From an uncultured Verrucomicrobiota bacterium (GTDB lineage: Bacteria > Verrucomicrobiota > Verrucomicrobiia > Opitutales > Seribacteraceae), in the NCBI GenBank assembly GCA_902569115.1, contig CACFTI010000004.1, positions 1 through 64,000 on the forward strand: a stretch of DNA of 64,000 nt, read 5' to 3'. Both the position numbers and the translations under genes were made by a program. Shown here in pieces: positions 1 through 64,000 of this stretch; the first letter of the stretch is position 1; every line of letters starts with the position of its first letter. The notes below the pieces were generated by a model, which was given only the letters and a program-made list of their open reading frames with translations, was not told where the DNA came from and ran no database searches.

Positions 1-1
1 T

Positions 2-1114
2 ACCCACGACCTAGGTGTAGTCGCAGAAATTGCGGATCGAATTGTGGTGATGTATCGAGGAAAAGTGGTGGAACAGGGGAAGGTTTCAGATATCTTTAAA
101 AACCCGAAACACCCTTATGTTAAAGGCCTGCTCGCGTGTAGACCGACTCTGGATTGTAAGTATCATACCCTACCCACTGTGGATGACTTTCTGGAAACCA
201 AAGAAAATGATGATGGAATCATTGAAATTTACGAAAATCCAGAAGCAGAAAAGCAGCTTCGAAAATTAGAGTCAGCTACAACTTCGGAAAGCGACTCTTT
301 TTCCGAAACCAATAAAAATTTAGTAGAAGTAAGTGGTCTCAAGGTTTATTTTCGTAGCTCAAAAGGATTTTTCGATGGAGTAAAAGAGGAAGTTCAAGCT
401 GTCAATGGCATCGATCTGACAATCCAAAAAGGGGAAACTGTTGGGTTAGTCGGTGAATCGGGTTGTGGAAAAACGACCGCAGGTCGGGCCATACTTCACT
501 TGATCAGACCAACAGAAGGTACTGTTCGTTATGACGGGAAATCACTGGGTGCCCTAACTAAGGAAGCTTTGCTTGAATACCGCAAAAAGATGCAGATTAT
601 CTTTCAGGACCCTTACGCCTCGCTTAACCCAAGGTTGACAATTGAACAAGCTCTGACTGAACCAATGATCGTTCATCAAATTGGCAAAGATCGTTCAAAT
701 CGGAGAGATATGGTGGTCCACCTGCTGGAGGAAGTGGGACTTACCTCTGAGCATCTCCTTAGGTATCCACATGAATTTTCAGGAGGACAAAGACAGCGGA
801 TTTGTGTTGCCCGGGCGCTGGCTGTTGAACCCGAATTTATTGTCTGTGACGAGTGTGTTTCGGCCATGGATGTATCCGTACAAGCCCAGGTCTTGAACCT
901 TTTACGAGAATTACAAAAAAAGAGACAACTGACTTACCTTTTCATTTCGCACGATCTTTCCGTGGTAAAATTTATTTCCGACAAAGTCGTGGTCATGCAC
1001 GCGGGAAAAATCGTTGAATCCGGAACCGCTCAGGAAGTGTATGCCAATCCGATAGAAGATTATACGAAAGATTTAATCTCTTCCATTCCATCTCCCTACA
1101 ATTTGGTGAAGTAG
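2..1114 (+). CDS. Dual-ATPase ABC transporter ATP-binding protein (peptide/nickel type), 5' partial
   Basis: The reading frame is open to the left edge, so only the C-terminal part of the gene is present. The first codons encode the end of a first nucleotide-binding domain (THDLGVVAEIADRIVVMYRG: H-loop and D-loop end). Counting from the first in-window Met at 44, a Pro/His oligopeptide-permease tail follows, then a second complete ATPase: Walker A GESGCGKTT (137-145), Q-loop FQDPYASLNP, signature FSGGQRQR (about 245-252), Walker B IVCDE and H-loop SHDLSVV. Two fused ATPases with the oligopeptide C-terminal motif is the YejF / DppD-DppF fusion architecture. Such cytoplasmic subunits energise uptake of peptides, nickel or opines; the substrate cannot be told from this subunit. 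Permease and binding-protein genes presumably lie to the left. Only 7 nt separate its stop from the convergent transglutaminase gene. Confidence 0.93.
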   Translation, partial: THDLGVVAEIADRIVVMYRGKVVEQGKVSDIFKNPKHPYVKGLLACRPTLDCKYHTLPTVDDFLETKENDDGIIEIYENPEAEKQLRKLESATTSESDSFSETNKNLVEVSGLKVYFRSSKGFFDGVKEEVQAVNGIDLTIQKGETVGLVGESGCGKTTAGRAILHLIRPTEGTVRYDGKSLGALTKEALLEYRKKMQIIFQDPYASLNPRLTIEQALTEPMIVHQIGKDRSNRRDMVVHLLEEVGLTSEHLLRYPHEFSGGQRQRICVARALAVEPEFIVCDECVSAMDVSVQAQVLNLLRELQKKRQLTYLFISHDLSVVKFISDKVVVMHAGKIVESGTAQEVYANPIEDYTKDLISSIPSPYNLVK

Positions 1115-1121
1115 AAATGTA

Positions 1122-1976
1122 TTAGGAATCCAGTCTTTTTACCTCCACATCAATCTTCATACTTTCCGGAGCCCGCCCAAAATATGTACCGGTCACAGGA
1201 GCCACATCGCGGTAATCCCTGCCCGATCCAATAATCACATAATTATCATCCACAACTCGATTGTTGGTAGGGTCCAACCCAAACCAGCCACTACCATTTA
1301 CCAATACTTCTATCCATGCATGGGATGCTCCAGAACCACGCATACTTTGATCACGGGTTGGATCGTAGAAGTATCCACTCACATAACGGGCAGGAATACC
1401 GAGGCAGCGACATAGAGCAATCGCAGCATGAGCAAAGTCCTGACAAACCCCCTTCTTTTTCTCCAACACTTCATTGGCATGCGTGCCCACACTCGTTGTG
1501 GAAACAGAATATTCAAAATTTAAATAGATGTGCTCCATAACTTGGTAGGCAGTCTGAAAAACATCTTTGGAACTCCCCTGTACATCAACTGCCATGCGCC
1601 AGATCTCCGGGCTGATATCAATGAAATTGGAACTTTGTAAGTAAGGTCTGCATTCTGGATTTCCTTCCACCTCTTTCAAAGATTTCATCGAAGTTCCATA
1701 GGGGAAACTTTCAAAATCCACTCGCTTCGCCGTTACCATAGTTGAACGGCTCTCAATCATCAATTTTGAATGATCATTAGGGATTTCAAAATGATGGACC
1801 AAGTTTCCATTTAAATCCAGATACTGCCTCATTTGAGCAGTCGGTAAAACGCTGACAAAACATGATTCACATCGTTGCCAGTCGTTTGTAAGTGGATGCA
1901 AGCGAAGTTCGTTAAAACTTTCCCTAACGGGAGATGGATATCTATAATAAGTCTTGTGTAAAATGTATAAACGCAT
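1122..1976 (-). CDS. Transglutaminase-like cysteine protease-fold protein
   Basis: A 284-residue cytoplasmic protein with a bacterial transglutaminase N-terminal beta domain (about 1-80) and a transglutaminase core. The catalytic triad is visible: Cys178 in KKGVCQDFAH, His219 in GASHAWIEV and Asp235 in GLDPTNN. No signal peptide is seen. It is the last gene of a three-gene operon with the alpha-E protein and the circularly permuted ATP-grasp protein. That trio is widely conserved (for example mycobacterial Rv2409c-Rv2411c) and is thought to make or cleave peptide or amide bonds, but its substrate is unproven. The call to the family is secure; hydrolase versus transferase activity is not. Confidence 0.92.
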   Translation of the reverse strand: MRLYILHKTYYRYPSPVRESFNELRLHPLTNDWQRCESCFVSVLPTAQMRQYLDLNGNLVHHFEIPNDHSKLMIESRSTMVTAKRVDFESFPYGTSMKSLKEVEGNPECRPYLQSSNFIDISPEIWRMAVDVQGSSKDVFQTAYQVMEHIYLNFEYSVSTTSVGTHANEVLEKKKGVCQDFAHAAIALCRCLGIPARYVSGYFYDPTRDQSMRGSGASHAWIEVLVNGSGWFGLDPTNNRVVDDNYVIIGSGRDYRDVAPVTGTYFGRAPESMKIDVEVKRLDS

Positions 1977-1987
1977 GTGGCTGCTAG

Positions 1988-2962
1988 CTACTGCTGCTGC
2001 ATTTGTCGTTGAACCATGGGAGCAACGCCGGCGTTTTTAATTTCAAATGGTAACAAGACATAGGTTTCAAAAATACTTTGGCCAACATCAATAAGCTTTC
2101 TCTGTAATTGATCAATCGATTCATGCAAACCATCGGCAAGCAGAGATTCAATTCCGGAAAAATTAAGTTGGGCAAGTGCACTGCCAGTTAATCTCTCTGC
2201 CTCATTCGAGTAATTGCCGGATGGCACTCCAGAAATCTCATGCAAGAGCGTATCAATTCGAGCAATGGCAAACCTGAGTGACCTCGGAAAATCTCTCGAG
2301 AATAAAAGGAAATCTGCCACATTCTGTAGGGAAAGTGCGCCCTGATAACGCCGACGGTATGCGGAAAGAGCACTACAACTACGCAAGGCACCAATCAGAT
2401 CGAGACGGGTGGGTTCTTCGCCAAGCATGGTCAGGGTATCAAGTACCCGACTAGTCTGATCGGATCTCTCCAAGTACTTTCCAAGCGACATAAACCTCCA
2501 GCCTTCGTCATGATGAATTGTAGCGTCCGAGAGACCCTGAAAGACCAACGAAAAACGAATGGTTCTACGAAAAAAGCTTTGGGGATCGTTACTAAACTTC
2601 TCAGATAGAGTAGGAGAATTTAAATAGAGGTATAAATTGTTGAGTTCCACCCAAATCTCTTCCGATAACTGATCCCTCACCATTCGGGCATTTTCGCGGG
2701 CCATATTAATGCAGGTATAGACTGAGCTCGACCAGTCCTTGGAAAACAGGATGAAGAGTTCGTGATCATCTAATTCATCTTTGGCAAAATCTTCCACGGC
2801 ACACATCGCACTAAGGGCTGATTGCCAGTAATCCCTCTTCGTTCCATTGGCATAGGACTCCAAATCTGTGTCGCGATTTACTTCGACCAAGCGAGTCACA
2901 CCTTCAGCCCGCTCAACATAGCGGCTCATCCAGTAGAGATTATCTGCGACCCGTGAAAGCAT
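1988..2962 (-). CDS. Alpha-E domain-containing protein (DUF403)
   Basis: A 324-residue, largely alpha-helical protein beginning MLSRVADNLYWMSRYVERAE, the typical opening of the alpha-E family (DUF403). It has many conserved Glu/Arg-containing helices and no signal peptide. It lies one base downstream of the ATP-grasp gene and 11 bases upstream of the transglutaminase gene, so the three are almost certainly co-transcribed. The family has no confirmed biochemical activity; it occurs next to, or fused with, circularly permuted ATP-grasp proteins and is presumed a partner of that enzyme. Length agrees with the family's usual 300-330 residues. Confidence 0.92.
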   Translation of the reverse strand: MLSRVADNLYWMSRYVERAEGVTRLVEVNRDTDLESYANGTKRDYWQSALSAMCAVEDFAKDELDDHELFILFSKDWSSSVYTCINMARENARMVRDQLSEEIWVELNNLYLYLNSPTLSEKFSNDPQSFFRRTIRFSLVFQGLSDATIHHDEGWRFMSLGKYLERSDQTSRVLDTLTMLGEEPTRLDLIGALRSCSALSAYRRRYQGALSLQNVADFLLFSRDFPRSLRFAIARIDTLLHEISGVPSGNYSNEAERLTGSALAQLNFSGIESLLADGLHESIDQLQRKLIDVGQSIFETYVLLPFEIKNAGVAPMVQRQMQQQ

Positions 2963-2963
2963 C

Positions 2964-4454
2964 TTAATTTTTCAATACCCAGGTGTCTTTACTTCCTCCA
3001 CCCTGAGAGGAATTCACCACCAGTGAATCTTTTTTTAAGGCTACCCGTGTAAGACCTCCCGGGACAATCTCTATATCCTCGCCATACAAGATAAAAGGAC
3101 GAAGATCCACATGCCTGCCCTCCACCCCATCTGGACAAAAAGTGGGATGCCTGGAAAGTGAGATAATCGGTTGTGCAATGTAATCTCTCGGGGCCTCTTG
3201 GATTCGTGTGGCAAATTCATCCCTTTCTTGTTGAGTTGAGGCATTTCCAATGAGCATACCATAGCCTCCTGACTCATTGGCAGATTTCACAACTAAGTCC
3301 GAAAGATTATCCAAAACAAATTTTCTATCCTGTTCACGCCAGCACAGGTAGGTGGGCACCTGCTCAAGGATTGGATCCTGCCCTAAGTAATAGCGAATCA
3401 TTTCAGGAACATACGCATAGGTTACTTTGTCATCTACAACACCAGTTCCTATTCCATTGGCCAAGGCAACATTACCTTTCAAATAAGCATCCATTAAACC
3501 ACTAACCCCGAGCAATGATTCTTCATTGAAAAACAGTGGGTCGAGAAATTCATCATCCAGTCTCCGGTAAATAACATCTACCTGAACTAGGCCCTGGGTG
3601 GTCCTCATGTATACAAAACCATCAATAGCGAACAGATCTTTACCCTCTACGATCTCAATACCCATTTGCCGGGCAAGAAAAGTATGCTCAAAGTAAGCAC
3701 TGTTATAAACGCCCGGTGTTAGAAGGACACAAACTGGTTTCTGTGATTTTCGCGGCGAAAGATACTCCAAAGATCTGAGTAGATACTCCGGGTACGCTTC
3801 GACTGACCGCACCGACATTTTTTGATAGGTACGGGGAAAAGTTTTTTTCATGATTTCCCTATTTTCTAAAAGATAGGAAGCCCCCGATGGACAGCGTGCA
3901 TTATCTTCCAACACCAAATACTTTCCGTTCTCATCACGAATCAAATCCGAACCACAAACATGAACATAGATATCCCTGGGTACATCAAAACCAATCATTT
4001 CTTCTCGAAAATGAGCAGATGATTTCACCACTTCTTCCGGGATTACTCCATCAGCAAGAATTTTCGAACCATGATAAACATCATTAAGGAATAAATTCAG
4101 TGCCAGAATACGTTGCCGTAATCCCTGCTCTACTCTCTGCCACTCCGCATCAGGAATAACCCGTGGGATTAGGTCAAAAGGGAAGATACGTTCGGTCCCT
4201 GTTTCGTCACCATAAACTGTAAAAGTTACACCATGTTCAAGGAAGGAAGAGTCAGCCTGCCTCTTTTTTTCTTCAAATTCACTTGCTGATAAACCACCTA
4301 TACGATCGTAGATTGGTTGGTAGAAATCGTAGGCTTCTGACTTATTGGATCCGTCGAACATTTCGTCAAAAAAATGTCCGGTTTGATAATTTTGAAAGGA
4401 ATTAGGGTTCATTGGGTCGGTCTTGTTAATAAACATTTGCAACTTTTGCGCCAC
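2964..4454 (-). CDS. Circularly permuted ATP-grasp protein (DUF404/DUF407)
   Basis: A 496-residue protein of the circularly permuted ATP-grasp type 2 family. Conserved stretches include GVTFTVYGDETGTERIFPFD, DVPRDIYVHVCGSDLIRD, LEDNARCPSGASYLLENRE and the terminal VKSANESGGYGMLIG / RPFILYG segments that form the nucleotide site. ATP-grasp enzymes form an acyl-phosphate and join a carboxylate to an amine or thiol, which fits the operon partner transglutaminase. The open frame begins at a GTG (4454); the in-frame ATG at 4436 (MFINKTDPM) is an equally possible start and no Shine-Dalgarno decides between them. It is first in the operon with the alpha-E and transglutaminase genes. Substrate unknown. 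Confidence 0.92.
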   Translation of the reverse strand: MAQKLQMFINKTDPMNPNSFQNYQTGHFFDEMFDGSNKSEAYDFYQPIYDRIGGLSASEFEEKKRQADSSFLEHGVTFTVYGDETGTERIFPFDLIPRVIPDAEWQRVEQGLRQRILALNLFLNDVYHGSKILADGVIPEEVVKSSAHFREEMIGFDVPRDIYVHVCGSDLIRDENGKYLVLEDNARCPSGASYLLENREIMKKTFPRTYQKMSVRSVEAYPEYLLRSLEYLSPRKSQKPVCVLLTPGVYNSAYFEHTFLARQMGIEIVEGKDLFAIDGFVYMRTTQGLVQVDVIYRRLDDEFLDPLFFNEESLLGVSGLMDAYLKGNVALANGIGTGVVDDKVTYAYVPEMIRYYLGQDPILEQVPTYLCWREQDRKFVLDNLSDLVVKSANESGGYGMLIGNASTQQERDEFATRIQEAPRDYIAQPIISLSRHPTFCPDGVEGRHVDLRPFILYGEDIEIVPGGLTRVALKKDSLVVNSSQGGGSKDTWVLKN

Positions 4455-4499
4455 TCATACCGAATTCCCCAAAATATGAATGAAATTGAATAGTATCTA

Positions 4500-5384
4500 T
4501 TAGTGTTTATCCAAAATACCCAACCTCTCTGCTGAAAATAGAAATTGTTGAGCCAAGCCAGCAAATTTCCCAAAGTGAACTCGGGCAAAATGAGTTTTCT
4601 GGGAGGTGCTCCACCCTTCCAAAGAATATCGTTTTTCCAAACTTTTTTCGATCCAGGTATCAATCGGAAAAGCTTCCAAAAAATTCCCTCCAAACAATAA
4701 AGCACAGTCGGCGATTTTTGCACCCACTCCTGGAAGTTTTAATAGCTCATTTTTGGCATCTACATATTTCATCTGAGGAATAGACTCCAACCATCCGGGT
4801 TGGTCGTTTATAAATTTCGCTGATTGAGAAATATACTTAGCCCGGTACCCCATTTTTAGTAACCGCAAGTCTTCCTCAGGAATTTCTGCCAATTTTGCCC
4901 ATCCCGGAAAACTGTACATGTCTTCGATTAGCTGATCCCCATACCTCTGAAACACAGCATCTCCAATTGCTTGAATTTGGGGAATGCTCTTGGCTGAACT
5001 AAGAATAAAAAAGAATAGCGTTTGATCGAGAGGCTGCCTTAAAATTCGAAGCCCCTTTAGTTGCTTCATACACAGGTCTAAAATCGGATCCGATCTCCAG
5101 GGCAGTTCATTGAGTGACGCCTCATAACCAGCTCCAAGGCAAAAATATTTTTCGATCAGTTCTTCGGGATGAACAGTTTTTTTCTGACAACGCCATTCTG
5201 CTTCTCCATTTTGCCACCTGCACTCAAAAATATTTCTTTCCACCCTGCCCCTCCAATGTAAATTTGCAATCGGATGCCAGTCAAAAGACTGCCCGCCCAT
5301 CAGGGTTTCTTCTAGGCTCAGAGCTGTAAAGCGATGACCGTACTCAAAGGGGCACCAAGAACCCCAAAGGCTTTCTTTTTTCAA
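4500..5384 (-). CDS. 8-oxoguanine DNA glycosylase / AP lyase (OGG1 family)
   Basis: Base-excision-repair enzyme that removes oxidised guanine. It has the OGG N-terminal domain (GGQSFDWHP, RNIFECRWQNG) and a helix-hairpin-helix GPD domain: hairpin LPGVGAKIADCALL with the nucleophilic Lys, and FPIDTWI with the catalytic Asp 19 residues later, the same Lys-Asp spacing as human OGG1 (K249/D268). The longest open frame starts at a TTG at 5468 and would overlap the upstream gene by 82 nt. I prefer the TTG at 5384, two bases after that gene's stop, which still leaves a normal N-terminus of about 30 residues before GGQSFDW. No ATG is available before the conserved domain. Probably co-transcribed with the two genes upstream. 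Confidence 0.88.
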   Translation of the reverse strand: MKKESLWGSWCPFEYGHRFTALSLEETLMGGQSFDWHPIANLHWRGRVERNIFECRWQNGEAEWRCQKKTVHPEELIEKYFCLGAGYEASLNELPWRSDPILDLCMKQLKGLRILRQPLDQTLFFFILSSAKSIPQIQAIGDAVFQRYGDQLIEDMYSFPGWAKLAEIPEEDLRLLKMGYRAKYISQSAKFINDQPGWLESIPQMKYVDAKNELLKLPGVGAKIADCALLFGGNFLEAFPIDTWIEKSLEKRYSLEGWSTSQKTHFARVHFGKFAGLAQQFLFSAERLGILDKH

Positions 5385-5385
5385 A

Positions 5386-5874
5386 TTATTTTGAATGTCC
5401 CCAAAGGGCACTTTGACTTGAAAACAATGGTTCTTTTGAGGAGTCAAAAATCTCAACTTTCCATGCAACCAACTTCATGGCTGACTGATTCCAATCTGCT
5501 CCTGTAATACCGATAAATAAATCTTTCTGGTTGTAAGAAACCTCAGGTAAGCTAAAGCTAAAGTTTCGTGAAAAAAGGCTTGTTGTATCGATAAGCTGGA
5601 GTTCGACTCTTTTTCCTTTTCGAATAGCAGAACTTTTTTTCCCGAGTGGAATAGAGAAATAAAGTCCACTCCTAACGTGTGATGATCGGACTATAACCCT
5701 GCTGCCTGTAAATTCTTTTCCACTAAAAATCTCGGGTATTCTTAAAAAATCATACTCAGTTAAAAACTCAGTGTGGATTTTCGCAACACTATTTCCCCAA
5801 AGGATATTAGTGTTACACAGAAAAAAGCATATCGTAAGCTGAGTTACTACAAGTAACCGCTTACTAATACTCAT
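5386..5874 (-). CDS. Secreted protein of unknown function
   Basis: A 162-residue protein with an N-terminal signal peptide (MSISKRLLVVTQLTICFFLC... ending near NILWGNS). I do not recognise a family. The mature part is rich in beta-strand-forming segments (GSRVIVRSSHVRSGLYFSIPLG, RVELQLIDTTSLFSRNFSFSLPE, DLFIGITGADWNQSAMKLVAWKVEIFD), compatible with a small beta-sandwich or immunoglobulin-like periplasmic protein. It sits between the small basic protein and the OGG glycosylase on the same strand with gaps of 6 and 1 nt, so it is probably in one operon with them. Function unassigned. Confidence 0.75.
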   Translation of the reverse strand: MSISKRLLVVTQLTICFFLCNTNILWGNSVAKIHTEFLTEYDFLRIPEIFSGKEFTGSRVIVRSSHVRSGLYFSIPLGKKSSAIRKGKRVELQLIDTTSLFSRNFSFSLPEVSYNQKDLFIGITGADWNQSAMKLVAWKVEIFDSSKEPLFSSQSALWGHSK

Positions 5875-5880
5875 GCAGTG

Positions 5881-6144
5881 CTATTCCTTTGATTCTTCGG
5901 CAGACGAAGAATCTTCGGTTTCTTTTGCAGTTGCGTCAGGACCAAGAACATCCTCAGTTTTTGCTTTTTCAGCAACAGGCTCCGCCTTCGGTGCTGGTGT
6001 AGCTTTTTTACGAACAGCTTTCTTTGCCGGTGACTTTGCTTTTTTAGAGGAGTCAGGTTTCTCTGCATTGATTGCAGCTTTTCGTCTAGCAAGGTACGCG
6101 GTACGTCTGCGACGTTTAATAAGTTTCTTATATTGTTTGCCCAT
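5881..6144 (-). CDS. Small basic protein with Lys/Ala/Pro-rich middle and acidic tail
   Basis: An 87-residue protein. The first 25 residues (MGKQYKKLIKRRRRTAYLAR) are very basic and look like a nucleic-acid-binding helix. Residues about 30-60 are a low-complexity Lys-Ala-Pro stretch (KKAKSPAKKAVRKKATPAPK) reminiscent of bacterial histone-H1-like proteins, and the C-terminus is acidic (TEDSSSAEESKE). The leading segment resembles a short conserved basic protein I have seen in verrucomicrobial genomes, from memory and without a named family. It might bind RNA or DNA or associate with ribosomes; nothing here proves it. It heads the operon with the secreted protein and the OGG glycosylase. The start is fixed by the only ATG. 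Confidence 0.75.
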   Translation of the reverse strand: MGKQYKKLIKRRRRTAYLARRKAAINAEKPDSSKKAKSPAKKAVRKKATPAPKAEPVAEKAKTEDVLGPDATAKETEDSSSAEESKE

Positions 6145-6202
6145 ATTTGAGGTAGTTTAAATAGATTAGTTTAGTGAAAGTGACAAGCGAATGCAGTAAA
6201 AA

Positions 6203-7288
6203 TCAGGAGATCGCAATCGAACTTCCGCTCTTAGAGGAAGCATAGGTTGCATCAATAATCTTCATTAAAGCCAAAGCTTGGTCAGGTGTATTTAGAGGTG
6301 CTTCTTCATTCGAAATTGAACGAACAAAATTCTCGGCTGAACGAATTCTACCCATATCTTCATTTGCCTCCGTAATAATGCTGCGATTGACGGATCGTCC
6401 ATGCTCCTGAACGTACAATTCACAATCATCAATCGCTGTTTCATCGAGTCCATCCGCTCCAAACAAACGACGAATCATTCCTCCCGCTTTCTTCCCTTGA
6501 AAGGTCACCGAGACTTCTTCGCGCTTATTCATTTCCGCCCAGGATATCTGAAAGCTAAGTACTTGACCGGTTTCAAAAGTCACAAATCCATGGGCAGCGC
6601 TTTCTACATCAGTGACGCCATCCGCAACATCGGGTATTCCCCATGGACCCTTAAAGTCCTTGTTTTCAATGAAGTCATTGAAAGTTTGTGCAAGCACATT
6701 GGATGGCTTCGGGTAATTCATGTAAAAAAGGGCAAGATCTACCATATGCAAAAGATCAATTAATGGGCCGCCACCTGACATCTCCTTGTTGGTGAACCAT
6801 CCACCAAATCCGGGAATTCCAGTCCTGCGGATCCACTTGGCTTGGGCAGAATTGATTTGGCCCACTTCTCCGGCTTCGATGTACTTGCGTAAAGCATAGG
6901 ACTCAGGCCGTGCCCGGTTGTTGAAATTAAACATCAAAGTCTTACCGGCCTCTTCCGAAGCCAGTTTCATCTCATTGACCTCACTTGCATTAAGTGCAGG
7001 TGGTTTCTCGCAAAAGACATGCTTCCCAGCCTGTAAAGCCTGGATGGCAAGGGGACGATGGGTACGATTGGGAGTGATAATGCTAATCGCGTCTAAATCC
7101 GACAATTCACTCAACATCTTGGCCGAATCTGAAAACACATGGGGCACTTCATATTCTGCCGCTGCACTTTTTGCAGCCGTTTCATTCATATCGCAAATAG
7201 CGATCAGCTCAGCACCGCCGGCACGAAATCCAGCTGCATGATACTGGAGCATTCCTCCTGCTCCGATAATTCCAATTTTTTTACTCAT
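6203..7288 (-). CDS. Gfo/Idh/MocA family oxidoreductase
   Basis: A 361-residue NAD(P)-dependent sugar/polyol dehydrogenase. The N-terminal Rossmann fold has GIIGAGGMLQYHAAGF (residues 6-21). It is followed by the family signature GKHVFCEKPPALNASE, in which EKP supplies the catalytic Lys, and the C-terminal alpha/beta domain with GGGPLIDLLHMVDLALF. It is the third gene of an operon with a second oxidoreductase of the same superfamily (7 nt gap) and a xylose-isomerase-like protein. Such sets oxidise, isomerise or cleave unusual sugars through 3-keto intermediates. The substrate cannot be read from sequence. No signal peptide, so cytoplasmic. Confidence 0.92.
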   Translation of the reverse strand: MSKKIGIIGAGGMLQYHAAGFRAGGAELIAICDMNETAAKSAAAEYEVPHVFSDSAKMLSELSDLDAISIITPNRTHRPLAIQALQAGKHVFCEKPPALNASEVNEMKLASEEAGKTLMFNFNNRARPESYALRKYIEAGEVGQINSAQAKWIRRTGIPGFGGWFTNKEMSGGGPLIDLLHMVDLALFYMNYPKPSNVLAQTFNDFIENKDFKGPWGIPDVADGVTDVESAAHGFVTFETGQVLSFQISWAEMNKREEVSVTFQGKKAGGMIRRLFGADGLDETAIDDCELYVQEHGRSVNRSIITEANEDMGRIRSAENFVRSISNEEAPLNTPDQALALMKIIDATYASSKSGSSIAIS

Positions 7289-7295
7289 TAATTTA

Positions 7296-8462
7296 TTACT
7301 TGGGGAGCGTGGGAAACTTGACCCATTTTTCCTTTGATTTAGAACTCTTCACAACCGTCTCGATAAACGCCATTCCAATTATACCATCTCGGATATCGGG
7401 AAAATCATAGCCAGATTTCCGAGGGTATTTCCCTGAGACTTCATCTAAAATTGCCACCGCTGCAGCGTTATAAACATTAGCGAAAGCTTCAATGAAACCT
7501 TCGGGGTGGCCAAAAGGTATACGTGTATTTTCTGCCGCAGCACCAGTAACATAATCATTGCCTCTGCGCCATACTTGCCGCGGAGCACGGGCGTCTTTGA
7601 CCAACAGATCATTGGGATCTTCCTGATGCCACTCAATTGATTTTTTGGTTCCATATACGCGTATGTTCAAATCATTTTCATCTCCATTGGATACCTGGGA
7701 TGCGTATATGATACCCTTCGCGCCACCTTTGAAGCGAACCAACACATTACCATCATCATCAAGCTTACGGCCCGGGATGTTCACGGAAAGATCAGCACAT
7801 AATTTATCAATTTCCAGTCCGGTAATGTAGTGAACCAAATTTTCAGCATGCGTACCGATATCCCCCATACAGTTTGAGATTCCGGCAATTTCTGGATTGG
7901 CACGCCAGTTGGCAATCGCCTTTTCCTCACCGGTGAGCGCAGTAATTGCATACCCCTGAGGGTACTCGCAGACCACTTTGATAATATCTCCTAGCTCCCC
8001 CTTCTTAACCATTTCGCGGGCAAGCTTGACCATGGGGTACCCTGTATAGTTATGAGTTAAAGCAAAGACTTTTTTGGTCTTGTTTATAATCTTTCGTAGT
8101 TCCCTGGCCTGAGCTAAGTCGTAAGTAACGGGCTTATCACAAATCACATTGAAACCTGCCTGCAGAAAGGTTTTCGCGACATCAAAATGCAAATGGTTTT
8201 GAACCACAATAGTTACAAAATCAATTCTTTGATCTTCCGGTAAGGCTTTTTCTTTCTCAGCCATTTCCTGATAGGAACTGTAGACTCTTGTAGGATCCAA
8301 ATGGAAATCCTTTCCTGAAAGCTTGCTCTTTTTAGGATCTGAAGAGAAGGCACCTGCGACAAGTTCAATATTGCCATCCAGGTTGGCCGCTCTTCGGTGA
8401 ACCCCTCCGATAAATGCTCCCCGGCCACCGCCGACCATGCCCATGCGCAATTTTCTTTTCAT
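7296..8462 (-). CDS. Gfo/Idh/MocA family oxidoreductase
   Basis: A 388-residue member of the same superfamily as its neighbour but of a different subfamily. The Rossmann motif is GMVGGGRGAFIGGVHRRAA (about 8-26), with the catalytic motif NVICDKPVTYDLAQARELR and the second-domain segment NCMGDIGTHAENLVHYITG. The longer N-terminal region with the RRAANLDGNIELVAGAFSSDP segment is typical of the iolW / YcjS-like branch. It lies between the isomerase-like gene (12 nt upstream) and the second oxidoreductase. It probably performs NAD-linked oxidation or reduction of a sugar carbonyl in the same pathway. Cytoplasmic. Confidence 0.92.
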   Translation of the reverse strand: MKRKLRMGMVGGGRGAFIGGVHRRAANLDGNIELVAGAFSSDPKKSKLSGKDFHLDPTRVYSSYQEMAEKEKALPEDQRIDFVTIVVQNHLHFDVAKTFLQAGFNVICDKPVTYDLAQARELRKIINKTKKVFALTHNYTGYPMVKLAREMVKKGELGDIIKVVCEYPQGYAITALTGEEKAIANWRANPEIAGISNCMGDIGTHAENLVHYITGLEIDKLCADLSVNIPGRKLDDDGNVLVRFKGGAKGIIYASQVSNGDENDLNIRVYGTKKSIEWHQEDPNDLLVKDARAPRQVWRRGNDYVTGAAAENTRIPFGHPEGFIEAFANVYNAAAVAILDEVSGKYPRKSGYDFPDIRDGIIGMAFIETVVKSSKSKEKWVKFPTLPK

Positions 8463-8474
8463 AATTTTAGCTAA

Positions 8475-9518
8475 TTATTGATTTTCTTTATCGAAAGCAG
8501 AATCGAAAGCCATTTGATTGGGAGTGAAATCCAACTGCTTCACAAACTCACAAGATTCAGTGGCTCCGTGAAAACGATCCATCCGGCTATCTTCCCACTC
8601 GATCGAAAGCGGTCCGGCATATCCTATATCATTCAAAGCCACGATAATTTCTTCAAAATCAACATCTCCCCTTCCCACAGAACGGAAATCCCACTGGCGT
8701 CTTGGGTCGGCAAAAGTGGTGTGACCTCCAAAAACACCCACTGTACCGTCTCCGTGCCCCCACCAGGCATCTTTCATATGAGCGTGATAAATACGATCAG
8801 AGAAGGTGCGGATGAATTTCACATAATCCACTCCCTGATAACCTAGATGAGAAGGATCATAATTAAAACCAAACCTCTTATGTCCTTTAACCGCGGCAAG
8901 GGCTCTCTCAGCACTTGCGATATCAAAAGCGATCTCCGTAGGATGAACTTCGAGAGCAAAGTTGACATTTTGTTTATCAAATTCCTGCAAGATTGGACCG
9001 AAGCGTTTCGCGAAATCAGCAAAACCCTTGTCCCAGTAAGCTTGATCAGTCGGCGGAAACGCATAAATCGAATGCCAAATGCTTGATCCCGTAAATCCAT
9101 TTACAACTGCAGGAAAATCGTCCTTCTTTTTCTTCCCTGGTTTCTCATTGATAAAATTACGACATGCTTTCGCAGTCTTCGCCAATTTTTTGGCTGCCCG
9201 CTTCCGCACTTTCTCTGGGTCCCCTTCGCCCCAAACGTCAGGAGGGAGAATTGATTTATGACGCTCATCGATCAGATCACAAACAGCTTGCCCGACTAAA
9301 TGACTGGATATCGCAAAGGAAGTAAGCCCATGATCAGACAAAATCTCCCACCGTTCTTTACAGTACTTCTTGGAGACTGCAGCTTTATCGACATCAAAAT
9401 GATCTCCCCAACAGGCGAGCTCGAGTCCATCATAGCCCATTTGGGCTGCTTTGGCAGCAAGATCAGGTAGGGAAAGGTCGGCCCATTGGCCGGTAAACAG
9501 GGTTACGGGTCTTGGCAT
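8475..9518 (-). CDS. Sugar phosphate isomerase/epimerase-like TIM-barrel protein
   Basis: A 347-residue AP-endonuclease-2 / xylose-isomerase-like TIM barrel. Metal-ligand segments are in the expected order: [13 protein letters not shown] (Glu), [14 protein letters not shown] (Asp/His), [10 protein letters not shown] (His) and [13 protein letters not shown] (Glu). This family isomerises, epimerises or dehydrates sugars using one or two divalent cations. It heads the operon with the two Gfo/Idh/MocA oxidoreductases, a combination typical for catabolism of 3-keto-glycosides, inositols or related sugars. There is no obvious Shine-Dalgarno: the bases before the ATG read C-rich on the coding strand. 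No exporter signal, so cytoplasmic. Confidence 0.9.
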
Positions 9519-9607
9519 AATGTAAGAGGGGGGTTAGTTAAACAAAAGTTTTTTTTGAAAGACTTCAGTGTAATGAGCAAACATTTTTTTGTGATCTTTT
9601 CTCAGTT

Positions 9608-10276
9608 TTATGACTCAAATGGTAATGCCAGCACTTTTTCTGCCGAACGGAAGCCTAAGTTAACCTCTTTCCCCCTGGAGTTTTTAAGGGTAATAGAGTC
9701 AGCACAATCTTCTTTTCCGATAATTTTAAAACGCTGGCCGGGAACCAACTTTGTTTTTCTTGCAAACTTCAGGAATTCCTTGTCTTGATCAATGATAGAT
9801 TCGATCCTTATCTCTGCATCTTTTTCGAAATCAGATAATGGCTTCGATGAAAGCTGCTGGATGACTCCTCCTTTGGAAGGAATGGGATCACCATGTGGAT
9901 CAAAACGCGGACGACCCAAAAATTCATCCAATTTTTCGAGCACCTTCTCGGAGATGGCATGCTCCAGTTCCTCGGCTTCTGCATGGATCTCACTCCAGTC
10001 CAAACCGAGAGTCTCTACGAGAAAGGTTTCGAGCAGACGATGTCTACGCAACATATTCATAGCCAGTTTTCTTCCTTTACGGGTTAAAGATACACCTACC
10101 CGGGGGAAATACTTGATCCAGCCATCACGCTCCAAACTTTTAGCCATGGAAGTTGCGGTTCCAGGGGTAACGCCGAGCACTCTGGCGACTTGACCCATCG
10201 GAACCTTAGAAACCGACTCTTCCAGTGTGATCACAAGAATTTCCTTCAAATAATTTTCTACCGTCGAAGTCGCCAT
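9608..10276 (-). CDS. DtxR/MntR-family metal-dependent transcriptional regulator
   Basis: A 222-residue regulator with three parts. The N-terminal winged helix (about 1-65) has recognition segment VARVLGVTPGTATSMAKSLERDGWI. The metal-binding dimerisation domain (about 66-135) carries His79, Glu83, His98, Glu102/105 and His106 in RRHRLLETFL and IHAEAEELEH. The C-terminal FeoA/SH3-like domain (about 150-222) has PGQRFKII and NLGFRSAEKVLAL. Family members bind Mn(II), Fe(II) or Zn(II) and repress uptake genes. It is divergent from the metal ABC importer across an 88-nt gap with two inverted repeats, so it most likely represses that operon and itself. Which metal it senses is not clear from the ligands alone. 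Confidence 0.93.
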   Translation of the reverse strand: MATSTVENYLKEILVITLEESVSKVPMGQVARVLGVTPGTATSMAKSLERDGWIKYFPRVGVSLTRKGRKLAMNMLRRHRLLETFLVETLGLDWSEIHAEAEELEHAISEKVLEKLDEFLGRPRFDPHGDPIPSKGGVIQQLSSKPLSDFEKDAEIRIESIIDQDKEFLKFARKTKLVPGQRFKIIGKEDCADSITLKNSRGKEVNLGFRSAEKVLALPFES

Positions 10277-10301
10277 TTTTTGATTGTGTATTTCAAGAAG
10301 A

Positions 10302-10310
10302 TTGACTCAA
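10302..10310. promoter_or_regulatory. Candidate DtxR-type half-operator (inverted repeat TTGACTCAA)
   Basis: Nine-base odd palindrome (TTGA-C-TCAA) in the divergent region between the DtxR-family regulator and the metal importer. It shares the TTGA/TCAA arms with the larger repeat 20 bases downstream. Assigned as a possible operator only by position and symmetry. Confidence 0.35.
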
Positions 10311-10329
10311 GGCAAATCCAAACTATAAC

Positions 10330-10343
10330 TTTGATTAGTCAAA
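10330..10343. promoter_or_regulatory. Candidate metal-regulator operator (inverted repeat TTTGATTAGTCAAA)
   Basis: Inverted repeat with five-base arms TTTGA / TCAAA and a four-base spacer, 22 bases before the ATG of the metal-binding lipoprotein gene and 54 bases from the regulator start. Its placement over the likely promoter of both divergent genes fits a DtxR/MntR-type operator, but it does not match the classical DtxR or MntR consensus closely. Confidence 0.45.
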
Positions 10344-10364
10344 ATATTTTATTTGCCTACTCCT

Positions 10365-11330
10365 ATGCATAAATTTTTACCGCTCATACTATTGCCTGCC
10401 TTGGCCGTTTTGTTTCTACCCTCCGGTTGTGAAATAAAGCCGGGTAAAAATTCCGGGGATTTAAACGCCACTAAAAAAATCTCCATCGTTACCACGACCA
10501 CGCAAGTAACAGATATCGTGAGCCGGCTACTTGGTAATTCATGCAGAATTACCTCCTTAATGGGACCTGGAACTGACCCGCATTCCTACAAACCCAGTGC
10601 TCATGATATGACCGCTATCTCAACAGCGGATATGATCCTTTTTCATGGACTTCGTTTTGAAGGTAAGCTGGCTTCGATCTTGAGAGAGGGTCACAATAAA
10701 ATTACGACTTATGCCTTTACCTCTGCTATTCCCGATGACCTGCTTTTAAGCACGGATGAAGAGAAATCTGAAAATTACGATCCTCACCTTTGGTTTTCCC
10801 CCAAGCTTTGGTTGATGTGTATCGAGGGAGTTTCGGAATTCTTAATTCGGGAACTGCCAGAGCTAAAAGATGAGATCATACAAAGGAAAATTCTTCTAGT
10901 TAAAGAAATAGAGGAAGTCACCAAATGGGCCAGATCACAACTCCTCTTCCTTCCTACAGAAAAGAGAATTTTAATCACAAGTCACGATGCATTCAGGTAT
11001 CTTGGGAAATTTTTTGGCATAGAAGTCATCGCCCTACAGGGCATCTCCACTCTTCAGGAGGCAGGACTCAATGACAGAACAAATTTGGTGGATTTTATCA
11101 GGAAGAGAAAGGTGAAATGCCTGTTCATAGAAAGCAGCGTAAACCCAAAAGCCTTACGTGAGATTGCAAAGGAAACTGGAGCAGTCATTGGAGCACCTTT
11201 ATATTCAGACGCCTTCGGAAGTGCAGAAAACCAAAGCACTGGTCCTAATCAAAAAGCATACCCCCACAATACTTGGGAAGGAATGCTGGTTTACAATATT
11301 TTAACGATTGTGGACGGTCTGAGGCCATAG
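10365..11330 (+). CDS. Metal ABC transporter substrate-binding lipoprotein (TroA/ZnuA/MntC family)
   Basis: Cluster A-I solute-binding protein for Mn, Zn or Fe. Signal peptide with lipobox LPSGC places it as a lipoprotein in the periplasm. Numbering from the ATG at 10365 (an in-frame TTG lies 12 nt upstream), metal-ligand positions are His73 (GTDPHSYKPS), His141 (YDPHLWFSP) and Asp282 (LYSDAFG). The third ligand, which I recall as His in TroA (after LQGVST), aligns here with Asn236 in LQGISTLQEAGLND, so either Asn236 or nearby Glu232 would complete the site. First gene of the importer operon; the ATPase follows after 3 nt. Metal specificity is uncertain; Mn or Fe seem likelier than Zn because the His-rich loop of ZnuA is missing. 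Confidence 0.92.
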   Translation: MHKFLPLILLPALAVLFLPSGCEIKPGKNSGDLNATKKISIVTTTTQVTDIVSRLLGNSCRITSLMGPGTDPHSYKPSAHDMTAISTADMILFHGLRFEGKLASILREGHNKITTYAFTSAIPDDLLLSTDEEKSENYDPHLWFSPKLWLMCIEGVSEFLIRELPELKDEIIQRKILLVKEIEEVTKWARSQLLFLPTEKRILITSHDAFRYLGKFFGIEVIALQGISTLQEAGLNDRTNLVDFIRKRKVKCLFIESSVNPKALREIAKETGAVIGAPLYSDAFGSAENQSTGPNQKAYPHNTWEGMLVYNILTIVDGLRP

Positions 11331-11333
11331 GAA

Positions 11334-12104
11334 ATGAAACACCATGATTTACCGATCGAGGTTCACGACCTCACCGTTTCCTATCAAAAGAAACCCGTGC
11401 TCTATGGTGTAGATCTTGAGATAGAAGAGGGATCCTTCGTTGGTATTCTTGGGCCAAATGGTGCGGGTAAATCCACGTTGATTAAGACGATCATGAACAT
11501 AATCAAACCCAATGGAGGGTATGTTAAAATTTTTGGAGATAGCCCCAAAACAGGAATCAAAAGAATTGGGTACATTCCCCAAAAGGAATCAGTCGACTGG
11601 GATTTTCCCGTAACCGTATTCGATGTGGTACTGATGGGACGCTACGGATACCATGGTTGGTTAAGCCGTATTGGGAAAGAGGATAGAAACAAAGCGAGTG
11701 AATGCCTCGAACAAGTAAATATGCTCGCTTATGCAAACAGACCAATAGGCAACCTTTCTGGCGGACAGCAGCAAAGAGTTTTTTTGGCGAGAGCTCTTGC
11801 TCAGGAGAGTGCTGTTTACTTGATGGATGAACCTTTTGCCGGGGTCGATGCTGTAACAGAAAAAACCATAATTTCCATCCTTCAAGAAATGAAAAAAGCA
11901 GGGAAAACCCTAATGGTTGTTCATCATGATTTAGCCTCTGCCAAAGAGTATTTTGATCAACTCTTGTTGCTCAATATGAGAAAAGTCGCATACGGTTCAG
12001 TCTCGGAAGTCTACACTCATGAATTACTCCAAAAAACCTATGGAGGTAAATTGGCAGTGCTTTCAGAAATGGCAACAGAAGTAGCCAAGAATGCTGATAC
12101 TTGA
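11334..12104 (+). CDS. Metal ABC transporter ATP-binding protein (ZnuC/MntB/TroB family)
   Basis: A 256-residue ATPase: Walker A GPNGAGKST (about 39-47), Q-loop GYIPQKESVDWDFPVTVFDVV (the QKxxVDWxFPVTVxDVV segment is diagnostic of Mn/Zn/Fe importers), signature LSGGQQQR, Walker B VYLMDEPFAG, H-loop VVHHDL. It couples ATP hydrolysis to the two permeases encoded downstream. It follows the binding-protein gene by 3 nt. No unusual features. Confidence 0.95.
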   Translation: MKHHDLPIEVHDLTVSYQKKPVLYGVDLEIEEGSFVGILGPNGAGKSTLIKTIMNIIKPNGGYVKIFGDSPKTGIKRIGYIPQKESVDWDFPVTVFDVVLMGRYGYHGWLSRIGKEDRNKASECLEQVNMLAYANRPIGNLSGGQQQRVFLARALAQESAVYLMDEPFAGVDAVTEKTIISILQEMKKAGKTLMVVHHDLASAKEYFDQLLLLNMRKVAYGSVSEVYTHELLQKTYGGKLAVLSEMATEVAKNADT

Positions 12105-12153
12105 GAGCTGAGAAGGAAAATGAGTCATTTTCGATCACAGAAGAATTAGGAAG

Positions 12154-13605
12154 ATGAAAAACTGGGTAATCGTTTTTGGGGGTTTGCTAATCTCATCGTC
12201 TTTTCTCGAAGCGAAGCAGATTGGAGCTGCGGAAGATTTAAACTGGCTAACCCAGGCAGAAAGATTCATCGAAATGAAGGATCCATCCATTCGGAAGGTA
12301 GCCCTTGGAGCTTTATTAATGGGGCTTTCCTGCGGATTGATTGGAAGCTATGTGGTGACGAGAAGGCTATCGCTTTTTGGAGACACTCTTTCCCATGCAG
12401 TTCTTCCAGGTATTGCAGTTGGTTTTATATGGGCCGGAGAAAAGGACAATTTTTCATTACTGATTGGGGCAGGCATCGCAGGTTTTGCCGGAGTATGTTG
12501 CCTGTGTTTACTGAAAAAGTTTACCAGGATTCATGAAGATAGTTCGTTAGGCATCGTTCTCTCTGCTTTTTACGCGTTGGGTATTTGTCTGCTTACCCGC
12601 ATCCAAAAGGTTGGGTACACCGATCAGTCAGGCTTGGATTCCTTTATGTTTGGGCAGGTGTCCGCCCTTTCCTCAAATGATATTAATGGCTTATTCATTA
12701 CCCTTCTTCTGATCAGTTTATTCATAGTCTTCAATTTCAGGCAACTTCTGGTCACTGGGTTTGATCCACAATTCTCGAAATCGATCGGAATCCCGAATGA
12801 TTTTTTACAATTTGTTCTATGGATGCTTATTGCTTTTTGTGTGATTTCGTCACTCCAACTGGTTGGAGTTATATTGGTTTCAGCTATGCTGGTGATACCC
12901 GCTGCCACCGCCTCACTATTGGCCAGACGAATGAAAACCTACCTGGTGCTTTCCTCTCTTTTTGGGGCTGGGGCTGGGATTAGCGGCACCTTTTTTTCCT
13001 TTCTTGGAAAAAGCCTGCCTGCAGGACCGCTCATCGTTCTGGTTTCAGCCCTTCTCTTTCTTATTATTCTGTTCTTCCGACCGGAAAAAGGAATGCTTTT
13101 CTGCTGGCTGAATACAAGATCTGAGAGATCCCGAATTATAATCGAAAACACCCTTAAAGCTGCTTTTCAAATCCTCGAACAAAAAGGGTTTGAAGAAAAT
13201 GAAATAACTTCGCTCGAGATCATGAAAAAAAGGGGATTAAGCCGCCCTGAGGTTGAGAAAGAAATTCAAAATCTAACCACAGCGGGCCTAGCCACCAAAA
13301 ACATTTCTCCTATAGATCAGGTAAGCTTGCCTTCACAAACAGTTATGACACTGACTCCCAAAGGCTGGGAATACGCATGTAGAATGGTAAGGAACCATCG
13401 ACTTTGGGAGCTCTACCTTACCAATGAAGCGGAATACGAACCTGATCATGTCCACGAGGACGCTGAAAAAATTGAACATGTATTGGGTGAAAAAACCGTT
13501 CGCCAAATTGAGCGGCTCCTGCAAAACCCCAAGACTGACCCACACGGAAAACTCATCCCCAGCATTACGGACATTCATCAGGGTAATCTCCCCGGAGCGT
13601 CTTGA
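12154..13605 (+). CDS. Metal ABC transporter permease with C-terminal DtxR-like domain
   Basis: A 483-residue fusion. After a leader-like hydrophobic segment (about 4-20), residues about 45-310 form an ABC-3 permease with the usual 7-9 membrane segments (RRLSLFGDTLSHAVLPGIAVGF; VSAMLVIPAATASLLARR). Residues about 325-483 are cytosolic and resemble a DtxR winged helix (LEIMKKRGLSRPEVEKEIQNLTTAGL) plus metal-binding/dimerisation domain (MVRNHRLWELYLTNEAEYEPDHVHEDAEKIEHVL ... DPHGKLIPS, here quoted as separate motifs). The tail closely parallels the free regulator at 9608-10276. It probably senses cytosolic metal and gates transport or tethers DNA; this is inference. A purine-rich AGGAAG lies just before the ATG. 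The next permease gene overlaps its stop. Confidence 0.92.
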   Translation: MKNWVIVFGGLLISSSFLEAKQIGAAEDLNWLTQAERFIEMKDPSIRKVALGALLMGLSCGLIGSYVVTRRLSLFGDTLSHAVLPGIAVGFIWAGEKDNFSLLIGAGIAGFAGVCCLCLLKKFTRIHEDSSLGIVLSAFYALGICLLTRIQKVGYTDQSGLDSFMFGQVSALSSNDINGLFITLLLISLFIVFNFRQLLVTGFDPQFSKSIGIPNDFLQFVLWMLIAFCVISSLQLVGVILVSAMLVIPAATASLLARRMKTYLVLSSLFGAGAGISGTFFSFLGKSLPAGPLIVLVSALLFLIILFFRPEKGMLFCWLNTRSERSRIIIENTLKAAFQILEQKGFEENEITSLEIMKKRGLSRPEVEKEIQNLTTAGLATKNISPIDQVSLPSQTVMTLTPKGWEYACRMVRNHRLWELYLTNEAEYEPDHVHEDAEKIEHVLGEKTVRQIERLLQNPKTDPHGKLIPSITDIHQGNLPGAS

Positions 13606-14564
13606 GTTCCTCCCCATTTCAACCTATGAATTTTATCCCCAAGTTTGATCCCAGCAAGGTCTTCTTCGAACCTTGGGCGACGCCCGAACTGATTGCGTGG
13701 AATAGCCAGGTAATCCTTATGGGATTCCTAGTTTGCTGGGCTAGCGGAATGGTTGGCACATTCATCGTTGTTCGAAGAATGGCATTAATGGGGGATGCAA
13801 TAAGTCACGGAATCCTTCCTGGGATTGTTATCGCATTTCTTACTTTTGGATCACTGGAAGTCGGCCCAATGCTATTGGGTGCCTGCTTGGCCGGCCTTGC
13901 TTGTAGTTTTTCCATTGAATGGCTTCAGCAAAACTCCCCTATAAACAAAGACGCATCGATGGCTATTGTGTTTACTTCGTTTTTTGCCCTTGGAGTGACT
14001 TTGATCAACCTCCAGGCGGGTCATCTTGATTTAGACACAGACTGTATATTGTATGGTGAAATTGGCCTTACCCCTCTTGCTCCAAATTTTATTTTTGGGG
14101 GAAACGATTTCGGAAATCGTTCCCTTTGGGTTATGGGATTAATTTGTGCGGCAATCATCATCTTAGTTTCTCTGTTTTACAGGCAACTTTTACTGACCAG
14201 TTTTGATGCCATCCTTGCTCATTCAATTGGCTGGCCTGTTAAGATTATTCATCTTTTTCTGATGCTATTACTCGCACTCTCTACGGTCGCGAGTTTGGAA
14301 TCTGTTGGAGTAATATTAGTTGTGGCTATGCTCGTTTTTCCGAGTGTCACCGCATCTTTTTTCTTTCATCGCTTACCTTCAATCCTAATTTGTACTTTTC
14401 CCCTTGGAATACTCTACACATTTGGCGGGTTCCACTTGGCCTACTGGTTAGATTGTTCCATTGCGGCGGCAATGGCAATTACAGCATCAATATGTTTTAT
14501 TTTATCCGTGATCTTCGGTCCGAGATCATACATTTGGAAAACAGCCAAAAAAAAGCCCTCATAA
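13602..14564 (+). CDS. Metal ABC transporter permease (ZnuB/MntC/TroD family)
   Basis: A 320-residue ABC-3 permease with about eight membrane segments. Family motifs are RRMALMGDAISHGILPGIVIAF, LDTDCILYGEIGL and LESVGVILVVAMLVFPSVTASFF. It pairs with the fused permease upstream to form a heterodimeric channel. It lacks the DtxR tail. Two starts are possible: TTG at 13602, overlapping the previous stop (with GGAG just upstream), or ATG at 13626 (MNFIPKFDP); I list the longer. An intrinsic terminator overlaps its stop codon and closes the importer operon. Confidence 0.92.
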   Translation: MSSSPFQPMNFIPKFDPSKVFFEPWATPELIAWNSQVILMGFLVCWASGMVGTFIVVRRMALMGDAISHGILPGIVIAFLTFGSLEVGPMLLGACLAGLACSFSIEWLQQNSPINKDASMAIVFTSFFALGVTLINLQAGHLDLDTDCILYGEIGLTPLAPNFIFGGNDFGNRSLWVMGLICAAIIILVSLFYRQLLLTSFDAILAHSIGWPVKIIHLFLMLLLALSTVASLESVGVILVVAMLVFPSVTASFFFHRLPSILICTFPLGILYTFGGFHLAYWLDCSIAAAMAITASICFILSVIFGPRSYIWKTAKKKPS

Positions 14565-14576
14565 TTGAGGGCTTTT
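14551..14576. terminator. Bidirectional intrinsic terminator
   Basis: Perfect ten-base arms AAAAGCCCTC and GAGGGCTTTT around the loop ATAATT. The arms give a GC-rich stem flanked by A- and T-runs on both strands, so it can end both the importer operon (+) and the small Cys-rich protein gene (-). Confidence 0.88.
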
Positions 14577-14600
14577 AAATTTGCTAATGAAAAGTAAAGC

Positions 14601-14900
14601 TTAGCTTTCTTTCTTTTTTCCTTTTGCAACGGATACTTTAGTAGCAACTTTGTTTTTGCAGTTACATCCATCGATGGAAACGCGGGCACCTGCCTCGAGT
14701 TTGGTTGGGCATTCAAAACCTTCCATTTTGGTTTTACTTCCAACTTGAACCTTCTTCTCTTTCTTGCCTTGGGCAACGGTAAGAGTCTTAGATTCTTCAT
14801 CAAAGCTGACGACTTTACCCTTAATTGTTTTGGAGGGACAACCGGCAAAAACTGAGCCTGCGAATAGTAATGAGACAATGGCTGTAGTAATAATTTTCAT
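14601..14900 (-). CDS. Small secreted Cys/Lys-rich protein
   Basis: A 99-residue protein with a clear signal peptide (MKIITTAIVSLLFAGSVFAG). The mature part looks like a small beta-barrel (KGKVVSFDEESKTLTVAQGKKEKKVQVGSKT, OB-fold-like) and contains four cysteines: one just after cleavage (GCPSK), FECPTK, and a CxC in DGCNCKN. It lies between two metal-transport operons, on the opposite strand, sharing the terminator with the importer operon. A periplasmic metal-binding or redox role is plausible but unproven; the family is not recognised with certainty. Confidence 0.75.
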   Translation of the reverse strand: MKIITTAIVSLLFAGSVFAGCPSKTIKGKVVSFDEESKTLTVAQGKKEKKVQVGSKTKMEGFECPTKLEAGARVSIDGCNCKNKVATKVSVAKGKKKES

Positions 14901-14981
14901 ATTTATATAATATTAGGGTTTGTAATAGAATTCATCAATCAATAGTCAATTCATGCTTTCACAAGATTAATTTTCGATTTA

Positions 14982-14997
14982 ATGAAAGAATTTTCAT
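14982..14997. promoter_or_regulatory. Inverted repeat upstream of the HupE-like gene
   Basis: Perfect six-base arms ATGAAA / TTTCAT with a GAAT spacer, 30 bases before the TTG start of the HupE/UreJ-like gene and 82 bases from the divergent small Cys-rich protein. Its position suits an operator for one or both genes; the binding factor is unknown and it differs from the repeats near 10330. Confidence 0.35.
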
Positions 14998-15027
14998 TTT
15001 TGTTACCTAATTAAAACCCTCCAAATT

Positions 15028-16215
15028 TTGAAAAAGTTACTCCTCATAACACTTTTTTTTAGATTTTTTTGCTCTGCATACACGCATCCAATTCCGGATA
15101 TTCCCATTCTTGGCAGTTTTAATTCGGATGGGAATTCGTCCATAATTATTGAAATTGATCCAAGAAGCTTCGCGGAGGATCCAGAATCGATTCCTTTCAT
15201 AACAGCAAACGCTTTCAAAGACTTTCCAGACTCAAATAAATCTGAATTACTTCTGAAAGCTCAGGAAATGATCAGGGATGCTTTTGATTTGCGCTTTGGC
15301 GAAACCTCCTGGTTTCTTCCAGATTTTGATCTAAATTTCACTGAAAAGGATGCTGGCGATTTAAGCGAAGATAACATTGTTGTAATACAGGGTCGTCATG
15401 ACACTTTTCTGGAAAGCAACTCCACTTTTTATCAGATTCGAGCCAAAGAAGAAGCCCCCTACGACTTGATTTTCACCAATCAAATAGACGGCAAACCTCA
15501 GCGACGGGTAAATGTTCTTTTTCCCGGAGAAGAGAGCTTTAAACTTGATCTTGGCTTCATTGGTACGAGGCCAGAGCCAGAAGCCGTAAAGCCGTCTGTG
15601 ATCCAACCAGCCAAAACGATTTCGAAAGAGGAACAAGCAGAACAACGAAGAGCCGATGCCCGAAGCACTTTTTTCTCTTTCACAAGACAGGGCTTCGTTC
15701 ATGTGCTTCCACTAGGCTTGGATCATATCCTTTTTGTTCTGGGGCTCTTTTTTCTATCCAGAAAATGGAAGCCTATCATTTATCAAGTATCAGTATTTAC
15801 CATTGCCCATACCATTACTTTAGGTCTTGCCACCCTGGATCTCGTAGCTGCACCATCTCATGTGGTTGAACCTATTATAGCCGCAAGCATCGCTGTTGTA
15901 GCCATTGAAAACATCTTCTTTCCCGGCTACAGGCATGTGCGCCTACTTGTAGTCTTTTTCTTTGGGTTGATTCATGGACTCGGCTTTGCCGGTGCTCTCT
16001 CTGCTTTTGACCTGGACCCCACCTCATTGGTAATTGGGTTGCTTGGCTTTAATGTAGGTGTAGAGTTTGGTCAGCTTGCCGTGATTGCACTCGTTTTTGG
16101 TGCAACATTCTGGCTTACAGAAGAAAAAGCATACCGTAAATGGGTTGTCGTTCCAGGGTCCTCAGTCATTGCATTGATGGGAATTTATTGGACTCTCGAA
16201 CGCGTTTTCTTTTAG
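15028..16215 (+). CDS. HupE/UreJ-family membrane protein
   Basis: A 395-residue protein starting at TTG (no in-frame ATG nearby). A signal peptide ends near SAYTHP, leaving the N-terminal His-Pro typical of the HupE family. A periplasmic domain of about 190 residues follows, then a C-terminal membrane domain (about 215-395) with the family hallmark segments RQGFVHVLPLGLDHILFVLG, VFTIAHTITLGLA and FFFGLIHGLGFAGAL. HupE/UreJ proteins transport Ni or Co, but the long-domain version is common in marine bacteria without urease or hydrogenase. Here the surroundings (Mn/Zn/Fe importer, TonB receptor) support a metal-permease role. Followed 9 nt later by a small membrane-anchored protein. Confidence 0.88.
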   Translation: MKKLLLITLFFRFFCSAYTHPIPDIPILGSFNSDGNSSIIIEIDPRSFAEDPESIPFITANAFKDFPDSNKSELLLKAQEMIRDAFDLRFGETSWFLPDFDLNFTEKDAGDLSEDNIVVIQGRHDTFLESNSTFYQIRAKEEAPYDLIFTNQIDGKPQRRVNVLFPGEESFKLDLGFIGTRPEPEAVKPSVIQPAKTISKEEQAEQRRADARSTFFSFTRQGFVHVLPLGLDHILFVLGLFFLSRKWKPIIYQVSVFTIAHTITLGLATLDLVAAPSHVVEPIIAASIAVVAIENIFFPGYRHVRLLVVFFFGLIHGLGFAGALSAFDLDPTSLVIGLLGFNVGVEFGQLAVIALVFGATFWLTEEKAYRKWVVVPGSSVIALMGIYWTLERVFF

Positions 16216-16224
16216 AAATTTTCA

Positions 16225-16620
16225 ATGCAATCACTTGTACGCCAAAGCCTATGGCTAAAAGTTGCACTCCTTACTATGATTGCAACAACCAGTATACCCA
16301 TTGGTATTCTGCAATTGGGCGTATGGGCGAGTATGTTTGATGAATTTTATGACCAGACCCAATCCGTGAGTCTATCAGCGGAATGGACATTGGACGGAAA
16401 CAACCGGTGTTCCGGTTGTGAATTAGTGACGGACTTGGGTTCCGAAACTCAAGAGTCTCTTCGCAACTATCACTCCTTAGCCTTGGATACCAAACTCATC
16501 AATGAACCAGCCCTTCCCGTCATTATTGAAAAGCCGCTATTTTTGGGCAGGTTATATTTTCAGCATGTAAAATTGCCAATTGCATGGACTCAAGTGGAGA
16601 TACCCCCACCAAGAGCCTAA
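16225..16620 (+). CDS. Small membrane-anchored CxxC protein, unknown function
   Basis: A 131-residue protein with one N-terminal membrane segment (about 12-34, VALLTMIATTSIPIGILQLGVW) and a periplasmic part containing a CxxC motif (NNRCSGCELV). I do not recognise the family. It is 9 nt downstream of the HupE-like gene and before the Met/His-rich outer-membrane protein, so it is probably an accessory of that putative metal-transport operon. CxxC could bind a metal or act in thiol exchange. Confidence 0.7.
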   Translation: MQSLVRQSLWLKVALLTMIATTSIPIGILQLGVWASMFDEFYDQTQSVSLSAEWTLDGNNRCSGCELVTDLGSETQESLRNYHSLALDTKLINEPALPVIIEKPLFLGRLYFQHVKLPIAWTQVEIPPPRA

Positions 16621-16670
16621 AGAGAGTTCATTTAATTTTTAATCTAGCCTTTTGGCTCCCTTTTTTGAAT

Positions 16671-16700
16671 TCGAAGATCCACTCTTCGATAACTCTTTTT
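16671..16700 (+). terminator. Stem-loop with T-tract directly before the Met/His-rich porin gene
   Basis: Perfect seven-base stem TCGAAGA / TCTTCGA around TCCAC, followed by TAACTCTTTTT. It looks like an intrinsic terminator but ends four bases before the ATG of the next gene. It may therefore act as a partial terminator, RNA-processing site or leader structure rather than a simple operon end. Confidence 0.55.
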
Positions 16701-16704
16701 GATT

Positions 16705-17688
16705 ATGAAACTTTATACTGCAATTACACTTATTTCTACCCTGATTTTTTCTTCTTTATCCGCTCACGAAGGTCCATGGACCGTAGCACGCCCGGATGGT
16801 CACGCCCCAATCTCAGTGATGGGAGATCATATGCACGAGATGGGCGAATGGATGGTCTCTTACCGCTATATGTCAATGAATATGGACGGGTTACTGAAAG
16901 GATCTAACACTGTCGCACCGACTATGATGGCGACAGGGTTTATGCCAAATATGCTACCCACTGAAATGACTATGGACATGCATATGTTTGGCACGATGTA
17001 TGCCATTTCAAACCAATGGACACTTATGGGAATGCTTAATTATCTGGACAACGAAATGAGTATGCCAATGGGCAAAATGGATTCTAGTGGTCTTGGAGAT
17101 ATAAAGATTGCAGGACTCTACGACCTTGCACAATGGGACAGTGGACGAAGAATGCATTTAAAATTGGGATTAAATCTTCCGACAGGATCAATTGACGAAA
17201 AGCACAACGGAAATATACTTGGCTATGGTATGCAACTAGGATCCGGGACTTATGATTTCGAACCTGCCATTACTTACTTAGCGCAAACCGAAAACTATTC
17301 GTACGGTGCCCAGCTAGGAGGCATTCTGAGAATTGGAGAAAATGATCAGGATTACACCCTAGGCAACAAGTTTGAGGCAACCCTTTGGGGAGCTCGTAAA
17401 ATTACTGATTCTTTAAGCGCATCTGCCAAATTCGATTACTCGAGGCAAAGTGAAGTCGATGGAAAAGATACCCGAATGAATGAAGCGATGTCCCCTGCCC
17501 TTAATCCAAACTCTCAAGGTCGCGATATCACCATTTTTGGTCTTGGTCTAAATTACTATTTCAAAGATGGCGGATTGAGTGGACATCGCCTTGCAGCGGA
17601 GTGGGAAACTCCTATCGATCAAAAAGTGAATGGAGTGCAACTGGAGCTCGATTCTGTTTGGACGCTTGGTTGGCAATACGCATGGTAA
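16705..17688 (+). CDS. Met/His-rich outer-membrane beta-barrel protein (transporter family)
   Basis: A 327-residue protein with a signal peptide ending LSAHEGPW. The mature N-terminus is unusually rich in Met and His (GDHMHEMGEWMVSYRYMSMN, then EMTMDMHMFGTMY, NEMSMPMGKM). The rest is alternating beta-strand pattern ending in an aromatic residue (WQYAW), typical of an outer-membrane barrel. It resembles the phenol-degradation-type / copper-associated transporter family. Met/His clusters suggest binding of soft or transition metals such as Cu(I). ATG at 16705 chosen over a TTG at 16699. It lies in the putative metal-uptake block and is preceded by a stem-loop. Confidence 0.82.
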   Translation: MKLYTAITLISTLIFSSLSAHEGPWTVARPDGHAPISVMGDHMHEMGEWMVSYRYMSMNMDGLLKGSNTVAPTMMATGFMPNMLPTEMTMDMHMFGTMYAISNQWTLMGMLNYLDNEMSMPMGKMDSSGLGDIKIAGLYDLAQWDSGRRMHLKLGLNLPTGSIDEKHNGNILGYGMQLGSGTYDFEPAITYLAQTENYSYGAQLGGILRIGENDQDYTLGNKFEATLWGARKITDSLSASAKFDYSRQSEVDGKDTRMNEAMSPALNPNSQGRDITIFGLGLNYYFKDGGLSGHRLAAEWETPIDQKVNGVQLELDSVWTLGWQYAW

Positions 17689-17781
17689 TCAAAAAGTGTT
17701 GAAGTCTTAATAACTTTGCTTGTTAACTTAAAAGATTACCGATGAGTTTTTAGATATTTTCAGAGATCTAGCAAAATAGTA

Positions 17782-19002
17782 ATGAGTGGCGAAACCAAAG
17801 ATTATCCAGAAAGTATCGCCTTAAAAACTCAAAAGTTTGATCTCTGGAGAAATACTTGCAATGGCATTGTAGAGGCGAGTTTTGCCTCCACATGTCTGCT
17901 GGTTGCCATTCGGTATTTCGAGGCATCCGATACCGCAAAATCATTATTGGCCAGTGGAGGAGCTATAGGATTTCTTTTTGCCCCTCTATTTTTAATTCTT
18001 ATCGGAAAGAGCAGAATGCCCGTTAGTAAAATCTGCTCAGCCCTGATGGCGTTTACGGCTATTTTTATTTTAATCTCCGCTATATCACCCTCTGCTTGGT
18101 TTTATGTAATTTGTGTATTACTTGGCTGTATACTTGCGGTTCAGGTACCATCGATGATGGTTCATGTATACTCTAATAATTATAGCCCTAATGAAAAAGG
18201 AGGGCGAATATCTGGTAACCTTATGCTTTCATCCGCGGCCGGGGGTGCCACCGCACTTGTCATCGGACTAATTCTGGATTTGGACCTCGGGTTCTTTAAG
18301 CTTATTGCCTTTGGCACCTTCCTGATTTGCCTTGGTACGGCATACTTCCATCTAAAAATTCCATCCAAACCACTCGAATCAGATTCTCTAGGCTTATTAA
18401 AAAATCTTTTGCAGGCGACTAAAGATCGGCTTTTCTTGTGGATGTTATCGGGATTAATGCTCACAGGCATTGGCGTCATGTTGACGATCCCGATTCGTGT
18501 GGAATATTTAGTTAATCCGGCTTATGGACTGAATTTCAGCAACACCATGGTTCTTTGTATTACTATGGTAGTTCCGCTGGTCACAGATGTTAGCAGCACC
18601 CCAATTTGGGGCCGGGCTTATGATAAGTTTAACTTAGCCTATGTAAGAACTTTTGCAGGCATTTTTTTCCTATTGGGTCTTTTTCTTTTCTTTCAGTCCA
18701 AAAGTCTCCCCTTACTGTGTCTTGCATCCGCATTAATTGGAACAGGTGTTGGCGGAGGCACAATGGTTTGGACATTATGGGTAACCAAAGTTGCACCCAA
18801 AGGAAGCGAATCTACATACATGAGTCTGCATTTATTTTTTACCGGAATGAGAGGCTTACCTGCCCCTTTTCTGGGTTACTGGATTCTTACGAACCTGGGA
18901 CCCAGTGCAGTCTCATGGGGATCCGCAATATTGATCACGCTCGGTTGCCTTGTTTTCATCAGGCTTGCATCCGATAAAAGATTAATACCGAACTATTTGT
19001 GA
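17782..19002 (+). CDS. MFS transporter
   Basis: A 406-residue major facilitator superfamily carrier with about 12 predicted membrane helices in two halves joined by a cytosolic loop around residues 190-215. Typical segments include GGAIGFLFAPLFLILIGKSRMP and GGRISGNLMLSSAAGGATALVIGLILDLDLG. Substrate unknown. It sits between the Met/His-rich outer-membrane protein and the TonB-dependent receptor on the same strand, so it may move the receptor's ligand (for example a metallophore) across the inner membrane or export a chelator. That role is inference from context. Confidence 0.88.
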   Translation: MSGETKDYPESIALKTQKFDLWRNTCNGIVEASFASTCLLVAIRYFEASDTAKSLLASGGAIGFLFAPLFLILIGKSRMPVSKICSALMAFTAIFILISAISPSAWFYVICVLLGCILAVQVPSMMVHVYSNNYSPNEKGGRISGNLMLSSAAGGATALVIGLILDLDLGFFKLIAFGTFLICLGTAYFHLKIPSKPLESDSLGLLKNLLQATKDRLFLWMLSGLMLTGIGVMLTIPIRVEYLVNPAYGLNFSNTMVLCITMVVPLVTDVSSTPIWGRAYDKFNLAYVRTFAGIFFLLGLFLFFQSKSLPLLCLASALIGTGVGGGTMVWTLWVTKVAPKGSESTYMSLHLFFTGMRGLPAPFLGYWILTNLGPSAVSWGSAILITLGCLVFIRLASDKRLIPNYL

Positions 19003-19026
19003 GCTGAAGGATACATAATTCCTCTC

Positions 19027-21225
19027 TTGCTAGAAAATCACTTTCAGTTTTTGTATAAAATTCTGCTCTTGAATCTCTTTTGTCTACATATCGGTTTCGT
19101 CTTTGCCCTGTTGATTGGGAGCTATCCCACTGTAGCCTTTTCAAGTGTAAGAACAGGGATGATTGACGAACTCACGCCCATGGTTGTAACTGCTAAAGGT
19201 GGCTTCCCGGAACCCCTAAATTCGACAGCTTGGTCGATTACCACACTGGAAACTGATGCCATAAAAGGGCATGCGAGATCATTGCCCGAAGCTTTATCTG
19301 GAATTCCTTCCATTATGGTTCAGAAAACTGCACTGGGCCAATCTTCGCCCTATGTCCGTGGATTCACTGGTTACCATAATGCTTTACTCGTAGATGGAGT
19401 AAGGCTTAATCACAGTGCGATGCGCTCTGGGCCCAACCAGTATTGGAGCACCGTCCTTGTTAATGGAGTGGAATCAATCGAAGTTCTGCGCGGGACCAAC
19501 GGTTCGATCTATGGAGCTGACGCCATTGGTGGGGTCGTTAATATTTTATCCAAGGAACCGGTTTTTAAAGAATCTAAAAACCAATTTAATGGCAGATTCA
19601 CCGGAAGAATCGCTTCCGCCGAGGAATCCTGGGGTGCCAGTCTTTTGGCTGAAACACAAACTCCCGATTGGTTTGCTGAAATTTCGCACTCGGAACAATC
19701 CTTTGGTGACCTTTCCGGTGGCAAGACGGTGGGGGTTCAGAAAAACACCGGCTACAACACCAGAGGAACCACTGCCAGACTGGCGAGGAAACTTTCCGAT
19801 AATGCCCATTTTATTTTTGGCATCCAAAAAGCATTCATGGATGATGTACCCCGAACTCATAAAACGATTGATGGGATAAGTTGGGAAGGGTTATCTGCCG
19901 GCAAAGAAATCTGGAGGAGGCTCGATCAGGAGAGGGAACTTTATTATGGAAAGTTAAGCTGGGAAAATATTGGCGGAATAGCGGATGCTGGTCAGATCTC
20001 CCTTAGCCTCCACACACATGAACAGGCGAGGAACCGCATGAAAGGAAATTTAGGTGCCGCAACTGGGGGAGACTTTCAAAAATTTGATCTCGATGATTAC
20101 GGCCTATCCGCAAGATTTGAAGCTGATACAATATGGAATAGCAGATTATCCTATGGTGCTAAATGGCATCATGAGGAATTAATTTCAGGTGGTTATAAAT
20201 TTAATGCCAATTCAACCCGAACCTCTGACCTTACCCAAGGTCCCTTGGCCGCAAATGCTGAATACAACCGCATCGCTTTCTATCTTCAGGATACATACGA
20301 ATTGGATACGGGTTTTACTTTTCAACCCGGTATCCGCTTCTCTTCCATTCAGGCTGACCTAAAGGAGTATTATGGAGAAAATGACGACTCGACTACTTTA
20401 CAGAATCCAGAAAAGAAATCTTACGAGGAACTCATCGGCAGCCTCCGTGTAAGCAAGCAAATCAACGATGACTTTTTTGCCTTCGGAGGCATTTCACAGG
20501 GATTCAGGCCACCCAGTCTTTACGACCTGACCTCTACAGATGAAACCAGTGCCATCGAAAGACCGAACACGAAACTTGAACCGGAAAAATTTCATCAAGC
20601 TGAGATTGGACTGAGATCTTTTGCGGGGCCATTACGCTTCACCACTTCCTTCTATCATACATGGATTAAGGATATGATTGTCAGGTCTCCAGTAGAATCC
20701 GGACAATCCAATACCTTAAAATCTAACGGTGATGGATATTTACAGGGAATCGAGCTCGAAGTTGCCTACGATTGGACTCCCTCCTGGAATTCTACCCTAT
20801 CCTTCTCCTGGATGGATGGAGAAGTGGAGCAACTCTTAGATAATAATTCCTCAGGCACCGTAGCTATTCAGGGACGAAATTACACCCCGGTCGACCGGGC
20901 TGCCACCCGACTGATGCCGGTCCAAACACAATTGATTACCCGCTACCGACCAGATGGCTCTCCTTGGATGGGCGAGCTATCAATCCTTGCGGTTGGTGAA
21001 GCGGATAAACTTTCTTTAAAAGATGAAACCGACAAAAGTCGCATTCCTGTAAACGGTACCCCTGATTATATTTTGGTTGGACTGATGGGTGCTTATGAAT
21101 GGAATGAAAGTTCCAGTATTTCTCTGGCAATTGAAAATATAGGAGACATCGATTATCGTGTACATGGATCGGGTGTCAATGGACCTGGAAGGAATTTTGT
21201 TCTGACATACTCTCAAAATTTCTAA
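19027..21225 (+). CDS. TonB-dependent outer-membrane receptor
   Basis: A 732-residue receptor. From a TTG start there is a hydrophobic leader (about 10-36), a TonB-box-like stretch ELTPMVVTA (about 49-57), a plug domain (SLPEALSGIPSIMVQKTALGQSSPYVRGFTG ... GPNQYWSTV ... IEVLRGTNGSIYGADAIGGVVNI, quoted in parts), then a 22-strand-type barrel. Strands include GFRPPSLYDLTS near 495 and the barrel ends NFVLTYSQNF. The set resembles siderophore/haem/metallophore receptors rather than SusC-type sugar receptors, since no SusD or carboxypeptidase-like N-domain is present. Context suggests a metal complex as ligand. A 24-nt gap separates it from the MFS gene. Confidence 0.93.
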   Translation: MLENHFQFLYKILLLNLFCLHIGFVFALLIGSYPTVAFSSVRTGMIDELTPMVVTAKGGFPEPLNSTAWSITTLETDAIKGHARSLPEALSGIPSIMVQKTALGQSSPYVRGFTGYHNALLVDGVRLNHSAMRSGPNQYWSTVLVNGVESIEVLRGTNGSIYGADAIGGVVNILSKEPVFKESKNQFNGRFTGRIASAEESWGASLLAETQTPDWFAEISHSEQSFGDLSGGKTVGVQKNTGYNTRGTTARLARKLSDNAHFIFGIQKAFMDDVPRTHKTIDGISWEGLSAGKEIWRRLDQERELYYGKLSWENIGGIADAGQISLSLHTHEQARNRMKGNLGAATGGDFQKFDLDDYGLSARFEADTIWNSRLSYGAKWHHEELISGGYKFNANSTRTSDLTQGPLAANAEYNRIAFYLQDTYELDTGFTFQPGIRFSSIQADLKEYYGENDDSTTLQNPEKKSYEELIGSLRVSKQINDDFFAFGGISQGFRPPSLYDLTSTDETSAIERPNTKLEPEKFHQAEIGLRSFAGPLRFTTSFYHTWIKDMIVRSPVESGQSNTLKSNGDGYLQGIELEVAYDWTPSWNSTLSFSWMDGEVEQLLDNNSSGTVAIQGRNYTPVDRAATRLMPVQTQLITRYRPDGSPWMGELSILAVGEADKLSLKDETDKSRIPVNGTPDYILVGLMGAYEWNESSSISLAIENIGDIDYRVHGSGVNGPGRNFVLTYSQNF

Positions 21226-21230
21226 AAGTA

Positions 21231-21243
21231 GGGGTTTTACCCC
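21231..21243 (+). terminator. Possible weak terminator after the TonB receptor
   Basis: Hairpin GGGGT-TTT-ACCCC six bases past the receptor stop codon. It lacks a run of T, having A6 T4 instead, so it may be weak or factor-assisted. Confidence 0.4.
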
Positions 21244-21316
21244 CCCCTAAAAAATTTTAGATAGGTCGTAATTTTTCCTGTAACTTTTGCTGATTCGCAC
21301 TAGTTTTAGATTTGTT

Positions 21317-23467
21317 ATGAAAATATTCTTTTCTTTGCCCTTATTCCTTCTGATTACCATTTACGCATATGGCGATAAATTATCGGTGAAGGAGATTAAA
21401 ACTGAGGTGACAGCCATAAACAAAATTCTGAACAAGAATTATGTAAAACATGAAGTCCAGGTTCCTGAAAAATTGGATGATGCTCTTTGGGCTCGAAGAA
21501 TATACCTCAAAGCCGCCGGACGAATCCCGACCCATGATGAAATCACTTCTTTTCTGGCGGACACATCTTCCGAAAAGAAACGTCTGTTAATTGATCGACT
21601 GATCAAATCCTCCGCATACAAAAGCCAAATGTTTAATTGGTGGGCTGACTTGCTGAGACTTCAGTCAAGAATGCGTGGAGGAAATCAAATAGGTGCAGGC
21701 CAACTCTATGTCCATTGGGTAAAAGAGCAGATTGAAAAAAATATTCCTTTTGATCAAATGGCGTACAATTTAGTAACCGCTGAAGGATATCCCTGGGATA
21801 ATGGTGCGGTTGGTTACTACCTGCGAGATGCGGGTATGCCCCTTGATAATATGTCAAATACCACTCAGGTCTTTTTGGGAACCCAGATGGTTTGTGCTCA
21901 ATGCCATAACCATCCGTTCGATCGCTGGACCCAGATGGAATATTATCAGATGGCTTCGTACACTTATGGTATAACTTCATCCAGGGGTGGAGACATTCAA
22001 AGCAAGATACGAAAGCATTTTGAGCAAAAAAATAAGAACCTTTCCTACAAGGACAGGAAGAAAAAAACACAGAGCAAGGAAGCTGCTGCCCTGCGCCGAT
22101 CTCTGCAGGAGATGCTCAGGCCTTTACGGTATGGGGCCACTCATACGGAAAGGAAATTAAATCTCCCCCATGATTATCAGTATGACGACGCAAAACCCAA
22201 ATCTCCGGTAACCGCTTCCCCAATTTTTGAGAATGAACTGAAGACTGAAAAAGGTGAATCTAAAGTACATGCCTACGGCCAATGGATCATCGATCCGGAA
22301 AATCCGAGATTTACCAAAGTCATTGCAAATCGGATGTGGAAAAAAGTTTTCGGTCGGGGACTGGTTGAACCAGTAGACGATTGGCGCGACGACACCACCG
22401 CTTCGATCCCTGCCTTGCTCGAACACCTCGAGAAATTAATGGTTCGTGTGGACTACGATCTGAGTGAATTTCAAAAAATCCTTTTTCAAGTCAGTGCATT
22501 TGAAAACTCATCCCCTTCCTTCATTCCAAATATCGAGACCCCATATTATTTCGAGGCACCCCTTCTCGAAAGAATGACTGCCGAACAAATTTGGGACTCG
22601 CTGGTATCCCTGTCCATACCGGATGCAGATGAAAGGAAACTCAATTCGGAAATAATCAAAGAACGACTCAATCGTTTTCAAGAATACGAAGAAAAAGTCT
22701 ACGGTTTGGATGAGGAAAAATTGGTCAAACTTGCCCGCAAAGGTTCCAAGGCCAGCAAAGAGATCATTGATCAAATGGAAAATATTCAAAAGAAACTTCG
22801 GGAAGCACAGGAGGCTGATGATCGGGAGGCGGTAGCGAAATTGCGAAGAGAATATGGTGTAGCACGCAACCAACAGAGAACCATTTTTGCCAAACTCATT
22901 ATGGGCCCGGACTTTGAAGTACGCTCACTCTATGGAAACAGTAACCCCTACAAAAAGAATGACAGATGGAAAGGCTTCAATTCCGGAATCTACAGAGCCT
23001 CCGAATTACAAACTCCGGCGAATCCAGGACATTTCCTGCAGGAGTTTGGGCAGTCAGATCGAGAAGTTGCCGAAAATTCAAACCAAGACGCATCTGTGCC
23101 CCAGGCACTTACTCTGCTTAATGGTACTTTTTATGGAGCCCTGTTTAACAAGAACTCTCCGTTTATGAAAAAATTGGCAAAAGCCGAAACACCGCAGGAA
23201 AAAATTGAGGTTCTGTTTTTGTCTATTCTTAACCGGAAACCCACAGCCTTAGAAATTAGTGCCTGCATTGACGAGCTTTCCCCCAATGCGTTATCCCCTT
23301 TGCCAGTTTCTCAAAAAATACCGGATAGAATCCCAAAGGATAAAAGAAAAGCCTACCAGAAAAATATCGAAAAAAGTCTCGCACAGGCTCAATTTAATAA
23401 AAACCGTGAGTACTTTTCTCTTGCTTGGTCCCTCATAAACACCCGTCAATTTTCTTTTATTCAGTAA
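21317..23467 (+). CDS. DUF1549 and DUF1553 domain-containing protein (planctomycete cytochrome type, no N-terminal haem domain)
   Basis: A 716-residue exported protein from ATG 21317 (an in-frame TTG at 21287 would add 10 residues). Signal peptide MKIFFSLPLFLLITIYAYG. DUF1549 spans roughly 30-260 and includes the single CxxCH motif MVCAQCHNHPFDRWTQ. DUF1553 follows (PRFTKVIANRMWKKVFGRGLVEPVDDWRDD ... VPQALTLLNG ... ILNRKPTALE, shown in parts). Many relatives carry an additional N-terminal cytochrome c (PSCyt1) domain; this one does not. A Lys/Glu-rich coiled insert occurs around 450-530. It is paired with the DUF1501 protein 12 nt downstream, the standard arrangement. The function of the pair is unknown; it is often linked to polysaccharide and sulfated-glycan use. 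Confidence 0.9.
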   Translation: MKIFFSLPLFLLITIYAYGDKLSVKEIKTEVTAINKILNKNYVKHEVQVPEKLDDALWARRIYLKAAGRIPTHDEITSFLADTSSEKKRLLIDRLIKSSAYKSQMFNWWADLLRLQSRMRGGNQIGAGQLYVHWVKEQIEKNIPFDQMAYNLVTAEGYPWDNGAVGYYLRDAGMPLDNMSNTTQVFLGTQMVCAQCHNHPFDRWTQMEYYQMASYTYGITSSRGGDIQSKIRKHFEQKNKNLSYKDRKKKTQSKEAAALRRSLQEMLRPLRYGATHTERKLNLPHDYQYDDAKPKSPVTASPIFENELKTEKGESKVHAYGQWIIDPENPRFTKVIANRMWKKVFGRGLVEPVDDWRDDTTASIPALLEHLEKLMVRVDYDLSEFQKILFQVSAFENSSPSFIPNIETPYYFEAPLLERMTAEQIWDSLVSLSIPDADERKLNSEIIKERLNRFQEYEEKVYGLDEEKLVKLARKGSKASKEIIDQMENIQKKLREAQEADDREAVAKLRREYGVARNQQRTIFAKLIMGPDFEVRSLYGNSNPYKKNDRWKGFNSGIYRASELQTPANPGHFLQEFGQSDREVAENSNQDASVPQALTLLNGTFYGALFNKNSPFMKKLAKAETPQEKIEVLFLSILNRKPTALEISACIDELSPNALSPLPVSQKIPDRIPKDKRKAYQKNIEKSLAQAQFNKNREYFSLAWSLINTRQFSFIQ

Positions 23468-23479
23468 CCAACACCCTCA

Positions 23480-24796
23480 ATGACTAAGAACATGAAAACA
23501 TCAGATTCTCTTTTCTCAGACGAATTAAATAGAAGACGATTTGTCTCTCTTGCAGCCAAAGGCTTTCTTGGGGTTAGTATTCTTCCTTGGGCTACAGCCC
23601 ATAATTTGAAAGGTGCTGGACTTGGATTGAATCGTCCGCTGAATTACGCCCCCAAAGCTAAAAATGTCATCTACTTGTATATGTCCGGCGGAATGACCCA
23701 TTTGGATACCTTTGACCCAAAACCAGGTACTGAAACCGGCGGGCCAACAACTGCTATCAATACGAAAGCGGATGGCCTGCAACTTGCCGAAAACCTGCCA
23801 CTCCTTGCAAACCACGCCGATAAAATTGCAGTCGTTCGAGGCATGACATCCACCAAAGGAGCACACCAGCAGGGTAATTATTTCATGCATACAAGCTATG
23901 CACAACGAGCGACCATCGTGCACCCGAGTATGGGAGCATGGATGACTCGCTTGGATGGCCGGTTCAACCCCACCCTGCCTGGTGCAGTTGTAGTCAGCGG
24001 GGGGAGCAGACATCCCCTTTCCGGGTTTCTTTCCACATCTCATCAACCCCTGGCAGTGGGAAATCCAAATGAAGGACTTAAAAATATCCGCAGACTGTGG
24101 GGAATGACGGAAGAGAAATTCGAGCGGGGCTTAAGCCTCTCACAAAAGCTCGATCGTAAATTCACGGAAAAATATAATTTGGATCATGTAAATGCATATT
24201 CCAATATGTACGATGATGCTGTTCGCTTAATGAAAAGCAAGGACCTGAAGGCATTTGATTTGAAGGAAGAAACTGCGTCTACGAGAGAATCTTATGGTAG
24301 TGATAATTTTGGACAAGGAGTGCTTCTCGCCAGAAGACTAGTAGAAAGACAGGTACGATTCGTAGAGGTACAATTGGGTGGATGGGATACTCACCAGAAT
24401 AATTTCACTCGGGTTCCCGAAAGGTGTGCCATTTTAGATCAGGCTCTTTCTGCCTTGCTTGACGATCTCACAAAAAGAGGCTTACTGGATGAAACACTTG
24501 TCGTCCTGGCAACTGAGTTTGGAAGAACTCCAACAATCAATGTCAATGAAGGACGCGATCACTACCCTAAAGCCTTTTCCTGTATGCTTGCTGGAGGCGG
24601 AATCAAGGGAGGTCAAACCTGGGGTGCAACCGATGATGAAGGACGGGAAGTGGTCGAGAACAAAGTCGAAATTCCTGATTTCAATGCGACTATTGCCTAC
24701 GCCCTCGGCTTGCCATTGGATGAAATCATTTATTCCCCCACCCGCAGACCGTTCACTCTTTCGGACAAAGGCCAACCACTTACTCAATTGATTTAG
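23480..24796 (+). CDS. DUF1501 domain-containing protein (alkaline-phosphatase-like fold, Tat-exported)
   Basis: A 438-residue protein with an N-terminal twin-arginine-like signal ([21 protein letters not shown]). DUF1501 segments include [53 protein letters not shown] and [32 protein letters not shown]. The family is related to sulfatases/alkaline phosphatases but activity has not been shown. Almost always paired with a DUF1549/DUF1553 protein, as here. The metal-ligand-like Asp and His residues ([19 protein letters not shown]) are retained. Confidence 0.92.
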   Translation: [438 protein letters not shown]

Positions 24797-24920
24797 TTAT
24801 TTCTAAACTGAGACTCCCCCTTTCGTAGCGACCCTTTGCCCTCGACGAAGTTTGGTATATCTGTAAGTTAATCTGCTTAACCCACATAATTAAAACTTAC
24901 CTTACCTAAAGATAACAAAC

Positions 24921-25523
24921 ATGAAGAAGTATTTTGCATATCTACTGCTCATGCTTCCATTTGCCATGACAGAAGCAAAGCCTATTAAACCCGAAAATAC
25001 ACTAACGATCGAATTAAAAGACGGCCCAGTCGTTATCGAGCTATTTCCAGATGTTGCCCCAAAACATGTTGAAAGAATCAAAAAGCTTGTTGGAGAAGGA
25101 AAATATGATGGTGTCGTTTTTCACCGTGTAATTGACGGGTTTATGGCTCAAACCGGAGATGTTGAGTTTGGTAATAAGAAAGACTTTAATTCCGGCCGCG
25201 TTGGCACCGGCGGATCCGACCTTCCTGACCTTAAGGAAGAATTTAACGATAAAAAACATGTTAGAGGAACCTGCTCCATGGCAAGATCTTCCAGCCCCAA
25301 CAGTGCGAATAGCCAATTCTTCATCTGCTTTGAAGATGCTTCTTTCCTTGACGGTCAATACACCGTGTGGGGTCAGGTGATTGATGGAATGGATCATGTT
25401 GATAAGATTAAAAAAGGTTCATCCTCCAACAATGGATCTGTCAGCGACCCAGATCACATGGTTAAACTTTCAGTTGGTGGAAAATCATCATCTTCCGAAA
25501 AGCCCAAAGATAAGAAGAAATAA
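24921..25523 (+). CDS. Secreted cyclophilin-type peptidyl-prolyl cis-trans isomerase
   Basis: A 200-residue protein with a signal peptide ending MTEAKPI. Full cyclophilin domain (about 27-185): FHRVIDGFMAQTGD with the catalytic Arg, RGTCSMARSSSPNSANSQFFI and DGQYTVWGQVIDGMDHVDKI. The C-terminus is a Ser/Lys-rich tail (SSSEKPKDKKK). It catalyses proline isomerisation during folding in the periplasm. It follows the DUF1501 gene by 124 nt and may have its own promoter. Its stop lies 14 nt from the convergent DUF3299 gene. Confidence 0.94.
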   Translation: MKKYFAYLLLMLPFAMTEAKPIKPENTLTIELKDGPVVIELFPDVAPKHVERIKKLVGEGKYDGVVFHRVIDGFMAQTGDVEFGNKKDFNSGRVGTGGSDLPDLKEEFNDKKHVRGTCSMARSSSPNSANSQFFICFEDASFLDGQYTVWGQVIDGMDHVDKIKKGSSSNNGSVSDPDHMVKLSVGGKSSSSEKPKDKKK

Positions 25524-25537
25524 ATTTAATTCTTCGC

Positions 25538-26272
25538 TTACAGAGCGGGGCCGGTAATTTCGTCGCATGTCATGTGGTAAAGACCGACGAAAAATTCTTC
25601 ATCCCAACGCTCCTCGACAGTTAACTGACCGGTAACACGGATGATGCGGTCCATCATCACTTCAACTCCTTTGCTTGCATTGACGACTACCCATCCATTG
25701 GCTTCAGGAGTCTGACCAAAGCAACAACTCATTTGATCGGGGAGAAGTAGAAATTCTTTTACTTCGTTATTTTCGTCCACCACCGTGGGAATCATAAAAC
25801 CTTCGATAGCTACCAAGTTTCCGGATTTCTCACGTAATCTCTTTGGTACTCTCTGAGCATAGGCAGAAAAATCAAAGTCCTGGCCGTCCTTTTCCCATTC
25901 CACCAAATATTCAAAATTCATCATGTCACGAAATGCCAATGGTTTATATTCGCTGCCTTCATCAAGCGGAGGAAGGTTGGAAACTACGGCTTCTTCTGAA
26001 TTATTTTCGTCATAGGGTTGAGGCTGCCCTTTCACCACCAAGCCCTCTTCAAGAACCTTTCCGCCGGGTGTGCTCTCATTTTCGTCAGACGAAAGAACTA
26101 AGGATTGATTTTCATCCGGTACGGCTGCCTCCCTCATTTCGATAATTGGCTCGCCAACGATATCTTTTGGAAAGTCATCTGCGGGTTTAGGGCTCTGTTC
26201 ACTGCAGCTAATTCCCAAGACTAAGATTCCCAAGAGCAAGAAAAAGTTCGAGAAATCTTTGAATTTATACAT
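25538..26272 (-). CDS. DUF3299 lipoprotein associated with an ABC transporter
   Basis: A 244-residue lipoprotein when started at the ATG at 26272 (MYKFKDFSNFFLLLGILVLGISCSEQ, lipobox LGISC); the open frame extends 17 residues upstream to 26323. A Glu/Asn-rich linker precedes the conserved C-terminal DUF3299 domain (about 125-244: SAYAQRVPKRLREKSGNLVAIEGFMIP, MSCCFGQTPEANGWVVV, VTGQLTVEERWDEEFFVGLYHMTCDEI, given as parts). The conserved Cys pair CCFG and the late Cys are family features and may bind a metal. It is the last gene of an operon with a FtsX-like permease and LolD-like ATPase. The arrangement matches the zinc-regulated zrg-type operons I know from Vibrio, though no DUF2796 gene is in this window. 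Confidence 0.88.
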   Translation of the reverse strand: MYKFKDFSNFFLLLGILVLGISCSEQSPKPADDFPKDIVGEPIIEMREAAVPDENQSLVLSSDENESTPGGKVLEEGLVVKGQPQPYDENNSEEAVVSNLPPLDEGSEYKPLAFRDMMNFEYLVEWEKDGQDFDFSAYAQRVPKRLREKSGNLVAIEGFMIPTVVDENNEVKEFLLLPDQMSCCFGQTPEANGWVVVNASKGVEVMMDRIIRVTGQLTVEERWDEEFFVGLYHMTCDEITGPAL

Positions 26273-26334
26273 GAGAGAAGTTCTTATGAATGAACGCTTA
26301 GTATGAGCAAGCATGTTTGTCATAAAACGCTGTT

Positions 26335-27555
26335 TTAGGAAGTAGGATGCAGGTTATCGACTACATCGGAACGGTAGGCATTTACTGCAGCCCCCTGGCC
26401 CCCGATTAATCCGGTTAAAATAATCCCGCCTATCACCCAAAGATCCTCGTATTGTAGATTCATCCCATCGAGTAAAACTCCAGTTTGTTCCGCAATGATC
26501 GTTTGAGTTATCCATCCTATACCCTGCATGATCACAATTGACCCCAGGGCCCCTAGCAGGGAAATCAACCAGGCATGACCCATGATAACTCCCATCACAA
26601 TTACCCGGCTGGACCCCAGGCTTCGGAGAATAGCAAAATCCCTTTTCCGTTCATTAAGAGAAGAGTGCATTGTCGAGGCCACCATTAAAACACCGACCAC
26701 AGCAATCACATAGGCAATTACCTGAAGGATTCCTCTAAACCAGTTCATTTTATCAAAAAATGATGCCAAAGTCGCAGCGACCGGCCAGGCGAAGGTAGCC
26801 AGATTTCCCTGCCTATTATATCTTATTTCAAGGTTGAACCCTGCGGCTCCTTTTAAGGACAGCAATACAGCACTAACCGACTGAGCCATTTCCTGGTCGT
26901 GTCCTTCCATTAGCTGAATACCTTTGATCGGAACCCAAATCACTTTATCACTCGGTGTCCCTGTAGCCTCAAGCAAGCCAACCACCACATAGATATCCTC
27001 GTGCTGGGTATCTTCTTTGAAATTCAAGCCATGGTATGGTTGAAATCGGTCACCTATTTTGAGATTTAGTTTTTTGGCAACGAAAGAACCAACCAAGGCT
27101 TCCTTGGCCATTTCAGAAAATATTCGACCCTGCCGCAATTTGTATTTCTCTCCTTTTTTCCATTCATGATCGTAAAATAACTTAGGGTCTGTACCCACAA
27201 GCCTGTAACCAAGATAATTATCTCCAACAGCGATAGGATATGCTTCCTTTACTCCGGGAGTGTTTTTGATCAGTTCATATTGTTCCCACGGTAGATTTCC
27301 CGGAGAAGCATCTAAATGAAAAAGAGCATTTAGTATTAGCTGAAGCTTTGAGCCTCTCGCACCCAACACCGCATCAAATCCCCCACTCGCATTGTTAAAA
27401 GAGGTCTGAGTCTGCTTCTGAATTTTCATTGTGCCAAGCAGGAGTCCTCCTGCCAAAGCAATTGAAAAGGCCGCAACCAAAGAAGCAAAAAAATGCTGCC
27501 TGAATCCTTTTCTTGCCAAAAAGAAAATAAGACCGACCTTTGAGTTTAGATTCAT
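26335..27555 (-). CDS. FtsX-like ABC transporter permease
   Basis: A 406-residue permease of the MacB/LolC type. One N-terminal membrane segment (about 20-42), a large periplasmic domain (about 43-270, with GFDAVLGARGSKLQLILN) and three C-terminal membrane helices with the FtsX motif NERKRDFAILRSLGSSR. It pairs with the ATPase 27552-28283 (4-nt overlap). Such transporters act mechanically on periplasmic partners rather than moving a solute through the membrane. Co-transcription with a DUF3299 lipoprotein suggests involvement in divalent-metal homeostasis. Confidence 0.92.
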   Translation of the reverse strand: MNLNSKVGLIFFLARKGFRQHFFASLVAAFSIALAGGLLLGTMKIQKQTQTSFNNASGGFDAVLGARGSKLQLILNALFHLDASPGNLPWEQYELIKNTPGVKEAYPIAVGDNYLGYRLVGTDPKLFYDHEWKKGEKYKLRQGRIFSEMAKEALVGSFVAKKLNLKIGDRFQPYHGLNFKEDTQHEDIYVVVGLLEATGTPSDKVIWVPIKGIQLMEGHDQEMAQSVSAVLLSLKGAAGFNLEIRYNRQGNLATFAWPVAATLASFFDKMNWFRGILQVIAYVIAVVGVLMVASTMHSSLNERKRDFAILRSLGSSRVIVMGVIMGHAWLISLLGALGSIVIMQGIGWITQTIIAEQTGVLLDGMNLQYEDLWVIGGIILTGLIGGQGAAVNAYRSDVVDNLHPTS

Positions 27556-28283
27556 TTATCCTCCTTCCCCACCTTATTGAGATCTTCCCATTTCATCGCA
27601 TGTTCGAAGCAGTTGATGATATTGGGATCATGCGAGACCACAATCAAAGCACAACCATTTGCCTTGCATAAAGATTTAAGCAGTTCAATCGAGCGAGATG
27701 CATTTTCAGGATCCAGGCTACCGGTGGGCTCATCCGCCAGAATTAATTTTGGACTATTCGCAAGAGCTCTAGCAATCCCAACTCGCTGCTGTTGTCCAAT
27801 GGATAACTGAGCTGGCAACGAATTTTCTTTTTCAGACATACCCACCAATGATAATAGCTCCTTGGCTCTTTCTTCATTGGCATTTCCGCTTACAGCCATC
27901 GCAACCAAAACATTTTCTAAAGCTGTGCAGCCTTGGAGAAGATGAAAAGACTGGAACACATAACCCATAACTTTCGATCTCATCAGATCTCTCCCTGATT
28001 CAGGAAGCTCTGTCAGATGAGTGTTATCAATTTTTATACTTCCAGAGTTCGCTTTTAAGATTCCTGCCAAAAGATTAAGAAAAGTACTTTTACCGCTTCC
28101 GCTTTTCCCAAAAATCGCAAGTTGTTGTCCTTTGCTGAGATTGAAATTAGGTACATCCACTACAGGTAATTTAGTCCCATCTCTCATAGAAAAAACTTTT
28201 TTCAAACTCCTGACCTCCAGATAGTGCAGGTCTTTTCCCCTCATTTGCTCAGAAGATGCAGACATCGTTATCTTTGTAGTCAT
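27552..28283 (-). CDS. ABC transporter ATP-binding protein (LolD/MacB type)
   Basis: A 243-residue ATPase with Walker A FGKSGSGKST, Q-loop YVFQSFHLLQG, signature LSIGQQQRVGIARAL (Ile in place of the usual Gly), Walker B LILADEPTGSLDPE and H-loop VVSHD. First gene of the ABC-permease-DUF3299 operon; the next ATG overlaps its stop. A perfect 14-base palindrome lies about 60 bases upstream of its start in the divergent region with the NUDIX gene. An internal ATG at 28265 (MSASSEQMRG) is an alternative start. Confidence 0.93.
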   Translation of the reverse strand: MTTKITMSASSEQMRGKDLHYLEVRSLKKVFSMRDGTKLPVVDVPNFNLSKGQQLAIFGKSGSGKSTFLNLLAGILKANSGSIKIDNTHLTELPESGRDLMRSKVMGYVFQSFHLLQGCTALENVLVAMAVSGNANEERAKELLSLVGMSEKENSLPAQLSIGQQQRVGIARALANSPKLILADEPTGSLDPENASRSIELLKSLCKANGCALIVVSHDPNIINCFEHAMKWEDLNKVGKEDK

Positions 28284-28341
28284 TTAACCGGAATGAATCA
28301 AGATTCGTGTAGCTCAAAGTACAAAAGAAAATTTAGACTTG

Positions 28342-28355
28342 TTAACAATTGTTAA
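28342..28355. promoter_or_regulatory. Perfect palindrome TTAACAATTGTTAA, candidate operator
   Basis: Fourteen-base perfect palindrome between the divergent ABC/DUF3299 operon and the NUDIX gene. Symmetry and location suit a dimeric repressor site. A TTG overlapping it (28339) would be a poor start codon, which supports ATG 28384 for the NUDIX gene. Confidence 0.45.
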
Positions 28356-28383
28356 TAAGGGTAGATATTTATTTGGTGTGGTT

Positions 28384-28785
28384 ATGGAAAAGGGTGTGAA
28401 CAAATGGGGGGTTATTCCCTATCGCGGGATCGATTCTGAAAATCTCGAGTTTTTGATTGTCACCACCAAAAATGGAAACTGGGGGTTGCCGAAAGGAAAC
28501 CTGATGAAAAAACTCGGGTCAAAAGAAACCGCTCTGCAGGAAGCATATGAGGAAGCTGGTATCATCGGAACAGTTATGGATCAAAAAATTTCCGCCAAGA
28601 TTAAAGGTAAACAAATGGCTTTTTACCCGATGGAAGTGAAAAATGAATTAGCCGTTTGGCCAGAATCTGAATGGAGACAAAGGAAATGGATTCGGTCGAA
28701 CGAAGCCAAAGATTATCTTAATCACGGTTCCCTTAGATCCATTCTGGAAGAAACTTCAGCGAAACTTTTACAATCCTTTCCTTGA
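28384..28785 (+). CDS. NUDIX hydrolase
   Basis: A 133-residue protein from ATG 28384 (an in-frame TTG at 28339 would add 15 residues but overlaps a palindrome). The Nudix box lies at about residues 38-60: PKGNLMKKLGSKETALQEAYEEAG, in parts G(x5)GSKE and QEAYEEAGI. The usual Arg of REUxEExGU is Gln here; the metal-binding EExxEE glutamates are retained as E..EE. The WGLPKG lead-in is like diadenosine/diphosphoinositol polyphosphate hydrolases. Substrate unknown. Monocistronic by appearance. Confidence 0.88.
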   Translation: MEKGVNKWGVIPYRGIDSENLEFLIVTTKNGNWGLPKGNLMKKLGSKETALQEAYEEAGIIGTVMDQKISAKIKGKQMAFYPMEVKNELAVWPESEWRQRKWIRSNEAKDYLNHGSLRSILEETSAKLLQSFP

Positions 28786-28816
28786 CGAAATTTAACCCCT
28801 AGGTGAAACCTAATGT

Positions 28817-29959
28817 GTGAAGGTTTTCTCGATTACCTTGTGGTTACTTTTTTTTCGCCTCTTAGAAATTTCATCCTGGGGGCAAAGCTATTTGCGGGGA
28901 AAGTACCGCGAATGGATCGAGGATGATGACCGGGTGGAAGTAAAATCCTGGTACGCAGAGACAGAAGTTGAATTGCAACAAGGCTGGTCACTGGATTTTC
29001 TGGGCACAATTGATGCATGGTCCGGAGCCACCCCTTATGGTCTACCACCTACAGAGGCCAGTACAGAGAATGAATGGTTACTGCGTGTGCCAGAGGAAAT
29101 AAGGAAAGCAGGTTTATTTACCTTAAATAAAGGAACCCTGAACCATGACTTTTCATTCGAATACGGAATCAGTGATGAACCCGATTACCTGTCCCGTAGT
29201 TATGCCATAAAATATTCACATAAACTGGCAGCAGAGACATTGATTTTAAATTCTGGCTTATCGCTGCAGGACGATTCGGTAAAAAACTTTGTCGGAAATT
29301 TTGTGGAAAAAAAGACTCCATCAATATCAGTGGGCTTAGCCCATATTCTCGATAAATTCACCACCATATCCTTCAATTTTACATACTCATGGCCAAGTGG
29401 ATACTTGAGTGACCCTTATAAGGTAATCCCTGCAAACCAAAGATTCATCTTCCTTCCCGAGGAGGTTTTTCTTTTTGAGGAAAATCGACCTGACGAAAGA
29501 GAAATTTTGGTGCTTTATTTCGAACTTTCAAGATATCTCGATGAATTTAAGATCGGGACGCACCTATCATACCGTTTTTTTCAAGATGATCATGCATTGA
29601 ATGGACATACTTTCCATTTGGAAACCAACCGAAAATTTGGAGACAAGTGGATGATCTCACCCCGTTATCGTTTTTATCATCAAAACCAAGCATCTTTTTA
29701 CAGTCCTAGGATTCGTAAATATGAAACTTACATGAACTCGCCCGATTCATCCAATGGTCCTTATTACTCGGCGGACCATCGGTTGTCGTCTTTTGATTCC
29801 CATACTCTAGGGTTAAAAATATCTTATTTCCTGAAAGATGATCTTTATGTGGATGCTGGTTATGATCGCTATTTCACCGACGGCAAGGATGGACTCACTG
29901 ACAAAAGGGTATACCCAAACGCAAATGTATTTACCGTGGGATTGCAATGGGAGTATTGA
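28817..29959 (+). CDS. DUF3570 outer-membrane beta-barrel protein
   Basis: A 380-residue exported protein starting at GTG. Signal peptide to about residue 22 (SSWGQSYLRGKY). It is built of alternating amphipathic strands with many Tyr/Trp and ends in WEY, consistent with an outer-membrane barrel; family hallmarks are WSGATPYGLPP, YSWPSGYLSDPYKVIP and a late DAGYDRYFTDGKDGLTDKRVYPNANVFTVGLQWEY region. DUF3570 is regularly encoded with ApbE and DUF4266, as here: ApbE overlaps its stop by 13 nt. Those clusters have been proposed to support extracytosolic flavin-based redox functions; the actual role of the barrel is unknown. Confidence 0.88.
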   Translation: MKVFSITLWLLFFRLLEISSWGQSYLRGKYREWIEDDDRVEVKSWYAETEVELQQGWSLDFLGTIDAWSGATPYGLPPTEASTENEWLLRVPEEIRKAGLFTLNKGTLNHDFSFEYGISDEPDYLSRSYAIKYSHKLAAETLILNSGLSLQDDSVKNFVGNFVEKKTPSISVGLAHILDKFTTISFNFTYSWPSGYLSDPYKVIPANQRFIFLPEEVFLFEENRPDEREILVLYFELSRYLDEFKIGTHLSYRFFQDDHALNGHTFHLETNRKFGDKWMISPRYRFYHQNQASFYSPRIRKYETYMNSPDSSNGPYYSADHRLSSFDSHTLGLKISYFLKDDLYVDAGYDRYFTDGKDGLTDKRVYPNANVFTVGLQWEY

Positions 29960-30933
29960 ACCCTAACTTGGAAAAAAATTATTCTTTTCACAACGAAAGA
30001 GAAATCGCGGTTCTCTCCTTTCGTGCCTTTGGAACCTCTTGCAAAGTTAAATACTCCGCTTTCGACTCTATCGATTATGAATTTGTCTCCCAACAAGTCA
30101 TACAATGGGTGCAGGGTTTTGAACAAAGATACTCCCGTTACTTAGAAAATAGTTGGTTATCTCTTGTCAATGCGTCTGCTGGGGTAAAACCCATCTCGCT
30201 GACACAGGAAGATATATTAACTCTTCGAGCCGGCAGTTTTGCCTACTTTCAAAGTAACCAGACGATTGACCCATCCTGCCTCCCTCTCACCGCTCTTTGG
30301 CAAAAGGCAAAAGCTAAAAATCAAGTGCCGCAAGAACGTGAGATTAGCGAAGCCAAGGAATTGGTAAATTGGCAAAATGTGCAAATTTCAGAGGATGAGA
30401 TTTACCTACCCTTCGAAGGAATGGGACTTGATTTTGGTGGTTTCGGCAAGGAATTCGCGGTCGATCAGGTATCTGAAAAACTGAGGAATCTGAACTGTGA
30501 AAACTTCCTAGTTGATTTCGGAGGAGACATTTTTGCTTCGGGTTTTGCCTCAGAAGGCATCTCATGGAAAGTAGGCATTGAAAAGCCACAGGGCACAGAT
30601 CAACCTGTATTCGTCGCTAACTTAACCAATATGTCTTTGGCAACATCCGGAAATTACCGGAAATTCTTTGATTTAAATAACAAAAGGTATGGGCACACGA
30701 TTGATCATCGAACGGGATACCCCACCATTCATTCAGAACTGAGTGCCTCAGTGATCAGCCCAAGCTGCCTCAAATCAGGTATCATCTCCACCTCTTGCTT
30801 GATGTCAGGAAAACAGGAAGGTCTTCGAATGATTGATTCTGAGTGGAATGTTGAGGGCTGTATTCAGTCATTTGATTCTCCCCTTCTCAGCAATAAATTT
30901 TATCGATATATCCAAAATGAAAATCCTACTTAA
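29947..30933 (+). CDS. apbE: FAD:protein FMN transferase (ApbE family)
   Basis: A 328-residue ApbE. It transfers FMN from FAD onto Thr/Ser of target proteins, with Mg. Family motifs: FRAFGTSCKVKY at the start, RYSRYLENSWLSLVNAS, FEGMGLDFGGFGKEFAVD, NFLVDFGGDIFASG and SLATSGNYRKFF-HTIDHRTGYP. There is no obvious signal peptide or lipobox, unlike most exported ApbE proteins, so it may act in the cytosol or be exported by an unrecognised signal. It overlaps the DUF3570 gene and the DUF4266 gene. The gene downstream of DUF4266 carries an SGATT motif that could be its substrate. Confidence 0.93.
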   Translation: MGVLNPNLEKNYSFHNEREIAVLSFRAFGTSCKVKYSAFDSIDYEFVSQQVIQWVQGFEQRYSRYLENSWLSLVNASAGVKPISLTQEDILTLRAGSFAYFQSNQTIDPSCLPLTALWQKAKAKNQVPQEREISEAKELVNWQNVQISEDEIYLPFEGMGLDFGGFGKEFAVDQVSEKLRNLNCENFLVDFGGDIFASGFASEGISWKVGIEKPQGTDQPVFVANLTNMSLATSGNYRKFFDLNNKRYGHTIDHRTGYPTIHSELSASVISPSCLKSGIISTSCLMSGKQEGLRMIDSEWNVEGCIQSFDSPLLSNKFYRYIQNENPT

Positions 30934-31138
30934 CTTCCTGATTATTCTTGTAACAGTTCTCACTGGTTGTACCCCAAAAATGACGGTTAGTCCCATGGAA
31001 AGATATCATCTTGCAGATATAGTAATGAAAACGGACCGCGATCCGCTTTCTCAGAAGATGAACGATCACGCTTATTTTTCAAGAGAAGGCTCAAGAGGAG
31101 GACGCGGAATAGGTGGTGGTGGTTGCGGATGCAATTAA
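30917..31138 (+). CDS. DUF4266 lipoprotein
   Basis: A 73-residue lipoprotein: signal peptide with lipobox TVLTGC (Cys18), the conserved centre MERYHLADIVMKTDRDPLSQKMNDHAYFSREG and the Gly-rich C-terminus ending GGGGCGCN. This is the complete DUF4266 pattern, including the terminal CxC that may bind a metal or cofactor. ATG at 30917 lies inside the end of apbE (17-nt overlap); an open frame extends upstream to 30833 but lacks a signal. Part of the DUF3570-ApbE-DUF4266 operon. Confidence 0.9.
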   Translation: MKILLNFLIILVTVLTGCTPKMTVSPMERYHLADIVMKTDRDPLSQKMNDHAYFSREGSRGGRGIGGGGCGCN

Positions 31139-31140
31139 GC

Positions 31141-31926
31141 ATGAAAAAGCTTCGGGTAATCCTGTCCTTTGCCTTACTCATTGAAGCAAGATCAATTACC
31201 CCAAAAATTATCAAGTTTTCCGGACTGCTCCTCAAACCTGTACCTGCATTTCTAAAATCCGTTCATGCTTGGATACCGGCAACCGCTGGTGTGGTTACCA
31301 CTCATGCTCTCTCCGGTGCCACCACTGAAGTCAAATCAACTCAGGGAAATTCTATTAGTGTAAAAGCAGGAGAAAATTTAACCTATCAATTTTACACTTC
31401 GCGATATACCGCAGGAAGCTACAGCATTGCTAACTTACCAAATGGACTAAGTTATGATGGTAGGAACACGATATCCGGAATAATTTCTGAAGCGGGTACC
31501 TACAATATTCAAATTATTGGTTATCGAGGAAGAAGCCAAAATGGTTCCTACACCCCAGCATTTACTCTTGAAATTATTGTAATTAAAGATGATTCAGATA
31601 ATGAATTTGATTCTGAGAAAACCATAGATTCTTATTTTTCTGCATCTACTGATCTTGGTAACAACTGGTTTCAAGCTTGGATGGGCACCTTCTACATCCC
31701 TACCAATGGCAACTGGATCTATCATTCTCATTTAGGTTGGTTATATGCTCACCCTACTGAGCTAGACACTTTTTGGTTTTATGATGAAGGCTTGGGGTGG
31801 CTCTACACTTCCAAAACCTTGAATCGTTACTTTTACAGGAACAACCCTAGTGGATGGTTGTATCAATTAGATAGCTCTTCCAACAATCGCTTTTGGGATT
31901 ATTCACAAGAATCCGAATTGAAGTAG
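31141..31926 (+). CDS. Exported Ig-like / W-Y repeat protein with an ApbE-like SGATT motif
   Basis: A 261-residue protein starting two bases after the DUF4266 stop. It has a hydrophobic, atypical N-terminal region (about 5-52), then THALSGATTEV (SGATT at 58-62), an Ig-like putative domain of the He_PIG type (about 66-147: AGENLTYQF, IANLPNGLSYDGRNTISG, EAGTYNIQIIGYRG), and a C-terminal Trp/Tyr repeat region (about 174-254: FYIPTNGNWIYHSHLGWLY, FWFYDEGLGWLYTSKTLNRY, NNPSGWLYQLDSSSN) of a kind common on verrucomicrobial surface proteins. SGAT followed by T/S is the sequence modified by ApbE in FMN-binding domains. Because it is in the same operon as apbE, Thr61 is a candidate flavinylation site. 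This is an inference; no canonical FMN_bind domain surrounds it. Confidence 0.75.
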   Translation: MKKLRVILSFALLIEARSITPKIIKFSGLLLKPVPAFLKSVHAWIPATAGVVTTHALSGATTEVKSTQGNSISVKAGENLTYQFYTSRYTAGSYSIANLPNGLSYDGRNTISGIISEAGTYNIQIIGYRGRSQNGSYTPAFTLEIIVIKDDSDNEFDSEKTIDSYFSASTDLGNNWFQAWMGTFYIPTNGNWIYHSHLGWLYAHPTELDTFWFYDEGLGWLYTSKTLNRYFYRNNPSGWLYQLDSSSNNRFWDYSQESELK

Positions 31927-31972
31927 CTTAAAGTTTTGTCTTATACGGCGCACATATTATGGGTAAGTTCTG

Positions 31973-32860
31973 ATGAATCAGGATTTTAACAAGATCTTCA
32001 AAACACCCAAATATACCGGGGTGACCTTGTCTCTACTATCTATGTTTGTCCTCGCTGCCATGTTTGTAGTGTGGCAAAAATTTCCCAAACAAGACCCGCT
32101 AGAGTCCGAGCAAAATATTTCGATCCTTTGTGATTTTAAATTAAAGATTCCAGTAGAAAAAATCCTAGCTTCATTCAAAAAAGAATATCCCTGTAGCTTT
32201 ATGGTAAATTTTCTGAATGCCAAGGAACTTACTTCAGCTTTACAAAGTAAGAGCGGCTATAACGCTGATTTGCTCATCGCGAATAAAACTATCCTGCGAA
32301 AATATGCTTTTGCAGATTCAAATTATGGAGAAGGTATACCGTTTGCCTTTGACAAACTTTCTAACTCACTGCCCGAACAACAAAGTAATGAGCCATTCGT
32401 TTGCTCAATCAAAAATGATACTCCACATTCCCACCTAGCCTTTGCATTAGGACGATACTTTTCCGCCCCAAGTCGCGGTCAATTTTTCTTGGCAGAAGCT
32501 GGTTTTACCGGAGTCAACGGTGATGTATGGAAACTCAGGCCTACTGTTTCCATTCTTGTTCCAAAAACATGTGAAAAAAGAAGCAAGGATATCGCCAAGA
32601 AATTTAGCAAGCTTGAGGGTGTAAATTTGGATGTTACGGGTAAAGATGAGCTAGAGGCCAATGCAACCATTCATTTGATTGCACAAAGTAATGCCAAAGA
32701 ATACCTCCCTGATTTACTGATCGGCTTTAAGGAGCTTAGCCCCGACAATAAATCTTATTTTCCTGCCACTGAAAACTCCCGGCAAGGCTTGGTTTCCTTT
32801 TCAACCAGATATAAAAGGACTGCCATTCGTTTTTTTAATTTTTACAATCGTGAAATCTAA
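31973..32860 (+). CDS. Membrane-anchored periplasmic-binding-protein-like (ModA-like) protein
   Basis: A 295-residue protein with an N-terminal membrane anchor (about 17-34) and a periplasmic part resembling the molybdate-binding-protein family: first-lobe pattern NISILCDFKLKIPVEKILASF ... ADLLIANKTILRKYA (49-110) and a C-lobe helix ALGRYFSAPSRGQFFLAEAGF (157-178). Residues 191-255 (TVSILVP...DIAKKFSKLEGVNLDV...PDLLIGFKEL) look like a second partial copy of the first lobe. No permease or ATPase gene is adjacent. It follows the SGATT protein by 46 nt and precedes two HtrA-like genes. It may sense or present a ligand rather than serve transport. Weak family call. Confidence 0.6.
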   Translation: MNQDFNKIFKTPKYTGVTLSLLSMFVLAAMFVVWQKFPKQDPLESEQNISILCDFKLKIPVEKILASFKKEYPCSFMVNFLNAKELTSALQSKSGYNADLLIANKTILRKYAFADSNYGEGIPFAFDKLSNSLPEQQSNEPFVCSIKNDTPHSHLAFALGRYFSAPSRGQFFLAEAGFTGVNGDVWKLRPTVSILVPKTCEKRSKDIAKKFSKLEGVNLDVTGKDELEANATIHLIAQSNAKEYLPDLLIGFKELSPDNKSYFPATENSRQGLVSFSTRYKRTAIRFFNFYNREI

Positions 32861-32918
32861 TCCATTAAAATTCTCCATTGAAGTTTGCGAAATTAGAGTT
32901 TTCACAATTTGATAAGGT

Positions 32919-33887
32919 ATGAGACTCTGCATAATCTCTCTTATCATTTCCCTTGGCACTGCACATGCAGATATTGTTGCAACGAAAAGCTGGCACAAAC
33001 AAGCACCCCAAGGAATTGAGGATTTGGTAGCAATTCAGGAAAGATTAAGATCCCTACTACCTCAAACAAAAGCAGCACTAGTATCCATTGAGGCCATAGA
33101 TGGAGCTGGTAGTGGTGTCATTGTTTCGGAGGATGGTCTTGTCCTGACAGCAGCCCATGTCATTGGCACAACCGGAAAAAAAATGTTTGTTAGATTACCA
33201 GATGGAAAACGGGCACCTGCGGTAAGTCTAGGGGGTTCGGAAATTTCGGATGCGGGAATGCTCCAAATTACTAAAAAGAAGAAATGGCCTTTCGTTCAAA
33301 TGGCTGCCTCAAACAGCTCCGAAGTGGGGGATTGGTGCTTTGGTCTTGGGCATCCGGGAGGGTTTGACAAGAAAAGGGGAATAGTTGTCCGTATTGGCAA
33401 GGTAATCGCCAACAAAGACGAAACCATGCAAACCGATAGTCGCCTTCTTGGAGGAGACTCTGGTGGCCCACTGTTTGATTTCGAAGGTCGTTTAATTGCC
33501 ATACATAGTAGGGTTTCTCAATTACCCGATCAAAATTTTCATGTGCCTATTGATTGCTTCCATGCAAACTGGGATTTTTTCAAAAATCAGAATCTCATTA
33601 CCTACGAAAAAATGCAGGCTGGAGGTTTTTTGGGTGTAGAATGTGAATATAAAGAAACTGGTTTGGTGGTACGAGGTGTAATTCCAGACTCTGCGGCAGA
33701 ACAAGCTGGGGTGCAAATAAATGACATTCTAGTCAGTATAAATAATGAGCAAATCGACTCACGAGAAGAATTCATCATCTTAATATCTTCGATGACGCCT
33801 AGCGCATTAGCCAAGATTAAGTTAGTTCGGAATGGTGCAGAATTATCCATTAAGGTTAATCTTGGCTCACGACCGGACCCAAAGTAA
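32919..33887 (+). CDS. HtrA/DegP-like trypsin-fold serine protease with PDZ domain
   Basis: A 322-residue secreted protease. Signal peptide MRLCIISLIISLGTAHA. Trypsin-like domain (about 45-215) with an intact triad: His80 (LTAAHVIG), Asp111 (EISDAGML) and Ser181 (LLGGDSGGPLF). One PDZ domain (about 235-310: GGFLGVECEYKETGLVVRGVIPDSAAEQAGVQINDILVSIN, cited by position). It degrades or refolds misfolded envelope proteins. It lies 13 nt before a degenerate paralogue, so the two were probably produced by duplication and may act as an active/inactive pair. Confidence 0.93.
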   Translation: MRLCIISLIISLGTAHADIVATKSWHKQAPQGIEDLVAIQERLRSLLPQTKAALVSIEAIDGAGSGVIVSEDGLVLTAAHVIGTTGKKMFVRLPDGKRAPAVSLGGSEISDAGMLQITKKKKWPFVQMAASNSSEVGDWCFGLGHPGGFDKKRGIVVRIGKVIANKDETMQTDSRLLGGDSGGPLFDFEGRLIAIHSRVSQLPDQNFHVPIDCFHANWDFFKNQNLITYEKMQAGGFLGVECEYKETGLVVRGVIPDSAAEQAGVQINDILVSINNEQIDSREEFIILISSMTPSALAKIKLVRNGAELSIKVNLGSRPDPK

Positions 33888-33900
33888 CAATGAGTAAATA

Positions 33901-34896
33901 ATGAAATCGTTTGTTTCATATTTTTTGGTGCTTGTCTTGTCCTTTAGTTTAGCCCTTGGAGATTCCAATTCCTCCACTGACAAACTTCCCAAGGAATTCA
34001 GGTTAAATGGCACTGCGACTCAAGATGCATTTGGCAGCTCCAAGAACAAAGCTCTCCATTCTACCGTCCGCCTGACGAGAAATGATAAGCTTATTGCCAT
34101 GGGTGCAATTATAAGCCCTGAAGGCCATATACTGACCAAGGCGAGTTCATGTGTTGGAGCCCGCGAAGCTACACTCTCCGGAGGTGAAAAATTCAAATTA
34201 AGAGTAAAAAAAAGAAACGAAGCTTTAGACCTTGCACTCTATCAAATGATTTCAGACAGGAATGATTTTAAACCAGTAAATTGGAATGATAGTAATGCAT
34301 CCAAAGATGTTTCTTGGATTTTATCAGCCTACACTGAGCTTCGTGAGATTCGAATAGGCATAACCAGCGGAAAGCATCGTGAAATAGGCAGAGAAGGGGG
34401 CGTTATGGGTGTTATGCTCGGGACTGAAAGTAAACTAGGAATCCACATTACTGAAGTCATTCCTCATGCTGCTGCGGACAAAGCAGGCGTGCAAATTGGA
34501 GATGTTATTCAGAAAATTGATGGACGTTCGGTTAAAAAAAGAGATCAAGTTGTAAGTATTGTTGGCAAGAAAGACCCCGGAGATGTGGTAATGATGCAAG
34601 CCATGAGAAATGAAAATGAAAAAAACTTTCGAATCACGCTGGGGCACCGGTCCGTAACGTTTGATTTGTTTAATCGAAATATGCAAATGAGTGGTCCTGT
34701 TTCTAAAAGGAAAGATAATTTCCCGCTTATATTACAACATGACTTACCCTTGCCCAAGGAGGCTATGGGAGGGCCGGTCTTCGACCTTAATGGTGATTGT
34801 ATTGGTATAAATATTGCCCGGGTCGATCGTGTAACTTGTTACACGCTTCCAAGCAAAATAGTTTTTCCTGTAGTCAAAGATTTTTTAAGTCTATAA
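33901..34896 (+). CDS. HtrA-like pseudoprotease with inserted PDZ domain
   Basis: A 331-residue secreted paralogue of the upstream protease (signal peptide to about residue 20). The trypsin N-half is recognisable (GAIISPEGHILTKASSCV; NEALDLALYQM with Asp110), but the catalytic His is Ser82 and the catalytic Ser is Met289 (PKEAMGGPVFDLNG), so it should be proteolytically inactive. A PDZ domain (about 165-247, GIHITEVIPHAAADKAGVQIGDVIQKIDG...) sits between the two halves of the protease fold rather than after them. The C-half (QHDLPLPKEAMGGPVF...CYTLPSKIVFP) ends the protein. Likely a scaffold, inhibitor or peptide-binding partner of the active protease. Confidence 0.85.
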   Translation: MKSFVSYFLVLVLSFSLALGDSNSSTDKLPKEFRLNGTATQDAFGSSKNKALHSTVRLTRNDKLIAMGAIISPEGHILTKASSCVGAREATLSGGEKFKLRVKKRNEALDLALYQMISDRNDFKPVNWNDSNASKDVSWILSAYTELREIRIGITSGKHREIGREGGVMGVMLGTESKLGIHITEVIPHAAADKAGVQIGDVIQKIDGRSVKKRDQVVSIVGKKDPGDVVMMQAMRNENEKNFRITLGHRSVTFDLFNRNMQMSGPVSKRKDNFPLILQHDLPLPKEAMGGPVFDLNGDCIGINIARVDRVTCYTLPSKIVFPVVKDFLSL

Positions 34897-34915
34897 GAGA
34901 TGGTACCTCATCTTA
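34894..34915. terminator. Imperfect hairpin between convergent genes
   Basis: TAAGA-g-ATG and CATCTTA arms around GTACCT, overlapping the stop codons of the convergent pseudoprotease and FGE-like genes. There is no T-run; a weak bidirectional end signal at best. Confidence 0.3.
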
Positions 34916-36098
34916 GTTTGAAACCTAAAACAACTCTAAAACCAATCTCAGAACCCCGCCAAGAGGGATCCAACTTATAACGCTTTGCTGAGCGACAACC
35001 GTATGCACTTCTGTAAAAACTTCCCCCGCGCAGAACTCTGGTATTACCTTTAACCGGGCCAATCGGATTGGTTACATCTTGATTCTCGTAATCACCGTAA
35101 AAATCATAACACCATTCCATTACGCTTCCGTGCATATCGTAAAGACCCCATTTATTGGGCTTAAATCTCGTCAATTTGGCACCTACAGGGATAAGATTTC
35201 CACGATTAATCAAAGTTGCATCTCTACCAATTATCAAATCCCTTCGGCTTCCATCCAAATTAGCATTGAGCCCAGAAAGGCTTTCTCCATCACCAAGCCC
35301 AGAAACTCCATTCATGCCTGCACGGCATGCGTACTCCCATTCCGCCTCCGTTGGTAGTCGATAAATCATGCCCTTTGGCAAATCTCCTTTTCGATATGCA
35401 TTTTCCGTTAATTGATGACAGAAGGCAACGGCTTGCGTATAGGAAACCTGAGTAACAGGCATCTGGATTTGTCTACGGACAATATCTCCAATCTTTTGTG
35501 TGATCTCCTTAACATCGAATGATAATTTTGATGCAATTTTTTTTTGCATATCTTTCGAAGTAGTCGACCAATGACTCCAAAGGTATTCTATTTGCTGGAG
35601 ACTGATCGTACTGATCTGGTTAACTTCTTTTTCCAAAGAAGAAAATTTCTCCTTTAACGATGGCGTTATTTTTTCTTGGTAGGATCCAAAAGGAGAGAGG
35701 TTTTTATGAATCCCAACAATAATAATTTTTTCTTGTTCCTGAATATGAAAACTTGGATTTCTTTTCCCTGAAACATAAACAGTATTCCAATCCTTGATGG
35801 TTGTTTCAAATTTAGACATATAGAACGGATCGGTTAAGAATACTTTGTGCAAAGTCTCTTCATCCTCCCTGCCCTTTTCATTCTCTGGGCTCCCCATCAT
35901 AAAATCCCCTGGATTAATTCTCGAAAATTTTGATTTAAACACCTCGTGCTCAAGCTTTTTGATTTGCTCTTTAGAGAGCTCTAAATTGCGAACAAGAGGA
36001 AATGGTGGAGGTCCATCTCTCTTGGTTGATTGATTGATCTCTTTTTCTTCGGAACAACAAAACAGCAGGATTAAAAAAGGCCAGGCTGCAAACTTCAT
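34908..36098 (-). CDS. Formylglycine-generating-enzyme (SUMF1/PvdO) family lipoprotein
   Basis: A 396-residue exported protein; the leader MKFAAWPFLILLFCCSEE ends in a lipobox-like LLFCC. FGE-sulfatase domain segments: INPGDFMMGSPENEKGREDE, MPVTQVSYTQAVAFCHQLTE, YRLPTEAEWEYACRAG, GLYDMHGSVMEWCYDFYGDY and RVLRGGSFYRSAYGCRSAKR. Between the first and second segments there is a helical insertion of about 100 residues (about 110-210). The catalytic Cys pair of true FGE is not evident, so it may be a PvdO/EgtB-type or ligand-binding member rather than a sulfatase activator. Convergent with the pseudoprotease; 13 nt after the histidine kinase stop on the same strand. Confidence 0.85.
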   Translation of the reverse strand: MKFAAWPFLILLFCCSEEKEINQSTKRDGPPPFPLVRNLELSKEQIKKLEHEVFKSKFSRINPGDFMMGSPENEKGREDEETLHKVFLTDPFYMSKFETTIKDWNTVYVSGKRNPSFHIQEQEKIIIVGIHKNLSPFGSYQEKITPSLKEKFSSLEKEVNQISTISLQQIEYLWSHWSTTSKDMQKKIASKLSFDVKEITQKIGDIVRRQIQMPVTQVSYTQAVAFCHQLTENAYRKGDLPKGMIYRLPTEAEWEYACRAGMNGVSGLGDGESLSGLNANLDGSRRDLIIGRDATLINRGNLIPVGAKLTRFKPNKWGLYDMHGSVMEWCYDFYGDYENQDVTNPIGPVKGNTRVLRGGSFYRSAYGCRSAKRYKLDPSWRGSEIGFRVVLGFKLR

Positions 36099-36111
36099 AT
36101 CTTACTCAAAA

Positions 36112-37767
36112 TTAAGAGTGGCTCATCGGGAGCTTAATATAAAAGGTTGTTCCTTGTCCCTCTACACTTTGGAACCAAATTTGCCCGCTATGCGACTTCA
36201 CAACAACACTATGAGCAATAGCCAAACCTTGTCCCGTACCAACACCGACTTCTTTAGTTGTAAAGAAAGGCTCAAATATCCTCTCCTGAACTTTTTTAGG
36301 AATTCCTCCCCCATTATCGGTAATTGAAATCACTACACAATTATCATTAGGGTAATGTTTGGTTGAAATATTTATCTCCCCTTTTTCAGCGGATCCAACT
36401 CGATCGCGAATTGCATGGGCTCCATTCACAACCAAATTGAGAACTACCTGATTAATCTCACCGATATTACAAGGAACCATCGGAAGATTTTCATCTAAAT
36501 TGGTTACAATTTCAGCATGGTACTTCCACTCATTGGTAGCGACTACAATGGTTGACTTGATTGCTTGATTAAGATCATTGGGCTTCTTGGCGGACTCCGC
36601 ATCGCGATAAGCAAAATTTTTCATCGATTTGACGATGGTAGTAATGCGCGAAATTCCTTCCTGAGCCTGTTGAACCGCTTCCGGTGCGTTCTCTTTCAAA
36701 AAAGTTAGTTCCTTCTCATCTGGTGCGTTGGGTGTTGCAGAAATTTTGGCAATGAAACCGTCCACGGCATCCTTCAAAAACAAAATGTTATCGTTGGCAA
36801 ACTGAGAAGGAGAATTGATCTCATGAGCAATACCTGAAGCCAATTGCCCGACTGCTTCCATTTTCTGTGCATGCACCAGTTGGGTTTCCAATTCTTTTCG
36901 CTGCTTCATCTCCAGTTCCAGTTGTTCTGTCTTTTTAACCAAGGCGGCGGTTCTTTTCTTTACAGTTGCCTCAAGCCCGACAATGAGTCCCTTTAATCTT
37001 CGCGTTAAGGATTTAATTTCCAAAGGTCCAATCTCAGGAGAATTAAAAGGATGCTGTAATTCAATAGAATTCCTGGCGGCATTTTCGAGCCTTGATATTG
37101 GTCGGGCAAAACTACGGTAAGTCAAAAATGCGAGTACAGATACCAAAATGAGATAAAAAATAATAGCTACAATTAAGGAAATCTTGGTATTTGCTTCTCG
37201 ATCCTCTAATTCCTGCCACTTTAACTTTAATGACTTGTTAGCTTGAACTAAATTTCGCTGTGCATTTAGTTCAAGGTTATCCAAATCATTTTTCAGACTT
37301 TCTCTGATGCCCTTATATTTCTCCCGCTCACTTGAACTACGGTTTTCCCAACCATCACCTTCTTTCTCCGTTGGCAGTTTCTGCATTGCCTCCAGTGTAT
37401 TTTCCAATTCTCTAATGCTTTTAGAAAGTGGATTTAGAGCCTCATCCGAATAGTTGGAAAAATATTTGTCGGACAAAATATTAATGCTCTCCTTGGACAG
37501 GGTTAAGGAATCATAAGCTACATTGAAAACGCCAGGATAATCCTGGGGATATATCTCCATAGTTGTAAAAACATTTCTAGTTGTATCCAATAAGGCTTGA
37601 ACAACCGAAAACTCCTCTGAAGAACTTCCTGAGTTCTTTGCTTCCTCCTCTAAAGATTGAGTTGCTTCCCTTAGGCTACTAAAAGTAAACCATCCGAAAA
37701 GGGCAATTAGAAGTGCACCTAATAAACTACCGCCCGTTAGAAAAAAGATATAGGATCGTACTTTCAA
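36112..37767 (-). CDS. Membrane sensor histidine kinase (NtrB/HWE-like ATPase)
   Basis: A 551-residue kinase starting at TTG. Two membrane helices (about 7-27 and 197-217) enclose a helical periplasmic sensor domain of about 165 residues. A HAMP-like linker (RSFARPISRLENAARNS) and a coiled coil follow, then the phospho-acceptor region QLASGIAHEINSPSQFANDN with His315. The C-terminal HATPase domain has the N-box NLVVNGAHAIRDR, the G1 box DNGGGIPKKVQERIFEPFF and G2 GTGQGLAIAHSVV. HEIN(S/N)P-type sequence is common in kinases paired with CheY-like regulators. The response regulator gene lies 23 nt upstream on the same strand. The signal is unknown. Confidence 0.93.
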   Translation of the reverse strand: MKVRSYIFFLTGGSLLGALLIALFGWFTFSSLREATQSLEEEAKNSGSSSEEFSVVQALLDTTRNVFTTMEIYPQDYPGVFNVAYDSLTLSKESINILSDKYFSNYSDEALNPLSKSIRELENTLEAMQKLPTEKEGDGWENRSSSEREKYKGIRESLKNDLDNLELNAQRNLVQANKSLKLKWQELEDREANTKISLIVAIIFYLILVSVLAFLTYRSFARPISRLENAARNSIELQHPFNSPEIGPLEIKSLTRRLKGLIVGLEATVKKRTAALVKKTEQLELEMKQRKELETQLVHAQKMEAVGQLASGIAHEINSPSQFANDNILFLKDAVDGFIAKISATPNAPDEKELTFLKENAPEAVQQAQEGISRITTIVKSMKNFAYRDAESAKKPNDLNQAIKSTIVVATNEWKYHAEIVTNLDENLPMVPCNIGEINQVVLNLVVNGAHAIRDRVGSAEKGEINISTKHYPNDNCVVISITDNGGGIPKKVQERIFEPFFTTKEVGVGTGQGLAIAHSVVVKSHSGQIWFQSVEGQGTTFYIKLPMSHS

Positions 37768-37790
37768 AGAAAAAGAAAATTATGATTTTA

Positions 37791-38927
37791 TCAGCGGGGA
37801 ACTCGAACTTTAATCTTTGAAGGGAAGGGGTTCTCATCGTAGCAGGAAAGATAATTGCGTATTACCTTGTACAGTTGTTCATCAATATAACTGCCTGACG
37901 ATGCTAAAAGAAATCCATCTTTCAAGCGCAGTTCCTCTACTAAACGCATTCCATTTTCAAGTTGCTTAGCGGGTAATTCCTCTAATTTTGTGTTTTTTTC
38001 CGAGGAAGCGACTGACAATTCTAATAGGCGAATAATTTTAGGATCATAATCATTGGGTCTAGATTTCAAGGAAGACAGTATTAACTGCTTGTCGTGACCT
38101 TGTTCTTCATAGTAGTCGAAGTCGAGGCAGACTCTCAAAATAGACGCATAAAGCCTGATGTTTCTATCATCATTCTCTTCAAAACGAGGTTGCACATCCA
38201 CCCGATTAAGAATTTCTCCGATTTCCTCCAGGCCTGGGATTTTGTCCAGAATCTTTTGGGTGTCTTGAGGAAATTCAGCTAAAAGTTTTTTTACAGGACT
38301 CGGAACTTTTCGTTTATAGTATACATCTTCAGTGATATTTTCAGGTAATCCAATATAGGCTATCTGTGAAAACACAGATGCGATGTCGACTTTCCACGAA
38401 TCCTCCATCTCAAGTGTATCTGCAAGTTTATTGGCTAGAAGCCTAACTCTCTGAACCCGCCCAAAAAATAATGGTTTTGCGGTGGAAAGGGATTCGGCCA
38501 ATGCATCTACTGCTCCCCTCAGGGTCATATCCAATAAAATTCTTTTACTCTTGATCAAATCATGCTGCTCCAACCCATCCTTAAGAACTTTGATCAGGCG
38601 CTCTGGAGGGCATGGTTTTGAAAGCATTCGAAATACATTACCGTCATTAACGGCAGCCATCGCAGATTCAAAATCGGTGTGCCCTGTAAGTAAAATTGTG
38701 GAGACTTCGTGATCTCTTTTTTTGATTTCCGCTAACATCTCAGCCCCGTTCATCCTGGGCATACGCATATCAGATAAAACGAGGGCAAAGTCACCCTCCT
38801 CCTCAAAAACCTCTAATCCTTCCACTCCGTCAGATGCCAAGTGCAACTCAAAATCCTTTCGTAAGTTCAACTGAAAACCTCGTAAAATGGATTCTTCATC
38901 ATCTACGCATAGTATTTTATTATTCAT
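37791..38927 (-). CDS. Response regulator with degenerate HD-GYP-like output domain
   Basis: A 378-residue protein. Receiver domain (1-120) with Asp8/Asp9-Asp10 acidic pocket CVDDEES, phospho-acceptor Asp53 (LVLSDMRMP), Thr/Lys switch residues (ILLTGHTD, MLSKPCPP). The C-terminal part (about 140-340) follows the layout of HD-GYP domains, but where HD-GYP proteins have the HD dyad before IGxIGIP this protein has Ser187-Gln188 (VFSQIAYIGLP), and no HHE or GYP motif follows. It is therefore probably a non-enzymatic cyclic-di-GMP-related or protein-interaction output. It is the upstream partner of the histidine kinase; both likely transcribed together. Confidence 0.85.
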   Translation of the reverse strand: MNNKILCVDDEESILRGFQLNLRKDFELHLASDGVEGLEVFEEEGDFALVLSDMRMPRMNGAEMLAEIKKRDHEVSTILLTGHTDFESAMAAVNDGNVFRMLSKPCPPERLIKVLKDGLEQHDLIKSKRILLDMTLRGAVDALAESLSTAKPLFFGRVQRVRLLANKLADTLEMEDSWKVDIASVFSQIAYIGLPENITEDVYYKRKVPSPVKKLLAEFPQDTQKILDKIPGLEEIGEILNRVDVQPRFEENDDRNIRLYASILRVCLDFDYYEEQGHDKQLILSSLKSRPNDYDPKIIRLLELSVASSEKNTKLEELPAKQLENGMRLVEELRLKDGFLLASSGSYIDEQLYKVIRNYLSCYDENPFPSKIKVRVPR

Positions 38928-39053
38928 GAAAGGGGGAGTTAATGGTTAAAAGTAAAGTGGGTTATGAAATTAATGCATTGGATATTTTTGCTTCAATGCG
39001 AAAAATTAACACTAAGATTATAAAGGCGGGTGAAGAAACAGAATTTTAAAAAC

Positions 39054-39989
39054 TTACTTTTTAAAATCATTCAAGACTGATTTGATTTTCTCTTCACTCC
39101 ATCGATCACTTGTGGGGTAATCTTGATTGGCTGTCAGATCATTTAAATCTACTTTACCGGCCTTGAGGCCCTCCTTGGGAATCTTAAGCTTAGCTGTCCA
39201 GGCAATGCCGTTTAAAACTAATTTACGAAAATTATCGGAGCCCCAATTAACATGATGATGACCGCCAGTAAATCCAAACCCGCGACCTTCATTGTAGTCT
39301 TTTCCCCGTTGGTAAACCCATGCCACATGTTGAGCCTCTTTTCGCTTTATGACGGCATCGCGTACATGAGGGTTATTACTATGAGGTCCATCTTTCCTTC
39401 GTAAGGTTTCCTCGGAAGGAAGGGCTGATAGGATCGGAGTAACCCCAGACATTGCCTCCCTAAATCGCATATGGTAATACCATTCATCATTGATGGAAAA
39501 TTGGTCGACTCCATTTGCAACCGGATGGTTGGGTAATTTACTAAAGTTTGCGACCCAATGGGGATTGACTGACCAATTGGTTTCAAAATAGCCCCCTAAC
39601 CACTTCAGAAAATAATTTCCGGGTGCTCCTTTAGGGACCTCAACACCATAGTGAATACAGGCCAGCCCAATACCTCTTTTCATAAGTATATCAAACTCCT
39701 TTAAATGAGAGTTCAACAAATGCCTGCCGCCGCCGTCACAATAAACCACAATAGAATCAGCATCCTCCAAAATACTTGGATTTTTAGGATAACCATCATC
39801 TGTGACTACCATTGACTTAATTCCAACCTCAGCCTGATTGATATATTTTGAAAGCAACTTACTTCCCGCAATATGTTCATGGGAAAAATAACCATGACTC
39901 TTCTTTCCAGCTATAAAAACGACTTTTTTTTCTGCATTAAGAAAAAATCCTGAAAAAATCAAAAACAAGATAGGGTAAATAAGTTTCAT
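39054..39989 (-). CDS. ThuA domain-containing exported protein
   Basis: A 311-residue protein with a signal peptide (MKLIYPILFLIFSGFFLNA). ThuA-like, glutamine-amidotransferase-fold domain: KVVFIAGKKSHGYFSHEHIAGS, DSIVVYCDGGGRHLL, KRGIGLACIHYGVEVPKG, NWSVNPHWVANF, NDEWYYHMRF and GFTGGHHHVNWGSDNFRKLVLNGIAW, in order. ThuA proteins are linked to trehalose and other sugar catabolism in rhizobia and are abundant in PVC bacteria, where they occur beside Gfo/Idh/MocA genes; one is divergently encoded 157 nt away. Enzymatic activity is unknown. Confidence 0.92.
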   Translation of the reverse strand: MKLIYPILFLIFSGFFLNAEKKVVFIAGKKSHGYFSHEHIAGSKLLSKYINQAEVGIKSMVVTDDGYPKNPSILEDADSIVVYCDGGGRHLLNSHLKEFDILMKRGIGLACIHYGVEVPKGAPGNYFLKWLGGYFETNWSVNPHWVANFSKLPNHPVANGVDQFSINDEWYYHMRFREAMSGVTPILSALPSEETLRRKDGPHSNNPHVRDAVIKRKEAQHVAWVYQRGKDYNEGRGFGFTGGHHHVNWGSDNFRKLVLNGIAWTAKLKIPKEGLKAGKVDLNDLTANQDYPTSDRWSEEKIKSVLNDFKK

Positions 39990-40146
39990 ATTATGAGAAT
40001 TTGTTGTTAGGGCATGAGTGTCAAGCTAGGGATCGAAAATTATATAATGACCAAATTCAAATTTAGTATCCTAGTATAAAATAAAAAAACATTTTTTCAG
40101 GATTAATCGCTTCCATTTTGGAGAGAAAATCTACAAATTTAGACTC

Positions 40147-41427
40147 ATGGAAAAGAATAACTATTCAAGAAGACAATTTGTAAAAGCGGGTTCAGCAATA
40201 TCTGCAGGCACTCTCCTTGCCTCCCCGCACATTACCAATGCCCAAAACAGCTCTAAGACAATCAAAGTGGGATTAGTAGGAATAGGTGGCCGTGGAAGTG
40301 GAGCGGCGGCTCAGGCAATGGCAGCCGATGAAAATGTAGCTCTCACTGCAATTGGGGATATTTTCGAAGATCGGATCAAATTACGCAGCCGAATTCTGAA
40401 AGCCCGTGGCCGGGATAAATTTCAGGTAACTCCAGAAACGACTTTCACCGGTTTTGATGCCTACAAAAAGGTAATCGATTCGGGTGTCGATGTGGTAATT
40501 TTAACCTCACCACCAAATTTCAGGCCTCAACATCTAGAATACGCCGTGGAAAAAGGCGTTCATTGTTTCTTCGAAAAACCAGTTGCGGTAGATGCCCCAG
40601 GGGTTCGCAAAGTGATAGAACTCGCTAAAAAAGCAAAAGAAAAGAATTTAGGGTTTATGTCCGGTTTTTGCTGGAGGCACCATAAACCCAAGCAAGAAGT
40701 GTTTGGTAGAATTTTAGATGGGGGCTTGGGAGATGTTCATGCCATGTATTCCACTTATAACGGTGGAGAGGTATGGAAGAAAAAGCGGGAAGATGGATGG
40801 GGTGATATGGAGGCCCAGTTACGAAACTGGAATGCCCACTTATGGCTCTCTGGGGACTCAATTGTTGAACAGGCAGTTCACTGTATCGACATGATGCAAT
40901 GGGCCATGGACGATCAACCCCCGCTACATGCAGAAGGCTCAGGTGGTCGTCAGGTCTATGATGATCCTGATAAGTATGGAAATATTTATGACCATTTTGC
41001 CTGCGTTTTCGAGTGGGAGAATGGGGCTAAAGGGTACCATTTTTCTCGCCAGCAAAATGGTACAGTCGGCAGTTATGAAGTTGAATTATTTGGCACCAAA
41101 GGAACTTGCTCGGCCAAGAATCGACACACGATAATAGCCGGTGATAATTCTTGGAGATACCGCGGTGAAAACAACGACATGTACCAGACGGAACATGATG
41201 TATTGTTTGCATCAATCCGTTCAGGTAAGCCTTTTAATGATGGAGAAAAAGCAGCCCATAGTTCAATGGTAGCCATTTTAGGAAGGATGGTTGCTTACAC
41301 AGGTCAAAAAATCACCTATCAACAAGCACTCAATTCCAAGGAGGATCTGACTCCATCTCATTTTGATTGGGAAAAGTCATTGGAAGTACCAGCACCACCT
41401 ACACCTGGTGTTACCAGGTTTATCTAA
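40147..41427 (+). CDS. Tat-exported Gfo/Idh/MocA family oxidoreductase
   Basis: A 426-residue protein. The N-terminus SRRQFVKAGSAISAGTLLASPHI is a twin-arginine signal, so it is folded with its cofactor in the cytosol and exported. NAD-binding motif GLVGIGGRGSGAAAQ, catalytic EKPVAV (FFEKPVAVDAPGVRKV) and the substrate-domain segment HLWLSGDSIVEQAVHCIDMMQWAM. Periplasmic members with a tightly held NAD(P) act in sugar oxidoreduction or as glycosidase-like enzymes. Divergent from the ThuA gene; a small stem-loop lies after its stop. Confidence 0.92.
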   Translation: MEKNNYSRRQFVKAGSAISAGTLLASPHITNAQNSSKTIKVGLVGIGGRGSGAAAQAMAADENVALTAIGDIFEDRIKLRSRILKARGRDKFQVTPETTFTGFDAYKKVIDSGVDVVILTSPPNFRPQHLEYAVEKGVHCFFEKPVAVDAPGVRKVIELAKKAKEKNLGFMSGFCWRHHKPKQEVFGRILDGGLGDVHAMYSTYNGGEVWKKKREDGWGDMEAQLRNWNAHLWLSGDSIVEQAVHCIDMMQWAMDDQPPLHAEGSGGRQVYDDPDKYGNIYDHFACVFEWENGAKGYHFSRQQNGTVGSYEVELFGTKGTCSAKNRHTIIAGDNSWRYRGENNDMYQTEHDVLFASIRSGKPFNDGEKAAHSSMVAILGRMVAYTGQKITYQQALNSKEDLTPSHFDWEKSLEVPAPPTPGVTRFI

Positions 41428-41452
41428 AGGCAAATAGAGCATCATAACGATG

Positions 41453-41469
41453 GCAGATGGAATATCTGC
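41453..41469. terminator. Small stem-loop after the oxidoreductase gene
   Basis: Perfect six-base stem GCAGAT / ATCTGC with a five-base loop GGAAT between convergent genes. No T-run follows, so terminator activity is uncertain. Confidence 0.4.
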
Positions 41470-41484
41470 TAAGTATAATGCATC

Positions 41485-42858
41485 CTATTTTAAAGACTGA
41501 TAATACCTCATGAACACAGGGTCTTGTTTGGAAATACTTTCCATCATTTCATACCCCATCTCTTCAAATTGCTTTCCTAGTTGTAAGATTATTTCTCTGT
41601 CTGTGAGTGCTGATAAATTTGGATCATCCTGATGAACCGATTTGTATGCGTTTAAAATTTCGCAATCAAACGTAGCTTGGCTCGCATTACCTTCATTAAG
41701 AAATTCAGCAGGCTCTGGAAGTGTTTCATCCAGCGTCACAAAAGAAACATCTTGAGTAGGGTTGACTGATATATCCGATATTCCAACAGTGCTTAATTCT
41801 TGGGAAGAATTAACTTCCTGAATAATCATATCCGGTACGTCCAAATCCTGACGACTTTTTATTGAGGCAAACTCTACGCAACTCAGTAAACAAGGAATCA
41901 CAGCAGCAGGTAAATTCCCCTCTGGAGTTTCATCTACTTTTCTGATTAAACCTCCTAATTTTGCACCATACAAAAAATTTGAGTCGCGTGCATTTTCAGC
42001 AATTTTAATTACATTAAGTAATGAATCAGTTTTTGTATTATTCAAAAAGGTATCAGAAAAGAAACTATACACCCATGTTCCATCTTTTGCTGTAGGAGTG
42101 TAATCCACATCTACAGGATCCTTCACAACCGCCAATGAGATCAAACCAGGTTCTTCACTGACTAGCTCGAGAATACTGGACGCAGCCTGATCGCTCCCCC
42201 ATAGAATCAAACTTTCTGATTGAAGAGGGGCTTCTTTTCTAAGAAAGCTTATTTTCTGCATCAAATCGTCTTTGGAAGAAATACTGACCTTCATACACGC
42301 TATGTTCTCATTCAAAAGAAACCCAAAAGTTTTGTGTGTGCTATCTATGTTTTCCAGATAGGATACCTCATCCGTCACAACATGAATAAATATTGCACGG
42401 CTATATTCCAATGTGTCGCCAACCCTCCTTGCATAATTCTGTTGTATATCTTCTTCTGTTGCTTGTCTTACTAATTTGGGAAAAATAAGACCGCTTACAT
42501 TGTTGAAGTTTCGAATGTCATAGTTCTTGAGGGGATCCTTAACTTCATTGCAATAATCGGAATATTGATCACATATGGGTCTGCCGAATTTGGTGACTTG
42601 AGATTCATAATCATACTCTTCGGCAAGACGCACTAGAAGAGATTCAGTATTTATTGGAGATACAGGCGGATCAGAATCTAGTCCATCAAATGGCAAACTC
42701 CAACCCAACTCCTCGCCCTTAATTGTATCAATTTCTCCCCAAAAGAGCTTAACTTTTAAATTTGCATATTCTTCCGCAAATCGAAAGCAAAGACCCTCGA
42801 AAAGTAAGATCATAATCGTAACAAAAACTACTCTGAAACAAATTCTTAACATCTTCAT
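41485..42858 (-). CDS. Membrane-anchored protein of unknown function
   Basis: I do not recognise this 457-residue protein (from ATG 42858; the open frame extends to 42903 but that would overlap the upstream gene by 41 nt). One N-terminal membrane helix (MLRICFRVVFVTIMILLFEGLCF), the rest periplasmic. There are four to six cysteines, among them PICDQYSDYCNEV and PCLLSCVEF, which may pair. A segment SLILWGSDQAASSILELV resembles the nucleophile elbow of an alpha/beta hydrolase (GxDxA instead of GxSxG) but no full triad can be assigned. The C-terminus is acidic and helical. It follows, and is probably co-expressed with, the acidic-repeat membrane protein. Confidence 0.75.
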   Translation of the reverse strand: MKMLRICFRVVFVTIMILLFEGLCFRFAEEYANLKVKLFWGEIDTIKGEELGWSLPFDGLDSDPPVSPINTESLLVRLAEEYDYESQVTKFGRPICDQYSDYCNEVKDPLKNYDIRNFNNVSGLIFPKLVRQATEEDIQQNYARRVGDTLEYSRAIFIHVVTDEVSYLENIDSTHKTFGFLLNENIACMKVSISSKDDLMQKISFLRKEAPLQSESLILWGSDQAASSILELVSEEPGLISLAVVKDPVDVDYTPTAKDGTWVYSFFSDTFLNNTKTDSLLNVIKIAENARDSNFLYGAKLGGLIRKVDETPEGNLPAAVIPCLLSCVEFASIKSRQDLDVPDMIIQEVNSSQELSTVGISDISVNPTQDVSFVTLDETLPEPAEFLNEGNASQATFDCEILNAYKSVHQDDPNLSALTDREIILQLGKQFEEMGYEMMESISKQDPVFMRYYQSLK

Positions 42859-42862
42859 AGGA

Positions 42863-43867
42863 TTACGATGGTTTTTCCTCATCAGATATCTGCTTATCAT
42901 CAATTTCGTCTGAAGAAACTTCTTCTCTGAGCTTCAGCAGTTCCTCAGGCAGGTCTTCTTCTCCTGGAGGTGGTAATGCTTTTTTACTAGGTATTTCACT
43001 CACCAAAGGATCTTCGTTCATTTCCTCATTTTCACCAAGAGGATCTTCTATGACATTTTCTACATCTGATGATCCTTTTTCTTTAGATTCATCTTCAGAT
43101 ACTAACTCTTCTCTGAGCTTCATAATCTCATCCGGTATTGCATCCGGCTCAGGCGGTGGAAGGATTTTCAGGCTTGGTGTATCCGCAACTAAAAGATCTT
43201 CTTCCTGAGTTAACTCCTCACTTAAAGGATCAATCTTAATAGACCCATCTTCAGAATTGGGGTCATCTGTTTCATCGTCATCGTTTAACTTGGGTTCTAC
43301 AGAGTTAGATTCTTCCTCATTCTCGACCGCCTTAACTGTTTCGGTCTTTTTTCTAACAGTATTTACTTCCGCAACTTCACTAGAGTATTGAAGTGTTGGT
43401 TTATCCCTAGACAGGACGGTAAGTGTAATGCCTATTATCAATGATACAGAACATACCGAGAATAATTCAACTTTCTCTGACTTCAGCATCGTATGATCAT
43501 CCAATACAATACCAAAAAGAAGAATCGTTAGACAAAAGAGAATAAAAAATCCAATGGATTTAGATAGAAGTTTGAATTGATCTCTCGTGCTTTTACATAG
43601 ACCGACTAATGACATGAGAATGCAAAACAATAGAACGAGTATAGTGAATACAATTTTCAACAATTTCGCTTGAGCCATTGGGCTGGTATTTATTTCGGAG
43701 CCAAAAAGCTGCGGAATCTTGTAACCGAAAAGGTTAACATTTGTCAGATCAAAAACAAATTTCTCTAATGTGCTAAGGCCAAAAGAAGTGGTGAGCCAAA
43801 AGAACATGAGAAAGAGAAGTAATACCCCAGCGGTAGAAAAGTAAAAGGCTTTGCTTTTCGAAAACAT
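42863..43867 (-). CDS. Four-helix membrane protein with acidic repeat tail, unknown function
   Basis: A 334-residue protein with four predicted membrane helices in the first 155 residues (about 11-31, 68-88, 104-121, 136-152). A very acidic tail of about 170 residues follows, predicted disordered. The tail holds two copies of a unit at 213-260 and 275-321 with the shared pattern DPL...PS.K.LPPP....(L/I)P(D/E)E(I/L)(M/L)KLREE(L/V). No family recognised. It precedes the equally unknown protein 41485-42858 by 4 nt. The KLREE units could be short helices that dock on a partner. Confidence 0.75.
   Translation of the reverse strand: MFSKSKAFYFSTAGVLLLFLMFFWLTTSFGLSTLEKFVFDLTNVNLFGYKIPQLFGSEINTSPMAQAKLLKIVFTILVLLFCILMSLVGLCKSTRDQFKLLSKSIGFFILFCLTILLFGIVLDDHTMLKSEKVELFSVCSVSLIIGITLTVLSRDKPTLQYSSEVAEVNTVRKKTETVKAVENEEESNSVEPKLNDDDETDDPNSEDGSIKIDPLSEELTQEEDLLVADTPSLKILPPPEPDAIPDEIMKLREELVSEDESKEKGSSDVENVIEDPLGENEEMNEDPLVSEIPSKKALPPPGEEDLPEELLKLREEVSSDEIDDKQISDEEKPS
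42905..43231 (-). repeat. Two-copy coding repeat in the acidic tail
   Basis: Region encoding the two DPL...LPPP...KLREE units of the four-helix membrane protein, residues 213-260 and 275-321. Copies differ at many positions, so the duplication is old and the pattern appears conserved at the protein level. Confidence 0.7.
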
Positions 43868-43960
43868 ATAAAAGCTATTTCTATTTGAAAAGCCTATCGT
43901 ATGGCAAGAGTTTGTTAGGAAAACGACTGCCTCGCTGTTTGTTCCTTAAAAATTATGAAC

Positions 43961-45283
43961 TTAGATATCAGTGAGTATACCTGTGCTATCTCCCACTTGG
44001 GAAGCTTGTACGCCTACTCTATCTAAAAGACCAAGATACAGGTTGGTCATCGGAACACTTTCAAAATCAACATGCCGACCAGTTTTAAGTCCATGGGAAG
44101 AACCTCCAGCCAGTAGCACCGGCAGATCTGAATGCCTGTGCCTGTTTCCATCACTTATGCCACCGCCGAATACAATCATGCAGTGATCAATAAGCCGGCT
44201 TCCGTCCACCTCTCTAGTGTTGGAAAGTTTGTTCATTAAATATGCAAACTGCTCAGAATAAAAATGGTCAATTTTAGCGAGTTTGGTGATTTTTTCAGGA
44301 TCATTCTTGTGGTGAGAAAGAGCATGGTGGCCTTCTGGTACTCCAATATCGCGAAAGCTGCGATTACTTCCATCATGAGCAAGCAAGAAAGAACTTATCC
44401 GGGTGGAATCACTTTGGAAAGCAAGTACCATCATATCAAACATGAGTCGTAAATGTTCACGATAATTATCAGGTATACCAGCCGGGCTGTTAAGATTTGG
44501 AATTACATCCCTAATCTTTTCCTCTCGCTCAATTCTTTTTTCTAACTCACGAACACTCGTAAAATATTCGTTTAGTTTTTCCTGATCCACCTTACCCAAG
44601 CGTTTACTGAAATCACTTGCCCCGCTTAAAGCAAAATCAAGTATACTCTTATTTAGGGCTCTTCTTTGAAGCTGTCCTTTTCGATCAAACGAAGAAGAGG
44701 TATTACCAAAAAGTCTCTCAAATACCAATCTCGGGTTTGATTCAGGAACCATGGGCATGGATTCTGTCTTCCAGGAAAGATTATATTGATAAGCACAGCT
44801 GTAACCTGAGTCACACTTGCCGGATTTTCGAACACCATCACAACTCAATTCCAGGGATCTGAGTTTTGTATTATCCCCGATAGACTCAGCCGCAATCTGA
44901 TCGACGGATACCCCCACTTTGATATCCTTACCCGCAGTCTTGCGGGCTTGGCATCCAGTCAGGAAGGTGGCATTGGCACGTGCATGATCACCACCACCAT
45001 CGCCATTTGCATAAGCCTTCGTGTGATTCAAGCCACTGATAACCTGAAAATCTGACATATGACTTTCCAATGGCTTTAGGCTATTGGGCAAATTTCTTAA
45101 AACACCCGTTTCCGAGGGTCGCCACTGATCCATAATGACGCCATTGGGGATGTAGGTAAAACCCATCCGAAGCGGAATATCAGAAGGTTTACCTTTTGCA
45201 AATGATACAAGAGGTGGCAGTGCGAGTGAAACACCTAATCCACGAAGGATTGATCTTCTGGAAACCATGGCAGAGGTCATCAT
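43961..45283 (-). CDS. DUF1552 domain-containing protein (Tat-exported)
   Basis: A 440-residue protein; the likely start is Met6 at 45268 (MVSRRSILRGLGVSLALPP, a twin-arginine signal), the listed start is the longest. DUF1552 segments: RMGFTYIPNGVIMDQW, HARANATFLTGCQARKT, GVSVDQIAAESIGDNTKLRSLEL, PEGHHALSHHKNDPEKI and HCMIVFGGGISDGNRHRHSDLPVLLAGG. It is nearly always encoded just after a DUF1592-type cytochrome, as here (49 nt). Related in fold to DUF1501 proteins. Function unknown. Confidence 0.92.
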   Translation of the reverse strand: MMTSAMVSRRSILRGLGVSLALPPLVSFAKGKPSDIPLRMGFTYIPNGVIMDQWRPSETGVLRNLPNSLKPLESHMSDFQVISGLNHTKAYANGDGGGDHARANATFLTGCQARKTAGKDIKVGVSVDQIAAESIGDNTKLRSLELSCDGVRKSGKCDSGYSCAYQYNLSWKTESMPMVPESNPRLVFERLFGNTSSSFDRKGQLQRRALNKSILDFALSGASDFSKRLGKVDQEKLNEYFTSVRELEKRIEREEKIRDVIPNLNSPAGIPDNYREHLRLMFDMMVLAFQSDSTRISSFLLAHDGSNRSFRDIGVPEGHHALSHHKNDPEKITKLAKIDHFYSEQFAYLMNKLSNTREVDGSRLIDHCMIVFGGGISDGNRHRHSDLPVLLAGGSSHGLKTGRHVDFESVPMTNLYLGLLDRVGVQASQVGDSTGILTDI

Positions 45284-45332
45284 TATTATATATCCAAAGA
45301 CTAATAATTTAGGACTGATTAATCAAACCCTG

Positions 45333-47633
45333 TTATCGAGCATATTGAAAAGGCTTACTTTGGATTACCTTGAGTATCAGATCAGCCAGGTTGACCTGAT
45401 CATCCTCTCCAACCTCGATAACCTGATCGACAGCTAGCCTATCCTTATAGGTTAGGCCGCGACCTAAACCGTACACGAATAATTTTTGAGTAAGGCAACG
45501 AGTTATTGCTTTCTTTTTGTTAAGGTTCAAAAACTGTTGCAGTTCTCGAATTCCGTTAAATTTTTCGCCTGAACTTAACTTGCCAGAAACATCCACGGGT
45601 TTACCATCCTCTTGATCCTGCCATTTTCCAACCGCATCAAAATTACCCATAGCATAACCCAGGTTGTCCATACTGGCATGACAGGAATAGCAGGATGGGT
45701 TTTTGGAATGTTTCGCCATTTGTTCCCTGAAGGAAAGAGGTTCATTAGTAGACTCATGTGATTCTTCCAATTCTGTAACACCGGGTGGCGGATCCCTGGG
45801 CGGAGCTGCCAAAAGATTGTCCAGGACCCACTTGCCCCTCTTAACTGGAGAGGTCCTTGTAGGGTTGGAAGTAATGGTCAAAATGGAACCATGCGTTAGC
45901 AAGCCTCCCCGTTTCCTCAAATCTTCTCCTTTAAAAACCACTTTTCTAAAGTCGTCATCAAAACTGCCATCAATCCCGTAATAATTTGCAAGTTTGTTAT
46001 TGATCATTGAGAAATCTGCTCCAAGTAGCAGTTCAATCGGTAAATTTTTCTTCAGTAAGTATTTAAAAAATTCTTCCGTCTCGAATATCATTGATTGGCG
46101 AATCTCCTGTGTAAATGAAGGAAATTGATCAGGATTCGGATTAATCAAATCTAAATCTCTTAATTGAAGCCATTGACCGCAAAAATTAGTGATGAATCGA
46201 CTGATTTTTGGGTCTTTAATCATTCTTTGAAATTCTATTTCCAAGTTAGCTCTTAACTTTCCTTGATCTGCGAGATTCCAAAGATGATCATCAGGTACAG
46301 AACTCCATAAAAAATAAGATATCCGATGAGCCAATGCATAGTCATCAAGCAGGGTAAGATTGGCAGATTTTTTTTGATCGGACTTTCTTTCTTCGCGAAA
46401 AAGAAAACTTGGCGAAACCAATGCTGCTTTAAAAACCTGTCTAACTGATTCAAGAGAATTAAGGCCAGTTTCCCTCATTTTGGAAAAGAGCCCACTGTGT
46501 CTGGCAACTTCGCTCGAATTCAATGGCATCCTATATAATCTCGGCAACCATTTTTGAAGGGATGCTTTGGCAACTTCATCATTGATTTTCTCGGTTTTCC
46601 ATTCGCCCAGCAGATGAGACCGGTTGGATTTTTCTATCTGCGAAATTCCTTGTGGTTCCGAAAGCTCTATCTTCTCAATGTATAAGTTACGATCTCTTCT
46701 CTTTGGGTTTTTGTTTTTGGGATCATAAAAATCATTCGGAAAAGTAATTGAAATCTCATTTTTATGACCGGCTTTTCCGTTAAACTTTATCTTATATTCT
46801 TTTGAAATCGGATACTCCGCATCAACCTCGAAATCACCAATGTTTACATGATTAACCCCTACAATCATTTTGGCTAAATCTTTACCCGCAAGACTCCCGG
46901 ATGCCCAAACCGTTAGGTTGTATTCACCATTTTTTCGAAAGGGTACCGACAAAGTGATACTACCCCGCGAGGCCAGTACCCTCATACTTCCACTATTACT
47001 CACTCCACTTAGTTCATGAGCCTCAAAACGGTGAATAATTCCCCTTTCATCTGGAGGTCCTAGTGCCTGCTCCATGACAATCTCTGCCATACTCAGATAC
47101 TTTTCCATCAAGAGTGGGGATAGCGTAAGAACCTCCCCAATAGTATCAAATCCATACCCTGTGTCATCAGCGGGAAAGAATTCTTTGGCATCGATATCGA
47201 TTCCAAAAATATCTTCAACGGTGTTTTCGTATTCAATTCTGTTCAGTCTTCTCAGTATTACATGCCCCGGGTCATTTTGACTGGAGTCGTAACTGAAGGA
47301 AGCATTCTCGATCCATGATAGAATGGTGGAAACTTCTGGATCAAGTGGTTGCGGCACATTGGCAGGGGGCATATTACGATTGTAAAGATTTTTCCAGACT
47401 CGATCCCACTTCTTTGAATGTTGATCGAAGCTACCCAGCCTGATCAATTCATCCATAGCAAAGTCACCCTTTTTGGCACCGTCCCCGTGGCAATCGTAAC
47501 AATACTCCTCTAAAAGTGGCAGAACCTCACCAGTAAAAAATGATTCATCATCTGCCGAATATAGCGGGGGCAATGAATGTAAGATGGTTGTAAACACCAA
47601 TACCTTTATAAGTTTTAGAGACCGAATTTTCAC
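45333..47633 (-). CDS. DUF1592-type multidomain cytochrome (DUF1587/1592/1588/1585/1595)
   Basis: A 766-residue exported protein from a GTG start (signal peptide to about residue 27). Order of domains: N-terminal haem site LEEYCYDCHGDGAKKGDFAMDE; DUF1587 (VILRRLNRIEYENTVEDIFGIDI); a carbohydrate-binding-like beta domain; DUF1595/1592 (SYFLWSSVPDDHLWNLADQG, FCGQWLQLRDLD); DUF1588 with a second CxxCH (PSCYSCHASMDNLGYAMGNFD); DUF1585 at the C-terminus. Typical of planctomycete and verrucomicrobial genomes and paired with DUF1552. Two haem c groups are expected. Presumed to oxidise a sugar or aliphatic substrate in the periplasm, but unproven. Confidence 0.93.
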   Translation of the reverse strand: MKIRSLKLIKVLVFTTILHSLPPLYSADDESFFTGEVLPLLEEYCYDCHGDGAKKGDFAMDELIRLGSFDQHSKKWDRVWKNLYNRNMPPANVPQPLDPEVSTILSWIENASFSYDSSQNDPGHVILRRLNRIEYENTVEDIFGIDIDAKEFFPADDTGYGFDTIGEVLTLSPLLMEKYLSMAEIVMEQALGPPDERGIIHRFEAHELSGVSNSGSMRVLASRGSITLSVPFRKNGEYNLTVWASGSLAGKDLAKMIVGVNHVNIGDFEVDAEYPISKEYKIKFNGKAGHKNEISITFPNDFYDPKNKNPKRRDRNLYIEKIELSEPQGISQIEKSNRSHLLGEWKTEKINDEVAKASLQKWLPRLYRMPLNSSEVARHSGLFSKMRETGLNSLESVRQVFKAALVSPSFLFREERKSDQKKSANLTLLDDYALAHRISYFLWSSVPDDHLWNLADQGKLRANLEIEFQRMIKDPKISRFITNFCGQWLQLRDLDLINPNPDQFPSFTQEIRQSMIFETEEFFKYLLKKNLPIELLLGADFSMINNKLANYYGIDGSFDDDFRKVVFKGEDLRKRGGLLTHGSILTITSNPTRTSPVKRGKWVLDNLLAAPPRDPPPGVTELEESHESTNEPLSFREQMAKHSKNPSCYSCHASMDNLGYAMGNFDAVGKWQDQEDGKPVDVSGKLSSGEKFNGIRELQQFLNLNKKKAITRCLTQKLFVYGLGRGLTYKDRLAVDQVIEVGEDDQVNLADLILKVIQSKPFQYAR

Positions 47634-47711
47634 ATTAACACTACCTTTTCCGAACTACTCAAAACACAAGCCTTAACTACTGAAAATTTATTTTTTGAAA
47701 TAGAATGGATT

Positions 47712-48467
47712 TCAGTTCGAACGAATTTCGATATTGTCGAAACGAATCGGCGTGCTTGAGTAAGGGAAACCCCACAAGGCACATTTCCCACCCTTATACT
47801 CGACATCATACTGCTCACTTAAAATCCAATCTTTTGGCTCATTATTCATCTCTGGCCAAAGCTTGAATTGTAACCGGGTTGTCAGGTTTGAATCACCGGC
47901 GAGTGCCTGAAAGCGTAATTTCCACCACTGGTCACCAGACCACGAAAAAGGAATTTCCTTGAGTACCATTTCATCGAGGGAAAGAACTATATTTTTCGCC
48001 GCAGGGTTAAGTCTTATACGATATCCACGAATTCCCCCAATACCAGCAGCAATTGAAGGCATACGGCGGCCTTTTTTACTGGCAAAAAAAGAGAAACTTA
48101 ATTCCAGATTCTTTTCTTTTTCCCTCGAACCGAAAAGCAAGCCAAAATCTCCCATGGGTGATCCGGGCAAGTTTAGGCTTTTCTCCCCTGTCTGCTCTGC
48201 CTGGACTGTGTATGCTCCATCAAGAATGAATAAACTTTCCGGTTCTGTACCGACTTCGACATAGGAAAAGTCTTCACTAAATTCGAGGTTCCAGTCCATT
48301 TCATCACCCAGACTTTCCTGCTCCAATGAAGCATTTTCTCTGGTGGCTGACGAAGATTTATTCTTATTACTTTGATGTACACAGGCGGATAAACCTATCA
48401 AGAGCACCAAGAATAGAAATATTCGTACAGCAGGGTTTTGCATAAAAAATCGTATGGGCTTATTCAT
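47712..48467 (-). CDS. Lipoprotein with concanavalin-like (LamG/DUF1080-type) domain
   Basis: A 251-residue lipoprotein: lipobox LIGLSAC near residue 29, a Ser/Asn-rich linker, then one jelly-roll domain (about 60-251: WNLEFSEDFSYVEVGTEPES, NLELSFSFFASKKGRRMPSI, QWWKLRFQALAG, GGKCALWGFPYSSTPIRFDNIEI). The domain resembles LamG / DUF1080 glycan-binding folds. It overlaps the end of the large FtsX permease gene by 8 nt, so it is the last gene of the long operon. In MacB/LolCDE-like systems such a lipoprotein can be the periplasmic partner; alternatively it binds a surface glycan. Confidence 0.8.
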   Translation of the reverse strand: MNKPIRFFMQNPAVRIFLFLVLLIGLSACVHQSNKNKSSSATRENASLEQESLGDEMDWNLEFSEDFSYVEVGTEPESLFILDGAYTVQAEQTGEKSLNLPGSPMGDFGLLFGSREKEKNLELSFSFFASKKGRRMPSIAAGIGGIRGYRIRLNPAAKNIVLSLDEMVLKEIPFSWSGDQWWKLRFQALAGDSNLTTRLQFKLWPEMNNEPKDWILSEQYDVEYKGGKCALWGFPYSSTPIRFDNIEIRSN

Positions 48468-51400
48468 TCTTTAACAAATGAAGCTTACTTTTTCGAAGCG
48501 TCAAGAAAACGGCGAGGTATACCCAGAAAAATGCGAGTAGAACCAGTGCAAATAAAAACCAAAGGAAAACGATGCTTGGTTTTTCCAATACTTGCCCAAG
48601 TAGAGCTGGGGCAATTCCAAAAATAGCAGAAATTGAACCAATAAAAATTCCCCAAAGAGCTAATTGAAGATGTTCTCTCGTAGCCGATTTCCTAATCCTG
48701 CTCAATCGGAAGCCCAGAGCCTCAAACAATGCGAACTCATGAGATCTTTCAAAAAGGTTTCTGACTACCACTAAAGCCAGTCCAAAAGTGGCAATCAACA
48801 TACCCAATCCGCCCAATCCTTGAAAAATTGATAGATAAGTATTTTCTACTTTTTGGAGTTCTGCCAACTTCTCCGTTGACTCACGAAAGTCCACGCCATG
48901 CTGGAGTAGTCGATCTTCCAAATGTTCGGCCAAATGCTTTGCATCCTCCGTTTTCCCCGAAAGCATAAAGCTACGATACCCTCCCTGTTGGCTAAATTTA
49001 TCCAAAAAATCTTCTTCATTAATGAAGAGTGCTCCCTGAAGCATCGACCCTTTGAATGCACCAATTAATTCAATGTCAAAAGGCTTACCCTCACCATCAG
49101 TAAATTGGATACGATCTCCCAAACCCATTTTCAATGCCCACATCATGGTATTCTGGTCAACTAAGGCAGGCACAACATTTCCGTCCAAAACTTTATTTAG
49201 GGTCGTCCAGTTTCCTTCCGAAAATTCAAACCTGCCAGAAAAGTCAGCGGGCTTAACTCCATAAATTTTTGGACGAAGTGCTTTGTTTAGGTTTAAGCAA
49301 CTTGCATCGTCTCCTTCCCGTATCCGAAGGGGAACTACTTTTGTGGCGGCAAGAAGACTGCGATTCAAATCAAACAGCTCGATAGCTTCGTTGCCATTTA
49401 AATCATCGTAAATGGGGGAAGCTGTTTCACCCCAATAGGAAAAGCCACCGGTTCCCGACTTAAAGTTTTCCGGGCTTTCTTCTGGAGATTTCCTAAAAGC
49501 ACCCGTACTCACAACTAGGAATACACCTGCCGCCATCGAACCTACGGTGACCAGAGCCCTACCCGATCTTCTGCTCAGGTTTCGACGATCAAACTGGCTC
49601 AAATTTATCATCACGGACTCTTTGTCAACAGCTCGACCCAGCCTTGCCCTGAAAAGCAACAGTCCTCCAATCAATAGCATACTTCCGGCACCAAAAAAAG
49701 TCATAGAGGCCAGATTACTCGTCAAGCCGACTGCCCAGGCCAAACAAAAAGAGCCCGTCAGAAAGATCAGTCCGACCCATTTGTGCCAGCTTTTGAAAAC
49801 TGCCAAAGTATTATCCCCCTGTACTCCATAATTCCCGGATTGAAGAAGCTCTCGGGGCTCTCGGGCAAGTAGTTTTCGTGTCGACCAAATCATGGCAAGA
49901 AAACAGATGCAGGCGGAAGATGCCGAACCAATGACGATAGATGTGAAACTTGCATCATATTCAAAACGGGCTCCCGCAACCGCTCCACTCCACTTACCAC
50001 TTAATAGATCAAGAATCACTTTTCCATAAATCGAGGCCAGCAATACACCCATCGCAGAACCAATTATTGCCGCAGATAGTCCCTCTATCCAAAACACGAA
50101 TCTAATTTTTCCTGTTTTCCAGCCCAGTGCCCGCAAGAGTCCAATTTGCCCGCTTCGCTGTTCCATGGAAAAAGTGAAAAGCAAACCCGTTATCGCGAGA
50201 ATCGCTGCAATCACGAAAAAACTAAACCCCATAAATAATTGGCCAAAGTCCACCGGTGATTCCACCGACTGTTCCGCATCGGAACGGAGACTGCGAAGAA
50301 CAAGTCCCGCATCTTCGGCCTTTAAATTTTCCCGTAAACGGTTGGCTAACTCATCACTTGAATACTCCCCTTTATCAATCCTAACACCAGTGACAGAACC
50401 CCAGCGATTGCCCCACATCTCCTGCCCAGCCCGTAGCGAAACAAAGCCTTTGGGCGTACCTCGGTAATTGTCCCAATATTCCTCATCCCGATCTCGAACC
50501 TTGTGCACGATCGGAATTCCCGTATCCCATTCTCCGCAGGATTCGGCATCCGAGAGTCCTGGAAAGCGAGGAGTCCATTCACTTTCTTCCTCCCCTGCGA
50601 CAGGAGATGGCATCGGCAAAATCTTTTTTAATACAAATTTTCGGGACGATTCGATCAGTTTTCTTCGTTCACCTACTGTGTAGAAACTTAAGCTTACAGG
50701 ATCACCCAACGAAACATTGAGATCATCTGCCGCCCATTGGTTCAAGGCAATCTCGTTGTCCTTCCACCCGTCATTCATAAATCCAACTTTGCCAGGTTCG
50801 ACTGCACTCATCATTGAGTAAGGGATTAATTTGCTTTCATTGGCTTCCGATTGTGTTTCGATCGCATTCACCAGATATGTCAACACTCCAGCTGATTCAC
50901 TGGACAAGGCCCGAGCTTTATTGGTTAACCCATCGGACAGAAATACCTGCCTGGTTCGTATGCTCCACTTATTGGAATCTTCCAGATTCTTTATCTCAAT
51001 TCCCGCATCAGCCAGCTTCCAACTTTCATCCATTGCCTCTTTTGCCCCGGCCAAAGCAATCTCCCCCTTTCCGCTCACACCCATCAAAAGAAAATTGGCA
51101 AATGTGGTACTACCGGAAACTTCATCGATGGATCGGAATAATTTCTTTTGTAACGATTGCAGCGAAACAAAGACGGTTAATGGTTCATTTTGATTTCCCT
51201 GTAATCCAAAATGCCCAAAACCGTCTGAGGGAATAACTCCCCCAAACTCCTCATTCATGGTTACAAACTTGTTGTCTCTTTCTCCGGACAATGGGGCATC
51301 CCTGGAAAACAAACTGGGTTCTTCCATTCTCAAAATCAACCGGTCACCTACCACTCTCTTTAAGCGATTGTTCAGTCGCTCATTTACGAAAAATACTTTA

Positions 51401-51831
51401 GGCCCCCACTTTCGGAATTCTTTTTTCATAGACCAAGTACCCAGAGGGGTTTGGGCAAAGTCCGGAGCCAGTTTCCAAAATCGATCATCCACTCCAAGCA
51501 CCTGCACATTTGAAACCTGTACCGATCCATCTGGTGTGGTGATCATTCCGCGAGAAAGAGCAATGGGAGCAACCACTGCCTGCTCGTCGCCCAGTTTAGC
51601 AAACACACGATTGGCTAAATCCTCTTCGAAAAAACCATCCGGTGAAAGCAGTGCAATGTCTCCCTTACCAATTCGGGTCTCAGCCAAATTTTGAAGGGTT
51701 GAGCGGACAGAATCACCAACCGTGAGGGCACCGGTTAAGACCAGGGAACACATGGCAGCGGCCAACACAATTCCCAAATTATGTCTGCGGAAAAAAAGTA
51801 AGTTTCTTCCTATTACCTTCCAAAGATTCAT
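48460..51831 (-). CDS. Large FtsX-family ABC transporter permease (duplicated)
   Basis: A 1123-residue permease with two FtsX modules and a total of about ten membrane helices. The N-terminal helix is about 18-38 and is followed by a long periplasmic region. The first FtsX triplet (about 545-680) has FTFSMEQRSGQIGLLRALGWKTG; two extra helices come at about 720-770; a further periplasmic domain precedes the C-terminal triplet (FERSHEFALFEALGFRLSR). This layout is that of YbbP-like/AcrB-unrelated lipid or lipoprotein extruders rather than LolC. Its ATG shares bases with the ATPase stop (TAATG). Substrate probably an apolar product of the operon or a lipoprotein; not determinable. Confidence 0.9.
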   Translation of the reverse strand: MNLWKVIGRNLLFFRRHNLGIVLAAAMCSLVLTGALTVGDSVRSTLQNLAETRIGKGDIALLSPDGFFEEDLANRVFAKLGDEQAVVAPIALSRGMITTPDGSVQVSNVQVLGVDDRFWKLAPDFAQTPLGTWSMKKEFRKWGPKVFFVNERLNNRLKRVVGDRLILRMEEPSLFSRDAPLSGERDNKFVTMNEEFGGVIPSDGFGHFGLQGNQNEPLTVFVSLQSLQKKLFRSIDEVSGSTTFANFLLMGVSGKGEIALAGAKEAMDESWKLADAGIEIKNLEDSNKWSIRTRQVFLSDGLTNKARALSSESAGVLTYLVNAIETQSEANESKLIPYSMMSAVEPGKVGFMNDGWKDNEIALNQWAADDLNVSLGDPVSLSFYTVGERRKLIESSRKFVLKKILPMPSPVAGEEESEWTPRFPGLSDAESCGEWDTGIPIVHKVRDRDEEYWDNYRGTPKGFVSLRAGQEMWGNRWGSVTGVRIDKGEYSSDELANRLRENLKAEDAGLVLRSLRSDAEQSVESPVDFGQLFMGFSFFVIAAILAITGLLFTFSMEQRSGQIGLLRALGWKTGKIRFVFWIEGLSAAIIGSAMGVLLASIYGKVILDLLSGKWSGAVAGARFEYDASFTSIVIGSASSACICFLAMIWSTRKLLAREPRELLQSGNYGVQGDNTLAVFKSWHKWVGLIFLTGSFCLAWAVGLTSNLASMTFFGAGSMLLIGGLLLFRARLGRAVDKESVMINLSQFDRRNLSRRSGRALVTVGSMAAGVFLVVSTGAFRKSPEESPENFKSGTGGFSYWGETASPIYDDLNGNEAIELFDLNRSLLAATKVVPLRIREGDDASCLNLNKALRPKIYGVKPADFSGRFEFSEGNWTTLNKVLDGNVVPALVDQNTMMWALKMGLGDRIQFTDGEGKPFDIELIGAFKGSMLQGALFINEEDFLDKFSQQGGYRSFMLSGKTEDAKHLAEHLEDRLLQHGVDFRESTEKLAELQKVENTYLSIFQGLGGLGMLIATFGLALVVVRNLFERSHEFALFEALGFRLSRIRKSATREHLQLALWGIFIGSISAIFGIAPALLGQVLEKPSIVFLWFLFALVLLAFFWVYLAVFLTLRKSKLHLLKNE

Positions 51832-52523
51832 TATCTTTCCTGCCTCAAACTTCCCTCATCCAGGCGGTAAGCTTGCTTCATTTCACTGGCACTTACCCCA
51901 GAATGAGTAACCATGACTAAAGTCAGTTTCTTCTCTTCATTCAATTTTGTAAGTAAATCGATAAGATGTTCAGAATTTTTTCTATCAAGTGCACCAGTAG
52001 GCTCATCAGCTAGGAGTACGGATGGTTGATTAATCAGGGAACGGGCTACGGCCACCCTTTGCCTCTCGCCTCCGGAAATTTGACCGGGAAAATGTGCAGT
52101 GCGGTGACCAAGCCCCACCTCCTCCAAAAGTTGATTCGCCCGGTCTTTTAATTGCCCGGAGGCCTTTTCGTTAAAACCAGCCAACCCCGGAAGCATTACA
52201 TTCTCAAGAACAGTGCAGGCAGGAAGTAGATGATGCGCCTGGAATACAAAACCCACAGTCTGGTTTCGGTATTTGGATACTTCCCCTTCCGATAACGCCG
52301 CAAGATCTTTCTGATCGACCACGATTCTGCCCTCACTTGGTTTATCAAGCAGACCAATCACATTAAGTAGGGTACTCTTGCCGGAGCCGGATGGCCCGAC
52401 AATGGCTACCGAACTGCCCTCCTCGACTGCAAGATCAACATTCTGAAAAACATGCACTGTTTCCTCTCCACTTGGAGATGGGAAGGATTTGGACAGGTTG
52501 GAAATTTCAATCATCTTATTCAT
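51831..52523 (-). CDS. ABC transporter ATP-binding protein (LolD/YbbA type)
   Basis: A 230-residue ATPase: Walker A VGPSGSGKSTLLN, Q-loop FVFQAHHLLPACTVLENV, signature ISGGERQRVAVARSL, Walker B VLLADEPTGALDRK, H-loop MVTHS. It energises the 1123-residue permease, whose start overlaps its stop (TAATG), and lies 10 nt after the ligase gene. LolD/YbbA-like ATPases pair with FtsX-type permeases. Confidence 0.95.
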   Translation of the reverse strand: MNKMIEISNLSKSFPSPSGEETVHVFQNVDLAVEEGSSVAIVGPSGSGKSTLLNVIGLLDKPSEGRIVVDQKDLAALSEGEVSKYRNQTVGFVFQAHHLLPACTVLENVMLPGLAGFNEKASGQLKDRANQLLEEVGLGHRTAHFPGQISGGERQRVAVARSLINQPSVLLADEPTGALDRKNSEHLIDLLTKLNEEKKLTLVMVTHSGVSASEMKQAYRLDEGSLRQER

Positions 52524-52533
52524 TTTAAAAAAT

Positions 52534-53820
52534 TTAGTTTTGGCCGGGCTTGATCCAACGCCTTGCTTTCATTTCGTGTCGGGGCAGAGTTCCGCTTGCC
52601 ACAATCTCCACAGGAATACGTAAGGAAAATGATTCCTGCAACGAAGCTTCCAGTACGGCCCTGATCTCTTGATCACACTCAACTTTAATCTTGGCTTCGA
52701 GCATGGAATCACGATTTTCAATAATCACTTGATATTCTTTAATTTCTGCAAAACGGGCCAGCACCGCATCAACAGCCGAAGGATACAAGTTTACACCTCT
52801 TACCACCACCATATCGTCCGTACGTCCGAGAATTCCACCCACAAGATCAAAAGTGGGTAGCCCCATTTCATCAAGACCCGCATACCCCTTTACCAAATCG
52901 CCCGTACGGTACCGAAAGACCGGGCAACCTACCCTTCCAAGTGTGGTCAAAACTAATTCTCCCTGCTTTCCCTCTTTTACTGGTTCAAGAGTTTGCGGAT
53001 CAATCACCTCTGCAAAATAGCTGTCGAGAATAACCCGTAAACCACCCTCTCCACCGGGAGTTTCATAGGCAACCGGTCCAACTTCAGTCATACCATAGTG
53101 ATCGTGGATTCGGATATCATTACCCCAAGCCGAGCAAATCCGGTCTCTTAGTGCCGGCAAGCTTCCACCTGTTTCGCCAGCCACAATGATGGATTTAAGT
53201 CCATGCCCTTTCAGATCGATTTCGAATTCATCGGCAAAACTAGTTAAACGCATGGCATACGTTGGGGTGCAGAACAAATGTTCCGCTTTTTGTTGCAAGA
53301 TACCATGCAATCTCTGCTCTGTGCTCTGCCCACCTGCCGGTATGCAAACACAGCCCCTTTGAGTAGCCGCTTCATACGCAGTCCAAAAGCCAAGAAAAGG
53401 CCCGAACGAGAAAGCAAAAAAACAACGGTCTTCTGGGGAAACTTGAGCTGCTTCCAGCACCCGATCCCAATTACCCAGCATCCAACGCCAATCCTCCATT
53501 GTATCCAGCCAAGCCATCGGTTTGCCTTGTGTGCCACTCGTCTGATTAAATTTTTTATACTCTGAAAGCGAAAAGGTCAGGTTGGTCCCATAAGGTGAAT
53601 TCTTTTCCCGGTCTTTAGCTAAATCATCTTTAGTAGTAAAGGGACAGACACTTATAAAATCGTCGAACGAACCCCAATCATCTAATGATTTAAGTGCAGA
53701 AAAATGCTCTTGTTGAAATCGGTTAGACTGTGAAACTTGGATTAGATTATTCTTAAAATCTGCCCAACGCTTATGCTCCCACCTATCGGCCACATCTCGG
53801 TCACCGGAGGAAACTGTCAT
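52534..53820 (-). CDS. AMP-forming acyl/aryl-CoA ligase-like protein (PaaK family)
   Basis: A 428-residue adenylating enzyme of the phenylacetate-CoA-ligase type. P-loop TSGTQGKP (94-101), substrate-binding LFCTPTYAMRL, A4/A5 motif HDHYGMTEVGP (about 243-253), GELVLTTLGRVGCPVFRYRTGD (A7) and hinge GRTDDMVVVRGVNLYPSAVD (A8). It activates a carboxylic acid to an acyl-AMP and usually to a CoA thioester. In this operon a chorismate-lyase-like gene could supply an aromatic acid. It follows the DMT-like gene by 18 nt. Confidence 0.9.
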   Translation of the reverse strand: MTVSSGDRDVADRWEHKRWADFKNNLIQVSQSNRFQQEHFSALKSLDDWGSFDDFISVCPFTTKDDLAKDREKNSPYGTNLTFSLSEYKKFNQTSGTQGKPMAWLDTMEDWRWMLGNWDRVLEAAQVSPEDRCFFAFSFGPFLGFWTAYEAATQRGCVCIPAGGQSTEQRLHGILQQKAEHLFCTPTYAMRLTSFADEFEIDLKGHGLKSIIVAGETGGSLPALRDRICSAWGNDIRIHDHYGMTEVGPVAYETPGGEGGLRVILDSYFAEVIDPQTLEPVKEGKQGELVLTTLGRVGCPVFRYRTGDLVKGYAGLDEMGLPTFDLVGGILGRTDDMVVVRGVNLYPSAVDAVLARFAEIKEYQVIIENRDSMLEAKIKVECDQEIRAVLEASLQESFSLRIPVEIVASGTLPRHEMKARRWIKPGQN

Positions 53821-53838
53821 CCCTTCAATATGGATAGT

Positions 53839-54354
53839 TTACGACTTGGATGCCTCGGCAGCAGGCGGCACTTTCGGAGGTTTCGGGGCATGTTTAGTCG
53901 CAAGGTAGCCACCCAAAGCCGCCAGGCTGATACCAAGTATAAAAGGTAGTTTGACATGTGGCCAGTTGCCTTCCTTCGTCGTACTTACGATTGCATTAAC
54001 AATCGGTGCACCGGCAAAGATCACCGACATGATTACTGGCACATAGGCGGGAGATGGCATTTTACCAAAGGCCAATAGCACACCCAATGCCCCGATTGCA
54101 CCCAAGGTTCCGGCGATCAAAGACCACTGCCAACCCTTGGTTGGAAATGTCCAGAAAGCTACATTACCGCCCTTAAGTTTCAAAATGATCAAAGGGGCAA
54201 CAACGGCCGTCAGGAAATAGGCCAAGCCCACCCAAAGAAAAGCCATAATTCGGCCATTTTCCTTGTCTCCCATGTTACTTGATCCGATATGCATGCAGAC
54301 CCCGTAGGTTCCCCAGCAGATGACAGTCAAAAAAGCGTATTGTAAATATTGCAT
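53839..54354 (-). CDS. Small multi-pass membrane protein (DMT/EamA-like half)
   Basis: A 171-residue protein with five predicted membrane helices (for example YLQYAFLTVICWGTYGVCMHIG, ENGRIMAFLWVGLAYFLTAVVAPLIIL, SLIAGTLGAIGALGVLLAFGK, YVPVIMSVIFAGAPIVNAIVS, KLPFILGISLAALGGYLAT) and a Pro/Lys tail. It resembles half of a drug/metabolite transporter, which would work as a dimer. It lies inside the operon between thioesterase and ligase genes and could export an intermediate or product; the substrate is unknown. Confidence 0.8.
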   Translation of the reverse strand: MQYLQYAFLTVICWGTYGVCMHIGSSNMGDKENGRIMAFLWVGLAYFLTAVVAPLIILKLKGGNVAFWTFPTKGWQWSLIAGTLGAIGALGVLLAFGKMPSPAYVPVIMSVIFAGAPIVNAIVSTTKEGNWPHVKLPFILGISLAALGGYLATKHAPKPPKVPPAAEASKS

Positions 54355-54427
54355 AAGTATAGGTTTAGTTATCTTCTATATTCATGCAATGCATTGATTA
54401 AGTCCACGCTGAAACTGCATCAAAATA

Positions 54428-54850
54428 TTATTTGATTTTCGACTTTACCACTTCGGGGATCATGATCGGGGCCATGGAGCCACTTGCCGGATCAAACCTT
54501 ACACAGGCCGCAACCACTTCGCCAACCGCTGCCTTCACTCGCTCGCCATTCTCATCTTTCCAAAATTGAAAGGCATAGGAAATGGAACGGTCTCGAATCT
54601 CGGTAATAATTAATTTTACCTCCACTTCCTCTTCAAAACGCAAAGGGCGCTTAAAGCGGCACGAAGTTTTCACCCGGGGCCAACCGAAACGGCCATTTTC
54701 ATCTTCCATGTCCACAGAGAGACCAAGGCTGCGCAGAAACTCATGTTCGCAAATTTCCATCCAACGATAGAAATTGGTGAAGTGCATGATTCCGGCTAAA
54801 TCGGTCTCGGAAAATTCTACGCGTCGGGTAATCGAAAATTCAGTGGTCAT
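54428..54850 (-). CDS. Acyl-CoA thioesterase (4-hydroxybenzoyl-CoA thioesterase hotdog family)
   Basis: A 140-residue single hotdog protein starting at ATG 54850 (MTTEFSITRRVEFSETDLAG). The open frame reaches 54979, but that overlaps the glycosyltransferase gene by more than 100 nt and adds no conserved sequence. Motif FSETDLAGIMHFTNFYRWMEICEHEFLRSLG (cited in parts) carries the catalytic Asp of the YbgC/4HBT group. It hydrolyses acyl- or aryl-CoA thioesters. Placed 10 nt after the glycosyltransferase gene within the long operon. Confidence 0.9.
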   Translation of the reverse strand: MTTEFSITRRVEFSETDLAGIMHFTNFYRWMEICEHEFLRSLGLSVDMEDENGRFGWPRVKTSCRFKRPLRFEEEVEVKLIITEIRDRSISYAFQFWKDENGERVKAAVGEVVAACVRFDPASGSMAPIMIPEVVKSKIK

Positions 54851-54860
54851 AGTTGTAAAA

Positions 54861-56159
54861 TTATTCTTGGTTAACAGGAGATGGGGAAGACACATTATCG
54901 ACCAATCTCTTCGCCAGCTTTTCATTGGCATATTGTTCCAAAACGGCCTCGTGTGCCTGTATGCCAATATCCCTGGCACCTTGCGGGTCAGATAACATAT
55001 CGTCCAGTGTCTCGGTTAATTTTCCGGAAATTGAAGGGTCGTAGAGTTTTCCTCCCTTGGTGGATTCAATTATTTCCGGGAACGCTCCAGAATCAGGTAA
55101 AACAACTGGTGTGCCCGCGAGCATGGCTTCCACAACATATAAACCGAATGCTTCAGGGTAGCGGGCGGGCACAGAAAAGACTGTAAGGTTTTTGAGGAAT
55201 TCCAGTTTTTCTTCCCTGCTTACATTCGGGGAGATCGAAAAGTGTTTATCAAGCCCTGCCCGGGATAATTTACTTCTTTGCTCTTCCACAAAAGGCTCAT
55301 CTTCATCGGTCATACCGCCCGCAATTTTTAAAGAAAGATTTTCGTGATTACCCGTGTCCTTGAGCTCAATAAATGCATCAACGAGTATATCCAGTCCCTT
55401 AAGTGGGCAAAGCCTTGCCAGGTACCCCAATGATGGAGATGAAGGTGCGTTTTCGGAGGGTGGAATCCCCTCAGTGGTAATGCCATTAGGATGATGCTTA
55501 ATCTTAGATGGTTTTAAGGAAAGACGTTCGGCCATCAAATCTCCAAAATATTTACTTGGAGCAATGCAACCATCGAGCAAGGCAACGTCTTGGGAGAGAA
55601 GTTTCCATGCTTCCACCCGATATTCAGGAAGTAAGGAATCAAGGAAAGAATCTTCTCCCTGTAAAAACCCAAAGACAGGAATATTGAGCTCTCGCTTAAG
55701 GACTTTACCAATACCAGCGAGCATGATGGTAGATAGAAAAAGAATATCGGGACTACCCTGCTCTTTGAACCAAGTAAGCACTTTATTCACTTCCTTGACC
55801 AGCGGCCCATCCTCACCCCGAAAAGTGGATAAAGTGATTTCCCCCAAATCCTTACTGGAAGTCATACCACTTCGAGCAGCTGCCTTGCGAAGTAGCCACT
55901 TGCTGTCAAAGGCTTTGTCTATCCATTGAGGGGTGTGTCGAAAGAGTGAGAATTTGTGCTGCAAATAAACATTGATCCCGCCAAAGAAAATTGGTTGATC
56001 CGGGCTGGCATCTTCCTCATCCAAAAAATGAGGAAGGTAGGTGGGCAGCATGGTAACATCATGACCAAGAGCAATTAATTGACGGGCAAGCGAGTTATCC
56101 CGCATGCATACTCCACAGTAGTAGTTACCCGTTCCGGGCGTTAGAAAAGCAAGCTTCAC
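54861..56159 (-). CDS. Glycosyltransferase family 4
   Basis: A 432-residue GT-B enzyme starting with GTG that overlaps the stop of the FAD oxidoreductase gene (GTGA). N-terminal acceptor domain with LTPGTGNYYCGVCMRDNSLA, central FGFLQGEDSFLDSLLP, HHPNGI; C-terminal donor domain with LGYLARLCPLKGLDILVDAF and the EX7E motif YPEAFGLYVVEAMLAGTPVV. It retains the configuration of the donor sugar. The acceptor is unknown. A glycosylation step fits a secondary-metabolite or glycolipid pathway. Confidence 0.92.
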   Translation of the reverse strand: MKLAFLTPGTGNYYCGVCMRDNSLARQLIALGHDVTMLPTYLPHFLDEEDASPDQPIFFGGINVYLQHKFSLFRHTPQWIDKAFDSKWLLRKAAARSGMTSSKDLGEITLSTFRGEDGPLVKEVNKVLTWFKEQGSPDILFLSTIMLAGIGKVLKRELNIPVFGFLQGEDSFLDSLLPEYRVEAWKLLSQDVALLDGCIAPSKYFGDLMAERLSLKPSKIKHHPNGITTEGIPPSENAPSSPSLGYLARLCPLKGLDILVDAFIELKDTGNHENLSLKIAGGMTDEDEPFVEEQRSKLSRAGLDKHFSISPNVSREEKLEFLKNLTVFSVPARYPEAFGLYVVEAMLAGTPVVLPDSGAFPEIIESTKGGKLYDPSISGKLTETLDDMLSDPQGARDIGIQAHEAVLEQYANEKLAKRLVDNVSSPSPVNQE

Positions 56160-57427
56160 GAAGAAGCGTGAGCAAGTCCGTGTTCGACAGGTTCTGGCAG
56201 TTCAGCAAGGTCGGACATGGCATCAAAAAGTTCCTTAAAATCCTGATCATCCACATTGCCAACTAAACAGTCTGTAAGAGCAGATCGAAGATGGTCACCT
56301 CTTTTCACTAGATCTCCAAAACTAAATTCCTTGTCGTAAAAAGCATAAACAATTTTTCTCATCGTTTCGATGGAAGACTGCATGCGTTTCCCGTAATTTT
56401 CAAAAGAGGAGGATTTGATCGGTTGTCCCTGCTGTATTACCTTATCAATCTCATCTGCGAGCATGACTCCACTTTTCAGGGCCAGAAAAACTCCTGACGA
56501 AAACACGGGGTCAAGAAAGCCGAGGGCATCTCCAGCGAGTACAAGCCCGTCAATTGAGCAGTATTTATTTCGATAGGAATATTCTCCGGTGGTTCTATAT
56601 TCACCGGTCTGATCACCCTCCGCAAGATGTTCTTTAATCCACTGGTTATTCTGTACTTCCCGTTGGAAAATTTCCGCATGATCTTTGGTGGAACCATCAA
56701 ATAAATAATCACGCTCAGCGACAATCCCGACGCTGACCATATCCCCACTTAACGGGATGTACCAAAACCAGCCTTTATTTGGAAGATAAGCAACCGTGGT
56801 TGCACCCTCGTCTAGACCGGGATCACGCTTAGCTCCTTTGTAGTAGGTCCAAAGAGCGACCTTTTTAAGCTCAGGATCCCGAACCATCCAGTTTTCCTTA
56901 TGAGCCGCAAAACAGTCCCTCCCGGATGCATCCACCACGATTGGGGCTTTCAGCTCCAGTTCTCCTAAATCTTTGGAAACAACTTTGACACCTTCCACTT
57001 GATCATTTTCCGATTTGATAAGTTTCTTCGCTTTGGTCTCCTCCATGACTGCAGCACCATTTGACCGAGCCTTGTCCATGATCATTTTGTCAAACTCGGA
57101 GCGCCAAACCTGCCAAGTTGTAGAAGATGGATGATCAAAGTGTTGAAAGAAATAAAAGGGTTGGGAAAGAAAGCCATCCTGCCTAACGAATTGAACACAG
57201 TATTTTCTCGGGTTGGCTGACTCCATTAGGGTGTCCACCAGCCCAAGTCTTTCCAGTGGGAAATAGCAAAAGGGCATTAATGATTCCCCCACATGATAAC
57301 GGGGAAATTTTTCTTTTTCCACGATGAGAACATCATGCCCTTTTTCCGCAAGCAAGGCTGCGGTAGTGGAGCCAGCCGGTCCACCACCCACAACTATTGC
57401 ATCATAGTTATTTTTTAAAGAAATCAT
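56156..57427 (-). CDS. FAD-dependent oxidoreductase of the halogenase / geranylgeranyl-reductase superfamily
   Basis: A 423-residue flavoprotein. FAD-binding VVGGGPAGSTTAALLAEKGH (12-31), then FPRYHVGESLMP, WRSEFDKMIMDKA, VVDASGRD and a second FAD motif LVLAGDALGFLDPVFSSGVFLAL. Residues 220-225 are WFWYIP, the WxWxIP motif characteristic of flavin-dependent halogenases. The group also contains reductases and hydroxylases, and the catalytic Lys cannot be assigned by eye, so halogenation is only a possibility. It heads the thioesterase/GT part of the operon; the UbiC-like gene precedes it by 54 nt. Confidence 0.85.
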   Translation of the reverse strand: MISLKNNYDAIVVGGGPAGSTTAALLAEKGHDVLIVEKEKFPRYHVGESLMPFCYFPLERLGLVDTLMESANPRKYCVQFVRQDGFLSQPFYFFQHFDHPSSTTWQVWRSEFDKMIMDKARSNGAAVMEETKAKKLIKSENDQVEGVKVVSKDLGELELKAPIVVDASGRDCFAAHKENWMVRDPELKKVALWTYYKGAKRDPGLDEGATTVAYLPNKGWFWYIPLSGDMVSVGIVAERDYLFDGSTKDHAEIFQREVQNNQWIKEHLAEGDQTGEYRTTGEYSYRNKYCSIDGLVLAGDALGFLDPVFSSGVFLALKSGVMLADEIDKVIQQGQPIKSSSFENYGKRMQSSIETMRKIVYAFYDKEFSFGDLVKRGDHLRSALTDCLVGNVDDQDFKELFDAMSDLAELPEPVEHGLAHASS

Positions 57428-57481
57428 GATTACTAATATTCAATTAACTTTGCATTGGTTCTCAAGCGAGTTTTGATGCGC

Positions 57482-58024
57482 TCATGCCGGTAATATTTCA
57501 ACAATGCGGGCAATGACTTGCTGATTCAACCCGGTAATTTGATTACTTCTACCATAGAGATGGTCAGATTCCACTTCTGAAAATGCTTCCACGATCGGCC
57601 CATCCGGCACAACTCTCAGAAAACCACGGGGGGTGCTACCGTAGGGAATTTGGTATTCATTTAAAATTCCTCCAAGGGGTTGCTGGGCTTCTATAATTTT
57701 TTTACGAACTTCTTCGGGTAAGGCATCCAAATTAATCTCAATCGCTCCATACTCTGTTACCTTGCCTGTTTCCTTGGATTCCAGAATTACTTCACGAAAA
57801 TATTTTTTCCCACTATTTGAACTACGGATGGCTTTTACTCGTTGTTCCGATTCGTGAAAAGCCTCAAGTCTAGATGTCATATCTCCTTCATGTACAAGAA
57901 GGGATTGGAAAGGTTCAGGAAGATCCGATGCTTCCACCTGCTCGTAATTAAGCTTCGGGAGGCCGCGGGCACTTCTCATGAAACTCAATGGGTATAAAAT
58001 GTCTGGGTAAGTGGCTGTATTCAT
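57482..58024 (-). CDS. Chorismate-lyase-like (UbiC-fold) protein
   Basis: A 180-residue protein starting at ATG 58024 (the open frame extends to 58075 but overlaps the radical SAM gene). The pattern FQSLLVHEGDMTSRLEAFHE ... YFREVILES ... EYGAIEINLDALPEEVRK ... QPLGGILNEY follows chorismate pyruvate-lyase: LL..MT..LE near the start, an Arg-containing central strand and a PLG..L segment. Chorismate lyase makes 4-hydroxybenzoate plus pyruvate. Not all active-site residues can be checked by eye, so a UbiC-like lipid or aromatic-binding role remains possible. It lies 8 nt after the HemN-like gene. Confidence 0.68.
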   Translation of the reverse strand: MNTATYPDILYPLSFMRSARGLPKLNYEQVEASDLPEPFQSLLVHEGDMTSRLEAFHESEQRVKAIRSSNSGKKYFREVILESKETGKVTEYGAIEINLDALPEEVRKKIIEAQQPLGGILNEYQIPYGSTPRGFLRVVPDGPIVEAFSEVESDHLYGRSNQITGLNQQVIARIVEILPA

Positions 58025-58032
58025 CTTAGTAA

Positions 58033-59370
58033 TCAGACATATTTTGTATACTGATGTTGCGGCAAAAAGAAGCAATGTAACATGGAATCAATCCTTAAAA
58101 GCGCATCCCGAGTAAGCATTAAATCACCCTCCTCCTCGTAAAGATCGCCCGCGTTCTTCCAGTCGGTAAATATTGCACTAAATCTTTCTTTAATATCAAC
58201 ACCAAACTTATCCGAAAAATATGCAGGACTGACTCGTCCAAGTTTCCACTGAAGAATGAACTCCCGGACAAATCTTTCATCTTCCGTGGTGAGGAGTGCT
58301 CTACGGACAGCACTGGTAGTTTCTTCCTGGGTCTCACAATACTGATCAAAGTGGGTCTGATTCTGATAATGGATACCGCCCAGATGTCCAAAAGAAGCAA
58401 CACCCAAGGCAACCATATCAGCCCCAGCCCAGAGTCGGTCGCGATAAATGAACTTGGTATTTTGAGGATCCTTGACTGCGGTGTATGCGCTGGTAACCGT
58501 GTACCCTGCTTTTTCAAGAGCCTCATACGCCTGTGTAACCCATCTGCGCTTGGTCGGCCAGTCTGCGACGGGAGCTGTCAGCTTACCTTGGTCCTTCATT
58601 GATTTGAAAATGGTGGTATTAAAGGGCACCTCCATTTGATAAATTGTTATACAATCGGGTGATATCTCCAAAACTTTTTCGATACACTCAGTCCAATTGT
58701 CATCCGTCTCCTCAAGCATGCCTGCGATAAGATCGATATTGATGTTTTGAAAACCAAGATTTCGTGCATGTTCGTAGGCCCGGAAAACTTCCTCAGAGCG
58801 GTGTGCCCGTCCGTTAGTCTCCAGAATATGATCATTAAAATTTTCGATCCCAAGACTTAATCGAGTAACTCCAAAATTTTTGATCACCTCGAGTTTCTTC
58901 TCCGATAGAGTACCCGGTTCACACTCGAAGGTGACTTCCTCCGCCTCATCCCATGGAATGACCGCTTTCATACGGTCAGTAAGCTCGGTAAGTTGCTGAG
59001 CAGAAAGGTAAGAAGGGGTTCCTCCTCCAAAATATACAAACTTTGGTTTCCGGCCGGCAATGTAAGGTGAATTGGCGTATGCTTCCAGTTCGCGAATTGT
59101 TGCGTCCATATAGCGACGAACATCCTGAGAGTTTTTATCGGTGTACACTCGGAAGTAACAGAAATGACAACGCTTCCGGCAAAACGGAACATGATAATAA
59201 ATACCGAGCGGAGATGTTCCGGGGGTGGGGCTGTTAAGCATCGACTCCACCATCGGAACCTCCTCTTCTTTCCAAAATGAAAACGGCGGATAATTGGAAA
59301 CGAAATAATTTCCGGGTTTTGTCTCCGCCTTGGTTTCCTTATCCGGTTTAATTATTGTATCAGCACTCAT
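58033..59370 (-). CDS. HemN/HutW-like radical SAM enzyme
   Basis: A 445-residue radical SAM protein of the coproporphyrinogen-III-oxidase-like family. Cluster motif CRKRCHFCYF with Cys64, Cys68 and Cys71; GGGTPSYLS (SAM ribose), FECEPGTLSEKKL, GVTRLSLGIENFNDHILETNGRAH and DLIAGMLEETDDNW. A HemN-C domain is present (FVREFILQWKLGRV...). Its N-terminus (about 30 residues, NYFVSNYPPFSFWKEEE) and its place in a biosynthetic operon argue for a HemN-like secondary-metabolism enzyme (methylation, cyclopropanation or C-C chemistry) rather than haem synthesis. Overlaps the PQQ-like gene by 4 nt. Confidence 0.9.
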   Translation of the reverse strand: MSADTIIKPDKETKAETKPGNYFVSNYPPFSFWKEEEVPMVESMLNSPTPGTSPLGIYYHVPFCRKRCHFCYFRVYTDKNSQDVRRYMDATIRELEAYANSPYIAGRKPKFVYFGGGTPSYLSAQQLTELTDRMKAVIPWDEAEEVTFECEPGTLSEKKLEVIKNFGVTRLSLGIENFNDHILETNGRAHRSEEVFRAYEHARNLGFQNINIDLIAGMLEETDDNWTECIEKVLEISPDCITIYQMEVPFNTTIFKSMKDQGKLTAPVADWPTKRRWVTQAYEALEKAGYTVTSAYTAVKDPQNTKFIYRDRLWAGADMVALGVASFGHLGGIHYQNQTHFDQYCETQEETTSAVRRALLTTEDERFVREFILQWKLGRVSPAYFSDKFGVDIKERFSAIFTDWKNAGDLYEEEGDLMLTRDALLRIDSMLHCFFLPQHQYTKYV

Positions 59371-60509
59371 TTCTTTCCCTTAGTTTCAAAGGCATAAACA
59401 TTTCCATCCTCACATCCAACGATTATTTTGGAGTCTACGATTGCCGGTGTTGAAGAAATAGGTTCGCCGATTTCGTAAGATGCGACTTCCTTGCCATCCT
59501 TTTTAGAAACTAGATAAAGCTTTCCGTCCATCGCCCCAAAAACTACTTTCTCTTTTGTGATAACAGGAGAACTGTCGATTCTTCCTCTAGCTGCAAACCG
59601 CCAAGCTTGCTTTCCATTGACGCGGTCGATGCAATGCATTCCCTTGTCCCGCCCACCTATATAAACATGATTATCAGAAAGAGCAGGCGAAGAAAAATAG
59701 GGGAAGCTCTTTGGGTTGTAATTCCATATGATCTCTCCTGCTTCTAAATTAAAAGCTGTCACTGAACGATCCATGTCTCCAACATACCCAACTCCATCTG
59801 CGATAGCTACTGATGCGGCGATAGGTGCTTCCACTTCAATGGAGCGTGTATTTTTGCCATCCTCTAATCCGATAACATACAACATGGCATCGCACCCTCC
59901 AAAGACGACATATTTGTGATCATAAATAGTTGGCACTCCGTTGATGTAGTTTTGTGCTTCAAATTTCCATAAAAGCTTTCCGGATTTTGTTGCCACGCAG
60001 TGAACAAAATTATCATAGCTACCCACCACTAAAACATCGTCCTTGCTTTGTGGGCGAATGGCTTGATTGGCTGCTCCCATAATCTCTCCCATGGTTTCAT
60101 ATTTCCAATTCAATTTTCCTGTAATTTGATTGATTGAATAAAGAAAGCCGTCTGTTGAACCAACAATCACCTGACCTTCGTGCAACAGGGGCGGTGCCTC
60201 AATCGCCATTTCTGTTTTGAAAGTCCATTTCTTCTTACCAGATTCAAGCAGGATCGCATGAAGCAATCCTTCTTCGGAACCCACAAACGCAAGACCCTTT
60301 TGAGCCACCACAGAAGACTTTAAGAATTCTCCAGTATTATATGTCCACAGAAGTTCTAACTGTTTACCAAGTTGGGAATTAGCATTTCCTTTTAAAGCGG
60401 CATCCCCACGATGTCTTGGCCAATCCGCCATTAGAGACATCGCCGTGAACAGAAACAAAATTCCCACATAAGCAAAATTTCGATTTATCCGATTAACTAG
60501 AGTTTTCAT
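59367..60509 (-). CDS. Exported PQQ-binding-like / BamB-type beta-propeller
   Basis: A 380-residue protein with a signal peptide (to about LMADWPRH). Seven to eight repeats of the WD-like PQQ blade: GEEGLLHAILLESGKKKWTFKTE, GSTDGFLYSINQITGKLNWKYET, GSYDNFVHCVATKSGKLLWKFEA, and so on, with the blade motif (G/A).(V/I)..G..(D/G)..(L/V)YA(L/I)....G...W. No PQQ ligand set of quinoprotein dehydrogenases is evident. Likely a periplasmic scaffold or binding protein. It lies 2 nt after the alcohol dehydrogenase gene. Confidence 0.88.
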   Translation of the reverse strand: MKTLVNRINRNFAYVGILFLFTAMSLMADWPRHRGDAALKGNANSQLGKQLELLWTYNTGEFLKSSVVAQKGLAFVGSEEGLLHAILLESGKKKWTFKTEMAIEAPPLLHEGQVIVGSTDGFLYSINQITGKLNWKYETMGEIMGAANQAIRPQSKDDVLVVGSYDNFVHCVATKSGKLLWKFEAQNYINGVPTIYDHKYVVFGGCDAMLYVIGLEDGKNTRSIEVEAPIAASVAIADGVGYVGDMDRSVTAFNLEAGEIIWNYNPKSFPYFSSPALSDNHVYIGGRDKGMHCIDRVNGKQAWRFAARGRIDSSPVITKEKVVFGAMDGKLYLVSKKDGKEVASYEIGEPISSTPAIVDSKIIVGCEDGNVYAFETKGKK

Positions 60510-60511
60510 TA

Positions 60512-61747
60512 CTAAACAAGTTCCGTAATTATTCTTGTTTCTTCCAAAGAATTTTGAAAAAGTTGCTCATAAAGAATTTCAAAATCTACGGACTGAACCG
60601 GGCGGGGATTAAAGCTGGCAGTCCATTGCTTGGAGGCCGAGGCAGCGAGTTCAGGAATGGCACTTTTTTCGAAATCCATACCATTTTGATAAGTCGATAT
60701 TTTGGATAAGGATAAAAGTTCTTCGATACGAGCGATCAGGATTTCCGCACCTTCCGTTTCAGAACAATCGCCTTTGCTCAATCCAGAAACTCGGGCAAAA
60801 AGAGCATAGGTTTTGCGACATTCACTTTCTTCCATATTGAATTTCATCACCAAGGGAAGTGCCAAACCGACAGCGATACCGTGGACCGTGCCGTATCTGG
60901 CGGTGAGTGGATTAGCCATCGAATGGGCTGCCCCAAGCATACTCTTTTCAATAGCCGCACCAGCATGGGATGCACCCAACAGAACTCCACCCCTTGCTTT
61001 AAGATTATTGGGTTCGCTAAAAACAATAGGTAAGAATTTATTCAATAATCGGAAGGCAATCCTGGCATGACGGTCTGACAAATCGTTACGCTTGCGCGTA
61101 ACCGCAGACTCAAGAGAATGAGCAAGGGCATCAATTCCAGTGCATGCACTTACGGAAGCTGGTTGCGAAAGGGTAAGCTCCGGGTCAAGCAATGTAACGG
61201 CCGGCAAAGCTTTAGGGTCACCACATGCCATTTTTGCATGGGTTATATCCTGAGAAATCAATGCAAATGATTGGCACTCGCTTCCGGTACCTGCCGTTGT
61301 GGGGATAGCGATTAATGGAAGCATTGGTTGTTCAGCTTTACCTACACCCCAGTAGTCTTCCATTTTTCCCCCATTCGTAAGAAGAAAATTACAACCCTTG
61401 GCTGTGTCCATGGAACTCCCTCCACCCAAGCCGACAATAAGATCGACTTTTGCTTCTTTTGCGATGGAGGCACACAGAGCAACGCTTGATTCAGTAGGGT
61501 TCTCGATTGATTGATTAAATACAGTTACCTGAACACCCGTACCCTGAATCAGATTCTTTATTCTGTCGACATGCCCTGCCTCATGGATGCCGGGGTCGGA
61601 GACAAGAAAAGCGTGAGTTCCCAATTCTTTGGCATGTTCACCGACAGTAGACGAAATCCCTTCGTCGAACAAAACCTTTTGGTTACTATTTGCACTCCCT
61701 CCAAAAAAGGAATTATTGGAAAATTCCTCCAAAGAAAGGGTATTCAT
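60512..61747 (-). CDS. Iron-containing alcohol dehydrogenase
   Basis: A 411-residue group-III alcohol dehydrogenase. NAD-binding GLGGGSSMDTAKGCNFL, IPTTAGTGSECQSFALIS and metal-ligand residues in GIDALAHSLESAV (Asp and His), MLGAAHSMANPL (His) and YGTVHGIAVGLALP (His). It interconverts an aldehyde and an alcohol with NAD(P)H. Follows the aldehyde-dehydrogenase-like gene by 20 nt; the two could carry an acyl thioester down to an alcohol. Confidence 0.93.
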   Translation of the reverse strand: MNTLSLEEFSNNSFFGGSANSNQKVLFDEGISSTVGEHAKELGTHAFLVSDPGIHEAGHVDRIKNLIQGTGVQVTVFNQSIENPTESSVALCASIAKEAKVDLIVGLGGGSSMDTAKGCNFLLTNGGKMEDYWGVGKAEQPMLPLIAIPTTAGTGSECQSFALISQDITHAKMACGDPKALPAVTLLDPELTLSQPASVSACTGIDALAHSLESAVTRKRNDLSDRHARIAFRLLNKFLPIVFSEPNNLKARGGVLLGASHAGAAIEKSMLGAAHSMANPLTARYGTVHGIAVGLALPLVMKFNMEESECRKTYALFARVSGLSKGDCSETEGAEILIARIEELLSLSKISTYQNGMDFEKSAIPELAASASKQWTASFNPRPVQSVDFEILYEQLFQNSLEETRIITELV

Positions 61748-61767
61748 GGGAAAATGGGAAAAAGAAA

Positions 61768-63201
61768 TCAGGCAGCCATGCCGATAGAACGGCGTTTATA
61801 CAGAAACTCGAACATGTTACCTTCATGAGGTTGATCCCAGGAAATCTTCATGGTTGAAATCGCTCCTATGTTTAAACGCTCCACATTGGATGCCGCCAAT
61901 AACTGATTCTTAAAAGTCTCGTCTGCGGTTATTGCAGTGACTACAAGTGTGGGGCCAATTGATCGCAACATTTGACTCTGGGGAACCTCTACTACACTCG
62001 CGTATGGACAGAGAAATTCGCGATTGGAAAGAACATGATTCATTGAATCACAGTACGCAATAGTTGGCCGAAGATAGGTGCCTCCTTCAGCTTGCATAAG
62101 ACGCGGACCATCCCTGTAAGGTGCCGTGGCATCAAATGCCCCTTTCTCTGCAAGGTCAGTCTCAAGAGTTTGATCGATCCATTCGCCCATCTTGGGGTTG
62201 GCAAAACCGGAAAGCACCGCATTGGGATCATCAATCGGTAGAGGTTTTAATGGTCCCAATCTCTTACCAAGGGCATCGGCAATTTCCTTGCCGTATTTAG
62301 GAACGATGACTGCGGAGGCATTCACGCAACTCCTGCCCCCATTATCGGAAATCGAGGAAACCATCACATCAATATACTTCTCCCAATTTTCGATCTCATC
62401 ATCACCAATGAGGATCTTACTAAACCCTGGCCCGTGCACCTGCACCCCTGGATCGCCAGCATATAAATCCGTGGTACTTTTATCGCCGAAGATCAAAGCT
62501 CTTCCACAAAGTTTTAAGATATCTCCAGCACCTTCATGGTCCGTAGGATAGAAACCAAAAGCTTCCTTGGGACAACCAGCGGCAATAAATGCCTGCATCA
62601 GACGGTAGGGCGTCCATGGTTCTTCCCTCCCAGGTTTCATGATCACAGGAATCTTCAATGCGATTGAAGGAAGCCAAAGAGAATTAACCGCAGGAGAATT
62701 ACTTGGCATAACCAATCCTAATGCATCGGTTGTTGGATAAAAGCATACGGGTGCACCTGCCTGCTCTCCATGCCCTTTATCAAGTATGGAAAAGTCGATA
62801 CCTCTAGTTAAACCATTAAGGATGAGTTCAAGATGGGTAAGGGCATAATGAATCTTATCCATATTACGCTGGACCATGACATGGGGAAGTCCACTGGTGG
62901 ATGAAAGAGTCTCCAAATAATCCTGTGCGGATTGTAAATGACCCTCATCCCCCAAAGGCAATGATTCCTTCAGAAAAAGTTCTCCTGCTTTGGAACTAAT
63001 ATCGATAAGTTGACGTGTGGAAAATTTACTGAGAGCTTCACGAGCTCGGCTTATGTCACGAAGATCTCTTCGAATGATTCCTGCGTTTACCTGACTAAGG
63101 GTAGCTTTAACCGACCCGTCGCGATAATCCTTAACTTCTGATTCGTTGAAACTGCGGTAGGGTTTCCCCATGCGCAAACAAGATATGTGTGGAATGCTCA
63201 T
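61768..63201 (-). CDS. Aldehyde dehydrogenase-superfamily protein (possible acyl-CoA reductase)
   Basis: A 477-residue ALDH-fold protein. Motifs: LVMPSNSPAVNSLWLPSIALKIPVIMKPG (cofactor-binding strand and Lys), AAGCPKEAFGFYPTDH and the nucleophile Cys292 in GGRSCVNASAVIVP; a late NVERLNIGAISTMKISWD segment. It differs from typical ALDHs (no EGG...C spacing of the classical type) and sits after an adenylating-enzyme gene, so an acyl-thioester reductase role (LuxC-like) is plausible. It is 5 nt downstream of the partial ligase gene. Confidence 0.85.
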   Translation of the reverse strand: MSIPHISCLRMGKPYRSFNESEVKDYRDGSVKATLSQVNAGIIRRDLRDISRAREALSKFSTRQLIDISSKAGELFLKESLPLGDEGHLQSAQDYLETLSSTSGLPHVMVQRNMDKIHYALTHLELILNGLTRGIDFSILDKGHGEQAGAPVCFYPTTDALGLVMPSNSPAVNSLWLPSIALKIPVIMKPGREEPWTPYRLMQAFIAAGCPKEAFGFYPTDHEGAGDILKLCGRALIFGDKSTTDLYAGDPGVQVHGPGFSKILIGDDEIENWEKYIDVMVSSISDNGGRSCVNASAVIVPKYGKEIADALGKRLGPLKPLPIDDPNAVLSGFANPKMGEWIDQTLETDLAEKGAFDATAPYRDGPRLMQAEGGTYLRPTIAYCDSMNHVLSNREFLCPYASVVEVPQSQMLRSIGPTLVVTAITADETFKNQLLAASNVERLNIGAISTMKISWDQPHEGNMFEFLYKRRSIGMAA

Positions 63202-63206
63202 AATAA

Positions 63207-64000
63207 TTAATATACTCCTTCTACGATTTTTTTCTCCATTGCACCAAAAGGGCGAACTTCAGCTACGCCATCCCATGGCGCCTCATCCCAAGGTTTTCTT
63301 CGAAGTGCTTCATCACGCTCAAGAAAGCGAGGCATGAAAAATTCCTTGGTTAAGGTCGTGAGTTCCACTCGACCCCAGGTATCATAGTCGACCGCCTGGT
63401 TGGCGTCAGGATTGACGACACGAAGAACGGCTCGAGGTTGAGGTGCGTAGTATGCGATCGAATAGTCATTGTCCGCACTGATAGGATGATGACGAGCTAA
63501 GCCCATGAGGGTATTTCCGTAAGTTGGGACAAATCCAATTTGACCACCCTCGCAAACCTCTTCGACAAGGAACCTTGCATACTGCTTGTCCATGGTTGTT
63601 CCTCCACAAAATACACCCTTGATACCTGCTTTTACCAAATCTTTTCTCTCCGCCAGGGCTTCCAGAAGCTTAGGCGTAGTAAACAGAGCGCTAACACTCC
63701 GATGTTTGAGAATGGTCAGTGCCTGATCTATCACATGATCCATGTAGGCCCGGGCCTGATCAAATTGCTTTCCCGCAATTAAGCGTTTAACCCAACGGGG
63801 GTCGAGATCCACAAAATAGCAAGAGCATCCCCTCTCATTAGCCAAGTGTTCGATGGCGAGTCTCAAACGACGAGGACCCGTCGGTCCAACCATCATCCAG
63901 TAGTGATTACGGGGAAAATGTTCATCACTCAAAGTATCGGAAAAGGCGGTGTAATCGATTCGGAAATCATCCCAACCGATCCGCTGTTTGGGCATGCCCG
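63207..64000 (-). CDS. LuxE/PaaK-like AMP-forming synthetase, N-terminal part cut by window edge
   Basis: The frame stays open past the Met at 63995 to the right edge, and the usual SGTTG-type P-loop is not in the visible 262 residues, so the N-terminus is missing. The visible part has HYWMMVGPTGPRRLRLAIEHLA, a domain ending FTTPKLLEAL, the A5-like FVPTYGNTLMGLA and a C-terminal domain with VDYDTWGRVELTTLTKEFFMPRFLERDEALR. It resembles acyl-protein synthetase/PaaK-type ligases. It presumably supplies an activated acid to the reductase encoded next. Confidence 0.78.
   Translation of the reverse strand, partial: GMPKQRIGWDDFRIDYTAFSDTLSDEHFPRNHYWMMVGPTGPRRLRLAIEHLANERGCSCYFVDLDPRWVKRLIAGKQFDQARAYMDHVIDQALTILKHRSVSALFTTPKLLEALAERKDLVKAGIKGVFCGGTTMDKQYARFLVEEVCEGGQIGFVPTYGNTLMGLARHHPISADNDYSIAYYAPQPRAVLRVVNPDANQAVDYDTWGRVELTTLTKEFFMPRFLERDEALRRKPWDEAPWDGVAEVRPFGAMEKKIVEGVY

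Follow-up and report, generated by a model that had tools for sequence, protein, structure and literature searches.

Covalent attachment of FMN by ApbE takes place at a short consensus motif, D-x-x-[ST]-G-A-[ST], whose aspartate is called strictly conserved (PMC12052999). Mutants presented in section 8 of the same source show that changing D to A has a minor effect, which allows H or N at the first place of the motif, and that about 50% is left after changing G to A or A to V. DUF3570 was shown to be flavinylated by its ApbE, in clusters of DUF3570, DUF4266 and ApbE genes that often also encode a thioredoxin-like protein and DsbD (eLife 2021, PMC8238504); within the texts covered by our literature search, DUF3570 and DUF4266 were each met only in this paper. 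Further candidate substrates, of the Flavodoxin_4 and FMN_red families, have been proposed from apbE linkage combined with the motif (mSystems 2024, PMC11334425).

The stretch of DNA analysed here (the window: 64,000 nucleotides from an uncultured Verrucomicrobiota bacterium) holds, at 28817-31926 on the + strand, four genes in the order DUF3570, ApbE, DUF4266 and a gene for what we shall call the module protein, overlapping or almost so (open reading frames and Pfam search; Table 1). The first three adjoin one another and are the genes of the clusters in which DUF3570 is a demonstrated substrate (PMC8238504); matches to PF12094, PF02424 and PF14086 bear out the earlier note, which had placed apbE and DUF4266 directly before the module gene and DUF3570 in the same operon. 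Unlike many of the clusters described in that paper, the one in the window lacks a thioredoxin-like gene, and ApbE is followed directly by DUF4266. A gene of this kind separates the two in other families of the order (L159:9052-9552 in f13, L162:8634-9149 in f7). The next gene downstream, 31973-32860, without a Pfam match, recurs close to the cluster (30-54% identity) in 10 of the 13 named loci.

Table 1. Features of the cluster and of the module gene, with positions in the window
Feature	Position	Strand	Basis
DUF3570 gene, predicted outer-membrane beta-barrel, family of known ApbE substrates	28817..29959	+	PF12094 182.9 bits; AlphaFold2; Foldseek
DUF3570 flavinylation-type motif D66-A-W-S-G-A-T72	29012..29032	+	alignment of DUF3570s
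ApbE (FAD:protein FMN transferase), no evident signal peptide	29947..30933	+	PF02424 215.3 bits; solved relative 7esa_A
DUF4266, small lipoprotein-like protein, C-terminal end CGCN	30917..31138	+	PF14086 71.4 bits; translation
Module gene, likelier start (start in earlier note 31141)	31129..31926	+	start comparison with relatives
N-terminal module, residues ~1-75	31129..31353	+	72 distinct modules aligned; N-part-only profile A5
Motif H59-A-L-S-G-A-T65	31303..31323	+	sequence; conservation
Thr65 codon, candidate FMN site	31321-31323	+	last codon of motif H59-A-L-S-G-A-T65
Ig-like (He_PIG-type) domain, residues 69-136	31333..31536	+	PF05345 20 bits, below cut-off; AlphaFold2
C-terminal Trp/Tyr-rich repeat region, residues ~166-265	31624..31923	+	many further matches in genome

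We consider it likely that the module protein is a second ApbE substrate of an extracytosolic redox system formed by DUF3570, ApbE and DUF4266, carrying flavin at the base of a surface rod. The best reading of the sequences is a Verrucomicrobiota-specific substrate beside DUF3570, with FMN on Thr65, and the surface proteins that share the module are probably a new kind of covalent flavoprotein. It had been suggested that this protein could explain what DUF3570/DUF4266/ApbE clusters modify. That suggestion has to be given up: DUF3570 is already known to be flavinylated (PMC8238504) and keeps its site here, so that the module protein is a second candidate, in one branch, and does not explain the target of the cluster.

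Numbering of the candidate residue depends on the start of the gene. Read from 31141 to 31926 (+), the protein has 261 residues, and its translation contains THALSGATTEV at residues 54-64, exactly as first reported. An in-frame ATG at 31129, overlapping the DUF4266 stop codon, gives a protein of 265 residues with HALSGATT at residues 59-66, and turns the earlier Thr61 into Thr65. We prefer this second start to the one first proposed because a relative, L010, reads MQLSKKKL and has no Met at the later place. MQL occurs at the earlier place in 12 of 21 loci; conservation of this ATG proves little alone, since it overlaps DUF4266 codons that are themselves conserved.

Used as query against 134 genomes, the first 150 residues retrieved the protein from 21 of them, the window included (best E <1e-17). 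Of the 21 loci fetched, the window again included, 20 have the gene next to DUF3570, ApbE and DUF4266, the exception (L025/L039) being a 974-residue protein with the same N-terminus, some 4.6 kb from the cluster. [ST]GA[ST] stands at the same place in 21/21 loci; in an alignment of 20 rows H59, G63, A64 and V68 are invariant and T65 nearly so. Searched with the single protein, named genome contigs gave no relative, and searched with the alignment they gave 13 loci, in assemblies titled Opitutales, Opitutia, Opitutae or Verrucomicrobia. The unit that is conserved is the N-terminal stretch of about 75 residues: a short hydrophobic segment, a conserved Arg (often in LLQR[ST]P), a second, weakly hydrophobic segment and then the motif. 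Class members outside the order (families f29, f33 and f38) adjoin DUF4266 as well; D[ST]V[AST]GAT, close to the published consensus, is the motif of five of them, and in f38 the module is present twice, with DAVSGAT and DAYSAAT.

Outside the Ig domain, A64 is the sole invariant column in an alignment of 72 distinct modules (46.7 effective at 60% identity), and every module has the motif [STAV][GA]A[TS]. The acceptor place is T in 66 and S in 6, the third-last place G in 68 and A in 4, and the first of the seven motif residues H in 32, N in 23, D in 15 and Q in 2, so that the relaxed form [DNHQ]xx[STAV][GA]A[TS] fits them all. The window's HALSGAT lacks the D of D-x-x-[ST]-G-A-[ST], while members of the class with the full D-x-x-[ST]-G-A-T exist. 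We count against our reading that D is found in no more than 15/72 modules, and that A or V at the fourth place (25/72) and A in place of G (4/72) go beyond the published consensus. In this set L106 was kept though doubtful; among the loci tabulated, L084, L088 and L130 repeat longer ones, and G150/L111 was dropped as false, its match lying in the middle of a larger reading frame.

The module also follows the cluster from genome to genome. Two draws of 273 genomes of the order were taken as one set, as were two draws of 387 genomes of the phylum, their handles agreeing wherever both are listed. In the order, every one of the 41 genomes with DUF4266 also has the module, which the profile matched in 40 and reading of the open reading frame revealed in one (G192); among the 232 genomes without DUF4266, a full module is found in one, G144 (75% complete), among the matches listed (Fisher 4e-48, a figure that ignores kinship). 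Profile A2, used first, takes in the Ig domain and had matches in 100/273 genomes, many by Ig alone, which is why matches beginning at profile position 15 or before were counted as full modules; its match list reaches about E 8e-7, so that a genome without DUF4266 might still hold a full module too weak for the list. Within the genus, 14 genomes of the same set have both DUF4266 and the module, and nine have neither DUF4266 nor, among the matches listed, a full module. ApbE is present in all of seven module genomes of the genus that were searched for it, six of which (5/6 of the near-complete ones) are without an FMN_bind match. A second profile restricted to the N-part, A5, matches 25 of the 387 phylum genomes, all among the 42 that have DUF4266: 19/19 in the order, 6/7 in the rest of the class (G474 has the cluster without the module, a case that counts against our reading) and 0/16 in other classes. 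A5 is biased, having been trained on modules many of which adjoin DUF4266; G529 and G595 were matched from outside the training rows. In family f7, the module genes of the fetched fragments lie outside the cluster, which is elsewhere in the same genomes. Conservation next to apbE and DUF4266, the check that had been proposed, thus came out in favour of the motif: it is kept in relatives, and genome by genome the module goes together with DUF4266.

Linkage and co-occurrence would also be accounted for if the module were an accessory of the system, docking for example on DUF3570 or DUF4266 through a motif that mimics a substrate site and stays unmodified. This would also accommodate the four members that read [ST]AA[TS]. 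By itself it gives no reason for a Thr or Ser at the acceptor place in 72/72 modules, and we regard it as unlikely.

The DUF3570 of the window keeps its site, IDAWSGATP, and S69, G70, A71 and T72 are invariant in an alignment of 13 rows. Another candidate site, DxxTSAS, by inference the second published DUF3570 site, is found in a few relatives and is absent from the window copy. The AlphaFold2 model is a barrel (pTM 0.67) in which the motif lies where a strand ends, and nearly all Foldseek matches are outer-membrane barrels, with low TM-scores. In these clades the first variable place of the DUF3570 motif is S, T, A or V, the same range as in the module. The two places seemed at first sight to vary together, [AV] in DUF3570 going with [AV] in the module in 11/11 loci and [ST] with [ST] in 20/27 (Fisher p 2.6e-5), and three additional loci read V/V, A/A and S/A. 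On well-supported branches of an ApbE tree (39 rows; L160, which has no ApbE row, and L230 left out), one independent pair differs in DUF3570, with no difference in the module; three pairs differ in the module, where DUF3570 differs the same way in 0.8 on average and never the opposite way. No independent support was left after this control, and covariation was rejected as independent evidence.

This range of residues matters for the main rival explanation, a real difficulty for our reading, in which [STAV]-G-A before Thr65 is a signal-peptidase I site that ends an unusually long signal peptide, the module being an unflavinylated targeting segment. Signal-peptidase I sites follow the AXA rule at -3 and -1, with neither Gly at -2 nor Thr/Ser at +1 being known to be required. 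The module is N-terminal and partly hydrophobic, and its S, T, A or V at -3 and constant A at -1 fit this rule. Gly at -2 (68/72) and Thr or Ser at +1 (72/72) go beyond what the peptidase is known to need, and the site lies some 45 residues from the hydrophobic core (residues 10-20), after a stretch that is weakly hydrophobic in the window. Furthermore, the same S/T/A/V variation is seen inside the DUF3570 barrel, where cleavage is unexpected, and the co-occurrence with the ApbE cluster is left unexplained, all of which makes this explanation unlikely.

A single [ST]GA[ST] word is weak evidence on its own: 128 occurrences over 389,016 positions in 875 other long reading frames amount to a chance of about 8% for a protein of this size, and 29 over 26,322 positions in the remaining parts of module proteins to about 25%. 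It is conservation in relatives that gives it significance, and the idea that the motif arose by chance in an ordinary surface protein next to apbE, which such frequencies (8-25%) would allow, is contradicted by its presence at the same place in 72 distinct modules and by the co-occurrence over genomes, leaving this explanation hardly any probability.

If flavinylation of Thr65 is the preferred reading, we must ask what kind of protein would carry the flavin. Membership of FMN_bind was rejected, in agreement with the earlier note: PF04205 has no match in the window protein (E up to 1), 14 relatives or 43 N-parts (E up to 0.1). The N-part has no sequence match in the PDB at E up to 1, and the 43 N-parts gave only isolated single-member matches in Pfam and NCBIfam (best E 0.045 and 0.0046, respectively), no family matching more than one. 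Behind the module, AlphaFold2 predicts strands with confidence (residues 75-152), and the top Foldseek matches, though weak, are for the most part to Ig-like domains. The He_PIG assignment made earlier stands as a predicted Ig-like fold, despite a PF05345 score of 20 bits against a curated cut-off of 24. Modelling of the motif's surroundings, also suggested at that time, was informative for these strands but not for the motif, since residues 21-64 have pLDDT <50 and no flavin pocket is predicted, which counts against our reading.

The description of the protein as a candidate ApbE substrate of new architecture holds as a prediction, with a change in what the architecture is: the N-terminal module is conserved, and what follows it, here an Ig domain and Trp/Tyr repeats, can be exchanged among module proteins. 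These proteins range from about 255 to 2,571 residues, with differing repeats, among them InlB-type (L039, L040), Ig with NHL (L093) and a series of 25 Ig domains (L159). In L039:8901-11825 (974 aa) and L040:7192-10542 (1116 aa) the module is joined to InlB-type repeats and to the Trp/Tyr C-terminus seen in the window; in the L039 genome a small copy next to the cluster is missing. In genus g34 (L045, L046, L105, L107, L108) tandem paralogues of the module lie away from the cluster, some with TAAS or TAAT as motif, and the DUF3570 of this genus reads DTITGSTP. The Trp/Tyr-rich C-terminal region, which has no Pfam name, has 21 further matches in the window's genome, two of them weak. As it ends 2-29 residues before the stop in 7/7 loci read (L002-L008), it has the appearance of a common C-terminal domain for sorting or attachment.

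These elements may be put together as follows. The module of about 75 residues would present the motif [DNHQ]-x-x-[STAV]-G-A-[TS] in a flexible segment, and the ApbE whose gene lies two places upstream would attach FMN both to DUF3570 and to Thr65. An exchangeable extracellular rod, made of Ig, InlB-type or NHL repeats and sorted by the generic C-terminal domain, would have the flavin-bearing N-terminus at its base. We infer that the protein works with the DUF3570 outer-membrane barrel, which would carry its own FMN, and that DUF4266 (CxC) and, in relatives, the thioredoxin-like protein may join an electron route at or across the outer membrane.

Export is a real difficulty for this scheme. 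The window ApbE matches solved FMN transferases over most of its length (best solved relative 7esa_A, E 1e-30), and a search of its own genome (70% complete) found a single ApbE. Judged by hydropathy and by eye, the cluster ApbEs (window 29947-30933, L009-L029, L179-L196) have no evident signal peptide, two divergent loci, L197 and L198, being exceptions, and some of the N-terminal rows ending at locus edges. In other ApbEs of the order (L050, L052, L057, L058) the N-terminus is hydrophobic. Both DUF3570 and DUF4266, by contrast with the cluster ApbEs, look like exported proteins. A bolder scheme, which we hold to be unlikely, would have flavinylation possibly occur in the cytosol, before export: the FMN-tagged module would dock at or in the FMN-bearing DUF3570 barrel, forming an all-flavin outer-membrane conduit of Verrucomicrobiota in which electrons pass from periplasmic thiol proteins to a flavin bound covalently where a variable surface rod has its base, as a cytochrome-free functional analogue of Mtr-type conduits.

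Should the preferred reading, a second substrate modified on Thr65, be correct, ApbE would gain a further class of substrates, a short N-terminal segment without recognised flavin fold, on adhesin-like surface proteins. The poorly understood DUF3570/DUF4266 clusters would gain a surface partner, and flavin-based electron transfer at the outer membrane of Verrucomicrobiota a directly testable case. It would then also become a question how exported proteins are served by an ApbE that has no signal peptide.

With reference to known systems, the texts searched (the main text in the case of PMC8238504, whose supplementary tables could list the gene) gave no description of the module protein. By the terms searched, the main text of that paper mentions no substrate of Ig type or with an N-terminal module, and neither Verrucomicrobi- nor immunoglobulin occurs in its main text or in that of PMC11334425. 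FMN_bind proteins (PF04205; NqrC, RnfG) also have an [ST]GA[ST]-type motif ending in the flavinylated Thr or Ser; the module differs in the lack of an FMN_bind match and in having its motif in a segment of the N-terminus that is predicted to be flexible. In FMN_red the motif is placed in an unstructured extension, as in the module, but Flavodoxin_4 and FMN_red, as presented in PMC11334425, have a flavin-binding fold near the motif, where none is predicted for the module. There is a likeness, too, with short flavin tags, for which a seven-residue motif can suffice, best near a terminus (PMC12052999). Such tags are engineered, while the module is a natural family. What it stands for would be a new class of substrates for a modification already known, rather than a new kind of system.
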